This document shows positions 1-42,287 of a stretch of 42,287 nucleotides of DNA, piece after piece. The notes beneath the pieces were generated by a model. It saw only the letters and a program-made list of their open reading frames with translations. It was not told the origin of the DNA and did not search any database. The DNA is taken from assembly GCA_016124795.1 (NCBI GenBank), contig WGNB01000075.1:1-42287 (forward strand), given 5' to 3'. The stretch comes from Rhodopseudomonas sp. GTDB lineage: Bacteria > Pseudomonadota > Alphaproteobacteria > Rhizobiales > Xanthobacteraceae. Position numbers and translations under genes: made by a program. Each line of letters opens with the position of its first letter. Position 1 is the first letter of the stretch.

Positions 1-296
1 ACTCCCTCGCCCTGGCGTTTCCCGAACCCTGGTATCGAGTTCGTTCAACGGCAAGACTTCAGCCCCTTGGCGCACGTTCATGTCCGCCCCAGTGACCGCC
101 TGATGGGCGGCCGGGACGACGCGGCTTGGACCGCCGATGAGGTTGTTGCGTCGCATCTCCGACACCCTCACCGGCCACCGCTCCCCGCCCCGCGTCTGAC
201 GACGCTGATCAAACGCCCCTCGTTAGCAGGGACGGGATGACGTGCTTATAGTCCTAATTAGGAATGTTGTCAAGGAGATTAATTCACTGTCATTCC
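1..296. other. Left-edge stretch without a recognised gene
   Basis: I see no gene here that I can name. The plus frame starting at base 1 stays open to a stop at 238-240, but its translation is rich in Pro, Arg and His and has no recognisable motif. The minus strand also has a short open frame running off the left edge. Either could be the eroded end of a gene or of a mobile element. The base composition changes to AT-rich DNA at about 240-295, as in an intergenic spacer. Confidence 0.4.
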
Positions 297-312
297 GGAC
301 AGCCACGCTGTC

Positions 313-354
313 ATGCCCGCACCCGCCTGCGCGGGTGCAGGCTCCGGCGGGCAT
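313..354. repeat. Intergenic palindromic repeat with nested stems
   Basis: ATGCCCGC (313-320) pairs with GCGGGCAT (347-354). A second stem, CACCCGC/GCGGGTG (320-326 with 331-337), is nested inside. It is noncoding and lies with two more palindromes in the spacer downstream of phoB. Confidence 0.6.
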
Positions 355-400
355 CCAGTCAACGCAGGCCTTCGTTATAAGGCGATGCCGGGATTACTGG

Positions 401-420
401 ATCCCCGCCTTCGCGGGGAT
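401..420. repeat. Short perfect palindrome
   Basis: This is a perfect inverted repeat of 8-base arms, ATCCCCGC and GCGGGGAT, around CTTC. The sequence resembles the dispersed intergenic palindromes of Bradyrhizobium relatives, whose shadow translation contains the familiar DPRLRGDD string. Confidence 0.6.
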
Positions 421-438
421 GACCGGAAACTAGAGCTG

Positions 439-534
439 TCATTCCGGGGCGCGCTGAAAGCGCGAACCCGGAATCCAGAGGCGCGTGAGGGCGCGTCTGG
501 ATTCCGGGTTCTGGCTTCGCCAGCCCCGGAATGA
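439..534. repeat. Large compound palindrome (REP-like, cruciform)
   Basis: The outer arms are TCATTCCGGGGC (439-450) and GCCCCGGAATGA (523-534). Inside are a 15-base perfect inverted repeat (465-479 with 496-510) and a small hairpin CTGGCTTCGCCAG. The whole element can fold into a multi-arm structure. It sits downstream of phoB and may act as a transcription end or mRNA stabiliser. Its family name was not established. Confidence 0.7.
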
Positions 535-562
535 CAACGTGCATGTCGAATTGCACACGTCA

Positions 563-586
563 TCATCGCCGCTCGCGCGGCGACGA
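563..586 (-). terminator. Possible hairpin terminator after phoB
   Basis: TCATCGCCGC (563-572) and GCGGCGACGA (577-586) form a GC-rich stem with a 4-base loop, 37 bases past the phoB stop on the minus strand. There is no T-run after it, so a true Rho-independent terminator is uncertain. Confidence 0.3.
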
Positions 587-622
587 CAGAACATCAGTCC
601 TGAAAGCTGACTGACGGCGCGG

Positions 623-1324
623 TCAGCTCGCCCGGCCGAAGCGATCGTCGAGCGCGTAACCGGCGCCGCGCACGGTGCGGATCGGATCGGCCGACTGGCC
701 GCGGTTGATCGCCTTGCGCAACCGACCGACATGAACGTCGACCGTGCGCTCGTCGATATAAATGTCGGAGCCCCAGACGCCGTCGAGCAACTGCTCGCGC
801 GAGAATACCCGGCCCGGCCGCTCCATCAGGAATTCCAGCAGGCGATATTCGGTCGGTCCGAGATCGACGGCGCGGCCGGAGCGCGATACCCGCTTCTTCT
901 CGCGATCGAGTTCGATATCGCCGATGTTCAGAACGCTGGCGACCCGCTCCGGATTGGCGCGGCGCAGCAACGCGCGCACGCGCGCCAGCAATTCCGGCAC
1001 CGAGAACGGCTTGACGATATAATCGTCGGCGCCGGTGGCGAGCCCGCGCACCTTCTCGCTTTCCTCGCCGCGCGCCGTCAGCATGATGATCGGCAACTGC
1101 CGGGTTTCAGGCCGCGCCCGCAGCCGGCGGCACAATTCGATGCCGGACAGGCCGGGCAGCATCCAGTCGAGCACCACCAGATCGGGGGTCTGCTCTTTGA
1201 GCTTGGTGTCGGCGTCGTCGCCACGCGCCGCGGTATCGACCTCATAGCCTTCGGCTTCGAGGTTATAGCGCAACAGCATGGTGAGCGGCTCTTCGTCCTC
1301 GACGATCAGAATGCGCGCGCTCAT
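623..1324 (-). CDS. phoB: Phosphate regulon response regulator PhoB
   Basis: This encodes a 233-residue OmpR/PhoB-family transcription activator, close to the usual 229. The receiver domain covers residues 1-120. Acidic residues lie at 9-11, the phosphoacceptor is Asp53 (VLDWMLPG), and the switch lysine is in the IVKPF motif. A winged-helix DNA-binding domain follows, with RVFSREQLL and the wing region VDVHVGRLRKAI near the end. The MSARILIVEDEE start was chosen because the longer open frame adds 20 residues unlike the family, and AGGAAAAACACAA precedes this ATG. When phosphorylated by PhoR it binds Pho boxes such as the one in front of pstS. It is the last gene of the pst-pho cluster, after phoU. 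Confidence 0.96.
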   Translation of the reverse strand: MSARILIVEDEEPLTMLLRYNLEAEGYEVDTAARGDDADTKLKEQTPDLVVLDWMLPGLSGIELCRRLRARPETRQLPIIMLTARGEESEKVRGLATGADDYIVKPFSVPELLARVRALLRRANPERVASVLNIGDIELDREKKRVSRSGRAVDLGPTEYRLLEFLMERPGRVFSREQLLDGVWGSDIYIDERTVDVHVGRLRKAINRGQSADPIRTVRGAGYALDDRFGRAS

Positions 1325-1333
1325 TTGTGTTTT

Positions 1334-1378
1334 TCCTGCCGCATGACCTTGCCGATCATACGCTCTCCTGTCGCATGA
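1334..1378. repeat. 13-base direct repeat upstream of phoB
   Basis: TCCTGCCGCATGA (1334-1346) and TCCTGTCGCATGA (1366-1378) match at 12 of 13 bases with starts 32 bases apart, about three helical turns. The first copy overlaps the phoB ribosome-binding region. They do not resemble a Pho box. The role is unknown. Confidence 0.45.
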
Positions 1379-1383
1379 TCCCA

Positions 1384-1431
1384 CCCGGCCACGCCCGCTC
1401 CTTGATCGAAATCAAGGGCGTTGCGGCCGGG
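1384..1431 (-). other. Strong intergenic hairpin between phoU and phoB
   Basis: CCCGGCC (1384-1390) pairs with GGCCGGG (1425-1431), and inside it CCTTGAT (1400-1406) pairs with ATCAAGG (1411-1417) around CGAA. There is no T-run. It could be an RNA processing or stability element that sets PhoB and PhoU levels separately. Confidence 0.5.
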
Positions 1432-1447
1432 CTCATGCCGTGGCCTC

Positions 1448-2167
1448 TCAGTTACCGGCGCCGGACAGCGCCGGAATGGTCGTGGTGTCGCCCTTCGGCC
1501 GGCGCTCCGTGATCGGATTGCCGTCGATGATGTAATGAACGGTTTCGGCGATGTTGGTGGCGTGGTCGCCCATCCGCTCGATGTTCTTGGCGCAGAACAT
1601 CAGGTGAATGCAGAAGGTGATGTTGCGCGGGTCTTCCATCATGTAGGTCAGCAGTTCGCGGAACACCGAGGTGCAGACCGCGTCGATTTCCTCGTCACCG
1701 CGCCACACCGCCATCGCCTTGGAGTCGTCGCGACGGGCATAGGCATCAAGCACCGCCTTGAGCTGCTCGAGCACCAGATCGGTCATGTGCTCGACGCCGC
1801 GGATCAGTTTCGGCGGCGGGAATTCGGCGTTGAGCGCGATGACGCGCTTGGCGATGTTCTTGGCCAGATCGCCGATCCGTTCGAGGTCGTTGGCCAGCCG
1901 AAGCGCGCCGACGATATCGCGCAGGTCGACCGCCATCGGCTGACGGCGGGCGATGGTCAGCACCGACTTTTCCTCGACTTCCTGTTGCAGGGCGTCGATC
2001 GCGGCATCGGCGGACTGCACCCGCCCGGCCAGCGTGGTGTCGCGCTTGGCCAGGGCATCGACGGCATCGGCGACCTGCTTCTCGGCCAGGCCACCCATTT
2101 CGGCGACCATGCGCGACAGGTCCTGCAAGTCGGCGTCGAACGCCTTGGTGGTATGCTGCTCGTTCAT
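1448..2167 (-). CDS. phoU: Phosphate signalling and transport regulator PhoU
   Basis: This encodes about 239 residues, the usual PhoU length. It is made of two three-helix PhoU repeats, each with the metal-binding acidic signature: ERIGDLAKNIAKR in the first and ERMGDHATNIAE in the second. PhoU links the Pst transporter to PhoR and holds PhoR in the phosphatase state when phosphate is plentiful. Two ATGs lie six bases apart. The second (MNEQHTTK) is preferred because AAGGA lies 8 bases before it but only 2 before the first. It sits 39 bases after pstB in the pst operon. Confidence 0.95.
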   Translation of the reverse strand: MNEQHTTKAFDADLQDLSRMVAEMGGLAEKQVADAVDALAKRDTTLAGRVQSADAAIDALQQEVEEKSVLTIARRQPMAVDLRDIVGALRLANDLERIGDLAKNIAKRVIALNAEFPPPKLIRGVEHMTDLVLEQLKAVLDAYARRDDSKAMAVWRGDEEIDAVCTSVFRELLTYMMEDPRNITFCIHLMFCAKNIERMGDHATNIAETVHYIIDGNPITERRPKGDTTTIPALSGAGN

Positions 2168-2206
2168 GATCATCGTCCTTAATTGATGGCCACGCGGGGT
2201 CGGACG

Positions 2207-3022
2207 TCAGCCGAACCGGCCGGTGATGTAATCCTGGGTGCGGCGGTCGTTCGGCGTGGTGAAGATCTTCGTCGTGTCGCCGTATTCGACCAGTTCGCCG
2301 AGATACATGAAGGCGGTGAAGTCGGAGACGCGGGCCGCCTGCTGCATGTTATGGGTGACGATCGCGATCGTGTAATCTTCCTTCAGCTCGTCGATCAGTT
2401 CCTCGATCTTGGCGGTCGAGATCGGATCGAGCGCCGAGCACGGCTCGTCGAACAGGATCACTTCCGGACGCACCGCCACGGTGCGGGCAATGCACAGGCG
2501 CTGCTGCTGACCGCCCGACAGGGACTGGCCGTTGGCGCCGAGCTTGTCCTTGACCTCGTCCCACAGCGCGGCGCGGGCCAGCGCGTGCTTGACGCGATCG
2601 TCGAGTTCCGACTTCGGCAACTTCTCGTAAAGACGGATGCCGAACGCGATGTTCTCGTAGATCGTCATCGGGAACGGCGTCGGCTTCTGGAACACCATGC
2701 CGACCTTGGCGCGCAGCAGGTTGAGGTCCTGCGACGGCGACAGGATGTTGTCGTTGTCGAGCCGCACGGTGCCGGTGGCGCGCTGGTTCGGATAGAGGTC
2801 GTACATCCGGTTGAGGATGCGCAGCAAAGTCGACTTGCCGCAGCCCGACGGACCGATGAAAGCGGTGACCTTGCCGTGATACAGCGACACGTTGATGTTC
2901 TTCAACGCGCGATGGTCGCCGTAGAAGAAGTCGAGGTCCTTGACCGTGACTTTCTCGGTCAGCGTCTCGTTGGCGCCGACGCTGTTGGTGACCGTCGGAA
3001 CGGTGAAATTGGCCATGCTCAT
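2207..3022 (-). CDS. pstB: Phosphate ABC transporter ATPase PstB
   Basis: This is a 271-residue cytoplasmic ABC ATPase that powers phosphate import through PstCA. It has the Walker A motif GPSGCGKST near residue 57, the signature [13 protein letters not shown], Walker [14 protein letters not shown], and the H-loop region [11 protein letters not shown]. The Q-loop reads [10 protein letters not shown], typical of PstB. The N-terminal 30 residues are a variable extension, and a second ATG two codons on is also possible. Its start overlaps the pstA stop as ATGA, a sign of translational coupling. Confidence 0.97.
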
Positions 3023-3885
3023 GATTTTTTACTCTGTCCACCGAGGAAGCGGGCAACGATGCTGAGCGCCAGCACCGCCAATGTGATGATCAGGGCGCCG
3101 GTCCAGGCCAGGTTCTGCCAGTCCTTGTAGGGGCTGAGCGCGAACTGGAAGATGACGACCGGCAGACTGGAAACCGGAGCATTCATATTGGTGCTCCAGA
3201 ATTGATTGTTCAGCGCCGTGAACAACAGCGGCGCGGTTTCGCCCGAGATGCGCGCCACCGCCAGCAGCACGCCGGTGATCATGCCGGCGCGGGCGGCGCG
3301 ATAAGCGACCTTCTGGATCATCAAAGACCGGGGAAGACCGATCGAGGCCGCGGCTTCGCGCAGCGTATCGGGCAGCAGCGTCAGCATGTCCTCGGTGGTG
3401 CGCACCACCACCGGCACGACGATCACCGCCAGCGCCACGGCGCCGGCCCAGCCGGAGAAGTGGCCCATCTGCGCGACCATGATCTCATAGACAAACAGGC
3501 CGATGACGATCGACGGCGCGCTCAACAGAATGTCGTTGATGAAGCGCACCACCGACGACAGTTTGTCGTAACGGCCGTATTCCGCCATGTAGGTGCCGGC
3601 CAGCATGCCGAGCGGCGTGCCGATCACGACGGCGATGATCGTCATCACCAGGCTGCCCATGATCGGATTGAGCAATCCGCCGGCCGAACCGGGCGGCGGC
3701 GTCATTTGCGTGAAGACCGCCAGCGACAGGCCGGAGAAGCCCTGCCAGAACAGCACGATCAGGATCAGCGCCAGCCAGATCAGACCGAAGCCGGTGGCCG
3801 CATAGGCCAGCGTCATGGTGATGGCGTTCTTGCGGCGGCGCGCGGCGTAGAGCGGGCTGGAAGCGCCCGAAATCAGCGTAGCCAT
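3019..3885 (-). CDS. pstA: Phosphate ABC transporter permease PstA
   Basis: This encodes 288 residues with about six membrane helices. The BPD_transp_1 region holds the permease EAA loop ([17 protein letters not shown]), which docks on PstB. It forms the inner-membrane channel with PstC. The gene starts 4 bases after the pstC stop and overlaps pstB by 4, so it is tightly coupled within the operon. Confidence 0.96.
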
Positions 3886-3889
3886 GACA

Positions 3890-4912
3890 TCAGCTCCCGA
3901 GCCGGGCGTTAAGCCGCATCAGCATCAACCGCGCGAAAGCCAGCACGATGAAGGTGATGACGAACAAGATCAGGCCAAGCGCGATCAGCGACGAGGTGTA
4001 AAGGTCGCCGACCGCTTCGGTGAACTCATTGGCGATGGTTGCGGAAATCGTCGTGCCGGGCGCCAGGATCGAACCGGAAATCCGGTGCGCGTTGCCGATC
4101 ACGAAGGTGACGGCCATGGTCTCGCCGAGCGCGCGGCCGAGCCCGAGCATAACGCCGCCGATGACGCCGACCCGGGTGAAGGGCAGCACGACATTGCGGG
4201 CGACTTCCCAGGTGGTGCAGCCGAGACCGTAGGCGGCCTCCTTGAGAACCGGCGGCACCGCTTCGAACACGTCGCGCGAGATCGAGGTGATGAAGGGCAG
4301 CACCATGATCGCCAGGATCAGACCGGCGGTCAGCATGCCGATGCCGTAGGGCGGGCCTTCGAACAGCGTGCCGAGCACCGGGATCGGACCGAACACGTCG
4401 ATCAGGAACGGCTGCACATGCTGTTGCAGGAACGGCGCGAATACGAACAGGCCCCAGATGCCGTAGATGATCGACGGGATGCCGGCGAGCAGTTCGATCG
4501 CGATGCCGATCGGACGGCGCAGCACCATCGGGCACAGCTCGGTGAGAAACAGGGCGATGAACAAACCGACCGGGACCGCGATCACCATGGCGATCAGCGA
4601 GGTTACGATCGTGCCGTAGATCGGCGCGATGGCGCCGAACTGTTCGGTCACCGGATTCCAGACTTCCTCGTACAGAAACGCGAAGCCGAATTTATGCAGC
4701 GCCGGCCATGAACCGATCACCAGCGAAATGATGATGCCGCTGAGAATAACGAGAACGGCAATCGCGGCGCCCCGCGTCATATGCCGGAAAATCGCATCGC
4801 CCAGTCGCAGGCGATTGAGGACCTTGGCCCTGTCCAGCTTCTCGGACACCGCAATGGCGCCGCCGCCTTCATACGCTACGTCAACCACGGGTCGCCTCCG
4901 GGAAGAATTCAT
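3890..4912 (-). CDS. pstC: Phosphate ABC transporter permease PstC
   Basis: This encodes about 340 residues. An N-terminal cytoplasmic segment is followed by six predicted membrane helices, with the family string [13 protein letters not shown] in the middle and the EAA loop [21 protein letters not shown]. It is the partner of PstA. The MNSSRRRP start was preferred over an ATG 14 codons upstream because GAGGAG lies 6 bases before it. The gene is separated from pstS by a terminator-like hairpin. Confidence 0.95.
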
Positions 4913-5012
4913 GCGGCTCTCCTCAGGCACAGGCCAACTCCGGGAGCCACTCAAGCGGCCTTAAGGCCACAACACAAGTCACGTTTACCGCCGGTCGATA
5001 CCGGCCGTGGAC

Positions 5013-5053
5013 AAAAAAGGGACGCCAAGTTTTTCGAATGGCCTGGCGTCCCT
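5013..5053 (-). terminator. Intrinsic terminator/attenuator between pstS and pstC
   Basis: On the minus strand AGGGACGCCA and TGGCGTCCCT form a perfect 10-base stem with a 16-base loop, followed at once by TTTTTTG. It lies 16 bases after the pstS stop. Partial read-through would give more PstS than PstCAB, as expected for a periplasmic binding protein. Confidence 0.85.
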
Positions 5054-5068
5054 CTTTCGCATCAGAGA

Positions 5069-6091
5069 TTACATGGAGGCCGCGACGTTCGACTTCCAGT
5101 AAGCTTCAACGTCCTTGACGACCTTCTCGGGCATCGGGACGTAGTCGAGGCTTTCCGCCATCTTGGCGCCGTTCTTGTAGGCCCAGGCGAAGAACTTCAG
5201 GGCTTCACCCGTCGCCTTGGCGTCGACCGGCTTCTTGTAGACCAGGATCCAGGTCGCGGCGGTCATCGGCCACGACTTGTCGCCCGGCTGGTTGGCGAGG
5301 ATCACGCCGAAGCCCGGCACCGAGCTCCAGTCGGCGTTGGCGGCGGCGGCCTGGAAGGCTTCCGAGGTCGGCGACACGGTCTTGCCGGCCTTGTTGACCA
5401 TCTTGGTATAGGTCAGCTTGTTCTGCAGGGCGTAGGCGTATTCGACGTAGCCGAGCGAACCCTTGGTGTTGCCGACGTTGTTGGCGACGCCTTCGTTACC
5501 CTTGGCGCCGATACCGGCCGGCCACTGCACGGCGGTCGAGGTGCCGACCTTCGACTTCCAGTCGGCCGAAACGTCCGACAGATAGGTGGTGAAGTTGAAG
5601 GTGGTGCCCGACCCGTCCGAACGGTGAACCAGGGCGATCGCCTGATCCGGCAGCTTGACGTTCGGGTTGAGCTTCACGAGCGCGGCGTCGTTCCACTTCT
5701 TGATGGTGCCGAGGTACATCTTGGCCAGGGTCGGGCCGTCGATGACCAGTTCGCCCGGCTTGATGCCTTCGAGGTTGACGACCGGCACGATGCCGCCCAT
5801 CACCATCGGGAACTGGGCCAGACCGATCGAGTCGAGGTCCTTGCCCGGGAGCGGCGCATCGGACGCGCCGAAGGTCACGGTCTTGGCCTTGATCTGCTTG
5901 ATACCGCCGCCGGAACCGATCGACTGATAGTTCAGACCGTTGCCGGTTTCCTTCTTATAGGCATCGGCCCACTTGGCGTAAATCGGATAGGGGAAGGTCG
6001 CACCAGCGCCGGAAATATCGGCGGCGTTGGCCGGGGCGTAAGCGGCGACGGCAAGCATGCCGGCGGCGGCGAATGCGGTCCAATGTTTCAA
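5069..6091 (-). CDS. pstS: Phosphate-binding protein PstS
   Basis: This is the periplasmic phosphate receptor of the Pst system, about 340 residues. The start is taken as TTG at 6089-6091 because GGAGAG lies 5 bases before it. This gives a classic signal peptide ([17 protein letters not shown], cleaved after ANA) in front of the mature [16 protein letters not shown] longer GTG/ATG reading would put charged residues before the signal. Phosphate-binding motifs are visible: [16 protein letters not shown] and HRSDGSGTT. It is the first gene of the pst operon, 190 bases downstream of a Pho-box promoter. Confidence 0.95.
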
Positions 6092-6157
6092 GGGATCTCT
6101 CCATGTTTGCAGCCAAAGACCGACGCGGGCCATCGGGACCCTCGGTCATTTCGTTGG

Positions 6158-6228
6158 GCCCATCGAATGGGCGGCCGCTGTTGCTCTAAAACGCACTCCA
6201 CGAATGACTTCGGACGGAGTTTTTTTTC
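6158..6228 (+). ncRNA. Plus-strand hairpins and intrinsic terminator opposite the pstS leader (candidate antisense RNA)
   Basis: GCCCAT-CGA-ATGGGC (6158-6172) is a perfect hairpin. At 6195-6220 ACTCC and GGAGT enclose a nested CGAA-TGAC-TTCG stem, and eight T's follow (6220-6227). This is the shape of a Rho-independent terminator on the plus strand, yet no plus-strand gene ends here. A short RNA antisense to the pstS leader is one explanation. On the minus strand the same hairpins lie in the 190-base pstS leader. Confidence 0.35.
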
Positions 6229-6287
6229 GCGCTGTCTAAAGGTTCGTTCCGAAGTCGACGCCAGCGATAAGCGCCGTGTGTCACCGT

Positions 6288-6319
6288 TCTATAAAGCTTT
6301 TGTGACAGTCACATGACAA
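6288..6319 (-). promoter_or_regulatory. Pho box and promoter of pstS
   Basis: On the minus strand TTGTCAT-GTGA-CTGTCAC (6302-6319) fits the Pho box layout of two 7-mers of CTGTCAT type spaced by 4 bases. TATAGA (6288-6293) lies 8 bases further on as a -10 element, so PhoB would replace a -35 hexamer. The box lies just past the phoR stop, which gives pstS its own phosphate-starvation promoter and a leader of about 190 bases. Confidence 0.85.
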
Positions 6320-6320
6320 T

Positions 6321-7565
6321 TTAAGTCATTGATTTATCTAAAGTATCTCGCGTTTCACCGAAATTTCCGGTGGGTAACGGTAAATGCATGACAAAGCTGG
6401 CGCCGGCGCCGGGCGTGCTCTCGATCGACACCCGGCCACCGTGCCGATTGACCACATGCTTGACCAGCGCGAGCCCCAGACCGGTGCCGCCCTGGGCGCG
6501 GCTGTCGGCGACATCGACCCGGTAAAACCGCTCGGTCAGACGCGGCAAATGCTCGGGCGCGATGCCCGGACCGTAGTCGCGCACCGCGATGCGCGCTTCC
6601 GGCATGCCGGCGCGGGTCTGGGCGCGGCTCAACGTGATGTCGACGCGCTTGCCGGCCGCGGCGTATTTCAGCGCGTTCTCGACCAGGTTCTCCAGCGCCC
6701 GGATCAATTCGTCGCGGTCGCCGTAAACGATGAGCGGCTCGGACGGCACCGCGACCTTGATCTCGACGTCGCGATCGCGCGCCAGCGTCAGCAGACCGTC
6801 GGCGACCTGCCGCACCACCGGGGCCAGATCGAGCGGCGTCGACGGTTGCAGATGCGCGTTGAGTTCGATGCGCGATAGCGACAGCAGGTCGTCGATCAGC
6901 CGCGCCATCCGGGTCGCCTGCTGCTGCATGATGCCGAGGAACTTCTCGCGCGCGGCGACGTCGTTCTTGGCCGGGCCTTGCAGGGTCTCGATAAAGCCCA
7001 GCAGCGCGGCGAGCGGCGTGCGCAGCTCGTGACTGGCATTGGCGATGAAGTCGGCGCGCATCTCCTCGACCCGGCGCAGCGGCGTCAGATCGTTGAAGGT
7101 CATCAGCAAAATCTGCGAGCGGGCATCGTTGCCGCCCGGCAGCATCACCGGCGTCACGAAGGCCTCGAACCAGCGGTCGAGCGGCACGCGCTCGAAAAAC
7201 TCGACGCGCTGACGTTCGCGCCGCAGGCCGGCGCGGCGGATCGCATCGACCAGTTCCGGCATCCGCAAGGTAATCAGCGCCGGCTCCCCGACGCGCAAGG
7301 TTGGCGCCAGACTGGTGGCCGCCTCGTTATAGGCGATGACCCGCGCGTCGCGATCGAGCACGATCGCCGGTCCGGGCAGGCCGCCAATCAGCGCGCCGAT
7401 CAAAGCGGCCTGCGGATATTCGATGCCGCGCGGCGCCGCGGGCGCCAAGCCGCCATTGTCCGAACCGTTGCCGGCGCGCCCGATCAGCACCCGCCAGGCG
7501 TCGCGAAGCCGGCTGGGGCGCGGCGGCGTCTGATCCTTGTCGCGTTGATTGTCGTCGGCGGTCAT
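6321..7565 (-). CDS. phoR: Phosphate regulon sensor histidine kinase PhoR
   Basis: This encodes about 414 residues from the MTADDNQ start; an upstream frame extension is a run of arginines and is doubtful. A PAS-like domain covers residues 55-160. HisKA has ADFIANASHELRTPL with the phospho-accepting His179. The HATPase domain has the N box (ENLVENALKYA), DYGPGI and GGTGLGLALVKH. It phosphorylates PhoB and, with PhoU, dephosphorylates it. Unlike most PhoR proteins it has no clear N-terminal membrane helix; the only hydrophobic piece (ALIGALIGGLPGPAIVL) belongs to the PAS start. It lies upstream of pstS and 67 bases after the ybhN-like gene. Confidence 0.92.
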   Translation of the reverse strand: MTADDNQRDKDQTPPRPSRLRDAWRVLIGRAGNGSDNGGLAPAAPRGIEYPQAALIGALIGGLPGPAIVLDRDARVIAYNEAATSLAPTLRVGEPALITLRMPELVDAIRRAGLRRERQRVEFFERVPLDRWFEAFVTPVMLPGGNDARSQILLMTFNDLTPLRRVEEMRADFIANASHELRTPLAALLGFIETLQGPAKNDVAAREKFLGIMQQQATRMARLIDDLLSLSRIELNAHLQPSTPLDLAPVVRQVADGLLTLARDRDVEIKVAVPSEPLIVYGDRDELIRALENLVENALKYAAAGKRVDITLSRAQTRAGMPEARIAVRDYGPGIAPEHLPRLTERFYRVDVADSRAQGGTGLGLALVKHVVNRHGGRVSIESTPGAGASFVMHLPLPTGNFGETRDTLDKSMT

Positions 7566-7632
7566 GGTCCGGAGTTGTCGCTCAAGAAGTTTCGCTACGT
7601 CACGGCCGACGCCGGCCCATCCGTCACAACGA

Positions 7633-8697
7633 TCACGGCGCCGGCGGACGGTGCGCCTTCTCCGGCGCCGGAACGCCATGCACCGCCCCGGTCACCTTCC
7701 TCACCGCGCTGAGGTCGAGCTTCTGACGCTGGCCGTGCGTGTAAAGCCAGATCTCACGCACGCAGAGAATCGTCAACGCCAGGGCGAAGGGTACAAGATA
7801 ATACAGCACGCGGAACAGCAGCAGACCCGCCACCAGTTCCTCACGATCGAACTGCCACAACGCGATCAGCATGGCGGTGTCGAAGACACCCAGACCGCCG
7901 GGCGCATGGCTGGCAAAGCCGAGCAGCGTCGCCGACACGAAAATCACGCCCAGCGTGATGAAATCGATATGCGGCTCGCCGGGCACCAGCATGTACATGG
8001 CCAGTGCACAAAAGCCGAGATCGAAAATGCCGATGACAACCTGCAGCAGCGTCGAGGGACCGTTCGGCAGCCGGACCGTCCAGCCGCCACGCCCGATCTC
8101 GCGCGGCGCGCTCCAGACCCAGGCGACGTAACATGCCAGCACGGTCAGAAGTCCGGCGCCGATCAGCCGGTTCGCCACCACTCCGAGATGATCGATGGCG
8201 CCGGCCGCGCTCGGATGGATGGTGACCCCGATGCCCAGCACGGTGACGTTGCCGAGCCAGAAGGTCAGGCCGGCGACAAAGCAGATCTTGGCAACCTCGA
8301 CGGCATCGAGCCCGTGCGCCGAATAGATCCGGTAACGCACCGCGCCGCCGGTGAAGACGGTGGCGCCGATATTGTGACCGATCGAATAGCTGGTGAAGCC
8401 GGACAACGCGGCGATGCGATAGGGAACGTCGCCGCGGCCGATCGTGCGCAGGGCGAACCAGTCGTAAAACGTCAGGGTGAAATAGCCGCCGGCCACGAAC
8501 AAGGCGGCGGCGACGATATTGTACCGATGGGTCGCCCGCATCGCGGCGATGACTTTATCGACATCGATACCGTGCAGCTTGTGGATCAGGATGCCGACCG
8601 CGACGGCGATAATACCGATGCTGAGCAAAACGCCCAGCCGATGCCAGCCGATATATTTCTGGAACAGTCGCGCCCCCGCGCGCAGCAATTCAAGCAT
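7633..8697 (-). CDS. YbhN/AglD-type flippase-like membrane protein
   Basis: This encodes a 354-residue membrane protein of the lysylphosphatidylglycerol synthase transmembrane family (UPF0104, YbhN, AglD). Seven to eight hydrophobic helices are present, with the family motifs TSYSIGHNIG, FTGGAVRYRIY and the late SHAPGGLGVFDTAML. The catalytic C-terminal domain of MprF is absent, so only the flippase-like part is represented. It may move or expose a lipid. CGGAGGT lies just before the ATG. It is the first gene upstream of phoR in the same direction and could be cotranscribed with it. Confidence 0.85.
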   Translation of the reverse strand: MLELLRAGARLFQKYIGWHRLGVLLSIGIIAVAVGILIHKLHGIDVDKVIAAMRATHRYNIVAAALFVAGGYFTLTFYDWFALRTIGRGDVPYRIAALSGFTSYSIGHNIGATVFTGGAVRYRIYSAHGLDAVEVAKICFVAGLTFWLGNVTVLGIGVTIHPSAAGAIDHLGVVANRLIGAGLLTVLACYVAWVWSAPREIGRGGWTVRLPNGPSTLLQVVIGIFDLGFCALAMYMLVPGEPHIDFITLGVIFVSATLLGFASHAPGGLGVFDTAMLIALWQFDREELVAGLLLFRVLYYLVPFALALTILCVREIWLYTHGQRQKLDLSAVRKVTGAVHGVPAPEKAHRPPAP

Positions 8698-8965
8698 CGT
8701 ACCTCCGGCGCCCGGTCCCGGGCCCGCCCGGGAACGTCTCCTTAGTCGGCAATTAAGTCAGCAAACCGGCGCGCGCCAGTCCCTGACATCCCGACACGGC
8801 CTGACCCGAATTCGGGAGACGAAAGACGCCGGCCCTGTCGCCGCAAGGCGGACCGGCAGCCGGAACCCGGTAAAGCCGCGGTCCGCCCTCGACCGCGCCA
8901 ACTATCCGGGTGCCGATCCCGTAGCAGAACTCCACGGGCGGCGCGAGGGCACCGCCGCGACGGCG
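8698..8965. other. Spacer with one weak short frame
   Basis: These 268 bases separate the ybhN-like gene from the hydrolase. A minus-strand frame from a GTG at 8935 to 8753 would give 60 residues, but there is no Shine-Dalgarno sequence, signal or family match I recognise. I treat it as noncoding. Confidence 0.4.
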
Positions 8966-9859
8966 TTAATTCGCGAAAAAGTCCCGCAAAGCGGCGGTCG
9001 TCTCGGCCGGGGCTTCGTCGGTCAGATAATGTCCGCAGGGCAAGGCCCGGGCGGCGACGATATTCGCGGCGTAACGCTGCCAGATCTGGCCGGGGTCCGG
9101 ATCGCGGTTGCGGCCGACGCCGCCGGTCGCGCCCCACAGGATCAGGGCCGGCGTGTCGATCTTGCGGCCGGCGGCGAAGTCCTCGGTATCCATCGCCAGA
9201 TCGATGCCGGCGCAGGCACGATAATCCTCGCAGATCGCATGGATCGTCGCCGGGTTGCGAAAGCAGCGTTTATATTCGGCGAGCGCGCCGGGATCGAAGA
9301 AGCTCAGCCCCTGCGGGGTCTTGGCCAGTTTCTTCTCGATGAACCAGTCGGGATCGGCGCCCATCATCTTCTCCGGCAGCGGCGCCGGCTGGATATTGAA
9401 GAACCAGTGCCAGGAGAAGGTCGCCCAGGTCTTGTTAATGTGATTGTAGAGATGGTGCTGCGGAATGATGTCGAGAATGGCGGCGCGCAACACTTTGTCC
9501 GGGTGATCGAGGCATATGCGGTGCAGGACGCGCGCGCCGCGATCATGGCCGGCGGCCATGAAACGATCGTGGCCGAGCGCGGCCATCACCTCGACCTGAT
9601 CCTGCGCCATGACGCGGAACGAATAGCCCTCATGATTGTCGCCGCCCGGCGGCTTTTCGCTGTCGCCGTAACCGCGCAGATCGGTACAGACCACGGTGAA
9701 CTGCTTCGCCAGCACCGGCGCGACGTGAATCCACGACAGATGCGTGAAGGGATTGCCGTGCATCAGCAACAAAGGCGGCCCCTTGCCGCCGACCAGCGTG
9801 ACGATGCGCGCGCCGGATGTCTGAATGTCGCTGCGGGTGAAGCCGTCGAGCGTGGTCAT
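8966..9859 (-). CDS. Alpha/beta hydrolase resembling haloacetate dehalogenase
   Basis: This is a 297-residue alpha/beta-hydrolase-fold protein. The oxyanion loop motif is HGNP (34-37). The nucleophile elbow AGHDRGAR places Asp106 where serine hydrolases have Ser. Asp130 (ILDIIP) and His277 (CGHYL) complete a triad. Arg107 and Arg110, the His151-Trp152 pair before QPAPLPE, and Tyr213 (CEDYR) match the carboxylate- and halide-binding residues of fluoroacetate dehalogenase of Rhodopseudomonas. A hydrolytic dehalogenase acting on 2-haloacids is therefore likely, although epoxide hydrolases of the same fold are an alternative. GAGGGAGAC precedes the ATG. It stands alone between unrelated genes. 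Confidence 0.8.
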   Translation of the reverse strand: MTTLDGFTRSDIQTSGARIVTLVGGKGPPLLLMHGNPFTHLSWIHVAPVLAKQFTVVCTDLRGYGDSEKPPGGDNHEGYSFRVMAQDQVEVMAALGHDRFMAAGHDRGARVLHRICLDHPDKVLRAAILDIIPQHHLYNHINKTWATFSWHWFFNIQPAPLPEKMMGADPDWFIEKKLAKTPQGLSFFDPGALAEYKRCFRNPATIHAICEDYRACAGIDLAMDTEDFAAGRKIDTPALILWGATGGVGRNRDPDPGQIWQRYAANIVAARALPCGHYLTDEAPAETTAALRDFFAN

Positions 9860-9990
9860 GTCTCCCTCGCCTTCTTTCGTTATTATCGCGTCGCGCCCAC
9901 CCCCGATCTTTCAGAATAGCGCGCCACAGACAAGCGAAAGCCCCGGTTCGCAAAAGCGAAGCCGGGGCTGTCGGGCAATCGAGCGGTTGC

Positions 9991-10236
9991 TCAGTCGCAG
10001 ACCGTGACGCGGCGCCAGCGCTTGCCATAGGGCGTGAAGACGACGCGGCGCACGACGTAGCAGTTCGAAGCGCCGTAATAAGCCGGGCCGTAGAAGCCGA
10101 CCGGGTAACCGTAACCGTACCAGCCATGATGGCCGTGGTGATGACCATAGGGGGCGGCGGACGCGGCGGTCGGCGCCAGCGCGGCGGCGGCGAGAACGGC
10201 GGCGGAACCCAGAGCGATGGTGAGCTTGCGGATCAT
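9991..10236 (-). CDS. Small secreted His/Gly/Tyr-rich protein
   Basis: This encodes 81 residues. A clear signal peptide (residues 1-28, cleaved after AASA) is followed by GHHHGHHGWYGYGYP and a C-terminal part with CYVVRRVVFTPYGKRW and a final Cys80. The two cysteines (59 and 80) could form a disulfide, and the His cluster could bind metal. AGGAGATGCCACC gives a good ribosome-binding site, and longer upstream frames lack one. I recognise the type from Hyphomicrobiales but know no function. Its promoter is a copy of the promoter of the divergent ECF sigma gene, so it probably belongs to that regulon. Confidence 0.8.
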   Translation of the reverse strand: MIRKLTIALGSAAVLAAAALAPTAASAAPYGHHHGHHGWYGYGYPVGFYGPAYYGASNCYVVRRVVFTPYGKRWRRVTVCD

Positions 10237-10283
10237 GGTGGCATCTCCTGTTGGCGGGGATGTGCCTGTCACATCCTCTGAGC

Positions 10284-10314
10284 ATGGGTCGCGACGGCCA
10301 CCGGAAAGGTTCAA
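10284..10314 (-). promoter_or_regulatory. ECF-type promoter of the small secreted protein
   Basis: On the minus strand TTGAACC, 16 bases, CGACCCAT. The identical two boxes with identical spacing occur in the other direction before the sigma gene. Transcription would start near 10278, leaving a leader of about 42 bases with a good ribosome-binding site. Confidence 0.75.
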
Positions 10315-10497
10315 ATTATTTTTGCGGTATTTCGGTCTGTTAAAAAGCATCGACCAGGCGATGCGGCATTTTGGCCGGAACCGGCGGTAAAACAGCGCTT
10401 TAGCCGGCTTTCGCTTGCCCTGCCGGGCGCGAACAGGGAAAATTGCCGACGCCAGCACGACGCAACCGGACAATAATTCAATTCTTATCCATTTGGC
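10315..10497. other. Spacer between the two ECF promoters
   Basis: These 183 bases hold AT-rich patches at both ends and short GC-rich inverted repeats such as CCGGAACCGG, but no gene that I can support. Confidence 0.4.
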
Positions 10498-10528
10498 TTG
10501 AACCTGCGCGCGGTCGCGAACGACCCAT
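10498..10528 (+). promoter_or_regulatory. ECF-type promoter of the sigma/anti-sigma/subtilase operon
   Basis: TTGAACC (10498-10504), 16 bases, CGACCCAT (10521-10528). GAACC at -35 and CGAC at -10 are typical of ECF sigma promoters. The expected start near 10533 leaves a leader of only about 20 bases before the ATG at 10552, and rules out earlier start codons. Confidence 0.75.
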
Positions 10529-10551
10529 CACCATGAGCAAGTTAGCCGACG

Positions 10552-11112
10552 ATGCAAACCGCCACGGACGAGGTTCTGATTGCCCGGATCGCCAATGGCG
10601 ACCGGCTGGCCATGCAGGTGCTGTTCGCGCGCCATCATGTCCGGGTCTACCGCTTCGTGCTGCGGCTGGTGCGCAACGAAGCCACCGCCGAGGATCTCAT
10701 CAGCGATGTGTTCCTCGACGTCTGGCGGCAGGCCGGCAAGTTCGAGGGCCGCGCCGCGGTTTCAACCTGGATGCTCGGCATCGCGCGCTTCAAGGCCTTG
10801 TCGGCCTTGCGGCGCAAACCGGAAGCCGAACTCGACGACGAGACCGCCGAGCGGATTGAAGACGACGCCGACGATCCGGAAACGACGCTGGCGAAAAAGG
10901 ACAAGGGTTCGCAATTGCGGGAAGCCCTGAACGGGCTGTCGAACGAACATCGCGAGATCATCGACCTCGTTTACTACCACGAGAAGTCGGTCGAGGAAGT
11001 GGCGGGGATCGTCGGCATTCCGGAAGCGACGGTGAAGACGCGGATGTTCTACGCGCGCAAGAAATTATCGGAGCTGCTCAAGCAGCAAGGGATCGATAGA
11101 GGCTGGCCATGA
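10552..11112 (+). CDS. ECF-family RNA polymerase sigma factor
   Basis: This encodes 186 residues, the normal size of an ECF sigma factor. Region 2 (about residues 24-90) contains FARHHVRVYRFVLRL, the region 2.2 motif AEDLISDVFLDVWRQ, and STWMLGIARFKAL. An acidic linker (90-115) leads to region 4 (about 120-178), with REIIDLVYYHEKSVEEVAGI and the helix-turn-helix GIPEATVKTRMFYARKKL. No good Shine-Dalgarno sequence precedes the ATG. The stop overlaps the anti-sigma start as ATGA. The gene probably activates its own promoter. Confidence 0.93.
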   Translation: MQTATDEVLIARIANGDRLAMQVLFARHHVRVYRFVLRLVRNEATAEDLISDVFLDVWRQAGKFEGRAAVSTWMLGIARFKALSALRRKPEAELDDETAERIEDDADDPETTLAKKDKGSQLREALNGLSNEHREIIDLVYYHEKSVEEVAGIVGIPEATVKTRMFYARKKLSELLKQQGIDRGWP

Positions 11113-11780
11113 TGACGAGCAACACAGACGCGCCAAGCGACATCGAGGGCTTGCTGCCGTGGTATGCGGCAGGCACGCTCGGTCCAGCCGACACCCGCCG
11201 TGTCGAGGACGCGCTGGCGCGCGATCCGGAACTGGCGCGGCACTACGCGCTGGTGCGCGACGAACTCGGCGAAACCATCCTGCTCAATGAAACGCTCGGC
11301 GCGCCATCGACGCGCGCAATGGATGCGCTGTTCGCCAAGATCGACGCCGAGCCGGTGCGGCGGCCCGCCACGTCACTCAATCTCGGCGCGCGGCTGTCGT
11401 CGTTCGTCGCCAGTCTGACGCCACGCACCCTGGCTTTCGCCGGCGGCGCGGCGGCATTGGCGATCCTGTTGCAGGCCGGCATCATCGCCACCGTGCTGGT
11501 CAAGCAACCCGCGCCCGGCCATTACGTCACCGCCTCGGCGCCGTCGACCGATCCGGGCGTCGGCGCATTCACGCTGATCCGCTTCGCGCCGCAGGCAAGC
11601 CAGGACGACGTCACCAAATTTCTTCAGGCCAATCATCTGGCGGTGGTCGCGGGGCCGGCGGCGAACGGATTCTATCGGGTGCGGCTGTCGGCGGTCGCGC
11701 TGCCGAAGGCAGACTACCTGACCGCGATCAAGAAACTACGCGCCGACAAGGTGGTCGGCTTCATCGCCGCCACCGAATAA
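11109..11780 (+). CDS. Membrane anti-sigma factor with a protease-prodomain-like periplasmic domain
   Basis: This encodes 223 residues. The N-terminal cytoplasmic part (1-105) begins with the anti-sigma signature LLPWYAAGTL (15-24) and would hold the ECF factor. A single membrane helix spans about 107-131. The periplasmic part (132-223) has the order strand (FTLIRF), helix (DDVTKFLQANHL), strand (FYRVRL), helix (YLTAIKKLRADKVV), strand (GFIAATE). This parallels residues 124-196 of the subtilase encoded next, including LQAxH, YRxR and an IxxLxA followed by V. It is translationally coupled to the sigma gene and 66 bases before the protease gene. The similarity to a protease prodomain was judged by eye. 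Confidence 0.85.
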   Translation: MMTSNTDAPSDIEGLLPWYAAGTLGPADTRRVEDALARDPELARHYALVRDELGETILLNETLGAPSTRAMDALFAKIDAEPVRRPATSLNLGARLSSFVASLTPRTLAFAGGAAALAILLQAGIIATVLVKQPAPGHYVTASAPSTDPGVGAFTLIRFAPQASQDDVTKFLQANHLAVVAGPAANGFYRVRLSAVALPKADYLTAIKKLRADKVVGFIAATE

Positions 11781-11846
11781 CCCTCATGTGTCGCGCGGGC
11801 GAACGAACGACCGGCACGCGCGAACCCTAGAACGGGAGGCCAGGCT

Positions 11847-13340
11847 ATGCGGATCACCTTCAAGGCCCTGCTTGGCGTCGCTACCGGCCTGATCATGGTC
11901 GCGGGCGTCGTCGCCACCGCGTCAGCGCAAAGCTACAAATATCGCAGTCAACCGACGCCGTCGCGCGGCGATAGCGGCAATCACGATGGCGGCCATCGCG
12001 GCGGCGGCTGGCGCGGTCCCGGCTGGGGCGCGGCGATCCCCGGCATCCTGATGGCGATCCCGCAGCGCGGACCGTCGGAAGACGTCTTCATCGACGACGG
12101 CAGCGTCGTCGAGGACGTCGATCGTCCGCGCCGCAAGCGGCAACCGCCGCAACGCAACGCGCGCCGCAATCCCAGCGGCGCGCCGCCGGCCAACGAACGC
12201 CGGCTGGTGCCGGACGAAGTCGTGATCGAATTGCGCAACACCGTCTCGCCGCAACAAGTCGATGCGCTGCAAGCGCGCCACCGGCTGACGCGGCTCGGCT
12301 CGCTAACCAATCAACTGTCGGGGACGACAATCTATCGCTGGCGGATTCCCGATCGCCGTTCGGTCGCCACCGTGATCCGTCAGCTCGAAGCCGAGAATCT
12401 GGTCGCCTCGGCGCAGCCGAATTATCGCTATGCCCTGCAACAGACCGCGACCGCCGCGCCGGAAGGCGACCCGGCGCAATATGAGCTGGCCAAATTGCGC
12501 CTGCCGCAAGCCCATGCGCTGACAAAAGGCGACGGCGTGCTGGTCGCGGTGGTCGACTCCGGCGTCGATGCATCGCATCCGGAGCTGGCCGGCAGCATCG
12601 CCGGCTCGTTCGACGCATTGGCGACGAAAGAACCACCGAATAAGCACGGCACCGCGATCGCCGGTTTGATCGCGGCGCATGGCCGGCTGATGGGAGCCGC
12701 GCCCGCCGCCCGCCTCCTCGCGGTGCGGGTCTTCGACGCCGCCGGCGGCGGCACCACCTTCGACATCGTCAAGGGCCTCGATTACGCCGCCACGCAACAT
12801 GCCCGCATCATCAACATGAGCTTCGCCGGCCCGCCCGATCCGATCGTCCGGCGCAGCCTGACCGCCGCCGACAAGATGGGCATCGTGCTGATCGCCGCCG
12901 CCGGCAATGCCGGGCCGAAATCGCCGCCGCTTTACCCGGCGGCTTATCCGGACGTGATCGCGGTCAGCGCCAGCGATGCCGACAACAAGCCGTCGGCCTT
13001 TTCCAACCGTGGCCGCCATATCGCGGTGACGGCGCCCGGCACCGACATCATGGTGGCCATTCCCGATGGCGAATTTGAAGTCTCGTCGGGCACGTCCTAT
13101 TCGGCGGCCGAGGTTGCCGGCGTCACGGCCTTGATGCTGGCGCGCGACGGCAAGCTGACGCCGGCGCAAGTGCGCCGCATTCTGACAACGACCGCCCAGG
13201 ACATCGGCCCGAAGGGCCGCGACAGCCTATTCGGCGCCGGCCTCGCCGATGCATTCGGCGCGGTCTCGAGCGAAACCGCGGCGGTCGCCAGCGACGGCAC
13301 GCGCCAGCCCATCGAGCGGGTCAGCACCGGCGCGCGCTGA
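11847..13340 (+). CDS. Secreted subtilisin-like serine protease (S8 family)
   Basis: This encodes 497 residues. The signal peptide (1-27, cleaved after ASA) is followed by a Gly/Arg/Pro-rich, low-complexity linker (30-118). An inhibitor-like prodomain (about 122-196) and the S8 catalytic domain (about 210-460) come next. The triad is Asp237 (VVDSGVD), His267 (KHGTAIAG) and Ser417 (SGTSYSAAE), with the oxyanion Asn354 (AAGNAG). GTSYS replaces the commoner GTSMA, but all key residues are kept, so it should be active. GGGAGG precedes the ATG. It is the third gene of the sigma operon, and its place suggests that it processes the anti-sigma factor or a surface target. Confidence 0.92.
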   Translation: MRITFKALLGVATGLIMVAGVVATASAQSYKYRSQPTPSRGDSGNHDGGHRGGGWRGPGWGAAIPGILMAIPQRGPSEDVFIDDGSVVEDVDRPRRKRQPPQRNARRNPSGAPPANERRLVPDEVVIELRNTVSPQQVDALQARHRLTRLGSLTNQLSGTTIYRWRIPDRRSVATVIRQLEAENLVASAQPNYRYALQQTATAAPEGDPAQYELAKLRLPQAHALTKGDGVLVAVVDSGVDASHPELAGSIAGSFDALATKEPPNKHGTAIAGLIAAHGRLMGAAPAARLLAVRVFDAAGGGTTFDIVKGLDYAATQHARIINMSFAGPPDPIVRRSLTAADKMGIVLIAAAGNAGPKSPPLYPAAYPDVIAVSASDADNKPSAFSNRGRHIAVTAPGTDIMVAIPDGEFEVSSGTSYSAAEVAGVTALMLARDGKLTPAQVRRILTTTAQDIGPKGRDSLFGAGLADAFGAVSSETAAVASDGTRQPIERVSTGAR

Positions 13341-13449
13341 ACCGCCGCGCACCGGCGACCGGCCCGGGAGATATAGTTCCGCATCTTGCCGTGGCCGGCA
13401 AAAGCCGCCACTTGTGGTCGGACAAGAAAAGCCGGAGAGCCCAAGCCCC

Positions 13450-14409
13450 GTGTCCAGCCCCGCCGACATGCTGACCTTGCGCGTCACGCGCCATGACAAG
13501 ATCGCCGATGGCATTCATCTGTTCGAGTTCCGCGCGCCCGACAACGGCCCGTTGCCGGACTTCACCGCCGGCGCGCATATCGCGATCACGCTGCCGAACG
13601 GCCTGATCCGTAAATATTCGCTGTGCAACGACCCGGCCGAACGCGACCGCTATCAGATCGCGGTAAAGCGCGAACCCAATAACCGCGGCGGTTCGGTGAC
13701 GATGATCGACGACATCAAGGTCGGCGACACCCTGCCCGTCGCCAGTCCGGTCAACGATTTCGGGCTGCCGCCGCGCGCCACCGATTTCCTGTTTATCGCC
13801 GGCGGCATCGGCATCACGCCGATGATGGCGATGATCCGACAGGTGCAAGCGGCCGGCAAACGCTTCCGGCTGTTTTATTGCTCGCGCTCGCCGGAGACCA
13901 CCGCCTTTCGCGACATCCTCGCCGCGCCCGAGCTCAAGGACTTCGTCACCATTCACTATGACGGCGGCGACCCGTCACACTCGCTCGACCTCAAGCCGAT
14001 CCTCGCCGAACGTCAGAACCGCGAACATCTCTATTGCTGCGGGCCGCGCCCGTTGATGGAAGCGGTGCGCGCCATGACCGATCACTGGTCGCCGACCGCG
14101 GTGCATTTCGAAGCCTTCAGCGAAGCCGAAACCCACAAGGCCAGCGACAAACCGTTCAAGGTCCGACTGGCCCGATCCGGCGATGTGATCGATGTGCCGA
14201 CATCCAAGACGATTCTCGAAGCGCTGCGCGAACACGGCCTCGAAGTGCCGAGTTCGTGCGAGACCGGCACATGCGGCACCTGCCGCACCAAATTGCTCGC
14301 CGGCGTGCCCGATCATCGCGACCTGGTGCTGGCCGAACACGAAAAGGCCGACACCATCATGATCTGCGTGTCGCGCGCCCAAACCGACGAGATCACCATC
14401 GACCGCTAG
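13450..14409 (+). CDS. VanB-type ferredoxin reductase (PDR/VanB family oxidoreductase)
   Basis: This encodes about 319 residues from a GTG preceded by GGAGAG. The flavin domain (1-105) has RKYSLC (54-59). The NAD-binding domain (110-220) has FIAGGIGITPMM and CCGPRPLM. The C-terminal plant-type 2Fe-2S domain has Cys270, Cys275, Cys278 and Cys306. Such proteins pass electrons from NADH to a Rieske oxygenase such as VanA. No oxygenase gene is near, so its partner must be elsewhere. An upstream open extension overlaps the protease gene and is not credible. It ends 18 bases from the convergent cytochrome gene. Confidence 0.88.
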   Translation: MSSPADMLTLRVTRHDKIADGIHLFEFRAPDNGPLPDFTAGAHIAITLPNGLIRKYSLCNDPAERDRYQIAVKREPNNRGGSVTMIDDIKVGDTLPVASPVNDFGLPPRATDFLFIAGGIGITPMMAMIRQVQAAGKRFRLFYCSRSPETTAFRDILAAPELKDFVTIHYDGGDPSHSLDLKPILAERQNREHLYCCGPRPLMEAVRAMTDHWSPTAVHFEAFSEAETHKASDKPFKVRLARSGDVIDVPTSKTILEALREHGLEVPSSCETGTCGTCRTKLLAGVPDHRDLVLAEHEKADTIMICVSRAQTDEITIDR

Positions 14410-14427
14410 ACGGGCGACAAAGGCGCG

Positions 14428-14769
14428 CTATTCCTGGATATCGCGGAGATAGGCCACCACCGCACGGGCGTCGTCGCGCTCGAACTTGAAGGCCGGCATG
14501 TCGGGATGGCCCGGCATCAGGCCGCGTTCGAGGCGGCCGGCGAACTCGTCGAGATCGAAGCTGTGACCGAGCGTGCGGAAGGCCGGCGCCGCTTCATGCG
14601 GGCTCTTGCCGGTCTTGCCGACGGCGTGACAGCGGCCGCAATTATCGTTGAGCAGAACGCGGCCACGCTCGCTCGGACTTTGCGCCCGCGCATCCGGCCC
14701 CGACAGCAACAATGCCGATCCCATGAGAACGGCGGCGGACGCGACTATCGATTTCGACAAACGGCGCAT
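14428..14769 (-). CDS. Periplasmic c-type cytochrome (class I)
   Basis: This encodes 113 residues. The signal peptide ends near residue 29 (ARA). The mature protein has one haem-binding CGRCH motif (44-48) and the likely axial ligand Met91 in DMPAF. The short single-haem fold places it with small electron carriers. It is downstream of the helicase gene in the same direction, with an 80-base gap, and convergent to the VanB-type reductase. No specific partner is evident. Confidence 0.88.
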   Translation of the reverse strand: MRRLSKSIVASAAVLMGSALLLSGPDARAQSPSERGRVLLNDNCGRCHAVGKTGKSPHEAAPAFRTLGHSFDLDEFAGRLERGLMPGHPDMPAFKFERDDARAVVAYLRDIQE

Positions 14770-14849
14770 GACGAACCCTCAACGACGTTTCGACCAAAAG
14801 CGCATCGGGCAACCGGACCCGACCCGCCGTTCGATTCGCAGCATATCAC

Positions 14850-17063
14850 CTAATCGGCGATCATCGGATTGAGCCGCTTCTTCTGTTTGTTCTTTTTCGG
14901 CTTCTTCGGCCCCTTGGCGCCAGCCGGACCTTTCGCCCCCCTGGCTTCGCCGGAAGACGACTTGTCAAACTTCGGCTTATCGAACTTCGAATGACCGAAC
15001 TTCGGCTTGTCGAATTTCGATTTGCCAAATTTCGGTTTGCCAAACGACGCACTCTCATCGCGACCGGACTCGTGAGCGCGCGGCGGCTTGCGGTCGTTGT
15101 CACGATCGCGCGGATGGTCGCCGTTGCGATGACGGTCGAACGGCCGCTTCTTGTCGTAAGCCGGCTTTTTCTCGAACGGCTTCTTGTCGAAGGACTTCTT
15201 GCCGTAAGGCTTTATCTCGAACGCCTTGACCTCATCCGATCCGGCATCGGCGGCTTTAACCGCGACCTCCTTGTGGTCAAGCGGCTTCGTCGGAGGCGGC
15301 ACGAACGACTTTGCCTCGGATTGCCCCTCGGGCTTTGCGTCGAAGCCGCCGGACTTCGCAGCTGACGGCCGCGCCGCCGTCTGTTCGCCTTGCGGACCGT
15401 CCGGCAATGGCAAAATGACGTGCTGCTCCTTGTCCGGCCGCTTGATCTTGTCCACGAAGCGTTCGGCGGCCTCGGCGGCGATCTCGAATTCGGAGTGATG
15501 TTCGTAGATCCGGATCGCGCCGATATCGTTCTTCTCGACGCCACCTCGACGGCAGATCATCGGCAACAGCCAGCGGGCTTCGGCATGTTTGCGATGTCCG
15601 GCCGATACGCGAAACCATTTGCTGCCATTCGCCATCTCGCGGCGTGGCGAGCGTGGCTTGCGCGGCGCGGAATCGAAATCGTCGCCGGCGCGCGCACCGC
15701 GCGCGTCGCGTCCCTTGCCACGATCGGCGAAGCGGTCGCGATAGGTATCGCGGCCGGGATCGACGATGTCTTCGGGCGCCGGTAATCGCGCGCGATACAT
15801 CCGCGCCAGCGCCGCGGCGATCGTCTCCGCCGGGCGTTCCGCCATCAGAAGGCGCGCCAGGGCCAGATCGTCCTCGGACGGTTCACCGGTCAGCAAGTCG
15901 TCCTGCAACAGGCGTTGCTGATCGAGCTTGCGGATTTCATCCGGCTGCGGCGCCGTGCCCCAGACCGCATCGACACCGGCGATCCGCAGCAAAATCTCCG
16001 CCTTGCGGCGGCGCGCCGGCGGCACCAGCATCACGCTGATGCCCTTGCGGCCGGCCCGCCCGGTGCGACCGGAACGATGCTGCAAGGTTTCCGGGTCGTT
16101 CGGCAGATCGGCGTGAATGACCAGGCCAAGATTGGGCAGATCGATGCCGCGCGCCGCGACATCGGTGGCGACGCAAACCCGCGACCGGCCGTCGCGCAGG
16201 GCCTGCAGCGCGTGGGTGCGCTCGGTTTGCGACAATTCACCGGACAAGGCGACCACCGAGAATCCGCGTTCGAGCAGAGCGGCCTGCAAATGGTTCACGG
16301 AGCTGCGGGTGTTGCAGAACACCAGCGCGCCCGGCGACTCGAAAAACCGCAGCAGATTGACCACCGCGTGCTCGACATCGGCCGGCGCGACCCGGATGGC
16401 CCGGTATTCGATGTCGGCATGGCCACGTTCGCCGCCAGCGACTTCGATGCGATAAGCGTCTCTTTGATATTCCTTGGCCAGCGCGACGATGCCGCGCGGC
16501 AAGGTCGCCGAAAACAGCAGCGTGCGCCGTTCTTCCGGCGTCGTCTTGAGGATGAATTCGAGGTCCTCGCGAAAGCCGAGATCGAGCATCTCGTCGGCCT
16601 CGTCGAGCACCACCGCCTTGAGCTCGGAAACATCGAGCCGGTTGCGGCGCAGGTGATCGCACAGCCGGCCCGGCGTCCCGACGACGATGTCCGCGCCGTC
16701 GGCCAGTTCACGCTGTTCGCGACGCGGGTCCATGCCGCCGACGCAGGAGACGACGCGCGCGCCGGTATACTCATAAAGCCAGGTCAGTTCGCGCTGCACC
16801 TGCAACGCCAGTTCGCGGGTCGGCGCCACGATCAGCGCCGCCGGCTTCGAACCGCGCGCGAAGCGCTCGGCCCCGGCCAGCATGTCCTTGGCGATCGCCA
16901 GGCCATAGGCCACGGTCTTACCCGATCCGGTCTGCGCCGACACAAGAAGGTCGCGACCGATGGCTTCCTCGGTCAACACGCCCGCCTGCACCGGCGTCAA
17001 TTCGGTGTAATTGCGCTCGGCCAGGGCACGGGAAAGATGCGGGCTTGTCGGCTTGAATGTCAC
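14850..17063 (-). CDS. DEAD-box RNA helicase with DbpA-like RNA-binding domain
   Basis: This encodes 737 residues from a GTG start. Core motifs are in order: Q motif (YTELTPVQ), AQTGSGKT (43-50), PTRELA (81-86), TPGR (130-133), DEAD (154-157), SAT (185-187), ATDVAARGID (299-308) and HRSGRTGRAG (329-338). A DbpA-type RNA-binding domain follows at about 480-555. The last 180 residues are a disordered Lys/Phe/Asp-rich tail with tandem KPKF-like pentads. It probably acts in ribosome assembly or RNA turnover. The family would be DbpA or DeaD (CsdA); the tail length is unusual for DbpA. Confidence 0.92.
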   Translation of the reverse strand: MTFKPTSPHLSRALAERNYTELTPVQAGVLTEEAIGRDLLVSAQTGSGKTVAYGLAIAKDMLAGAERFARGSKPAALIVAPTRELALQVQRELTWLYEYTGARVVSCVGGMDPRREQRELADGADIVVGTPGRLCDHLRRNRLDVSELKAVVLDEADEMLDLGFREDLEFILKTTPEERRTLLFSATLPRGIVALAKEYQRDAYRIEVAGGERGHADIEYRAIRVAPADVEHAVVNLLRFFESPGALVFCNTRSSVNHLQAALLERGFSVVALSGELSQTERTHALQALRDGRSRVCVATDVAARGIDLPNLGLVIHADLPNDPETLQHRSGRTGRAGRKGISVMLVPPARRRKAEILLRIAGVDAVWGTAPQPDEIRKLDQQRLLQDDLLTGEPSEDDLALARLLMAERPAETIAAALARMYRARLPAPEDIVDPGRDTYRDRFADRGKGRDARGARAGDDFDSAPRKPRSPRREMANGSKWFRVSAGHRKHAEARWLLPMICRRGGVEKNDIGAIRIYEHHSEFEIAAEAAERFVDKIKRPDKEQHVILPLPDGPQGEQTAARPSAAKSGGFDAKPEGQSEAKSFVPPPTKPLDHKEVAVKAADAGSDEVKAFEIKPYGKKSFDKKPFEKKPAYDKKRPFDRHRNGDHPRDRDNDRKPPRAHESGRDESASFGKPKFGKSKFDKPKFGHSKFDKPKFDKSSSGEARGAKGPAGAKGPKKPKKNKQKKRLNPMIAD
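14968..15042 (-). repeat. Five tandem 15-base repeats in the helicase tail
   Basis: Five consecutive 15-base units, each starting AACTTCG or AATTTCG on the plus strand, lie in frame inside the helicase gene. They encode a KPKFD/KSKFD pentad array. The number of units could vary by slippage. Confidence 0.8.
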
Positions 17064-17297
17064 GAGAGGTCAGACCTTGGCTGGGTGTCGCAAAAAAGCA
17101 GGGTGTCGCGCCGAAAGACTTACCGGCGCGCGGGCGGGACGAAGCGCGGCTGCCTGAAATCACGGAATGGGTGATGTGGGAGTGCTTTAGACCAAGACAA
17201 GCGAAAGCGCCAATCGGCGAGCGCGAATTCCGCCGGACTGGCTAACAGCGGCCGAAAAGAGGCGCTTTATACCGCCGCCGCGCCTTGGGCCACGGCC
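17064..17297. other. Spacer upstream of the helicase gene
   Basis: These 234 bases hold the leader and promoter of the helicase on one side and the end of the response regulator gene on the other. I could not pick out a convincing promoter or a terminator. Confidence 0.3.
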
Positions 17298-18029
17298 TTA
17301 TTCGCCGAGCGCCCGCTTCAGCCTGACCGCCAAGGCGCGGCCGATCACGAAGCCTTCCGCGCAGCCGTCCAGCCGGATCTGGGTGACATCGCGCCGGATC
17401 GAGGAGATATCGCGCAGCCGCGCGGTGTTGATGATCAGCGAACGGCCGAGCCGCAGGAAAGGCGGCTGCGGCAGTTCGGCCTCGAGCTTGCCGAGCGGCT
17501 GCCCGGTCAGAAACGGCGCGCGGTTCTCGGCCCAGACATGGGTGTAATCGCCCTCGGCGCGCAACGCCGCGATAGAATCGATGCGCAAAATCACGATGCG
17601 GTCGCGCGCCTTCAGCCGCAGCACCGGCGGGCCGGTCTCGCGCGCCGCATTGGCCAAAGCTTCATTCGCCTTGGCCTGCTGCGATTTTTCCAGCTTGCCG
17701 ATCGCCTCGGCCAGGCGTTTCGCCTTGACCGGCTTCAACAGATAATCCGACGCCGCGATATCATAAGCGTCGACCGCGTAACGGCTGTGCGCGGTGACGA
17801 ACACGACCTCGGGCGGATCGGCGACGGCCTTGATCAGATCGAAGCCGGTCAGACCGTGCATTTCGATGTCGAGGAACACCGCATCCGGCTTCTCGCGCTG
17901 GATCACCTCGGCCGCGACCGCCACCGAGCCGGCCTCGCCGACCAGTTGCACCGAATCATGCTGAGCCAGAAGTTGCCGGATGCCCTGCCGGGCCAGCGGC
18001 TCGTCATCGACGATCACGACACGGAGCAT
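17298..18029 (-). CDS. LytTR-family response regulator
   Basis: This encodes 243 residues from MLRVVIVDDE. A longer open frame adds 47 arginine- and alanine-rich residues within the kinase gene and is rejected. The receiver domain (1-120) has the acidic pair at 8-9, phosphoacceptor Asp54 (VFLDIEM) and LLKPVKA. The C-terminal LytTR DNA-binding domain (about 137-240) has RAEGDYTHVW and FLRLGRSLIINTARL. It overlaps the kinase gene by 16 bases, so the pair is coupled. Its likely target is the divergent autotransporter promoter. Confidence 0.92.
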   Translation of the reverse strand: MLRVVIVDDEPLARQGIRQLLAQHDSVQLVGEAGSVAVAAEVIQREKPDAVFLDIEMHGLTGFDLIKAVADPPEVVFVTAHSRYAVDAYDIAASDYLLKPVKAKRLAEAIGKLEKSQQAKANEALANAARETGPPVLRLKARDRIVILRIDSIAALRAEGDYTHVWAENRAPFLTGQPLGKLEAELPQPPFLRLGRSLIINTARLRDISSIRRDVTQIRLDGCAEGFVIGRALAVRLKRALGE

Positions 18030-19123
18030 GGTTCGCCTCGCAATTCGAGTTCCACCGTGACGTTCGTACCGGCCTGCCGGATCTCGAAACGGTGACGGTC
18101 GGGATAATGCAGATCGAGCCGCCGCCGCACCACCGACAGACCGACGCCCGGATTGCCCGCCGTCCGCCAATCCGGCCGCAGCTTTCCGTTGCCGGTCACG
18201 ACGACACGCAAGACATCATCCGCACAAGTGGCCCTGACATCGACGGCCAGCGGCAGAGCCGTCGCCTTCAAACCGTGCTTGACCGCGTTCTCAACCAGCG
18301 GCTGAAGCAGAAAGCTTGGCGTCACCCGCGATGCCGCGCCATCCTCGACCGCGACGTGGAAGGAAAACTCATCGCCGAACCGCACCTTTTGCAATTCGAG
18401 ATAAGCCCGCACCGCGCCGATCTCCGAGCCGAGCGGCGCCACGGTCTGATCGCGATGATCGAGCGAATAGCGCATGTAATCGGCCAGTTCGTGGACCATC
18501 GCCGCGGCCGCTTCCGGCCGCGTCGGAATTTCCGACGCAATGCCGTTGAGCGCATTGAACAGAAAATGTGGATCGAGCTGTTGCCGCAAATGATGCAACT
18601 CGGCTTTCAGCGCTTCCGCCTCGGCGGCGACCGCGCGCCGCCGGTCCTCGCGCGCGGCAAGTTCGGCGACGATCCAGAAATGGGCGAAGCCCCAACCGCC
18701 GAAAACAACGATGTAATACAGCGCCGGCGCGACCCAGCTTTGCAACGGCGTCCAGGCCGGAATCGTGTTGCCGGTCGACACCGTCACGACCTTGGCCCAG
18801 GCGGTTACGACAATCGCGCCGGCGACGCACAACGCCGAATTCGCGACGAGCGCGCGGGGCAGGACCGGCCCCCCGGCGCGCATATCGACAAACAGCAATC
18901 GCAAAACCTGAATGACCAGCAGCGCCACCGGTTCGATCAGCAACGTCACGACAACCGCGCCATGTGGACCGGGAATCATCGTCGACCGGATCGGAATGCC
19001 AACCGCGATCAGCAGACAAAGGACGCCAAAGTCCTGTCGCCAGGAACTCCACCATGGCCGCCTCCGCCGACGCCGCTGCCATGCGTAAAGCCGCCGCCCC
19101 AACCCGATCACGAAATTCCGCAC
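18014..19123 (-). CDS. LytS-like membrane sensor histidine kinase
   Basis: This encodes 369 residues. A basic N-terminus is followed by about four membrane helices (32-48, 55-79, 91-110, 128-153) with little exposed outside. The His_kinase domain has LRQQLDPHFLFNAL with phospho-accepting His186. The ATPase domain has the N box ENAVKHGL and GNPGVGLSVVRRRL; the D box is an atypical VVTGNGKL, close to the NTG variant of this family. It phosphorylates the overlapping LytTR regulator. The signal sensed is unknown, probably in or at the membrane. Confidence 0.92.
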   Translation of the reverse strand: MRNFVIGLGRRLYAWQRRRRRRPWWSSWRQDFGVLCLLIAVGIPIRSTMIPGPHGAVVVTLLIEPVALLVIQVLRLLFVDMRAGGPVLPRALVANSALCVAGAIVVTAWAKVVTVSTGNTIPAWTPLQSWVAPALYYIVVFGGWGFAHFWIVAELAAREDRRRAVAAEAEALKAELHHLRQQLDPHFLFNALNGIASEIPTRPEAAAAMVHELADYMRYSLDHRDQTVAPLGSEIGAVRAYLELQKVRFGDEFSFHVAVEDGAASRVTPSFLLQPLVENAVKHGLKATALPLAVDVRATCADDVLRVVVTGNGKLRPDWRTAGNPGVGLSVVRRRLDLHYPDRHRFEIRQAGTNVTVELELRGEPCSVS

Positions 19124-19179
19124 CTCACGTCCGCCGACGAAACTAGCCGTTCGCCGTCAACTTGTCCCCACGGCCCCGG

Positions 19180-19238
19180 CCATTTCATCGGCGAATCGGC
19201 CCGTTTCATCGAAATTGAATGGTAATCATTCCGTTAAT
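19180..19238 (+). promoter_or_regulatory. LytTR-type direct repeats and promoter of the autotransporter
   Basis: CCATTTCATCG (19180-19190) and CCGTTTCATCG (19201-19211) are 11-base direct repeats with starts 21 bases apart, the spacing at which LytTR dimers bind one face of DNA. GTTAAT (19233-19238) is a possible -10 with the second repeat at the -35 position. The site lies between the two-component genes and the autotransporter. Confidence 0.55.
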
Positions 19239-19320
19239 GCCCTGTCTTTGCCCCGGACGGTAACGGCCGCCGCCTCTGGCGACCGCACTAGCCGCGGTGG
19301 CGTTCTGGGGTGGACAGGCA

Positions 19321-22300
19321 GTGAACTTACTTGAAAGTCGTAAACGCCGCCTGGCATTCCAGGCCGCGTTGCTCGCGTCATCGGCGCTATACGCCGTCCC
19401 CGCCATGGCCAATTGCGACATCACCGCTTCGCCGAATACGGTCAGTTGCGCGGCCAACACCGCGACCACCGACACCATCAATACCGATGCCGCCACGGCG
19501 TCCTCGGCGGATCGCAAACAGGAGTTCACCGGCGGCGGCGACGTTATCGGCAGCATATCGTCCGGCGTGACGGTCGGCGGCTACGGTCTGGGCCTCGAGA
19601 CCTCGCAGGACGGGGCGAACATCACCTTCACCAATAACGGCGCGCTCGATCAGGCGACGTCGATCTACGGCGGCAGCGGCGGCCTCGAACTGCGCAGCAC
19701 GACCGGGGCGCTCACCTATAACAGCGCCAGCGGCGCGACTATCGACAGCGTCGCGACCTCGGCGTTGATGTTGTTTTCCACATCGAGTTCCGCGACCGGC
19801 GATATCACCGCACACGTCAACGGCAATATCTCGAATGTCGGCAGCTACGCCGCTCACACCGGCGTCATCGTGCAATCCAACGCCGCCGTTAAACTCCTGA
19901 TTGACGGCACGGGCGACATCTCCGGCGGCACCGGCATTTACGCGTATAACACCGCCGGCACGGGCGCCGAAGACGGCGATATCACCATCAGCGGCAGCGG
20001 CAACATCACCTACACCGATCCCAACGGTTACGGCATCCAGGTTACCCACGGCGCCAATGCCGGCACGGTCACGATCGATCGCACCGGAACGATCACCGGC
20101 GCCGGCGCTGGGGCCGGCGGCAACAATAACGGCATCCTGGTCAGCAGCAGCGGCACCGGCGGCACCTTCATCACCGGCGTCGGCGCCATCAGCGACGTGC
20201 GATTCGGCATTTATGCCTACGGCACCGATAATTTCACCGTTGCGCCGGGCGCGGCCATTTCCGCCAGCAACAACGGAATCCTCATACAAGCCACCGGCAG
20301 CGGAACTTCGGACATCACGTCAGCCTACGACATCACCACGACGGCAGGCGCCGCCATCAGTTCGAGCACCGCCGCCGGCCATCAGACTGTCAACGTGACA
20401 GGCGGTACGCTGTCGGGCATCGGCGCCGTTAAACTCTATAGCACCTCGACAGGGCTCATGACCTTCAACATGAGCGGCGGCACGTTGCTGTCATCGTCAG
20501 GGGCCGCCATCAGCGCGGACCAGAACGGCCCCGGAAGCATCGTCGTCAATCAGACCGGCGGTTCGATCGGCCTGGTCGGAACACCGGCGGCCGACACCGG
20601 CATTTTCGCGCGGGCCCGCAGCGGCGGATCGGTCGATATCACTGCCGACACGGTTTATGCGACCAATCAGGCGGTCTGGTCGCAGGTGACCGGGGCCGGC
20701 ACCGCGCATATCGTCACCAACGGCGGCGCGAATTCGACGAGTTCTTCGGCGGTCTATTCGAGCGCGGCCACCGGAACCACGACCATCATTAATAACGGGA
20801 CCCTGAAAGGCGGCACCGCCGTCGTCAACGCAAGCTCGACCACCGGCACGATCTCGATCACCAATAACGCAGCCGGCATCATCACCAGCAATCTGGCCAC
20901 GCCGGAAACCCAGACGGCGATCTCGACCAGCGGCGGCGCGACCACGATCGGCAACGCCGGCACCTTGACCGGCCTGATGACGCTGGCCAACGCCGCCAAC
21001 ACGGTCACCAACGACGGCACCTGGACGACCAACGGCGCCAACGATTTCGGCACCGGCGCGACGACGCTCACCAATAATGGCACGATCAATGTCGGCGCGG
21101 CCAGCAGCTTCAACGGCGGCACCCTCAACGTGGACAATACCGCGACGGGCCAGATCGTCGGCCCGCTGACCATCGGCACCGGGACCTGGAGCAACAACGG
21201 CCTGATCACCGGCAACGTCACCGTCAATGGCGGCGTGCTCGGCGGCAATGGCACCACCGTCGGCGACGTCACCATCAACAATGGCGGCATACTGGCGCCG
21301 GGCAACTCGATCGGCACCGTCAACATCACCGGCAATCTGATCTTCGGCGCCGGCGGCATTTACCGCGTCGAAGTGTCGTCGGCCGCCGCGGACAAGACCA
21401 TCGCCACCGGCACCGCGACGCTGACCGGCGCGACCGTCAACGCGGTCACCGTCGGCTCCGGCTTCACCGTCGGCACCAGCTACACCATCCTGACCGCCAC
21501 CGGCGGCCTCGGCGGCACGACGTTCTCAGGGCTCACGATCAGCGGCAGCCTGTCGGCTTACCTCACTTACGACGCGACCAATGTTTATCTGACGGTCGGG
21601 TCGGTCGGCCTGGTCAATTCGCTGAACCCCGGCACAATCAATCAGCGCAACGTCGCCGCCGGCATCGACACCGCGATGAACGGTGGCGCCACCGCCGGCG
21701 GCTTTGCCACGGTGCTCGGCCTGTCCGGCACCGCGCTGACCAACGCACTCGACCAGTTGTCCGGCGAAGTCGCCTCCGGCGCGCCGACCGCAGGCTTCCA
21801 GTCGACCGGTCAGTTCCTGTCGCTGTTGACCGGCCGCTTTGGCCCGACCGCGCCGTCGGCCGATGGCGCCACACCTCTCGGCTATGCCGCGGCGAAACCG
21901 GTGACGGCGCAAGCCGCTGCCGCCTATGCGGCGGTCACGCCGAAAGATAAAGCCAGCGCCTTCGATCGTCGCTGGGGCGTCTGGGCCTCGGCCTATGGCG
22001 GTGACAACAGGACTAACGGCGACCGGTCGGTGCAAGGTTCGCACGACATCAGCACGCAGGCTTACGGCATCGCGGCCGGCGCGGACTATCGCGTCAATGC
22101 CGACACCGTGCTCGGCTTCGCGCTCGGCGGCGGCGGCACGCATTGGGGCCTGAACGATGTGTCAGGCAGCGGACGATCGGATGCGTTCCAGCTTGGCGGT
22201 TACGCCTCGCGCACTTTCGGCGCCAGCTATATCACCGGCGCGCTGGCTTACGCCTGGCATCACGTCACCACCGACCGCAGCGTGACAATCAGCGGCACCG

Positions 22301-22815
22301 ATCGGCTCGAAGCCGCGTTCAACGCGCAGAGCTTCGGCGGCCGCATCGAGACCGGCCATCGTTTCGCCACCGCCTGGGGTGGCGTGACGCCTTACGCGGC
22401 TTTGCAGCTTCAGGCCTTCAGCACGCCGGGTTACAGCGAAACCGCGACCTCCGGCTCGAACGCCTTCGCCGTGGCCTATGGTTCGAAGACAACCAAAGAT
22501 GCCCGCACCGAACTGGGCGCGCGCTTCGACAAGACGATGGCGCTGTCACCGTCTCAGGTCCTGACGCTGCGCGCCCGCGCCGCCTGGGCGCATGATTCCA
22601 GCACCGAGCGCAGCGCCAGCGGCGTGTTCCAGACCCTGCCGGGCTCGAACTTTACGGTCTATGGCGCGGCCGCGGCGGCCAATGCCGCGCTGCTGTCGGC
22701 CGGCGCCGATCTGCGCTTCGCCAATAACGTGACGGTCAGCGGCCGGATCGACGGCGAACTGGCCAGCCAGTCGCGCGGCATCGCCGGTCAATTATCGCTG
22801 CGTTACGATTGGTAA
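19321..22815 (+). CDS. Autotransporter (type Va) with beta-helix passenger
   Basis: This encodes about 1164 residues. The N-terminal signal peptide (MNLLESRKRRLAFQAALLAS, cleaved after AMA) is followed by a long Gly/Thr/Asn/Ser-rich passenger of repeated short strands, as in a beta-helix. A PATR-like part near residues 620-720 includes GNSIGTVNITGNLIF. The last 280 residues are the autotransporter beta-barrel, starting near RRWGVWASAYGG and ending in the aromatic YDW required for outer-membrane insertion. GTG at 19321 was preferred over GTG at 19297. No protease or lipase motif is seen, so adhesion or surface shielding is the likely role. It is divergent from the LytS/LytTR pair. Confidence 0.9.
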   Translation: MNLLESRKRRLAFQAALLASSALYAVPAMANCDITASPNTVSCAANTATTDTINTDAATASSADRKQEFTGGGDVIGSISSGVTVGGYGLGLETSQDGANITFTNNGALDQATSIYGGSGGLELRSTTGALTYNSASGATIDSVATSALMLFSTSSSATGDITAHVNGNISNVGSYAAHTGVIVQSNAAVKLLIDGTGDISGGTGIYAYNTAGTGAEDGDITISGSGNITYTDPNGYGIQVTHGANAGTVTIDRTGTITGAGAGAGGNNNGILVSSSGTGGTFITGVGAISDVRFGIYAYGTDNFTVAPGAAISASNNGILIQATGSGTSDITSAYDITTTAGAAISSSTAAGHQTVNVTGGTLSGIGAVKLYSTSTGLMTFNMSGGTLLSSSGAAISADQNGPGSIVVNQTGGSIGLVGTPAADTGIFARARSGGSVDITADTVYATNQAVWSQVTGAGTAHIVTNGGANSTSSSAVYSSAATGTTTIINNGTLKGGTAVVNASSTTGTISITNNAAGIITSNLATPETQTAISTSGGATTIGNAGTLTGLMTLANAANTVTNDGTWTTNGANDFGTGATTLTNNGTINVGAASSFNGGTLNVDNTATGQIVGPLTIGTGTWSNNGLITGNVTVNGGVLGGNGTTVGDVTINNGGILAPGNSIGTVNITGNLIFGAGGIYRVEVSSAAADKTIATGTATLTGATVNAVTVGSGFTVGTSYTILTATGGLGGTTFSGLTISGSLSAYLTYDATNVYLTVGSVGLVNSLNPGTINQRNVAAGIDTAMNGGATAGGFATVLGLSGTALTNALDQLSGEVASGAPTAGFQSTGQFLSLLTGRFGPTAPSADGATPLGYAAAKPVTAQAAAAYAAVTPKDKASAFDRRWGVWASAYGGDNRTNGDRSVQGSHDISTQAYGIAAGADYRVNADTVLGFALGGGGTHWGLNDVSGSGRSDAFQLGGYASRTFGASYITGALAYAWHHVTTDRSVTISGTDRLEAAFNAQSFGGRIETGHRFATAWGGVTPYAALQLQAFSTPGYSETATSGSNAFAVAYGSKTTKDARTELGARFDKTMALSPSQVLTLRARAAWAHDSSTERSASGVFQTLPGSNFTVYGAAAAANAALLSAGADLRFANNVTVSGRIDGELASQSRGIAGQLSLRYDW

Positions 22816-22864
22816 GACGACCTTCGCGACGCCGGCTACTTGTCGGCATCGCATGTCGGAATAA

Positions 22865-22941
22865 TGGCGCGCCCGGAGAGATTCGAACTCCCGACCCTCG
22901 GATTCGAAGTCCGATGCTCTATCCAGCTGAGCTACGGGCGC
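22865..22941 (-). tRNA. tRNA-Arg (anticodon TCG)
   Basis: This is a 77-base cloverleaf with an encoded CCA end. The acceptor arms are GCGCCCG and CGGGCGC. The anticodon stem TCGGA/TCCGA holds the loop CTTCGAA, giving anticodon TCG, which reads CGA. The T arm carries the standard GTTCGAATC. There is no sign of an integrated element at its 3' end. Confidence 0.97.
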
Positions 22942-22951
22942 CGCTGACGCT

Positions 22952-22979
22952 TTTTAACCGATCCGGCCGAATTTGCCAG
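22952..22979 (-). promoter_or_regulatory. Possible promoter of tRNA-Arg
   Basis: On the minus strand CTGGCA (22974-22979), a 16-base spacer and TTAAAA (22952-22957) lie just upstream of the tRNA. It is a moderate match to the housekeeping promoter. Confidence 0.4.
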
Positions 22980-23011
22980 CGTGACACGCCGTAATCCCGG
23001 CATTCCCGACG

Positions 23012-23836
23012 CTATAATGTCGCGTTATAGCGCTCGATGACGGTCCTGAGCACCTCATCGCCCGGCTTGGTCCACCAGTTGGCGGCGGAGAAGATTTCGA
23101 CCTCGGTCAGCCCCGTGTAGCCGGCCTGTTCGATCCAGCCGCGGACCCGCTGGAAATCGATTACGCCGTCGCCCATCATGCCGCGGTCGAGCAGAAGGTC
23201 CTTGGTCGGCACCAGCCAGTCGCAGATGTGATAGCCGAAAATCCGCCTGGCGCGACCGGCGCGCGCGATCTGGGCCTCCAGCTCCGGGTCCCACCAGACG
23301 TGGTAAGTGTCGATGGCGACGCCGACGTCATCGCCGAGCGTCTCGGCCAGATCGAGCGCCTGCTTCAACGTATTCACGCAGGCCCGGTCGCCGGCATACA
23401 TCGGATGCAGCGGCTCGATCGCCAGCGGCATCTTGCTGGCGCGGGCATGCGGCAGCACCGCCGCCAGACCATCGGCCACCATCCGCCGCGCCGCGCCGAT
23501 ATCGCGCGAACCGGCCGGCAAACCGCCGACCACCAGCACCAGGCACTGCGCGCCGAGGGCCGCCGCTTCGTCGATCGCGCGCTTGTTATCGTCGATGGCG
23601 GCCTGACGGCCGGCGGCATCGGCCGCCGGGAACATGCCGCCCCGGCAATAGCCGGACACCTGCATGCCGTTGTCCTTGATCGCACGCACCGCGACATCGA
23701 GACCGACCGCCGCCACCTGATCGCGCCACGGATCGACCGCCTTGATGCCATGACGGGCGCAGGCTTCGACCGCCTCGACCAGATTCCATTGCTGGCGCAC
23801 CGTCGCCAGATTGATCGACAACCCATCGGTTCGCAT
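23012..23836 (-). CDS. Sugar phosphate isomerase/epimerase-like TIM barrel
   Basis: This is a 274-residue protein of the xylose-isomerase-like (AP endonuclease 2) TIM-barrel family. The metal site is visible as Glu141 (AIEPLHP), Asp176 (AIDTYHVWWD), His203 (YHICDW) and Glu247 (EVEIFS). It probably isomerises or epimerises a keto sugar or sugar-like acid. It follows the enolase-superfamily gene by 48 bases in the same operon. The substrate is unknown. Confidence 0.88.
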   Translation of the reverse strand: MRTDGLSINLATVRQQWNLVEAVEACARHGIKAVDPWRDQVAAVGLDVAVRAIKDNGMQVSGYCRGGMFPAADAAGRQAAIDDNKRAIDEAAALGAQCLVLVVGGLPAGSRDIGAARRMVADGLAAVLPHARASKMPLAIEPLHPMYAGDRACVNTLKQALDLAETLGDDVGVAIDTYHVWWDPELEAQIARAGRARRIFGYHICDWLVPTKDLLLDRGMMGDGVIDFQRVRGWIEQAGYTGLTEVEIFSAANWWTKPGDEVLRTVIERYNATL

Positions 23837-23884
23837 CGTCTCTCGTTTCCTCTTCGCGTTTCTTGAGCAAGCTTATTATCGGAT

Positions 23885-25324
23885 CTAGTCGATGGCGCTG
23901 CGGCGCATCGCCGACCAGTCCGGCGTCACCGCGGTCGCCAGACCCTTGGCCAGCGCGAGCGAATGCAGCGACACCGCGCCATCCCTGATATCGAGGCGGG
24001 CGCGGCCATTGCCGGCGCGTTTGTACAGATCGCCATGCGCGGCAAGGTAGGCATCCTGTTCGGCCTGCGGCGCACCGGCCATGCCATCGACGTAATGATG
24101 ACCGTTGCGCTCGACATGGGTCGCGCCGACCAGCGACGCCAGCATCAGATCCTGCTGCACGGCGATGCCGCCCTGCGTCGTCAGGTCTTCCGCCGACATC
24201 ATGAAGTGGCCGTCGCCATTTTGCTGACTTTGCGCATTATAATGGGCCACCCGCGCGCTGTTGAGCAGAGCGCGATAGAAACCCTTGCAGGACTTGGCCG
24301 AAATGCCGCGATAACCCAACGCACGGGCGCGCGGGAAAACGTCGAAATCGGAATCCGATTCGTCGACCTCGACCGCGATATCGCGCGCCAGATCGTGCAC
24401 CGGCTTGCTCAGCGCCTGGGCGCGGGTGATCGGCTGCTCGATCAGCAGCAGCGAAGCCTTCAGTTGGGCCAGCCGCTTGTCTTCGCCGATCCGACGCCAT
24501 AATTCGAGCACGGCATCGACATTCTCATATTGCTCGTTGCCGTCGAGCGTTGCCTTGTAGCCGCCGGCGTCGCGATCGAGCACGGCGGCGATCCGCGCCA
24601 GCCGGTCGATGTCCGATTCGACATTGCCGCCGACCTTGAGCTTGAAATAGCGATGGCCGTAGGCGGCAATGGTTTCTTCGAGGCTCTCCGGCAGGCCATC
24701 GTCGAGCCGATGGCCCTGGGTGTCGGCGCGGGTGATCGCATCGACCAGACCGACGGTGTGCCGCACGAAGATCGATTCGGCCGGCTTGCGGCCGGCGAGG
24801 AAGCGGTCGAGATCGAAACCCGACAGGTCCGGCGTCAGCGCATCCGTCAAGCCGAGCCGGTTATCGCGCACCAGCGCCGCCGCTGGCACGGCTTCGATCC
24901 GCCCCAGCGCATCGATGATGGCGCGCTCGATCAAGGCGGTGCCGAACGAGGCAACAAGTCCGTTCAACCCTTCAGCCGCGCAGGCGGCATGATGCGCGGC
25001 ATGCACCGCCGCCGACAGGCCGAACGCGGTGTGCTCGCCGGCATCGATCATCGCCTGCTTGGCCAAGGCGACCGAACGCCGCAACTGATCGAAGTTATCC
25101 TCGTTCGACAGCGCCGGCTGCTTGTCGAACCACTTCGGCACCAGCAACTCGGCGGAGACGCCGTCGCCTTCGCGGCCATCCTGCAAACGGATGCGAACGC
25201 GCAAGAACAGTTGCGGCGCTTCGCGCAAGGTGACGACACCGAAACGGAACGGCAACCGCAAGGCGACGGCCCGCTCGAAGCCATCGACGGCGACCAATCG
25301 CAAGCGCGACGCGTCCATCACCAT
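23885..25324 (-). CDS. Enolase-superfamily enzyme (mandelate racemase-like dehydratase)
   Basis: This encodes about 479 residues from an ATG preceded by GGGAGG at 7 bases. It has the C-terminal barrel of the enolase superfamily: acid/base lysines in YFKLKVGG (Lys228, Lys230), metal ligands at Asp261 (LDGNEQY), Glu296 (LIEQPI) and Asp321/Glu322 (VDESDSD), and a later lysine in ISAKSCKGFY. Such enzymes abstract a proton next to a carboxylate, mostly to dehydrate or racemise sugar acids. The long N-terminal domain, with AVHAAHHA, is not one I can match to a named subgroup. A TetR-type palindrome lies in its upstream region. Confidence 0.82.
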   Translation of the reverse strand: MVMDASRLRLVAVDGFERAVALRLPFRFGVVTLREAPQLFLRVRIRLQDGREGDGVSAELLVPKWFDKQPALSNEDNFDQLRRSVALAKQAMIDAGEHTAFGLSAAVHAAHHAACAAEGLNGLVASFGTALIERAIIDALGRIEAVPAAALVRDNRLGLTDALTPDLSGFDLDRFLAGRKPAESIFVRHTVGLVDAITRADTQGHRLDDGLPESLEETIAAYGHRYFKLKVGGNVESDIDRLARIAAVLDRDAGGYKATLDGNEQYENVDAVLELWRRIGEDKRLAQLKASLLLIEQPITRAQALSKPVHDLARDIAVEVDESDSDFDVFPRARALGYRGISAKSCKGFYRALLNSARVAHYNAQSQQNGDGHFMMSAEDLTTQGGIAVQQDLMLASLVGATHVERNGHHYVDGMAGAPQAEQDAYLAAHGDLYKRAGNGRARLDIRDGAVSLHSLALAKGLATAVTPDWSAMRRSAID

Positions 25325-25413
25325 GACAACGCCTCCCTGGAGATTTCCGTCGCCCTCGCAGAACCGCAACGACCGCGCCGCACCGCGACGTTTGACTGAC
25401 TTGACCCCGGCAC
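25318..25413 (-). CDS. Possible 31-residue leader peptide overlapping the enolase-family gene start
   Basis: AAGGAGGTG (25417-25425, minus strand), a perfect Shine-Dalgarno sequence, lies 5 bases before a GTG that opens a 31-codon frame (MPGSSQSNVAVRRGRC...). The frame ends just past the ATG of the enolase-family gene, in a different frame. Such a strong site with nothing else to serve suggests a coupled or regulatory leader. No peptide family is recognised. Confidence 0.35.
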   Translation of the reverse strand: MPGSSQSNVAVRRGRCGSARATEISREALSW

Positions 25414-25443
25414 CGACACCTCCTTAAATAACCAAATGGTTAC
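25401..25443 (+). promoter_or_regulatory. Promoter of the ABC operon with TetR-type operator
   Basis: TTGACC (25401-25406), an 18-base spacer and TAAATA (25425-25430) form a promoter toward the ABC genes. The palindrome ATAAC-CAAATG-GTTAC (25428-25443) overlaps its -10. The same TAAC-N6-GTTA motif occurs before the Gfo/Idh gene. It is a likely repressor site for the nearby TetR protein and also lies in front of the divergent enolase-family gene. Confidence 0.65.
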
Positions 25444-25488
25444 ATGCGGTACCGGCGCACTGCAAGACGCCGGCCGCGGGAGGATACG

Positions 25489-26292
25489 ATGGCTCAAGCA
25501 TCTCATGGCTGGCGCCGCCTGTTTCAGGCCGGCTGGTTCAGACCGCTGATATTCCTCGTGCTTTTGGGCCTGAGCTGGGATCTGGCGATCCGTCTGTTCC
25601 ATATTCCGGCCTATCAGGTTCCGACCCCGGCCGATGTCGTCGCCACATTGTGGTCGGATGGGCCGAATCTGCTCGCCCAGGCGGTGCCGACGACGTCGGC
25701 GACGGTGCAGGGCTTCCTGCTGTCCGCCCTGTTCGGCATTCCGATGGCGATGCTGATCGTCAGTTCGCGCACCGTCGAAGCCTATGTTTACCCGCTGCTG
25801 GTGTTCTCGCAGTCGATTCCGAAGATCGCGATCGCGCCCTTGTTCGTGGTCTGGTTCGGCTTCGGCATGATGCCGAAAGTGCTGTCCGCCTTCCTGCTCG
25901 GGTTTTTCCCGGTCGTGGTGTCGGCGGTTCAGGGTTTCAAGTCGGTCGAGCCGGACATGCTCGATCTGGCGCGCGCGATGGAAGCCAATCGCTGGCAGAT
26001 CTTCCGCATGGTCCGGCTGCCGCACGCCATGCCGGCGATCTTTTCGGGCCTGAAGGTCTCGGTTACGCTGGCTGTCGTCGGCGCCGTGGTCGGTGAGTTC
26101 GTCGGCTCCAATTCCGGCCTCGGTTTCGTGCTGCAACGCTCGATCGGCAATTTCGAGCTGCCGACCATGTTCGCCGCCTTGGTCGTGCTATCGCTGATCG
26201 GCGTGTTCCTGTTCTGGATTCTCGACGTCATCGAACGGCTCGCCATTCCGTGGCACGCCAGCCAGCGTCAGGAATTCGTCGTCGGCGTATAA
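25489..26292 (+). CDS. NitT/TauT-family ABC transporter permease
   Basis: This encodes about 267 residues from an ATG with GGGAGG 5 bases upstream. It has six predicted membrane helices and the EAA-type loop (LARAMEANRWQIFRMVRLP), as in SsuC, TauC and ThiX permeases. It forms the channel for the binding protein and ATPase encoded downstream. It is the first gene of the plus-strand operon, 24 bases before the binding protein gene. Confidence 0.92.
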   Translation: MAQASHGWRRLFQAGWFRPLIFLVLLGLSWDLAIRLFHIPAYQVPTPADVVATLWSDGPNLLAQAVPTTSATVQGFLLSALFGIPMAMLIVSSRTVEAYVYPLLVFSQSIPKIAIAPLFVVWFGFGMMPKVLSAFLLGFFPVVVSAVQGFKSVEPDMLDLARAMEANRWQIFRMVRLPHAMPAIFSGLKVSVTLAVVGAVVGEFVGSNSGLGFVLQRSIGNFELPTMFAALVVLSLIGVFLFWILDVIERLAIPWHASQRQEFVVGV

Positions 26293-26316
26293 ATAAAAAA
26301 CCACAGGGAGAGAGAC

Positions 26317-27291
26317 ATGTTGCGCTTATTGGTCACAGTCATGGCAATTCTGATCACCGTGCCGGCGATGGCCGCCGACAAGGTGACACTGATGCTCAAC
26401 TGGTATGTCTATGGCGAGCACGCGCCGTTCTTCTACGGCAAGGAAAAAGGCATCTATGCCAAGCACGGCATCGATCTGACGATCGAGGAAGGCCGCGGCT
26501 CGGGCACCGTGACGCAGGTGGTCGCGGCCGGCACCGTGCCATTCGGCTATGTCGACGTTCCGACGATGATGCGCGCCGCCGTCAAGGGCGCCCCGGTCGT
26601 CGCGGTCGGCGTCGCCTTGCAGACCACGCCGATGTCGGTGATGGGCTTCGTCGACAAGAACATCAAGAAGCCGGACGATCTCAAAGGCAAGACCGTCGCC
26701 ACCACGCCGGGCGATTCGATGTCGCAGATCTGGCCGCTGTTCCTGAAGAAAACGGGCCTCAAGGAAACCGACTTCAAGACCGTCTCGGGCAACGCCACCA
26801 CCAAGCTCAACGCCGTCATCAACGGTCAGGCCGACGTGCTGCTCGGCTACGTCATGGACCAGAGCATGAAGATCAAGGACGCCACCGGCAAGGACGTCTA
26901 TCCGATCAAGTTCGCCGATTACGGCATCAACCTGGTGTCGTCCGGCATCATCACCAACACCGCCTACCTCAAGGGCCACGAGGATCTGGTGCGCCGCTTC
27001 ATGGCGGCCAGCGTCGAATCGATCAAGGAATCCTCGCAGCATCCGAAGGAAGCGGCGCAAGCGATCCTCAACGCCAACCCGAAGGGCGGCAAGATCGGCA
27101 CCCTGACGCAAGGCTTCGAACTGACCATCCCGCTCTACAAGGACCCGACCGGCAAATCGACCCAGCCGCTGCGCGTCAGCGACCAGAACATGACCGAGAC
27201 GGTCAACGTGATGGTCGATTACGGCGGGCTCGACGCCAAGGCCAAGGCGGACGTGAAGAACTACTACACCAACGCCTACCTGCCGAAGTAA
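26317..27291 (+). CDS. NMT1/ThiY-like ABC substrate-binding protein
   Basis: This encodes 324 residues. The signal peptide ends at residue 19-20 (VPAMA), and the mature part begins ADKVTLMLNWYVYGEHAPFF. The LNWY-PFFYGKEKGIY pattern and the EEGRGSGT motif place it in the NMT1/THI5-like group, whose known ligands include pyrimidines, taurine, nitrate and aromatic acids. GGGAGAGAG precedes the ATG. The context suggests that it imports the substrate of the surrounding catabolic genes, but the ligand cannot be read from the sequence. Confidence 0.9.
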   Translation: MLRLLVTVMAILITVPAMAADKVTLMLNWYVYGEHAPFFYGKEKGIYAKHGIDLTIEEGRGSGTVTQVVAAGTVPFGYVDVPTMMRAAVKGAPVVAVGVALQTTPMSVMGFVDKNIKKPDDLKGKTVATTPGDSMSQIWPLFLKKTGLKETDFKTVSGNATTKLNAVINGQADVLLGYVMDQSMKIKDATGKDVYPIKFADYGINLVSSGIITNTAYLKGHEDLVRRFMAASVESIKESSQHPKEAAQAILNANPKGGKIGTLTQGFELTIPLYKDPTGKSTQPLRVSDQNMTETVNVMVDYGGLDAKAKADVKNYYTNAYLPK

Positions 27292-27347
27292 CCTTGCGCC
27301 AGGCGTCGAAGGTCATTTCACCCATAACCGGAAAAGGTGCCCTCGAC

Positions 27348-28175
27348 GTGAGCGCAACGGTGATCCAGATGAAACAAGACCTGCGCGCCGCCTCTCCCGA
27401 GGCGGCGCGGCCCGTGATCGAAATCGACGGCGTGTCCAAGACCTATCGGACGCATGACGGCGACGTGCCGTCGTTGCGGCCGATCGATTTCAACATCGCC
27501 GACGGCGAATTCGTCGTCATCGTCGGCCCGTCCGGCTGCGGCAAGACCACGCTGCTGAAAATGATCGCCGGCCTGATGCCACCCAGCACCGGCGAAATCC
27601 GCGTCGAGGGCCGGGCTATCGTCAAGCCGCACGGCGATGTCGGCATCGTATTCCAGACCGCGATGCTGTTGCCGTGGCGCAGCGTGATGCGCAACGTGAT
27701 GATGCCGGTCGAGGTCAAGAAATTGCCGCGCGAGCGCTTCGAACCCCGCGCCAGGGAACTGCTCAAGCTGGTCGGGCTCGAAGGCTTCGAGAACAAATAT
27801 CCCTGGCAATTGTCCGGCGGGATGCAGCAACGCGCTTCGATCTGCCGCGCGCTGGTCCACGATCCGAAAATCGTGCTGATGGACGAGCCCTTCGGCGCGC
27901 TCGACGCGATGACGCGCGAGCGCATGAATGTCGAGCTGCAACGCATCCAGCGCGAAACCCGCAAGACCGTGTTGCTGATCACCCATTCGATTCCGGAAGC
28001 GGTGTTCCTGGCCGATCGCATTCTGGTGATGAGCGAGCGGCCCGGCACCATCGCGGCGGTCTACGACGTGCCGCTGACCAAGCCGCGCACGCTCGACGTG
28101 CTGGCCGACCCGAAATTCGTCGAACTGTCGCAGACCATCAGGCGGCACTTCAACGCCACGGCGGACGGGTCGTAA
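27348..28175 (+). CDS. NitT/TauT-family ABC transporter ATPase
   Basis: This encodes about 275 residues. The start is taken as GTG (MSATVIQMKQ), with AAGGTG 8 bases before it; an ATG at 27369 is also possible. It has Walker A (GPSGCGKTT), Q loop (VFQTAMLLPW), signature (LSGGMQQRASICRAL), Walker B (IVLMDEPFGALDA) and switch His (LITHSIPEAV). It powers the permease encoded at 25489. It is the last gene of the operon, 56 bases after the binding protein gene. Confidence 0.93.
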   Translation: MSATVIQMKQDLRAASPEAARPVIEIDGVSKTYRTHDGDVPSLRPIDFNIADGEFVVIVGPSGCGKTTLLKMIAGLMPPSTGEIRVEGRAIVKPHGDVGIVFQTAMLLPWRSVMRNVMMPVEVKKLPRERFEPRARELLKLVGLEGFENKYPWQLSGGMQQRASICRALVHDPKIVLMDEPFGALDAMTRERMNVELQRIQRETRKTVLLITHSIPEAVFLADRILVMSERPGTIAAVYDVPLTKPRTLDVLADPKFVELSQTIRRHFNATADGS

Positions 28176-28268
28176 GCGGCCCGATCCGGACAGCCTGTCG
28201 CCGTTACCCTGAAATGCGAGCCGCCTGGCGGCGAGCCTCGGAGGGCAGCAGCCTGAACACCGGGGCCG

Positions 28269-28318
28269 TTCATCCTTCGAGGTCCGGCCTTCGGCCGGAC
28301 GCGTCAGGATGACGGACC
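28269..28318. repeat. Palindromic repeat between convergent genes
   Basis: A perfect TCCGGCC-TTC-GGCCGGA stem (28283-28299) is flanked by imperfect TTCATCCT and AGGATGAC arms. It lies between the convergent ABC ATPase and DUF993 genes and could serve as a two-way terminator. It is of the same general type as the repeats at 313-534. Confidence 0.6.
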
Positions 28319-28349
28319 GCGGGTGTTGTCCCGTCCGGTCAGGCTAAGG

Positions 28350-29516
28350 CTAAGCCAGCCCGTGCACCGCCAGGAACCTGGTCATGCGCGACGCCGCGCG
28401 GTCCGGGTCATGCAACACCCGCGCCTTGTCGGCCAGCCGGAACAATTCGGCGAAGTGCTGGATCGAACGCGCGCTCTCCTGCCCGCCGACCATGATGAAA
28501 TGATCCTGCAAGCCGTTAAGCCAGGCCAGGAACACGACGCCGGTCTTGTAGAACCGGGTCGGCGCCTTGAAGATATGACGCGACAGCGGCACCGTCGGCT
28601 CCATGATGCCGTGGAAGCCTTGCAGGTCGTCATTGGCGAGTTTGGCAAGCCCGGCCGACGCGGCCGGCGCGATGGCGTCGAAGATACCGAGCAGCGCGTC
28701 GGAATGACCATCCTCGTCGCCTGCAATCAGTTCGGCATAGTTGAAGTCGTCGCCGGTATACATGCGCACGCCCTGCGGCAGGCGCTTGCGCATCGCGATT
28801 TCCTTCTCCTTCGACAAGAGCGAGATCTTCACGCCGTCGATCCGCTCGGCATTGTCGCGCATCACGTTGAGGCAGGTCTCCATCGCGGCCATATGATCGC
28901 TGGAGCCCCAATAACCGGCCAGCGCCGGATCGAACATCTCGCCGAGCCAGTGAATGATGACCGGCTCCTTCACTTGCCGCAGAATCCGGCCGTAGACCTT
29001 TTCATAATCGGCCGGCGATTTGGCGGCGCGCGCCAAGGCCCGCGAAGCCATCACCACCAGCTTGCCGCCCATCGCCTCGATCGCTTCGATCTGCTCCTCA
29101 TAGGCGCGAATGATGTCGTCGATGGTGACATCAGCCGAGGCTTCGAGATGTTCGGTGCCGACGCCGCAGCAGATCTTCGCGTCCGGGCGACCCTTCGCCG
29201 CGTCAAGCGCGTATTTGATCAGCAGCTTGGCGCCGGGCCAGTCGAGGCCGCCGCCGCGCTGGGCGGTGTCCATCGCCTCGGCGACGCCGAGACCGAGATC
29301 CCACAGGTAATGCCGGAAGGCGATGGTCTTGTCCCAATCGATATTGGCGTCGAGCCAGGGATCGTTATCGGCCAGCGGATCGGCCACGATGTGCGCCGCC
29401 GCGTAAGCGATGCGATTGAAACGCGCGGTCTCGGCCTTGGACGGAAAGCGGATCGGCTCGCCGGTGGTGTAAGGCATCAGCGTCCGGTCGGCGTTAGGGA
29501 GATTGATGGTGGCCAT
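28350..29516 (-). CDS. DUF993 family, dihydrodipicolinate-synthase-like aldolase
   Basis: This encodes 388 residues beginning MATINLPNADRTLMPYT, as in DUF993 proteins. The barrel resembles the dihydrodipicolinate synthase/KDG aldolase group. Lys230 in DGVKIS stands where those enzymes have their Schiff-base lysine (GIKE/GIKD), followed by RRLPQGVRMYTGDD, where the group has its SGDD. It may cleave a keto-deoxy acid. In known genomes such genes keep company with Gfo/Idh dehydrogenases and isomerases, as here. It lies 111 bases after the dehydrogenase gene in the same direction. Confidence 0.82.
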   Translation of the reverse strand: MATINLPNADRTLMPYTTGEPIRFPSKAETARFNRIAYAAAHIVADPLADNDPWLDANIDWDKTIAFRHYLWDLGLGVAEAMDTAQRGGGLDWPGAKLLIKYALDAAKGRPDAKICCGVGTEHLEASADVTIDDIIRAYEEQIEAIEAMGGKLVVMASRALARAAKSPADYEKVYGRILRQVKEPVIIHWLGEMFDPALAGYWGSSDHMAAMETCLNVMRDNAERIDGVKISLLSKEKEIAMRKRLPQGVRMYTGDDFNYAELIAGDEDGHSDALLGIFDAIAPAASAGLAKLANDDLQGFHGIMEPTVPLSRHIFKAPTRFYKTGVVFLAWLNGLQDHFIMVGGQESARSIQHFAELFRLADKARVLHDPDRAASRMTRFLAVHGLA

Positions 29517-29568
29517 GAAACTGTTCCTTTATCGGCGTCATCCTGGGCGAAGACCGTTCGGCATCGCG

Positions 29569-29616
29569 ATGCCGTCATTCCGGACGTCGCGATGCGACGA
29601 TCCGGAATGACGGCAT
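29569..29616. repeat. Palindromic repeat between dehydrogenase and DUF993 genes
   Basis: ATGCCGTCATTCCGGA and TCCGGAATGACGGCAT form a 16-base perfect inverted repeat around a short inner palindrome (GTCGCGATGCGAC). It starts 11 bases past the stop of the dehydrogenase gene and may trim or stabilise the operon mRNA. Confidence 0.7.
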
Positions 29617-29627
29617 GTGCGGCGCAC

Positions 29628-30782
29628 TTAAATCACGATCTCCGGCACATCGAGCCAGCGCCGCTCGGCCCAGCTCTTCAAGCCGAGTTCCGCGAGCTGC
29701 ACGCCCTTGACGCCTTCGATCAAGCCGTGATGCCACGGCGTATCGGCGACGACATGGCGGATGAAGTCTTCCCACTGAATCTTGAAGCCGTTCTCGTAAG
29801 CGATGTTGTCCGGCACCTCTTCCCACTGCGCGCGGAAGTCCATGGTCTGCGGCACGTCCGGATTCCACACCGGTCGCGGCGTGTTGACCCGATGCTGGGT
29901 GACGCACTTGGTGAGACCGGCGACCGCCGAACCTTCGGTGCCGTCGACCTGGAAGGTCACCAGATCGTCGCGCTGCACGCGCACAGTCCAGGACGAGTTC
30001 ATGTGCGCGATGACACCGCCCTCGAGCTGGAAGGTGGCATAAGCCGCGTCATCGGCATCGGCCTTGTAGGTCTTGCCGTTCTCGTCGACGCGCTCCGGAA
30101 TATGCGTGGCGCCGAGGCAGCTCACCGCCTGCACCTTGCCGAACAGGTTATCGAGCACGTAGCGCCAGTGGCACAGCATATCGAGGATGATGCCGCCGCC
30201 CTCGGCGGTCTTGTAATTCCAGCTCGGCCGCTGCGCCGGCTGGCCCCAGTCGCCCTCGAACACCCAGTAACCGAATTCGCCGCGCACCGACAGCATACGG
30301 CCGAAGAAGCCGGCTTCGCGCAGCATCCTGATCTTGCGCAGGCCGGGCAGGAACAGCTTGTCTTGAACGACGCCGTTCTTGACGCCTTTGGCCTTGGCCA
30401 GCTTGGCGACGGCGATAGCCTTGTCGAGCGTATCGGCGATCGGCTTTTCGCAATAGACGTGTTTGCCGGCTTCCATCGCCTGGGTGATCAGGTCGGCGCG
30501 CATCTGCGTCGTCGCCGCATCGAAGAACACTTCGTCCTTCGGATCGTTGAGCGCCGCGGTCAGATCGGTGGTGTATCGCTCGATGCCATATTGCTTGGCG
30601 AGCGCGGCGATCTTCTCGGCATTGCGGCCGACCAGGATCGGGTCCGGCATCACCCGGTCGCCGTTCGGCAGCAGCACGCCACCCTGCTGGCGGATCGCCA
30701 CGATCGAGCGCACCAGGTGCTGGTTGAGACCCATGCGTCCGGTGACGCCGTACATTACGATGCCGAGCCTGCGGGTTGCCAC
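29628..30782 (-). CDS. Gfo/Idh/MocA-family oxidoreductase
   Basis: This encodes 384 residues from a GTG preceded by GGGAG. The N-terminal Rossmann domain has GIVMYGVTGRMG. The family's catalytic EKP motif is at 112-114 (YCEKPIAD), and the C-terminal alpha/beta domain includes GGGIILDMLCHWRYVL. It is an NAD(P)-dependent dehydrogenase, most often acting on sugars, inositols or related compounds. It is the first gene of an operon with DUF993. Its promoter carries the TAAC-N6-GTTA operator. Confidence 0.9.
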   Translation of the reverse strand: MATRRLGIVMYGVTGRMGLNQHLVRSIVAIRQQGGVLLPNGDRVMPDPILVGRNAEKIAALAKQYGIERYTTDLTAALNDPKDEVFFDAATTQMRADLITQAMEAGKHVYCEKPIADTLDKAIAVAKLAKAKGVKNGVVQDKLFLPGLRKIRMLREAGFFGRMLSVRGEFGYWVFEGDWGQPAQRPSWNYKTAEGGGIILDMLCHWRYVLDNLFGKVQAVSCLGATHIPERVDENGKTYKADADDAAYATFQLEGGVIAHMNSSWTVRVQRDDLVTFQVDGTEGSAVAGLTKCVTQHRVNTPRPVWNPDVPQTMDFRAQWEEVPDNIAYENGFKIQWEDFIRHVVADTPWHHGLIEGVKGVQLAELGLKSWAERRWLDVPEIVI

Positions 30783-30842
30783 GCGCTTCTCCCTGATTTG
30801 ACTTTGTTGCGATCCGGCGCGGGTGTTCGTCGCGCGCCGTAA

Positions 30843-30887
30843 GTAACTATACGGTTACTATGCAGCACGACCCATGGCGCGCGTCAA
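30843..30887 (-). promoter_or_regulatory. Promoter of the dehydrogenase operon with TetR-type operator
   Basis: On the minus strand TTGACG (30882-30887) lies 29 bases before the palindrome GTAAC-CGTATA-GTTAC (30843-30858), which overlaps a -10 region (CATAGT). The motif and its position relative to the -35 nearly copy the ABC promoter at 25401. The TetR gene ends 14 bases upstream. Confidence 0.65.
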
Positions 30888-30900
30888 GAGGCGTTAAAAC

Positions 30901-31575
30901 TCAAGTTTTTTCAACAGGTTTCAGATAGGCCAGAACGACCTCGACAATGTGCTCGCCGCGCGCCGCCAGCCGCGCCGAGGCGCTGAGATTCTTGCCGAAA
31001 ATGGTCGAGAGCGTGTGCCGGTTCGACATGTAGAAAAAGCCGAGGCCGGCGATGCTGATATAAAGCTCGACCGGGTCGACATCGTCGCGGAAGATCTTCT
31101 GCTGCGCGCCGCGCTTGAGCAGCGCCTCGATCAGATCGACCAGGGACCCGTGCAGCGGCCGGATCGCCTTCGATTTCTTCAGGTAGGCCGCCCGGTTCAT
31201 GTTCTCGGTCGCGAGCAGACTGAGGAACTCGGGGTGATCGATGAAATAATGCCAGGTGAACAGCACCAGCTTGCGCATGCCGGCGACCGGATCGAGTTCG
31301 GTCAGATTGAGACCGATCTCCGCCGTGCGGATCGCCGCATAAGTATGTTCGAGGACGGCCAGGTAGAGACCCTGCTTGTCGCCGAAATAATGATAGAGCA
31401 TGCGCTTGTTGACGCCGGCCCGCTCGGCGATGGCGTCGACCCGGGCGCCGGTCAGCCCCTTGGCGGTGATCTCGGCGGTCGCGGCCCGCAAAATCGCGGC
31501 GCGGGTCCGCTCGGGGTCGCGTGTGGGCGAGGCTACGCGCGATTTAGTGCCGGGTTTGGGCAGACTTCCTTCCAT
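30901..31575 (-). CDS. TetR/AcrR-family transcription regulator
   Basis: This encodes 224 residues. The N-terminal helix-turn-helix (about 20-68) has RTRAAILRAATAEITAKG, ARVDAIAERAGVNKRMLYHYFGDKQGLY. The C-terminal ligand domain has a family-typical end (LGFFYMSNRHTLSTIFG). It is likely the repressor of the adjacent catabolic genes through the TAAC-N6-GTTA sites and would be released by a pathway compound. It lies between the dehydrogenase gene and the end of the hydantoinase operon. No operator copy is seen before its own start. Confidence 0.92.
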   Translation of the reverse strand: MEGSLPKPGTKSRVASPTRDPERTRAAILRAATAEITAKGLTGARVDAIAERAGVNKRMLYHYFGDKQGLYLAVLEHTYAAIRTAEIGLNLTELDPVAGMRKLVLFTWHYFIDHPEFLSLLATENMNRAAYLKKSKAIRPLHGSLVDLIEALLKRGAQQKIFRDDVDPVELYISIAGLGFFYMSNRHTLSTIFGKNLSASARLAARGEHIVEVVLAYLKPVEKT

Positions 31576-31630
31576 GGCCCTTGTTTAGCGCAGCGGGCGG
31601 GGAAGTCCTAGAGTGTCAGGTCCGCCGGAT

Positions 31631-32623
31631 TTACGGCCAGGAGAAATGCCAGGTCCAGGCCAGCACCGACAGCAGCGGCTGCGGCAGCATCAGGCCATGC
31701 AGGATGCCGTCGGTGCTGACCGACAGGAAAACCGCCCCGAGCAACGAAATCACGGTGCCGATAATGACCCGGCCGCCGAACACCTCATGATGCGGGTTGA
31801 GCCAGGCGCCGAAATAGATCCGGAACACCAGCGACAGTCGCTGGATCGGCGACACCACCGAGACCGGCGCGATCGCCAGCGCCATGTAGCGGAACATCTG
31901 CGACAGGCCGACGGCGATCCCGGACACGACGAACCACTTCGCCGACACGCTATCGATCTCGCGAAAGCTGCGACGCTGCCCGGGCAACACGAAGGCCAGC
32001 GCGACCAGCAGGGTCGCCGCGACATAGGAGACGAAGCCGCCGGCGATGCCGATCGCCAGGCCCTTGGTCTCAAACGCCATGCCGACCAGAATCGGGCTTA
32101 GTCCGAACCCGACCGCCGACAAGAGCGCATAAAGATAACCCTCGCGATACTGCGGCGCGAAGGTGGCGACCGCGCCGGCCGGCGGCGCGGCGGGCTTTTT
32201 GTCCGGCCCGAGCGTGAAAGCCGGCCCCGCCACCACCATGACGATGCCGAGAATGCGCAGCACAGTGAGCGCCTCTCCGAGCCAGAGCACGGCCAGCGCC
32301 AGCGTAATCACGAGACTGTATTGCTGGACCGGTGCCACCAGATTGGCGCCGATCGCCTTGGTGGCGCGGTAGTTGCAATAACGCGCCAGCGCGAAGTGGA
32401 CGATGCCGGCCAGCGCCAGCAGCACCAGCGTGCGCGTGTCGAACCCGCCCAGCGCGGCAAAGCCGCCGCTGACTGCCATCGCCAGAATGAAGAACGGAAA
32501 TGCGACCGGCAGGCTGATCGCAACCGCCTGCAACACCGTGCCGGTCAGAACTCCGCGGCGGACGCTGGCGTTGGCATAGGCAAAGGTGACCGCCGACAGC
32601 AGCGAGAGAAATCCGCCAAACAT
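31631..32623 (-). CDS. DMT-superfamily (EamA) transporter
   Basis: This encodes 330 residues with about ten membrane helices in two EamA repeats. The first repeat ends near GIVMVVAGPAFTLG and the second near IGTVISLLGAVFLSV. It is probably a metabolite exporter or importer of the inner membrane. It is the last gene of the long hydantoinase operon, 14 bases after hyuB-like. The TetR gene lies 55 bases further on. Confidence 0.88.
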   Translation of the reverse strand: MFGGFLSLLSAVTFAYANASVRRGVLTGTVLQAVAISLPVAFPFFILAMAVSGGFAALGGFDTRTLVLLALAGIVHFALARYCNYRATKAIGANLVAPVQQYSLVITLALAVLWLGEALTVLRILGIVMVVAGPAFTLGPDKKPAAPPAGAVATFAPQYREGYLYALLSAVGFGLSPILVGMAFETKGLAIGIAGGFVSYVAATLLVALAFVLPGQRRSFREIDSVSAKWFVVSGIAVGLSQMFRYMALAIAPVSVVSPIQRLSLVFRIYFGAWLNPHHEVFGGRVIIGTVISLLGAVFLSVSTDGILHGLMLPQPLLSVLAWTWHFSWP

Positions 32624-32637
32624 TCGATAAGCCTAGG

Positions 32638-34536
32638 TCAGGAGCAACAACGACAGTTCATCGCGAAGGCGACGCGCTCCTCCTCTGTCAGTTTTTGCGG
32701 CAGTTGGGAATGGTCTTGTACGGGCGGCGGTGGAAAGACCAGCGTTTCCGCAATCGGCTCGTCGATCGGCAGGCCGTCCTTCCGCATCTCGGCGCGTTTC
32801 TTCGCGGTCGCCGCCGGATCGATACGACCGTCGGCTGTAAAGACAGCGCCATAGCTCTTTTCCGCCTCGGCCCGGCTGACATAACCGCAGCGCACGTCGT
32901 CGGCGAGACGGTCGAGGTCGCGCTCCAGCGGCGAGCCGTAACCGCCGCCACCGCCCGACCGAAGGATATAGGCATCGCCCGGCTTCAACACCTGATTGAA
33001 CGCCTTGCCGTTCGGAAACAGCGTTTCCTCGGTCGCGCCGGCGCGCGAGACGGCGACCGAGTTGCCCTGTCCGGACAGGCCCTCGAACAAACCCCAGGGC
33101 CGGCACTTCACGCGGTCCATCTGCGAGGAGAAGTTGATCTGGTTGAGCGCCTGCATCACCTGCTCGGTGCCGAGGCCGCCGCGATGACGCCCGGCGCCGC
33201 CGGAATCGGGGCGCAGCGTGTAGCGCTCGACCAGCAAGGGATATTTCGCCTCGACCTGCTCGGAGGGGCCGTTATGGGTATCGCCATCGTTCATGGCGAT
33301 GGTCGCGTTCATCCCGTCGCCGTTGTGCTTGGCGCCCCAGCCGCCGCCGATCAGGCCGCCGAGATAGATATAGAACGAATTGTCGACCGCCTTGCGGCCA
33401 TTGACGCGCGCCACGACAAGATCGGCATGATGACCGGCGGCGACCTGATCCGGCATGGCCGGTGCGACCGCCTTGAAGATGGTGTCGACCACGGTCATCG
33501 GATAGGTCATCCACATCCGCATCGCGGCCGGTTTCACCGCCGAGACGACGCTGCCCGGCGGCAGGATAATGTCGAGCGCGCGGAACTGACCCTCATTGAT
33601 CGGCATGTCGAGCGGCGACGTCAGGCACTTGAACGCCACCTGACAACAGGACATGCCCGCCGTCGCGCCGGAATTATAAAATCCGCCAACCTGCTTCGAC
33701 ACTTCCGACAGGTCGACCGACATGCGCTCGCCCTTGATCTCGACCTTGACGCGGATCGGCACCCGGGCGCCGACGGTGATGCCGTCGTCGTCCATGAAGG
33801 ATTCGGCTTCGTAGACGCCGTCCGGCATCGCGGCGACCCGTTCGCGCGCAATGCGCTCGCTCTGGTCCATGATGGCATCAATGGCGGACAGCACGTCGTC
33901 GCGACCGTATTTGCGCAGCATTTCGACGAAACGCTTTTCACCGGTCTTGACCGCGGCAACCTGCGCGCGGAAGTCGCCCATGGCGCGATCGGCCAAGCGG
34001 ACGTTGGTCTTGATGATCGACACCAGTTCGTCGCTGATCACGCCCTTGCGGTAGATCTTGACGATCGGCATCTGCAGACCTTCGGAATAGATATCCGTGG
34101 TCGAACCCGACAGGGTGCCGCCGACATCCGGCCAGTGCGCCATGCAGCAGGAAAAGCCGACCAGCTCGCCGTCATGGAAGATCGGCACCGTGAAGGTCAT
34201 GTGATTGAGGTGCGAGCCGGTGATATAGGCATCGTTGGTGAGCAGAATATCGCCCGGCTCGAGATCGCCTTTAAAGTGCGCGATCTTGGCCTTCACGGTC
34301 TCGCTCATGCCGCGAATGAACATCGGCAGACCGAGACCGATCGACACCGTATTGCCTTCGGCATCGAACAACCCGACGGTGAAATCGAGCGCCTCGTAGA
34401 TGATCATGTTGTAGGCGGTGCGCATCAGATTGGTCTTCATCTCCTCTGTGGTGGCGATGAGACCGTTGCGCACGATTTCGGTGACGACCGGATCGACGGT
34501 GGTGCGGGGCTGGCCCTTCTTGGCGATGGCGTCCAT
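32638..34536 (-). CDS. Hydantoinase B/oxoprolinase family protein
   Basis: This encodes 632 residues. It is the B subunit type of ATP-dependent N-methylhydantoinase, 5-oxoprolinase and acetone carboxylase relatives. Typical strings are RTAYNMIIYEALDFTVGLFD, LTNDAYITGSHLNHMTFTVP and the late GGAGRHRGGLGTE and GGGGGYGSP. The protein ends in a Cys-rich CRCCS. It starts 2 bases after the hyuA-like stop. With that subunit it should hydrolyse or carboxylate a cyclic amide or related compound using ATP. The substrate is unknown. Confidence 0.92.
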   Translation of the reverse strand: MDAIAKKGQPRTTVDPVVTEIVRNGLIATTEEMKTNLMRTAYNMIIYEALDFTVGLFDAEGNTVSIGLGLPMFIRGMSETVKAKIAHFKGDLEPGDILLTNDAYITGSHLNHMTFTVPIFHDGELVGFSCCMAHWPDVGGTLSGSTTDIYSEGLQMPIVKIYRKGVISDELVSIIKTNVRLADRAMGDFRAQVAAVKTGEKRFVEMLRKYGRDDVLSAIDAIMDQSERIARERVAAMPDGVYEAESFMDDDGITVGARVPIRVKVEIKGERMSVDLSEVSKQVGGFYNSGATAGMSCCQVAFKCLTSPLDMPINEGQFRALDIILPPGSVVSAVKPAAMRMWMTYPMTVVDTIFKAVAPAMPDQVAAGHHADLVVARVNGRKAVDNSFYIYLGGLIGGGWGAKHNGDGMNATIAMNDGDTHNGPSEQVEAKYPLLVERYTLRPDSGGAGRHRGGLGTEQVMQALNQINFSSQMDRVKCRPWGLFEGLSGQGNSVAVSRAGATEETLFPNGKAFNQVLKPGDAYILRSGGGGGYGSPLERDLDRLADDVRCGYVSRAEAEKSYGAVFTADGRIDPAATAKKRAEMRKDGLPIDEPIAETLVFPPPPVQDHSQLPQKLTEEERVAFAMNCRCCS

Positions 34537-34538
34537 GA

Positions 34539-36614
34539 TCAGGCCCTCCCGATTTCGATATGCAGATTGCCGAAGGTATCGACTTCGACCTTGTCCTGAG
34601 GATGCACGACGGTGGTCGAGGCATGCTCCTCGATCAGCGCCGGGCCGGCGATGCGATTGCCGGCGGTGAGTTTGGCGCGATCATAAGTCGGCGTATCGAC
34701 CAGACCGACGCCGGAGAAATAGACCTTGCGATTGCCACGGAAGGCGGCCTCCGCCGAGGCGCCGCCGTCGGCAAGCTTCTCGCGTTCCGGCTTCTTCATC
34801 TGGCCGACGGTCGCCGAGCGCAGCGACACGATCTCCGCCTTCTCATCGGCATTGTGGTAGCCGTAACGCGTTTCGTGCACGGCATCGAACAACTTCTTGA
34901 TGCCGTCGCGGTCCTTGTTCGCGAACAGCTCCATCGGAATATCGACGGTGACCGCGTGTTCCTGACCAACGTAACGCATGTCGGCGCCGCGCAGCGACAC
35001 CGTGCCGACGGTCATGTCGCGGCTGCGCGCGAGATCCTCGGCGCCCGCCTTCTCCATGGCCCGGTAGAGCGCTTCCATCTCGTCGAAAGAGACGTCGGCG
35101 AAAGGCTTGAACCAGGTGTTGACGAGGTCGCGGCGCAGGTCGGCGAACAGCATGCCGTAGGCCGAGAAGTGGCCCGGCGCGAAGGGAATGATGAGTTTGC
35201 CAATGCGCAGTTCACGGGCGATCATCGCCGCATGCAAAGGCCCCGCGCCACCATAGGCGACCATGGCGAAATCGCCGGCATCGAGACCGCGCTCGGTGGT
35301 GACCCATCGCACCATGTGCGACATCTTGGTGACGGCGACGCGCAGGATGCCGTCGGCGGCTTCCAGCGTACCGAGATCGAGCGGCTTGCCGATCTTGCCT
35401 TCGATGGCTTTCGACGCACCGTCGAGATCGAGTTTCATCTCGCCACCGAGGAAGCGATCCGGCGCCAGACGCCCGAGCACGAGATTGCAATCGGTCACCG
35501 TCGGCTCAGTGCCACCAAGGCCGTAACACACCGGCCCCGGCGAGGAGCCGGCGCTCTCCGGGCCGACGCGCAAGGCGCCCGCCTCGATGCGCGCGATCGA
35601 ACCGCCGCCGGTGCCGACCTCCTGGATATCGATCATCGGGATTTGCAGCGGCAGGCCGGAGGCGTAACCGCCGACGATCTGACCGCCGGTCATCAGCACG
35701 TCGCCCTGATAAATGACGCCGGCTTTCGCCGTGGTGCCGCCCATGTCGAAGGCGATCGCGTTCTTCAGACCGATCTGGTCGCACAGCACCTTCGAACCGA
35801 TGACACCGGCGGCCGGCCCCGATTCCAGCATGCGGATGCAGGACTGCTGCGCCTCTTCAATATCGAAGAGACCGCCGGTGGATTGCACGACCAGGAAGGT
35901 TCCGGTGAAGCCGGTTTCGCCGAGGTGCCGATCCATTTCGCCGAGATAAGTGCGCACGCGCGGACCGACATAGGCATTCGCCGCCGTGGTCGAAGTGCGC
36001 TCGTATTCGCGATATTCCTGCGACAGTTCGTGCGACGCCGTCACGAACAGATCGGGGAACGCTTTCTCGACGATTTCCTTGGCCCGCTTTTCGTGGTTCG
36101 GATTGCGGTAGGAATGCAGGAACAGGATGGCGACCGCCTTGATGCCTTTCTTCACCGCCTCGGCGACGGTGTCGAGCACCTGGCGCTCATCAAGCGGAAT
36201 AAGCACTCGGCCCTGCGCGTCGACGCGCTCGCGAATATCGAAGCGCAGATCGCGGTCGATCAGCGGCTTGTGCTTCTGAAAGAACAGGTTGTAGGCCTCG
36301 GGGCGGTTGACCCGGCCGATCTCGTAGATATCGCGAAAGCCCTGCGTGGTGAGCAATGCGCAAGCTGCGCCGGTACGCTCGAGGATGGTGTTGATCGCGA
36401 CCGTGGTGCCGTGCAGGAACAATTGCGCCTGCGGGAACGTAGCGCCGGCCTTGTCGACGCCGGTCTCGATGCCGGTCACCAGCCGCTGATGCGTGGTCAA
36501 CGTCTTGCCGAGCATCAACTTGCCGGTCGGCTCGTCGAAAGCCGCGACGTCGGTGAACGTTCCACCCACGTCGGCCGACAGGCGCAAGCGCCCCTGATCC
36601 GTCTTCATATCCAC
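34539..36614 (-). CDS. Hydantoinase A/oxoprolinase family protein
   Basis: This encodes about 690 residues. Both actin-like ATP-binding segments are present: [15 protein letters not shown] near the start and [16 protein letters not shown] in the middle. The [15 protein letters not shown] string is typical of HyuA. The start is uncertain: GTG at 36614 has GGAG 9 bases before it, but a TTG at 36650 overlapping the previous stop and an ATG at 36608 are also in frame. It is the ATP-using subunit paired with the B subunit encoded next. Confidence 0.92.
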
Positions 36615-36646
36615 TGTTCGAAACTCCGTATCTGTCTCATCGCGTT

Positions 36647-37738
36647 TCAAGGCGCGGCCGAAGCGGCAAGCTCGACCTCGTAAATCTGGGCGTGTCCGGA
36701 TTTGTCGGACGTGAACACGACGCGGCTGCCGTCCGGCGAAAACCGCGGGTGCGGATGGGTATGCTGGCGTGCTTCGACCGCCACCGGGCCGTCGTTATAA
36801 GGAAAGGGATGCGCCCAATGCGCGCCTTCCGATGACGCCTCGCTGGCGCAGAGAAATTCCGGCGCACCGTCGAGCGGAAGGACGTGCAGGCCCTTGTCCG
36901 GAAAATTGGTATCGCAGACGAAGCGGGTACCGGTCGCATCGGGCGCGGCATGCCAGGCCGGAAAATGATGAAGCCAATGCGCCTCGCCGGTGTCGATATC
37001 GATCAGCCGCATGCCGCGCGGCCAATCGACAAAGGCAATCGCCTTGCGGCCCGGCACCCAGACCTCGTGCGTCACCCATTGCATCTTGTCTTCGCGGGTA
37101 TAGACGCGGCGGTTGTCGGTCCCGTCGCGGGTCACGGTCCAGACCCGGTCGGTCAAGGGGCCGGCATAAAGAATGAGATTATCGTCGTCCGGGCAGAACT
37201 GCGGATGACCGATGGTGTCACGTTCGAGAATGACGCCGCTTTTGCCCGTCGCGGTATCGACCACGACGAAACGCGACACCGCGCCGGCCTTCACCGGGAT
37301 CGCCCACCAGCGGCCATCGGCCGACAAGGCGGTCGTGCCCATCGCCGCGCCGACCATGCCTTTCTCACGCATTTCCACTGCGCCGAAATCGGCGAGCTGC
37401 GTCTCCTCGAAAGTCGCAAGATCGACCCGCCAGGCGCCGGTGCCGGCGGTGAAATAGACATAACGGCCCTCCGGCGAGGGATAGACCGACCATTCGGCAA
37501 GGTCCGGCCGGTCGGTGACCTGCACGATTTCACCGGCCGCGCGATCCTCGAAATAGATCTGCGGCTTGCCGTCACGATGCGAGATAAAGAACAGCTTTGA
37601 CCCGGCCCGGTCATAAGCCGGCACAAAGAAGAACGGATGGTGATGGATCGATGGATGATCCGTCACCTGCCGCACTGTGCGCTTTGACACCGGATCGATG
37701 ACAACCCGCCGACCGGCTTTTGCACGACTGCCTTTCAC
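36647..37738 (-). CDS. Oligogalacturonate-lyase-like beta-propeller protein
   Basis: This encodes about 363 residues from a GTG with GAGGG in front, 2 bases after the TRAP permease stop; a longer open frame upstream is shadow of the permease. It is a propeller of TolB-like blades (SPEGRYVYFTAG, SPDGSRVVFTSDKSG). His224 (WVTHEVW) and the Gln325-His328-His330 cluster in QHTHPHP match the metal ligands I recall for oligogalacturonate lyase. No signal peptide is visible, so it should be cytoplasmic. Its presence among hydantoinase genes suggests that it acts on a related uronate-like or unknown substrate. Confidence 0.78.
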   Translation of the reverse strand: MKGSRAKAGRRVVIDPVSKRTVRQVTDHPSIHHHPFFFVPAYDRAGSKLFFISHRDGKPQIYFEDRAAGEIVQVTDRPDLAEWSVYPSPEGRYVYFTAGTGAWRVDLATFEETQLADFGAVEMREKGMVGAAMGTTALSADGRWWAIPVKAGAVSRFVVVDTATGKSGVILERDTIGHPQFCPDDDNLILYAGPLTDRVWTVTRDGTDNRRVYTREDKMQWVTHEVWVPGRKAIAFVDWPRGMRLIDIDTGEAHWLHHFPAWHAAPDATGTRFVCDTNFPDKGLHVLPLDGAPEFLCASEASSEGAHWAHPFPYNDGPVAVEARQHTHPHPRFSPDGSRVVFTSDKSGHAQIYEVELAASAAP

Positions 37739-37740
37739 CG

Positions 37741-39669
37741 CTAGCCCTCGATCGAGGTCGGCGTCGCCGGTTCGCGCGGACGCGGCGCGCCGCCCGGCAT
37801 CAACGAGCCGAAGCTGAACGCCGGAAACTGCCAGTTCAGCGCCAGGAACACGACGCCGAGGCCGTTGCCGAGCCACCACAATGTCGCGCCGGTCGGTGCG
37901 ATGATGGCGATGACGCCGCAGATCATCAGCAGGATGCGATCGGGCCAGGTCAGATTGCGTCGGAAGAAGCCGATGACACCGATCGCCCATAGCCCTGTCG
38001 GAATGAACAGCCCGAGCGACGCGATGACGATATTGATCACCGGCCCCTGGAACAGCAGCGCAGGATCGGCGACGAAGGCGAAAGGAATGAGGAACGCCAC
38101 GAAGCTCATCTGGAAGGCGATCCAGCCCGTCGTCCATGGACTGGACCGCGCCAGACCGGCGGCGGCATAAGACGCCAGCGCCACCGGCGGCGTCACCATC
38201 GACAGCACGCAGTAATACATCACGAAGAAATGCGCGGTCAGTTGCGGTACGCCGAGCTTCTGCAAGGCCGGCGCGTATAGCACCGCGCCGATGATATAGG
38301 CCGCCACCGTCGGCAGGCCCATGCCCATGATGATGCAGCCGGCGATGATCAGCAGCAGCGAACCGGCCAGCGTTTCACCGCCGGCCGAAATCAGACCGGC
38401 CGAGAATTTCAGCGCCAGGTTGGACTGAATCGCGACCGCGATCACGATGCCGATCGCGCCGATCGGAACCGCGATTTCGGCGGCCTGCCGGCCGGTGTCG
38501 CTGATCATTTCGAGGAATTTCGCCGGCCCGAACCAGTTGGCGCGCCGCAGGAACGCCACCGGAAAGCAGGACAGCGTGGCGTACATCGCGGCGGTCTGCG
38601 CCGAATAGTCGTAGATCATGCAGACGATCAGGACGAGCGGCGGCAACAGCAAGTGCAGACGCGGCAACAGCGGCTCGACCTCGTTGATCGCCTGGGTCGG
38701 CAAGGTACCGGTGCCGGTCTTGCGCGCGCTCAGATCGACCAGGATATAGAGCGCCACGTAGTAAGCGACCGCCGGGATGACGCCGGCGAGCGCGATCTGC
38801 GAATAGGGAACGCCAAGCAATTCGGCCATCACGAAAGCGGCGACACCCATCACCGGCGGCATCAATTGACCGCCGGTCGAGGCAATCGCTTCGGTGGCGG
38901 CGGCGCGGTCTTTCGGTACGCCGGACTTCACCATCAACGGAATCGTGAAAACGCCGACCGCGGCGACATTGGCGACGGCACTGCCGGTGATCATGCCCAT
39001 CAGACTGGAACCGACGACCGCCACTTTCTGGCTGCCGCCGGTGGCGCGCCCGACCAGCCGGATGGCAAGGTCGATGAACAAACGGCCGCCGCCGATCGCG
39101 GCATAGACCACGCCGAAGGCGATGAAATAGAACACGAAGGTCACCGAAGTCTCGGTCGTGACGCCGAAGATGCCACTCGTCGTCAGCATCAGAATTTCAG
39201 TGAGCTCGCTCAGGTTGAAACCGCGGAACCCGCCGAACGGCAGCACGAACGCCAAACCGCCATAGGCCAGAAACGCAACCAGCACCCAGACCAGAATCCA
39301 GCCGGTGGTGCGGCGCACGCCTTCCATCAGCAACAGCACGAAGATGACGGCGAAAATGACGTCCTGGGTAAAGACCGGATCGACGTTCTCGATGCGATCC
39401 TGAATGCGGGTCAGCGACAGCCAGTAATAAATCGAGAAGCCGATGGTGCCGGCGAAAATCAAGGCATCGATGCCGCGGCGCAGCCACAGCGCCATGCGTT
39501 CATCGGTCAGCGGGTTCCACAGGAACACCAGCAACAGCGCCAACACCAGATGCACCGGACGCGCCACCAGCGGCGGCTGCGGATGAACCAGAATCCAGTA
39601 TTGAAAGCCGACGAGCGCAAGGCCCGCCCAGAACCTGAAGTCGCGAAGGATTCGCAGATCGACCGACAT
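37741..39669 (-). CDS. TRAP transporter fused permease (4TM/12TM)
   Basis: This encodes 642 residues with some 16 or more membrane helices. The N-terminal four-helix part corresponds to the small DctQ-like subunit, and the rest to the DctM large subunit (GMITGSAVANVAAVGVFTIP, STGGQLMPPVMG, GMGLPTVAAYI). Such fusions work with TAXI-type binding proteins, one of which is encoded just upstream. It imports a substrate with a sodium or proton gradient. A terminator-like hairpin separates it from the binding protein gene. Confidence 0.93.
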   Translation of the reverse strand: MSVDLRILRDFRFWAGLALVGFQYWILVHPQPPLVARPVHLVLALLLVFLWNPLTDERMALWLRRGIDALIFAGTIGFSIYYWLSLTRIQDRIENVDPVFTQDVIFAVIFVLLLMEGVRRTTGWILVWVLVAFLAYGGLAFVLPFGGFRGFNLSELTEILMLTTSGIFGVTTETSVTFVFYFIAFGVVYAAIGGGRLFIDLAIRLVGRATGGSQKVAVVGSSLMGMITGSAVANVAAVGVFTIPLMVKSGVPKDRAAATEAIASTGGQLMPPVMGVAAFVMAELLGVPYSQIALAGVIPAVAYYVALYILVDLSARKTGTGTLPTQAINEVEPLLPRLHLLLPPLVLIVCMIYDYSAQTAAMYATLSCFPVAFLRRANWFGPAKFLEMISDTGRQAAEIAVPIGAIGIVIAVAIQSNLALKFSAGLISAGGETLAGSLLLIIAGCIIMGMGLPTVAAYIIGAVLYAPALQKLGVPQLTAHFFVMYYCVLSMVTPPVALASYAAAGLARSSPWTTGWIAFQMSFVAFLIPFAFVADPALLFQGPVINIVIASLGLFIPTGLWAIGVIGFFRRNLTWPDRILLMICGVIAIIAPTGATLWWLGNGLGVVFLALNWQFPAFSFGSLMPGGAPRPREPATPTSIEG

Positions 39670-39702
39670 AGCGGGCCACGCTTCTCATGAAGGGGAAAGG
39701 GC

Positions 39703-39746
39703 AAGAAAAAGAAATAACGGCGAGCGGCCATAACGGCCGCTCGCCG
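39703..39746 (-). terminator. Intrinsic terminator/attenuator between TAXI gene and TRAP permease
   Basis: On the minus strand CGGCGAGCGGCC and GGCCGCTCGCCG form a perfect 12-base stem with a 5-base loop (39718-39746), followed by TTATTTCTTTTTCTT. It lies 8 bases after the binding protein stop. As at pstS, it would lower expression of the permease and later genes relative to the binding protein. Confidence 0.85.
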
Positions 39747-39754
39747 GTCGCGGG

Positions 39755-40756
39755 TCAAATCAGGCCCTGCTCTTTGTAGTATTTCGCGGCGCCCGGATGC
39801 AGCGGAATGCCGATATTGGCCGGCTTGGCGGCATCCTTCGGATCGAAGGCCTTGAACGCCGGATAGGCCTTCACCAGATCGGCGCGCTTTTCCATGAAGG
39901 TCTTGACGATCTGGTAGGCGACATCGTCCGGCAGATCGTCACGCGCGATCAGCTCCGTGCCGAAATCGGCGCCCCAGGTCGGCCCCTTCTGACCCTTGAA
40001 CCATTCCGGGAACTGCGCCGGCTTGAGACCGTTGGCGGCGAGCTTGGCGCGCGCCTTCTCCGACAGGTCCATGAAGGTGACGTCGGCGGTCAACGAGATC
40101 TCGGTGATCATCGGGTGACCCTTGAGCACGGTGTCGAGCAGAATATCGGCGCGGCCTTCGCGCAGGATACCGGGAATCTGCGACGGATTGACCTGGATGA
40201 TCTCGCCGCCATTGGCCTTGACCTTGGCGCGGTCGAGACCGTAAGCGGCCAGCATCATGTCGACGGTCGGCGGCACGTTCGAACCCTGCGGCTTCATCAC
40301 GATGCGCAGCGGCTTACCGGACGAGAAGATCTTGTCCATGGTGTCGAGGCCGGTGCTCTTGATGAAATCGTTACGCACCATCATCGACATGTAGACGGGG
40401 TTCAAACCGCCGACCAGCGCACGGATATGGGTCGCCTTCTTGCCGTTGTAGAGTTCCTCGCCGTTCGCCGCCCAGACCGAGGTCGCGACGTTGGACATGG
40501 CGATCTCGGCCTTGCCCTGCTCGACCACCATCGGGTTGGCGACACCGCCGCCGCGCGCGATCACCTCAACGTCCTTGCCCGGCAGCGCCGGCTTCAAGGC
40601 CTGTTCGATCGCGGCCGCCGCAACATACCAGCCGGAACCGACCGGCATCGCGCCAATACGGATCGTGTCGGCCGCCGATGCCACGCCGGCCAATGTCAAC
40701 GTCGTGGCCAGCGCTCCGGCCAGCGTCATCGCGCCGACGAATTTCTTCAATCCCAT
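39755..40756 (-). CDS. TAXI-family TRAP transporter solute-binding protein
   Basis: This encodes 333 residues. The signal peptide (1-28, GVASA) is followed by ADTIRIGAMPVGSGWYVAAAAI, the start typical of TAXI (TRAP-associated extracytoplasmic immunogenic) proteins, and RGGGVANPMVVEQGKAEIAMSN. It captures the substrate for the fused permease. AGGAGG lies just before the ATG. It is 26 bases after iclR, so the two are probably cotranscribed. TAXI ligands known elsewhere include glutamate and 2-oxoglutarate-like acids; the ligand here is unknown. Confidence 0.92.
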   Translation of the reverse strand: MGLKKFVGAMTLAGALATTLTLAGVASAADTIRIGAMPVGSGWYVAAAAIEQALKPALPGKDVEVIARGGGVANPMVVEQGKAEIAMSNVATSVWAANGEELYNGKKATHIRALVGGLNPVYMSMMVRNDFIKSTGLDTMDKIFSSGKPLRIVMKPQGSNVPPTVDMMLAAYGLDRAKVKANGGEIIQVNPSQIPGILREGRADILLDTVLKGHPMITEISLTADVTFMDLSEKARAKLAANGLKPAQFPEWFKGQKGPTWGADFGTELIARDDLPDDVAYQIVKTFMEKRADLVKAYPAFKAFDPKDAAKPANIGIPLHPGAAKYYKEQGLI

Positions 40757-40782
40757 CGTTTCCTCCTGTTTGTTTTTGATCT

Positions 40783-41745
40783 TTAGGCGATCGCAGAGAC
40801 GGCACCGCTCGCTTGGATGGCGCGGGCGATGTCATGGGCCGCGCGCTGCACCGCATCGAGTGCACGCGCGCGGAATTCTTCCGAACTGAGTTGCATCTGG
40901 GGGACGGCGACGCTGATCGCCGCCAGCGGATAATTATCGACGTCGAGCACCGGCACCGCCAGCACACGCAAGCCGCTGCCGAAATAGGAATCGCGGAGCG
41001 CGTAACCGCTGTCACGCACATTCTGAAGGCTGGTCTCGATCTCGTCGCGCTTCATCGGCTTGTGCGGAAACGCGCCCGGCCGTGGCTTGAGCGCGAGCAC
41101 ACGCGCGAGTTCCGCCGGCGGCAGGAAAGCCAGCATCGCCTCGCCGATCGTGCTCCAGAACGCGGGAATGGTGGTGCCGATCCGGATATCGACGCCGATA
41201 CGGGTGAGACCGGCGCGCACGCGCTCGATGTAGAGAATGTCGGCGCCGTCGAGCACGCCAAGGCTGGCGGCCTCGTTCACTTCGCCGACCAGGGAACGCA
41301 GGATCGGGCGCGCGACTTCGCGCAGATCGGCGCGACCGATGGCATGCAGGCCGAGATCGGTGACCTTGAGAGTCAGGCGGAAGCGCTTGCTGTCGGGGAT
41401 GCGGCTCACATAACCCGCCATCACCAGCGTGTTGAGCATGCGGAAAGCAGTGCCGGGATCGAGCTTGGCGAGCGCCGCCACTTCACTCAGCGTCAGTTCG
41501 GGCCGCTCGGCGGTGAAAGCTTCGAGGACACGCAAACCCTTGGCCAGCGAATTGACCCGATTGCGCTGATCGTCGTCGCCAGCGGCTCGCGCGGACTTTT
41601 CGGCTTTGCCGCGTTTGTTGACCGGCTTCGCGGACGAACCGGCGCTCGGTTTGGCGACAGCAGCGGTCCTGCCGACGCCAGCCGTCTGGCCGGCGGCGCC
41701 CACCTGCTCGTCGTCCATCCCTTTCTTGCGCCGTTGTCCCTGCAT
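40783..41745 (-). CDS. IclR-family transcription regulator
   Basis: This encodes 320 residues. A Lys/Ala-rich tail (1-60) precedes the winged helix-turn-helix (about 63-125, NSLAKGLRVLEAF, LTLSEVAALAKLDPGTAFRMLNTL). The IclR effector domain (about 140-310) has IGTTIPAFWSTIGEAMLAFLP and LAAISVAVP. It probably controls its own operon, which carries on into the TAXI, TRAP and hydantoinase genes, through two palindromes upstream. The long basic N-terminal extension is unusual for the family. Confidence 0.92.
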   Translation of the reverse strand: MQGQRRKKGMDDEQVGAAGQTAGVGRTAAVAKPSAGSSAKPVNKRGKAEKSARAAGDDDQRNRVNSLAKGLRVLEAFTAERPELTLSEVAALAKLDPGTAFRMLNTLVMAGYVSRIPDSKRFRLTLKVTDLGLHAIGRADLREVARPILRSLVGEVNEAASLGVLDGADILYIERVRAGLTRIGVDIRIGTTIPAFWSTIGEAMLAFLPPAELARVLALKPRPGAFPHKPMKRDEIETSLQNVRDSGYALRDSYFGSGLRVLAVPVLDVDNYPLAAISVAVPQMQLSSEEFRARALDAVQRAAHDIARAIQASGAVSAIA

Positions 41746-41763
41746 CGGGCCGGCATTCCTTTT

Positions 41764-41776
41764 TTCGGATTGCGAA
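41764..41776. promoter_or_regulatory. Candidate IclR operator, site 1
   Basis: TTCG-GATTG-CGAA lies 19 bases upstream of the iclR start, just downstream of the expected transcription start. It shares TTCGGAT-NN-CGAA with site 2. TTCG/CGAA half-sites spaced by 5 bases fit the short palindromes bound by IclR proteins. Confidence 0.5.
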
Positions 41777-41790
41777 GTTTATTTGTCACC

Positions 41791-41820
41791 ATTAAACGCC
41801 GCGGTCACCCGCTGCGTCAA
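41791..41820 (-). promoter_or_regulatory. Promoter of the iclR operon
   Basis: On the minus strand TTGACG (41815-41820), an 18-base spacer and TTTAAT (41791-41796). Transcription would begin near 41784, so operator site 1 falls at about +8 to +20, where a bound regulator would block transcription. Confidence 0.5.
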
Positions 41821-41887
41821 TCGTCAAAAGCGCGAGTGCCGCCGCCGAAGCGTCGCGATGCGGGCGCAACGATGACGGCGAATTTAT

Positions 41888-41900
41888 TTCGGATAACGAA
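41888..41900. promoter_or_regulatory. Candidate IclR operator, site 2
   Basis: TTCG-GATAA-CGAA is nearly identical to site 1 and starts 124 bases from it, with the iclR promoter between the two. The flanks (TTTATT and TAAA) extend the symmetry. Binding at both sites could loop the DNA. Confidence 0.5.
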
Positions 41901-41959
41901 TAAAGCCGACGCGACGCGCTATCGGCTTGGCGTTGCGCGATAAAATCAAATGCAACAAA

Positions 41960-41977
41960 GCCAATATATCGATCGGC
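41960..41977 (-). terminator. Weak terminator after the cobA-like gene
   Basis: On the minus strand GCCGAT and ATTGGC form a short stem with one wobble pair, followed by TTTGTTGCATTTGATTTT. It is 55 bases past the stop of the cobA-like gene. Confidence 0.25.
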
Positions 41978-42031
41978 TCAGCCCATCGGCGCGTAAAGGG
42001 ACAGTCGATAAAAAATTTTCAGCGCGGCGCG

Positions 42032-42287
42032 TTACGCGATGGCCTTGTCGGCATTGCGCGGCATGCACGATGGCATTCGCGATTCGAGCGAACGCCCGAT
42101 CATCACCAGCACCGGGCCGGGCAAGGCGGCTTGTTGCAATTGCCGCGGCAGATCGCGGATCGCGCTGACGACCACTTGCTGATCGGGCCTTGTCGCACGG
42201 GCAATCGCCGCCGCCGGCGTTGAAGGATCTAACCCTTCGGCGAGCGCGCGCGTCACCAGAGTCTCAAGCGTGCGCACCGGCATGTAG
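42032..42287 (-). CDS. cobA: Uroporphyrinogen-III C-methyltransferase (CobA-like), 3' part only
   Basis: Only the C-terminal 84 residues or so are in the window; the frame runs off the right edge. YMPVRTLETLVTRALAEG, followed by PDQQVVVSAIRDLP and GPVLVMIGRSL, matches the end of SUMT enzymes, which methylate uroporphyrinogen III twice using S-adenosylmethionine on the way to sirohaem and cobalamin. Whether it is a free CobA or the end of a CysG-type fusion cannot be told. It ends 286 bases upstream of iclR. Confidence 0.8.
   Translation of the reverse strand, partial: YMPVRTLETLVTRALAEGLDPSTPAAAIARATRPDQQVVVSAIRDLPRQLQQAALPGPVLVMIGRSLESRMPSCMPRNADKAIA

Follow-up and report, generated by a model that had tools for sequence, protein, structure and literature searches.

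The periplasmic domain of a membrane anti-sigma factor encoded beside an ECF sigma factor and an exported subtilase is shown by profile comparison to be a homologue of the S8 prodomain, as judged from sequence, and the three genes are linked across related genomes. The stretch analysed (the window, 42,287 nucleotides) is part of contig C12 of a 5.14 Mb genome. A sequence-only reading of it had already placed the anti-sigma and subtilase genes, and these positions hold, with the sigma factor gene directly upstream (Table 1). From N- to C-terminus the anti-sigma factor comprises a cytoplasmic anti-sigma domain, one probable transmembrane helix (within residues 105–132), a stalk and the periplasmic domain; this topology was read by eye from the sequence, and the helix at 105–132 is taken from AlphaFold2. 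Its match to zf-HC2 (0.0028) lies under the cut-off, and its closest relatives, labelled Pseudolabrys or Hyphomicrobiales, are about 70% identical. The subtilase runs from a signal-like N-terminus through a low-complexity stretch to a prodomain (PF22148, E 2e-6) and the catalytic domain (PF00082). It is the sole S8 match found across its own genome, which also contains an M50 site-2-type protease.

Table 1. Features of the sigma/anti-sigma/subtilase locus (positions in the window; residue numbers refer to the respective protein).
Feature	Position	Strand	Basis or remark
Divergent gene, 81-aa secreted-looking protein	9991..10236	-	ATG 51 bases past promoter motif
Second copy of promoter motif, facing divergent gene	10288..10314	-	Genome motif scan
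ECF promoter TTGAACC-N16-CGAC (probable)	10498..10524	+	27 bases 5' of sigma start
ECF sigma factor, 186 aa	10552..11112	+	NF009168/PRK12515 E 5e-98; PF04542, PF08281
Membrane anti-sigma factor, 223 aa	11109..11780	+	NF052375 antisigma E 2.8e-8 (under model cut-off)
Stalk motif YVTAS, residues 139–143	11523..11537	+	Candidate site-1 cleavage site
Prodomain-like periplasmic domain, anti-sigma residues 153–222	11565..11774	+	Profiles and predicted fold
Exported S8 subtilase, 497 aa; catalytic D237, H267, S417	11847..13340	+	PF00082 2.4e-50
Signal-like N-terminus, subtilase residues 1–28 (to ...ASAQ)	11847..11930	+	By eye from sequence
Subtilase prodomain, residues 120–197	12204..12437	+	
Prodomain tail Y195-A-L-Q198	12429..12440	+	Thought to sit in active-site cleft

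When the window pair was compared on its own, BLASTP gave a matching stretch of 15.8 bits (E 1.7), which is not significant, and pairwise BLASTP was rejected as the deciding test because the signal is too weak. By Smith–Waterman the pair scored 36; shuffles averaged 22.5, and 11 of 1000 came up to 36. At the level of families, profiles were built from 112 anti-sigma C-termini, a set that includes the window but not L129 and L042, and from 105 prodomains, a further one having been left out for its odd length. Compared with hhalign, they matched at 94.4% (E 8.5e-8) over 65 columns that cover the whole fold, whereas column shuffles gave at best 7.6% in 300 trials and a reversed profile 2.5%. These results bear out the earlier proposal that the periplasmic module is prodomain-like, and the three pairs of strings picked out at that stage (LQANHL with LQARHRL, FYRVRL with IYRWRI, and AIKKLRADKVV with VIRQLEAENLV) are aligned in register. 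The match persisted with reduced sets of 69 and 52 sequences (93.6%, E 2.2e-7) and with eight unlinked S8 prodomains from outside these operons (89%, E 2.2e-6). Cognate prodomain and domain pairs are scarcely more alike than non-cognate ones (28.3 versus 26.7).

Blind searches join the anti-sigma domain and prodomain families in both directions. The prodomain HMM retrieved 42 of the 112 anti-sigma C-termini at E<1, as against three when these were reversed, and five against none at E<0.01; the opposite search was weaker, the anti-sigma HMM retrieving 21 of 106 proteases at E<1 against 0, and none below 0.01. Single anti-sigma domains matched PF22148 (Fervidolysin_NPro-like) at E≤1 in 21 of 69 cases (best 2e-4), and SPOR in nine of 69 (best 1.9e-4). 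In 200 genomes, PF22148 exceeded its cut-off at 13 places. One of these falls in the anti-sigma gene of G303 (22.8 bits, curated cut-off 21), and another in a short protein (L260) in which no protease domain was seen. The likeness to known prodomain families foreseen by the sequence-only reading is found among relatives, one of them above cut-off, but the anti-sigma domain of the window itself gave no PF22148 match. Searched against 398 whole genomes, the anti-sigma domain profile found matches in 38. One of these is a 1036-aa S8 protease from elsewhere in the phylum, matched within its own Pfam prodomain stretch, and this prodomain falls slightly under the family cut-off in the whole protein. 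Of all the comparisons, these two genome searches, one with each family's profile, carry the greatest weight. Some weak matches in the phylum were discarded as unrelated, among them a serine hydroxymethyltransferase (L195). A plasmid scan yielded one anti-sigma match, no relatives were found in the viral contigs scanned, and querying the sequences of the PDB with either the anti-sigma protein or the domain profile returned nothing meaningful.

AlphaFold2 places strands in the anti-sigma domain at residues 153–159, 178–181, 188–194 and 216–222, and helices at 165–174 and 200–211. In the subtilase prodomain the strands are at 120–130, 148–155, 160–166 and 186–197 and the helices at 135–144 and 173–181 (fusion numbering minus 103). 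With the register taken from the sequence profiles, helix 1 of the two models coincides exactly. The anti-sigma domain is thus predicted to adopt the ferredoxin-like fold of prodomains and not an unrelated one. The shared secondary structure claimed before stands; the claimed order of strand-helix-strand-helix-strand has to be replaced by beta-alpha-beta-beta-alpha-beta, with four strands. In VIA-align a prodomain ranks first, with Lrp, S6 and other ferredoxin-like folds within about 1.6 Z. A Foldseek search returned nothing at E≤0.001, its top row being a DAHP synthase, and structure matches were rejected as sole proof. When the proteins were modelled as an artificial read-through fusion, the protease's own prodomain occupied the canonical site. 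The pLDDT of the fusion model (83–97 over fusion residues 11–80), its pTM of 0.75 and two rows that start astray at fusion residue 74–75 point to no docking site for the anti-sigma domain, and the model was set aside as evidence for one.

The linkage of the three genes was followed in 113 loci, made up of 36 (L032–L067) plus 77 (L068–L144) from 76 genomes of the same order, two sets that may overlap in species. The 77 were drawn from 87 genomes with a match among 297, and the genome of the window counts among the 87. Ten of these genomes are represented by short loci only, four of which (L018, L019, L023 and L025) hold a subtilase. In line with the sequence-only reading, the three-gene order recurs across Hyphomicrobiales and the protease is rarely missing: it accompanies the pair in 107 of the 113 loci, always on the same strand, with 101 copies downstream and six upstream, so that linkage is kept where the gene order is swapped. 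One protease counted as present (L061) is truncated where its contig stops. Three of the six loci in which the protease was not found are at contig ends (L064, L141 and L142); in the others (L042, L049 and L052) the subtilase is absent within about 4 kb despite room. All 106 subtilases compared have an intact Asp/His/Ser triad, a count that includes the window and leaves out the incomplete proteases of L061 and L118. Twenty loci were fetched after the search of the phylum, and 13 of them hold sigma, anti-sigma and S8 genes, three being from the same order. Another three have an anti-sigma-like gene with other neighbours and no S8 gene (L183, L187 and L189), one is the protease itself, and three are spurious or without clear class (L194, L195 and L197). 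On a Methylocapsa plasmid the gene order is S8, small ORF, sigma, anti-sigma. Taken together, the loci support treating the three genes as a single unit.

Of 108 loci, 92 have the motif TGAAC[CAT]-N13-18-CG[AT]C at 45–82 bases upstream of the sigma gene; the spacer is 16 bases long in 89 of these 92, and several of the remaining 16 loci hold near variants. The copy in the window is probably an autoregulated ECF promoter, and its position suggests that the sigma factor uses the TTGAACC-type motif. Since the motif stands before sigma and was found within 200 bases 5' of a downstream-type protease in none of 101 loci, sigma, anti-sigma and subtilase are likely to be one operon. In the protease-first loci the motif occurs within 300 bases 5' of the protease in just one of six (L110), and control of the protease by sigma is therefore unsupported in this arrangement.

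The anti-sigma protein ends shortly after the valine that anchors the last strand, at a median of 7 residues past it (6–13, n=112), whereas the prodomains have a median of 25 residues between the anchor valine and the catalytic domain (17–73, n=105); in the window, the modelled prodomain strand extends to residue 197. Hence both the C-terminal tail into the active site and the joined catalytic domain are absent from the anti-sigma domain. As far as can be read from sequence, the missing tail argues for docking of the subtilase and against its inhibition by the anti-sigma domain.

The stalk of the anti-sigma factor is predicted to be disordered (pLDDT under 50 at residues 132–147 in AlphaFold2) and is poorly conserved except for a five-residue motif, [YF]-x-T-A-S. 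Among 112 stalks, Y/F is found in 105, T in 82, A in 102 and S in 88; the strict pattern occurs in 77 and is absent in 35, as compared with a maximum of five in shuffled stalks and none in N-termini. The prodomain tail has Y/F at 195 in 105 of 106 sequences, L at 197 in 63 and Q at 198 in 51, and [YF].L[QA] is present in 63 of the 106 against a shuffle maximum of 11. None of the 106 prodomain junctions contains [YF].TAS, and identity of the stalk motif with the junction was rejected, but a looser likeness, aromatic-x-[LT]-[QA], remains. In complexes of subtilisin, P4, P2 and P1 touch the enzyme and P3 faces outward. Both the stalk motif and the prodomain tail follow the pattern conserved, variable, conserved, conserved, and the stalk motif is a candidate substrate because its lay-out is like that of the prodomain tail and fits the P4, P2 and P1 contacts.

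The sequence data establish the homology, the gene linkage, the lack of a tail, the stalk motif, the intact catalytic triad and the presence of a promoter motif 5' of sigma, along with the fold as predicted; use of that motif by this sigma factor, docking, cleavage, the cut site, an RseP step and the sign of the feedback are our inferences. There is, in our estimate, somewhat less than an even chance that the locus is an autoregulated operon in which the subtilase docks on a tail-less prodomain mimic, cuts the stalk and frees the sigma factor. The anti-sigma factor, which displays the tail-less prodomain homologue outside, would keep the ECF sigma factor at the membrane. The subtilase would be exported and would mature via loss of its own prodomain, and the mature enzyme would dock on the anti-sigma domain with the face to which its prodomain is otherwise bound. 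Its active site would stay open while docked, the tail being absent, and it could then cut the flexible stalk between A and S of [YF]-x-T-A-S (A142 and S143 of Y139-V-T-A142-S143 in the window), which would constitute site-1 cleavage. RseP-type intramembrane cleavage would next release the sigma factor, and the freed sigma factor would transcribe its own operon, so raising the level of the protease, and also a few genes for secreted proteins. The observation of the sequence-only reading, a prodomain-like domain in the anti-sigma factor, is confirmed, and its interpretation, in which the protease acts on that domain to release sigma, is partly supported. More tentatively, an S8 prodomain captured by an anti-sigma factor may have lost its inhibitory tail and turned into a receptor, on which the operon's own mature protease would dock to cut a P4–P1 motif ([YF]-x-T-A) in the stalk; free active protease would then be the signal and sigma would amplify it.

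We know of no site-1 protease, nor its signal, for most ECF systems. In the present case, the candidates for both lie in one operon. Both the docking domain and the five-residue cut site are specific predictions, which reduces the question to a few direct experiments. If the proposal is true, the folding and inhibition domain of a protease could be re-used as a membrane receptor for the same protease, and the relatives that lie next to caspase-like peptidases would point to further uses of this design, with proteases of other kinds. Rate covariation does not discriminate here, as the partial r of 0.38 between the anti-sigma domain and the catalytic domain is equalled by that of the cytoplasmic anti-sigma domain (also 0.38), which is out of reach of the protease; the value for the anti-sigma domain and the protease's prodomain is -0.01. 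The distance-covariation test was dropped, since a domain unable to touch the protease scores equally.

The strong gene linkage, the prodomain homology and the missing tail would also be compatible with docking without cleavage. In that case the domain might act as a brake: by binding the mature protease it would register or buffer how much of the enzyme is present, the occupied anti-sigma factor staying intact (negative feedback). Or, working in trans as a prodomain does, it might help the protease to fold or keep it anchored; either way, another protease would carry out site-1 cleavage. We regard such a brake as unlikely, given that the conserved stalk motif, the predicted disordered segment and the prodomain-tail lay-out suggest cleavage by the operon's own protease. 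It is rather improbable that the subtilase is just a product of the regulon, adjacent through co-regulation, and that the domain senses some other cue (for example, peptidoglycan or misfolded protein) and is ferredoxin-like by chance. The profiles favour prodomains, which match at 93% across 65 columns; a SPOR control (30 domains) reached 42% across 33 columns and an AsnC control (27 domains) 0.2%. The PF22148 matches among single domains, together with the G303 anti-sigma factor above cut-off, speak against a chance fold. Since the window pair alone is not significant, one might attribute the whole likeness to short strings, a common fold and linkage confined to close relatives. Such an artefact is very improbable indeed: it is contradicted by the shuffled, reversed and unrelated-family controls, and linkage extends beyond the order and survives the swapped gene order of six loci.

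Known site-1 proteases of anti-sigma factors are DegS and PrsW. The system proposed here, with docking and stalk cleavage by the subtilase, is like the RseA/RsiW type in having an ECF sigma factor, an anti-sigma factor with one probable transmembrane helix and a predicted periplasmic part, and an M50 protease in the genome. What sets it apart is the likeness of that part to a prodomain and the presence of a subtilase of its own in the probable operon. Stand-alone I9-type subtilisin inhibitors (POIA1) and S8 prodomains (PF22148) are alike in predicted fold and profile similarity, whereas here the domain is tethered to the membrane as part of an anti-sigma factor and has no active-site tail. The lysozyme receptor RsiV is an anti-sigma factor whose extracellular domain binds the enzyme and is then degraded, according to the available parts of two reports (PMC4183432, PMC5014341). 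There the bound enzyme is foreign and signal peptidase is the cutter, whereas here the proposed ligand would be the cutter itself, a self-encoded protease. Subtilases near ECF54 have been proposed to control sigma where no anti-sigma factor exists (PMC8999054, available part). The literature matches listed contain no description of an anti-sigma factor with a subtilisin-prodomain-like domain, and the available parts of PMC7406223 and PMC3420878 do not treat one.

The closest arrangement is that of rpoE6-ecfR6-SMa0142 (ECF26) of S. meliloti, where sigma, anti-sigma and serine protease genes are adjacent and RpoE6 activates SMa0142; the accessible portion of the same source gives the arrangement as widely conserved in ECF26 and the ECF26 promoter as -35 GGAATA and -10 GT (PMC6180224). 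The promoter here, TGAACC-N16-CGAC, departs from this form. The pSymA record used carries no annotation; by arrangement, we took L145:12426–13823 to be SMa0142 and the next two genes to be rpoE6 and ecfR6. The putative SMa0142 carries PF00082 and scores 278 bits against the S8 profile built here and 14 bits against the prodomain profile, and EcfR6 has no clear match to the prodomain-like domain profile (2.8 bits). RpoE6 is 29% identical to the sigma factor here over 141 aa, and the S. meliloti protease gene is divergent from the sigma/anti-sigma pair, unlike the arrangement here. The apparent pairing of an S8 protease with an anti-sigma factor that has no clear domain match would count against a narrow reading of our proposal, as do L042, L049 and L052, where the protease is absent despite room. 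The linkage of sigma, anti-sigma and serine protease is already known from ECF26; the lack of a tail in the prodomain-like domain and the conserved stalk motif are what the present analysis adds to the sequence-only reading.

The motif scan also indicates where else the sigma factor might act. TTGAACC-N16-CGAC occurs 14 times in the genome, whereas the pattern written in reverse does not occur at all. The divergent gene next to the sigma gene is probably a further target; its longer ORF matched no Pfam family above cut-off (DUF4148 at E 0.095). Another copy of the motif precedes the gene of a similar-looking protein of 92 aa (L210).

Searching the organism's own genome for the promoter motif TTGAACC-N16-CGAC located copies closely preceding ORFs at four loci, encoding products of 147 aa (L202), 282 aa (L207), 92 aa (L210) and 65-73 aa (L212), all of them secreted or membrane-bound in appearance. 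Several other copies of the motif in this genome lie within long open frames. The four motif-preceded ORFs perhaps constitute a small regulon. The same motif also precedes a small gene divergent from the sigma gene (table below), and the 92-aa protein of L210 looks similar to the product of this gene.

Features in the window and in other loci
Feature	Position	Strand	Remarks
Small secreted-looking protein gene	9991-10236	-	81 aa; divergent; His/Gly/Tyr-rich
Promoter motif copy before the 81-aa gene	10288-10314	-	same motif as ahead of sigma gene
S8 subtilase gene, S. meliloti pSymA	L145:12426-13823	-	divergent from ECF sigma gene
Anti-sigma gene, S. meliloti pSymA	L145:14505-15287	+	2.8 bits against prodomain-like domain profile
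Caspase-family gene (PF00656)	L187:3883-6237	+	adjoins anti-sigma-like gene
Caspase-family gene (PF00656)	L189:644-2374	-	near anti-sigma-like gene, sulfate permease between

In the S. meliloti pSymA locus, whose record is unannotated, we take the protease and ECF sigma genes to be SMa0142 and rpoE6. Two anti-sigma-like genes from the phylum search, those near caspase-family genes in L187 and L189, match the prodomain-like domain weakly, and neither has an S8 gene beside it. The anti-sigma factor of locus L186 carries the stalk sequence WQLQS; of the two patterns, [YF]xTAS of the stalk and [YF]xLQ of the prodomain tail, the latter is the closer to it.
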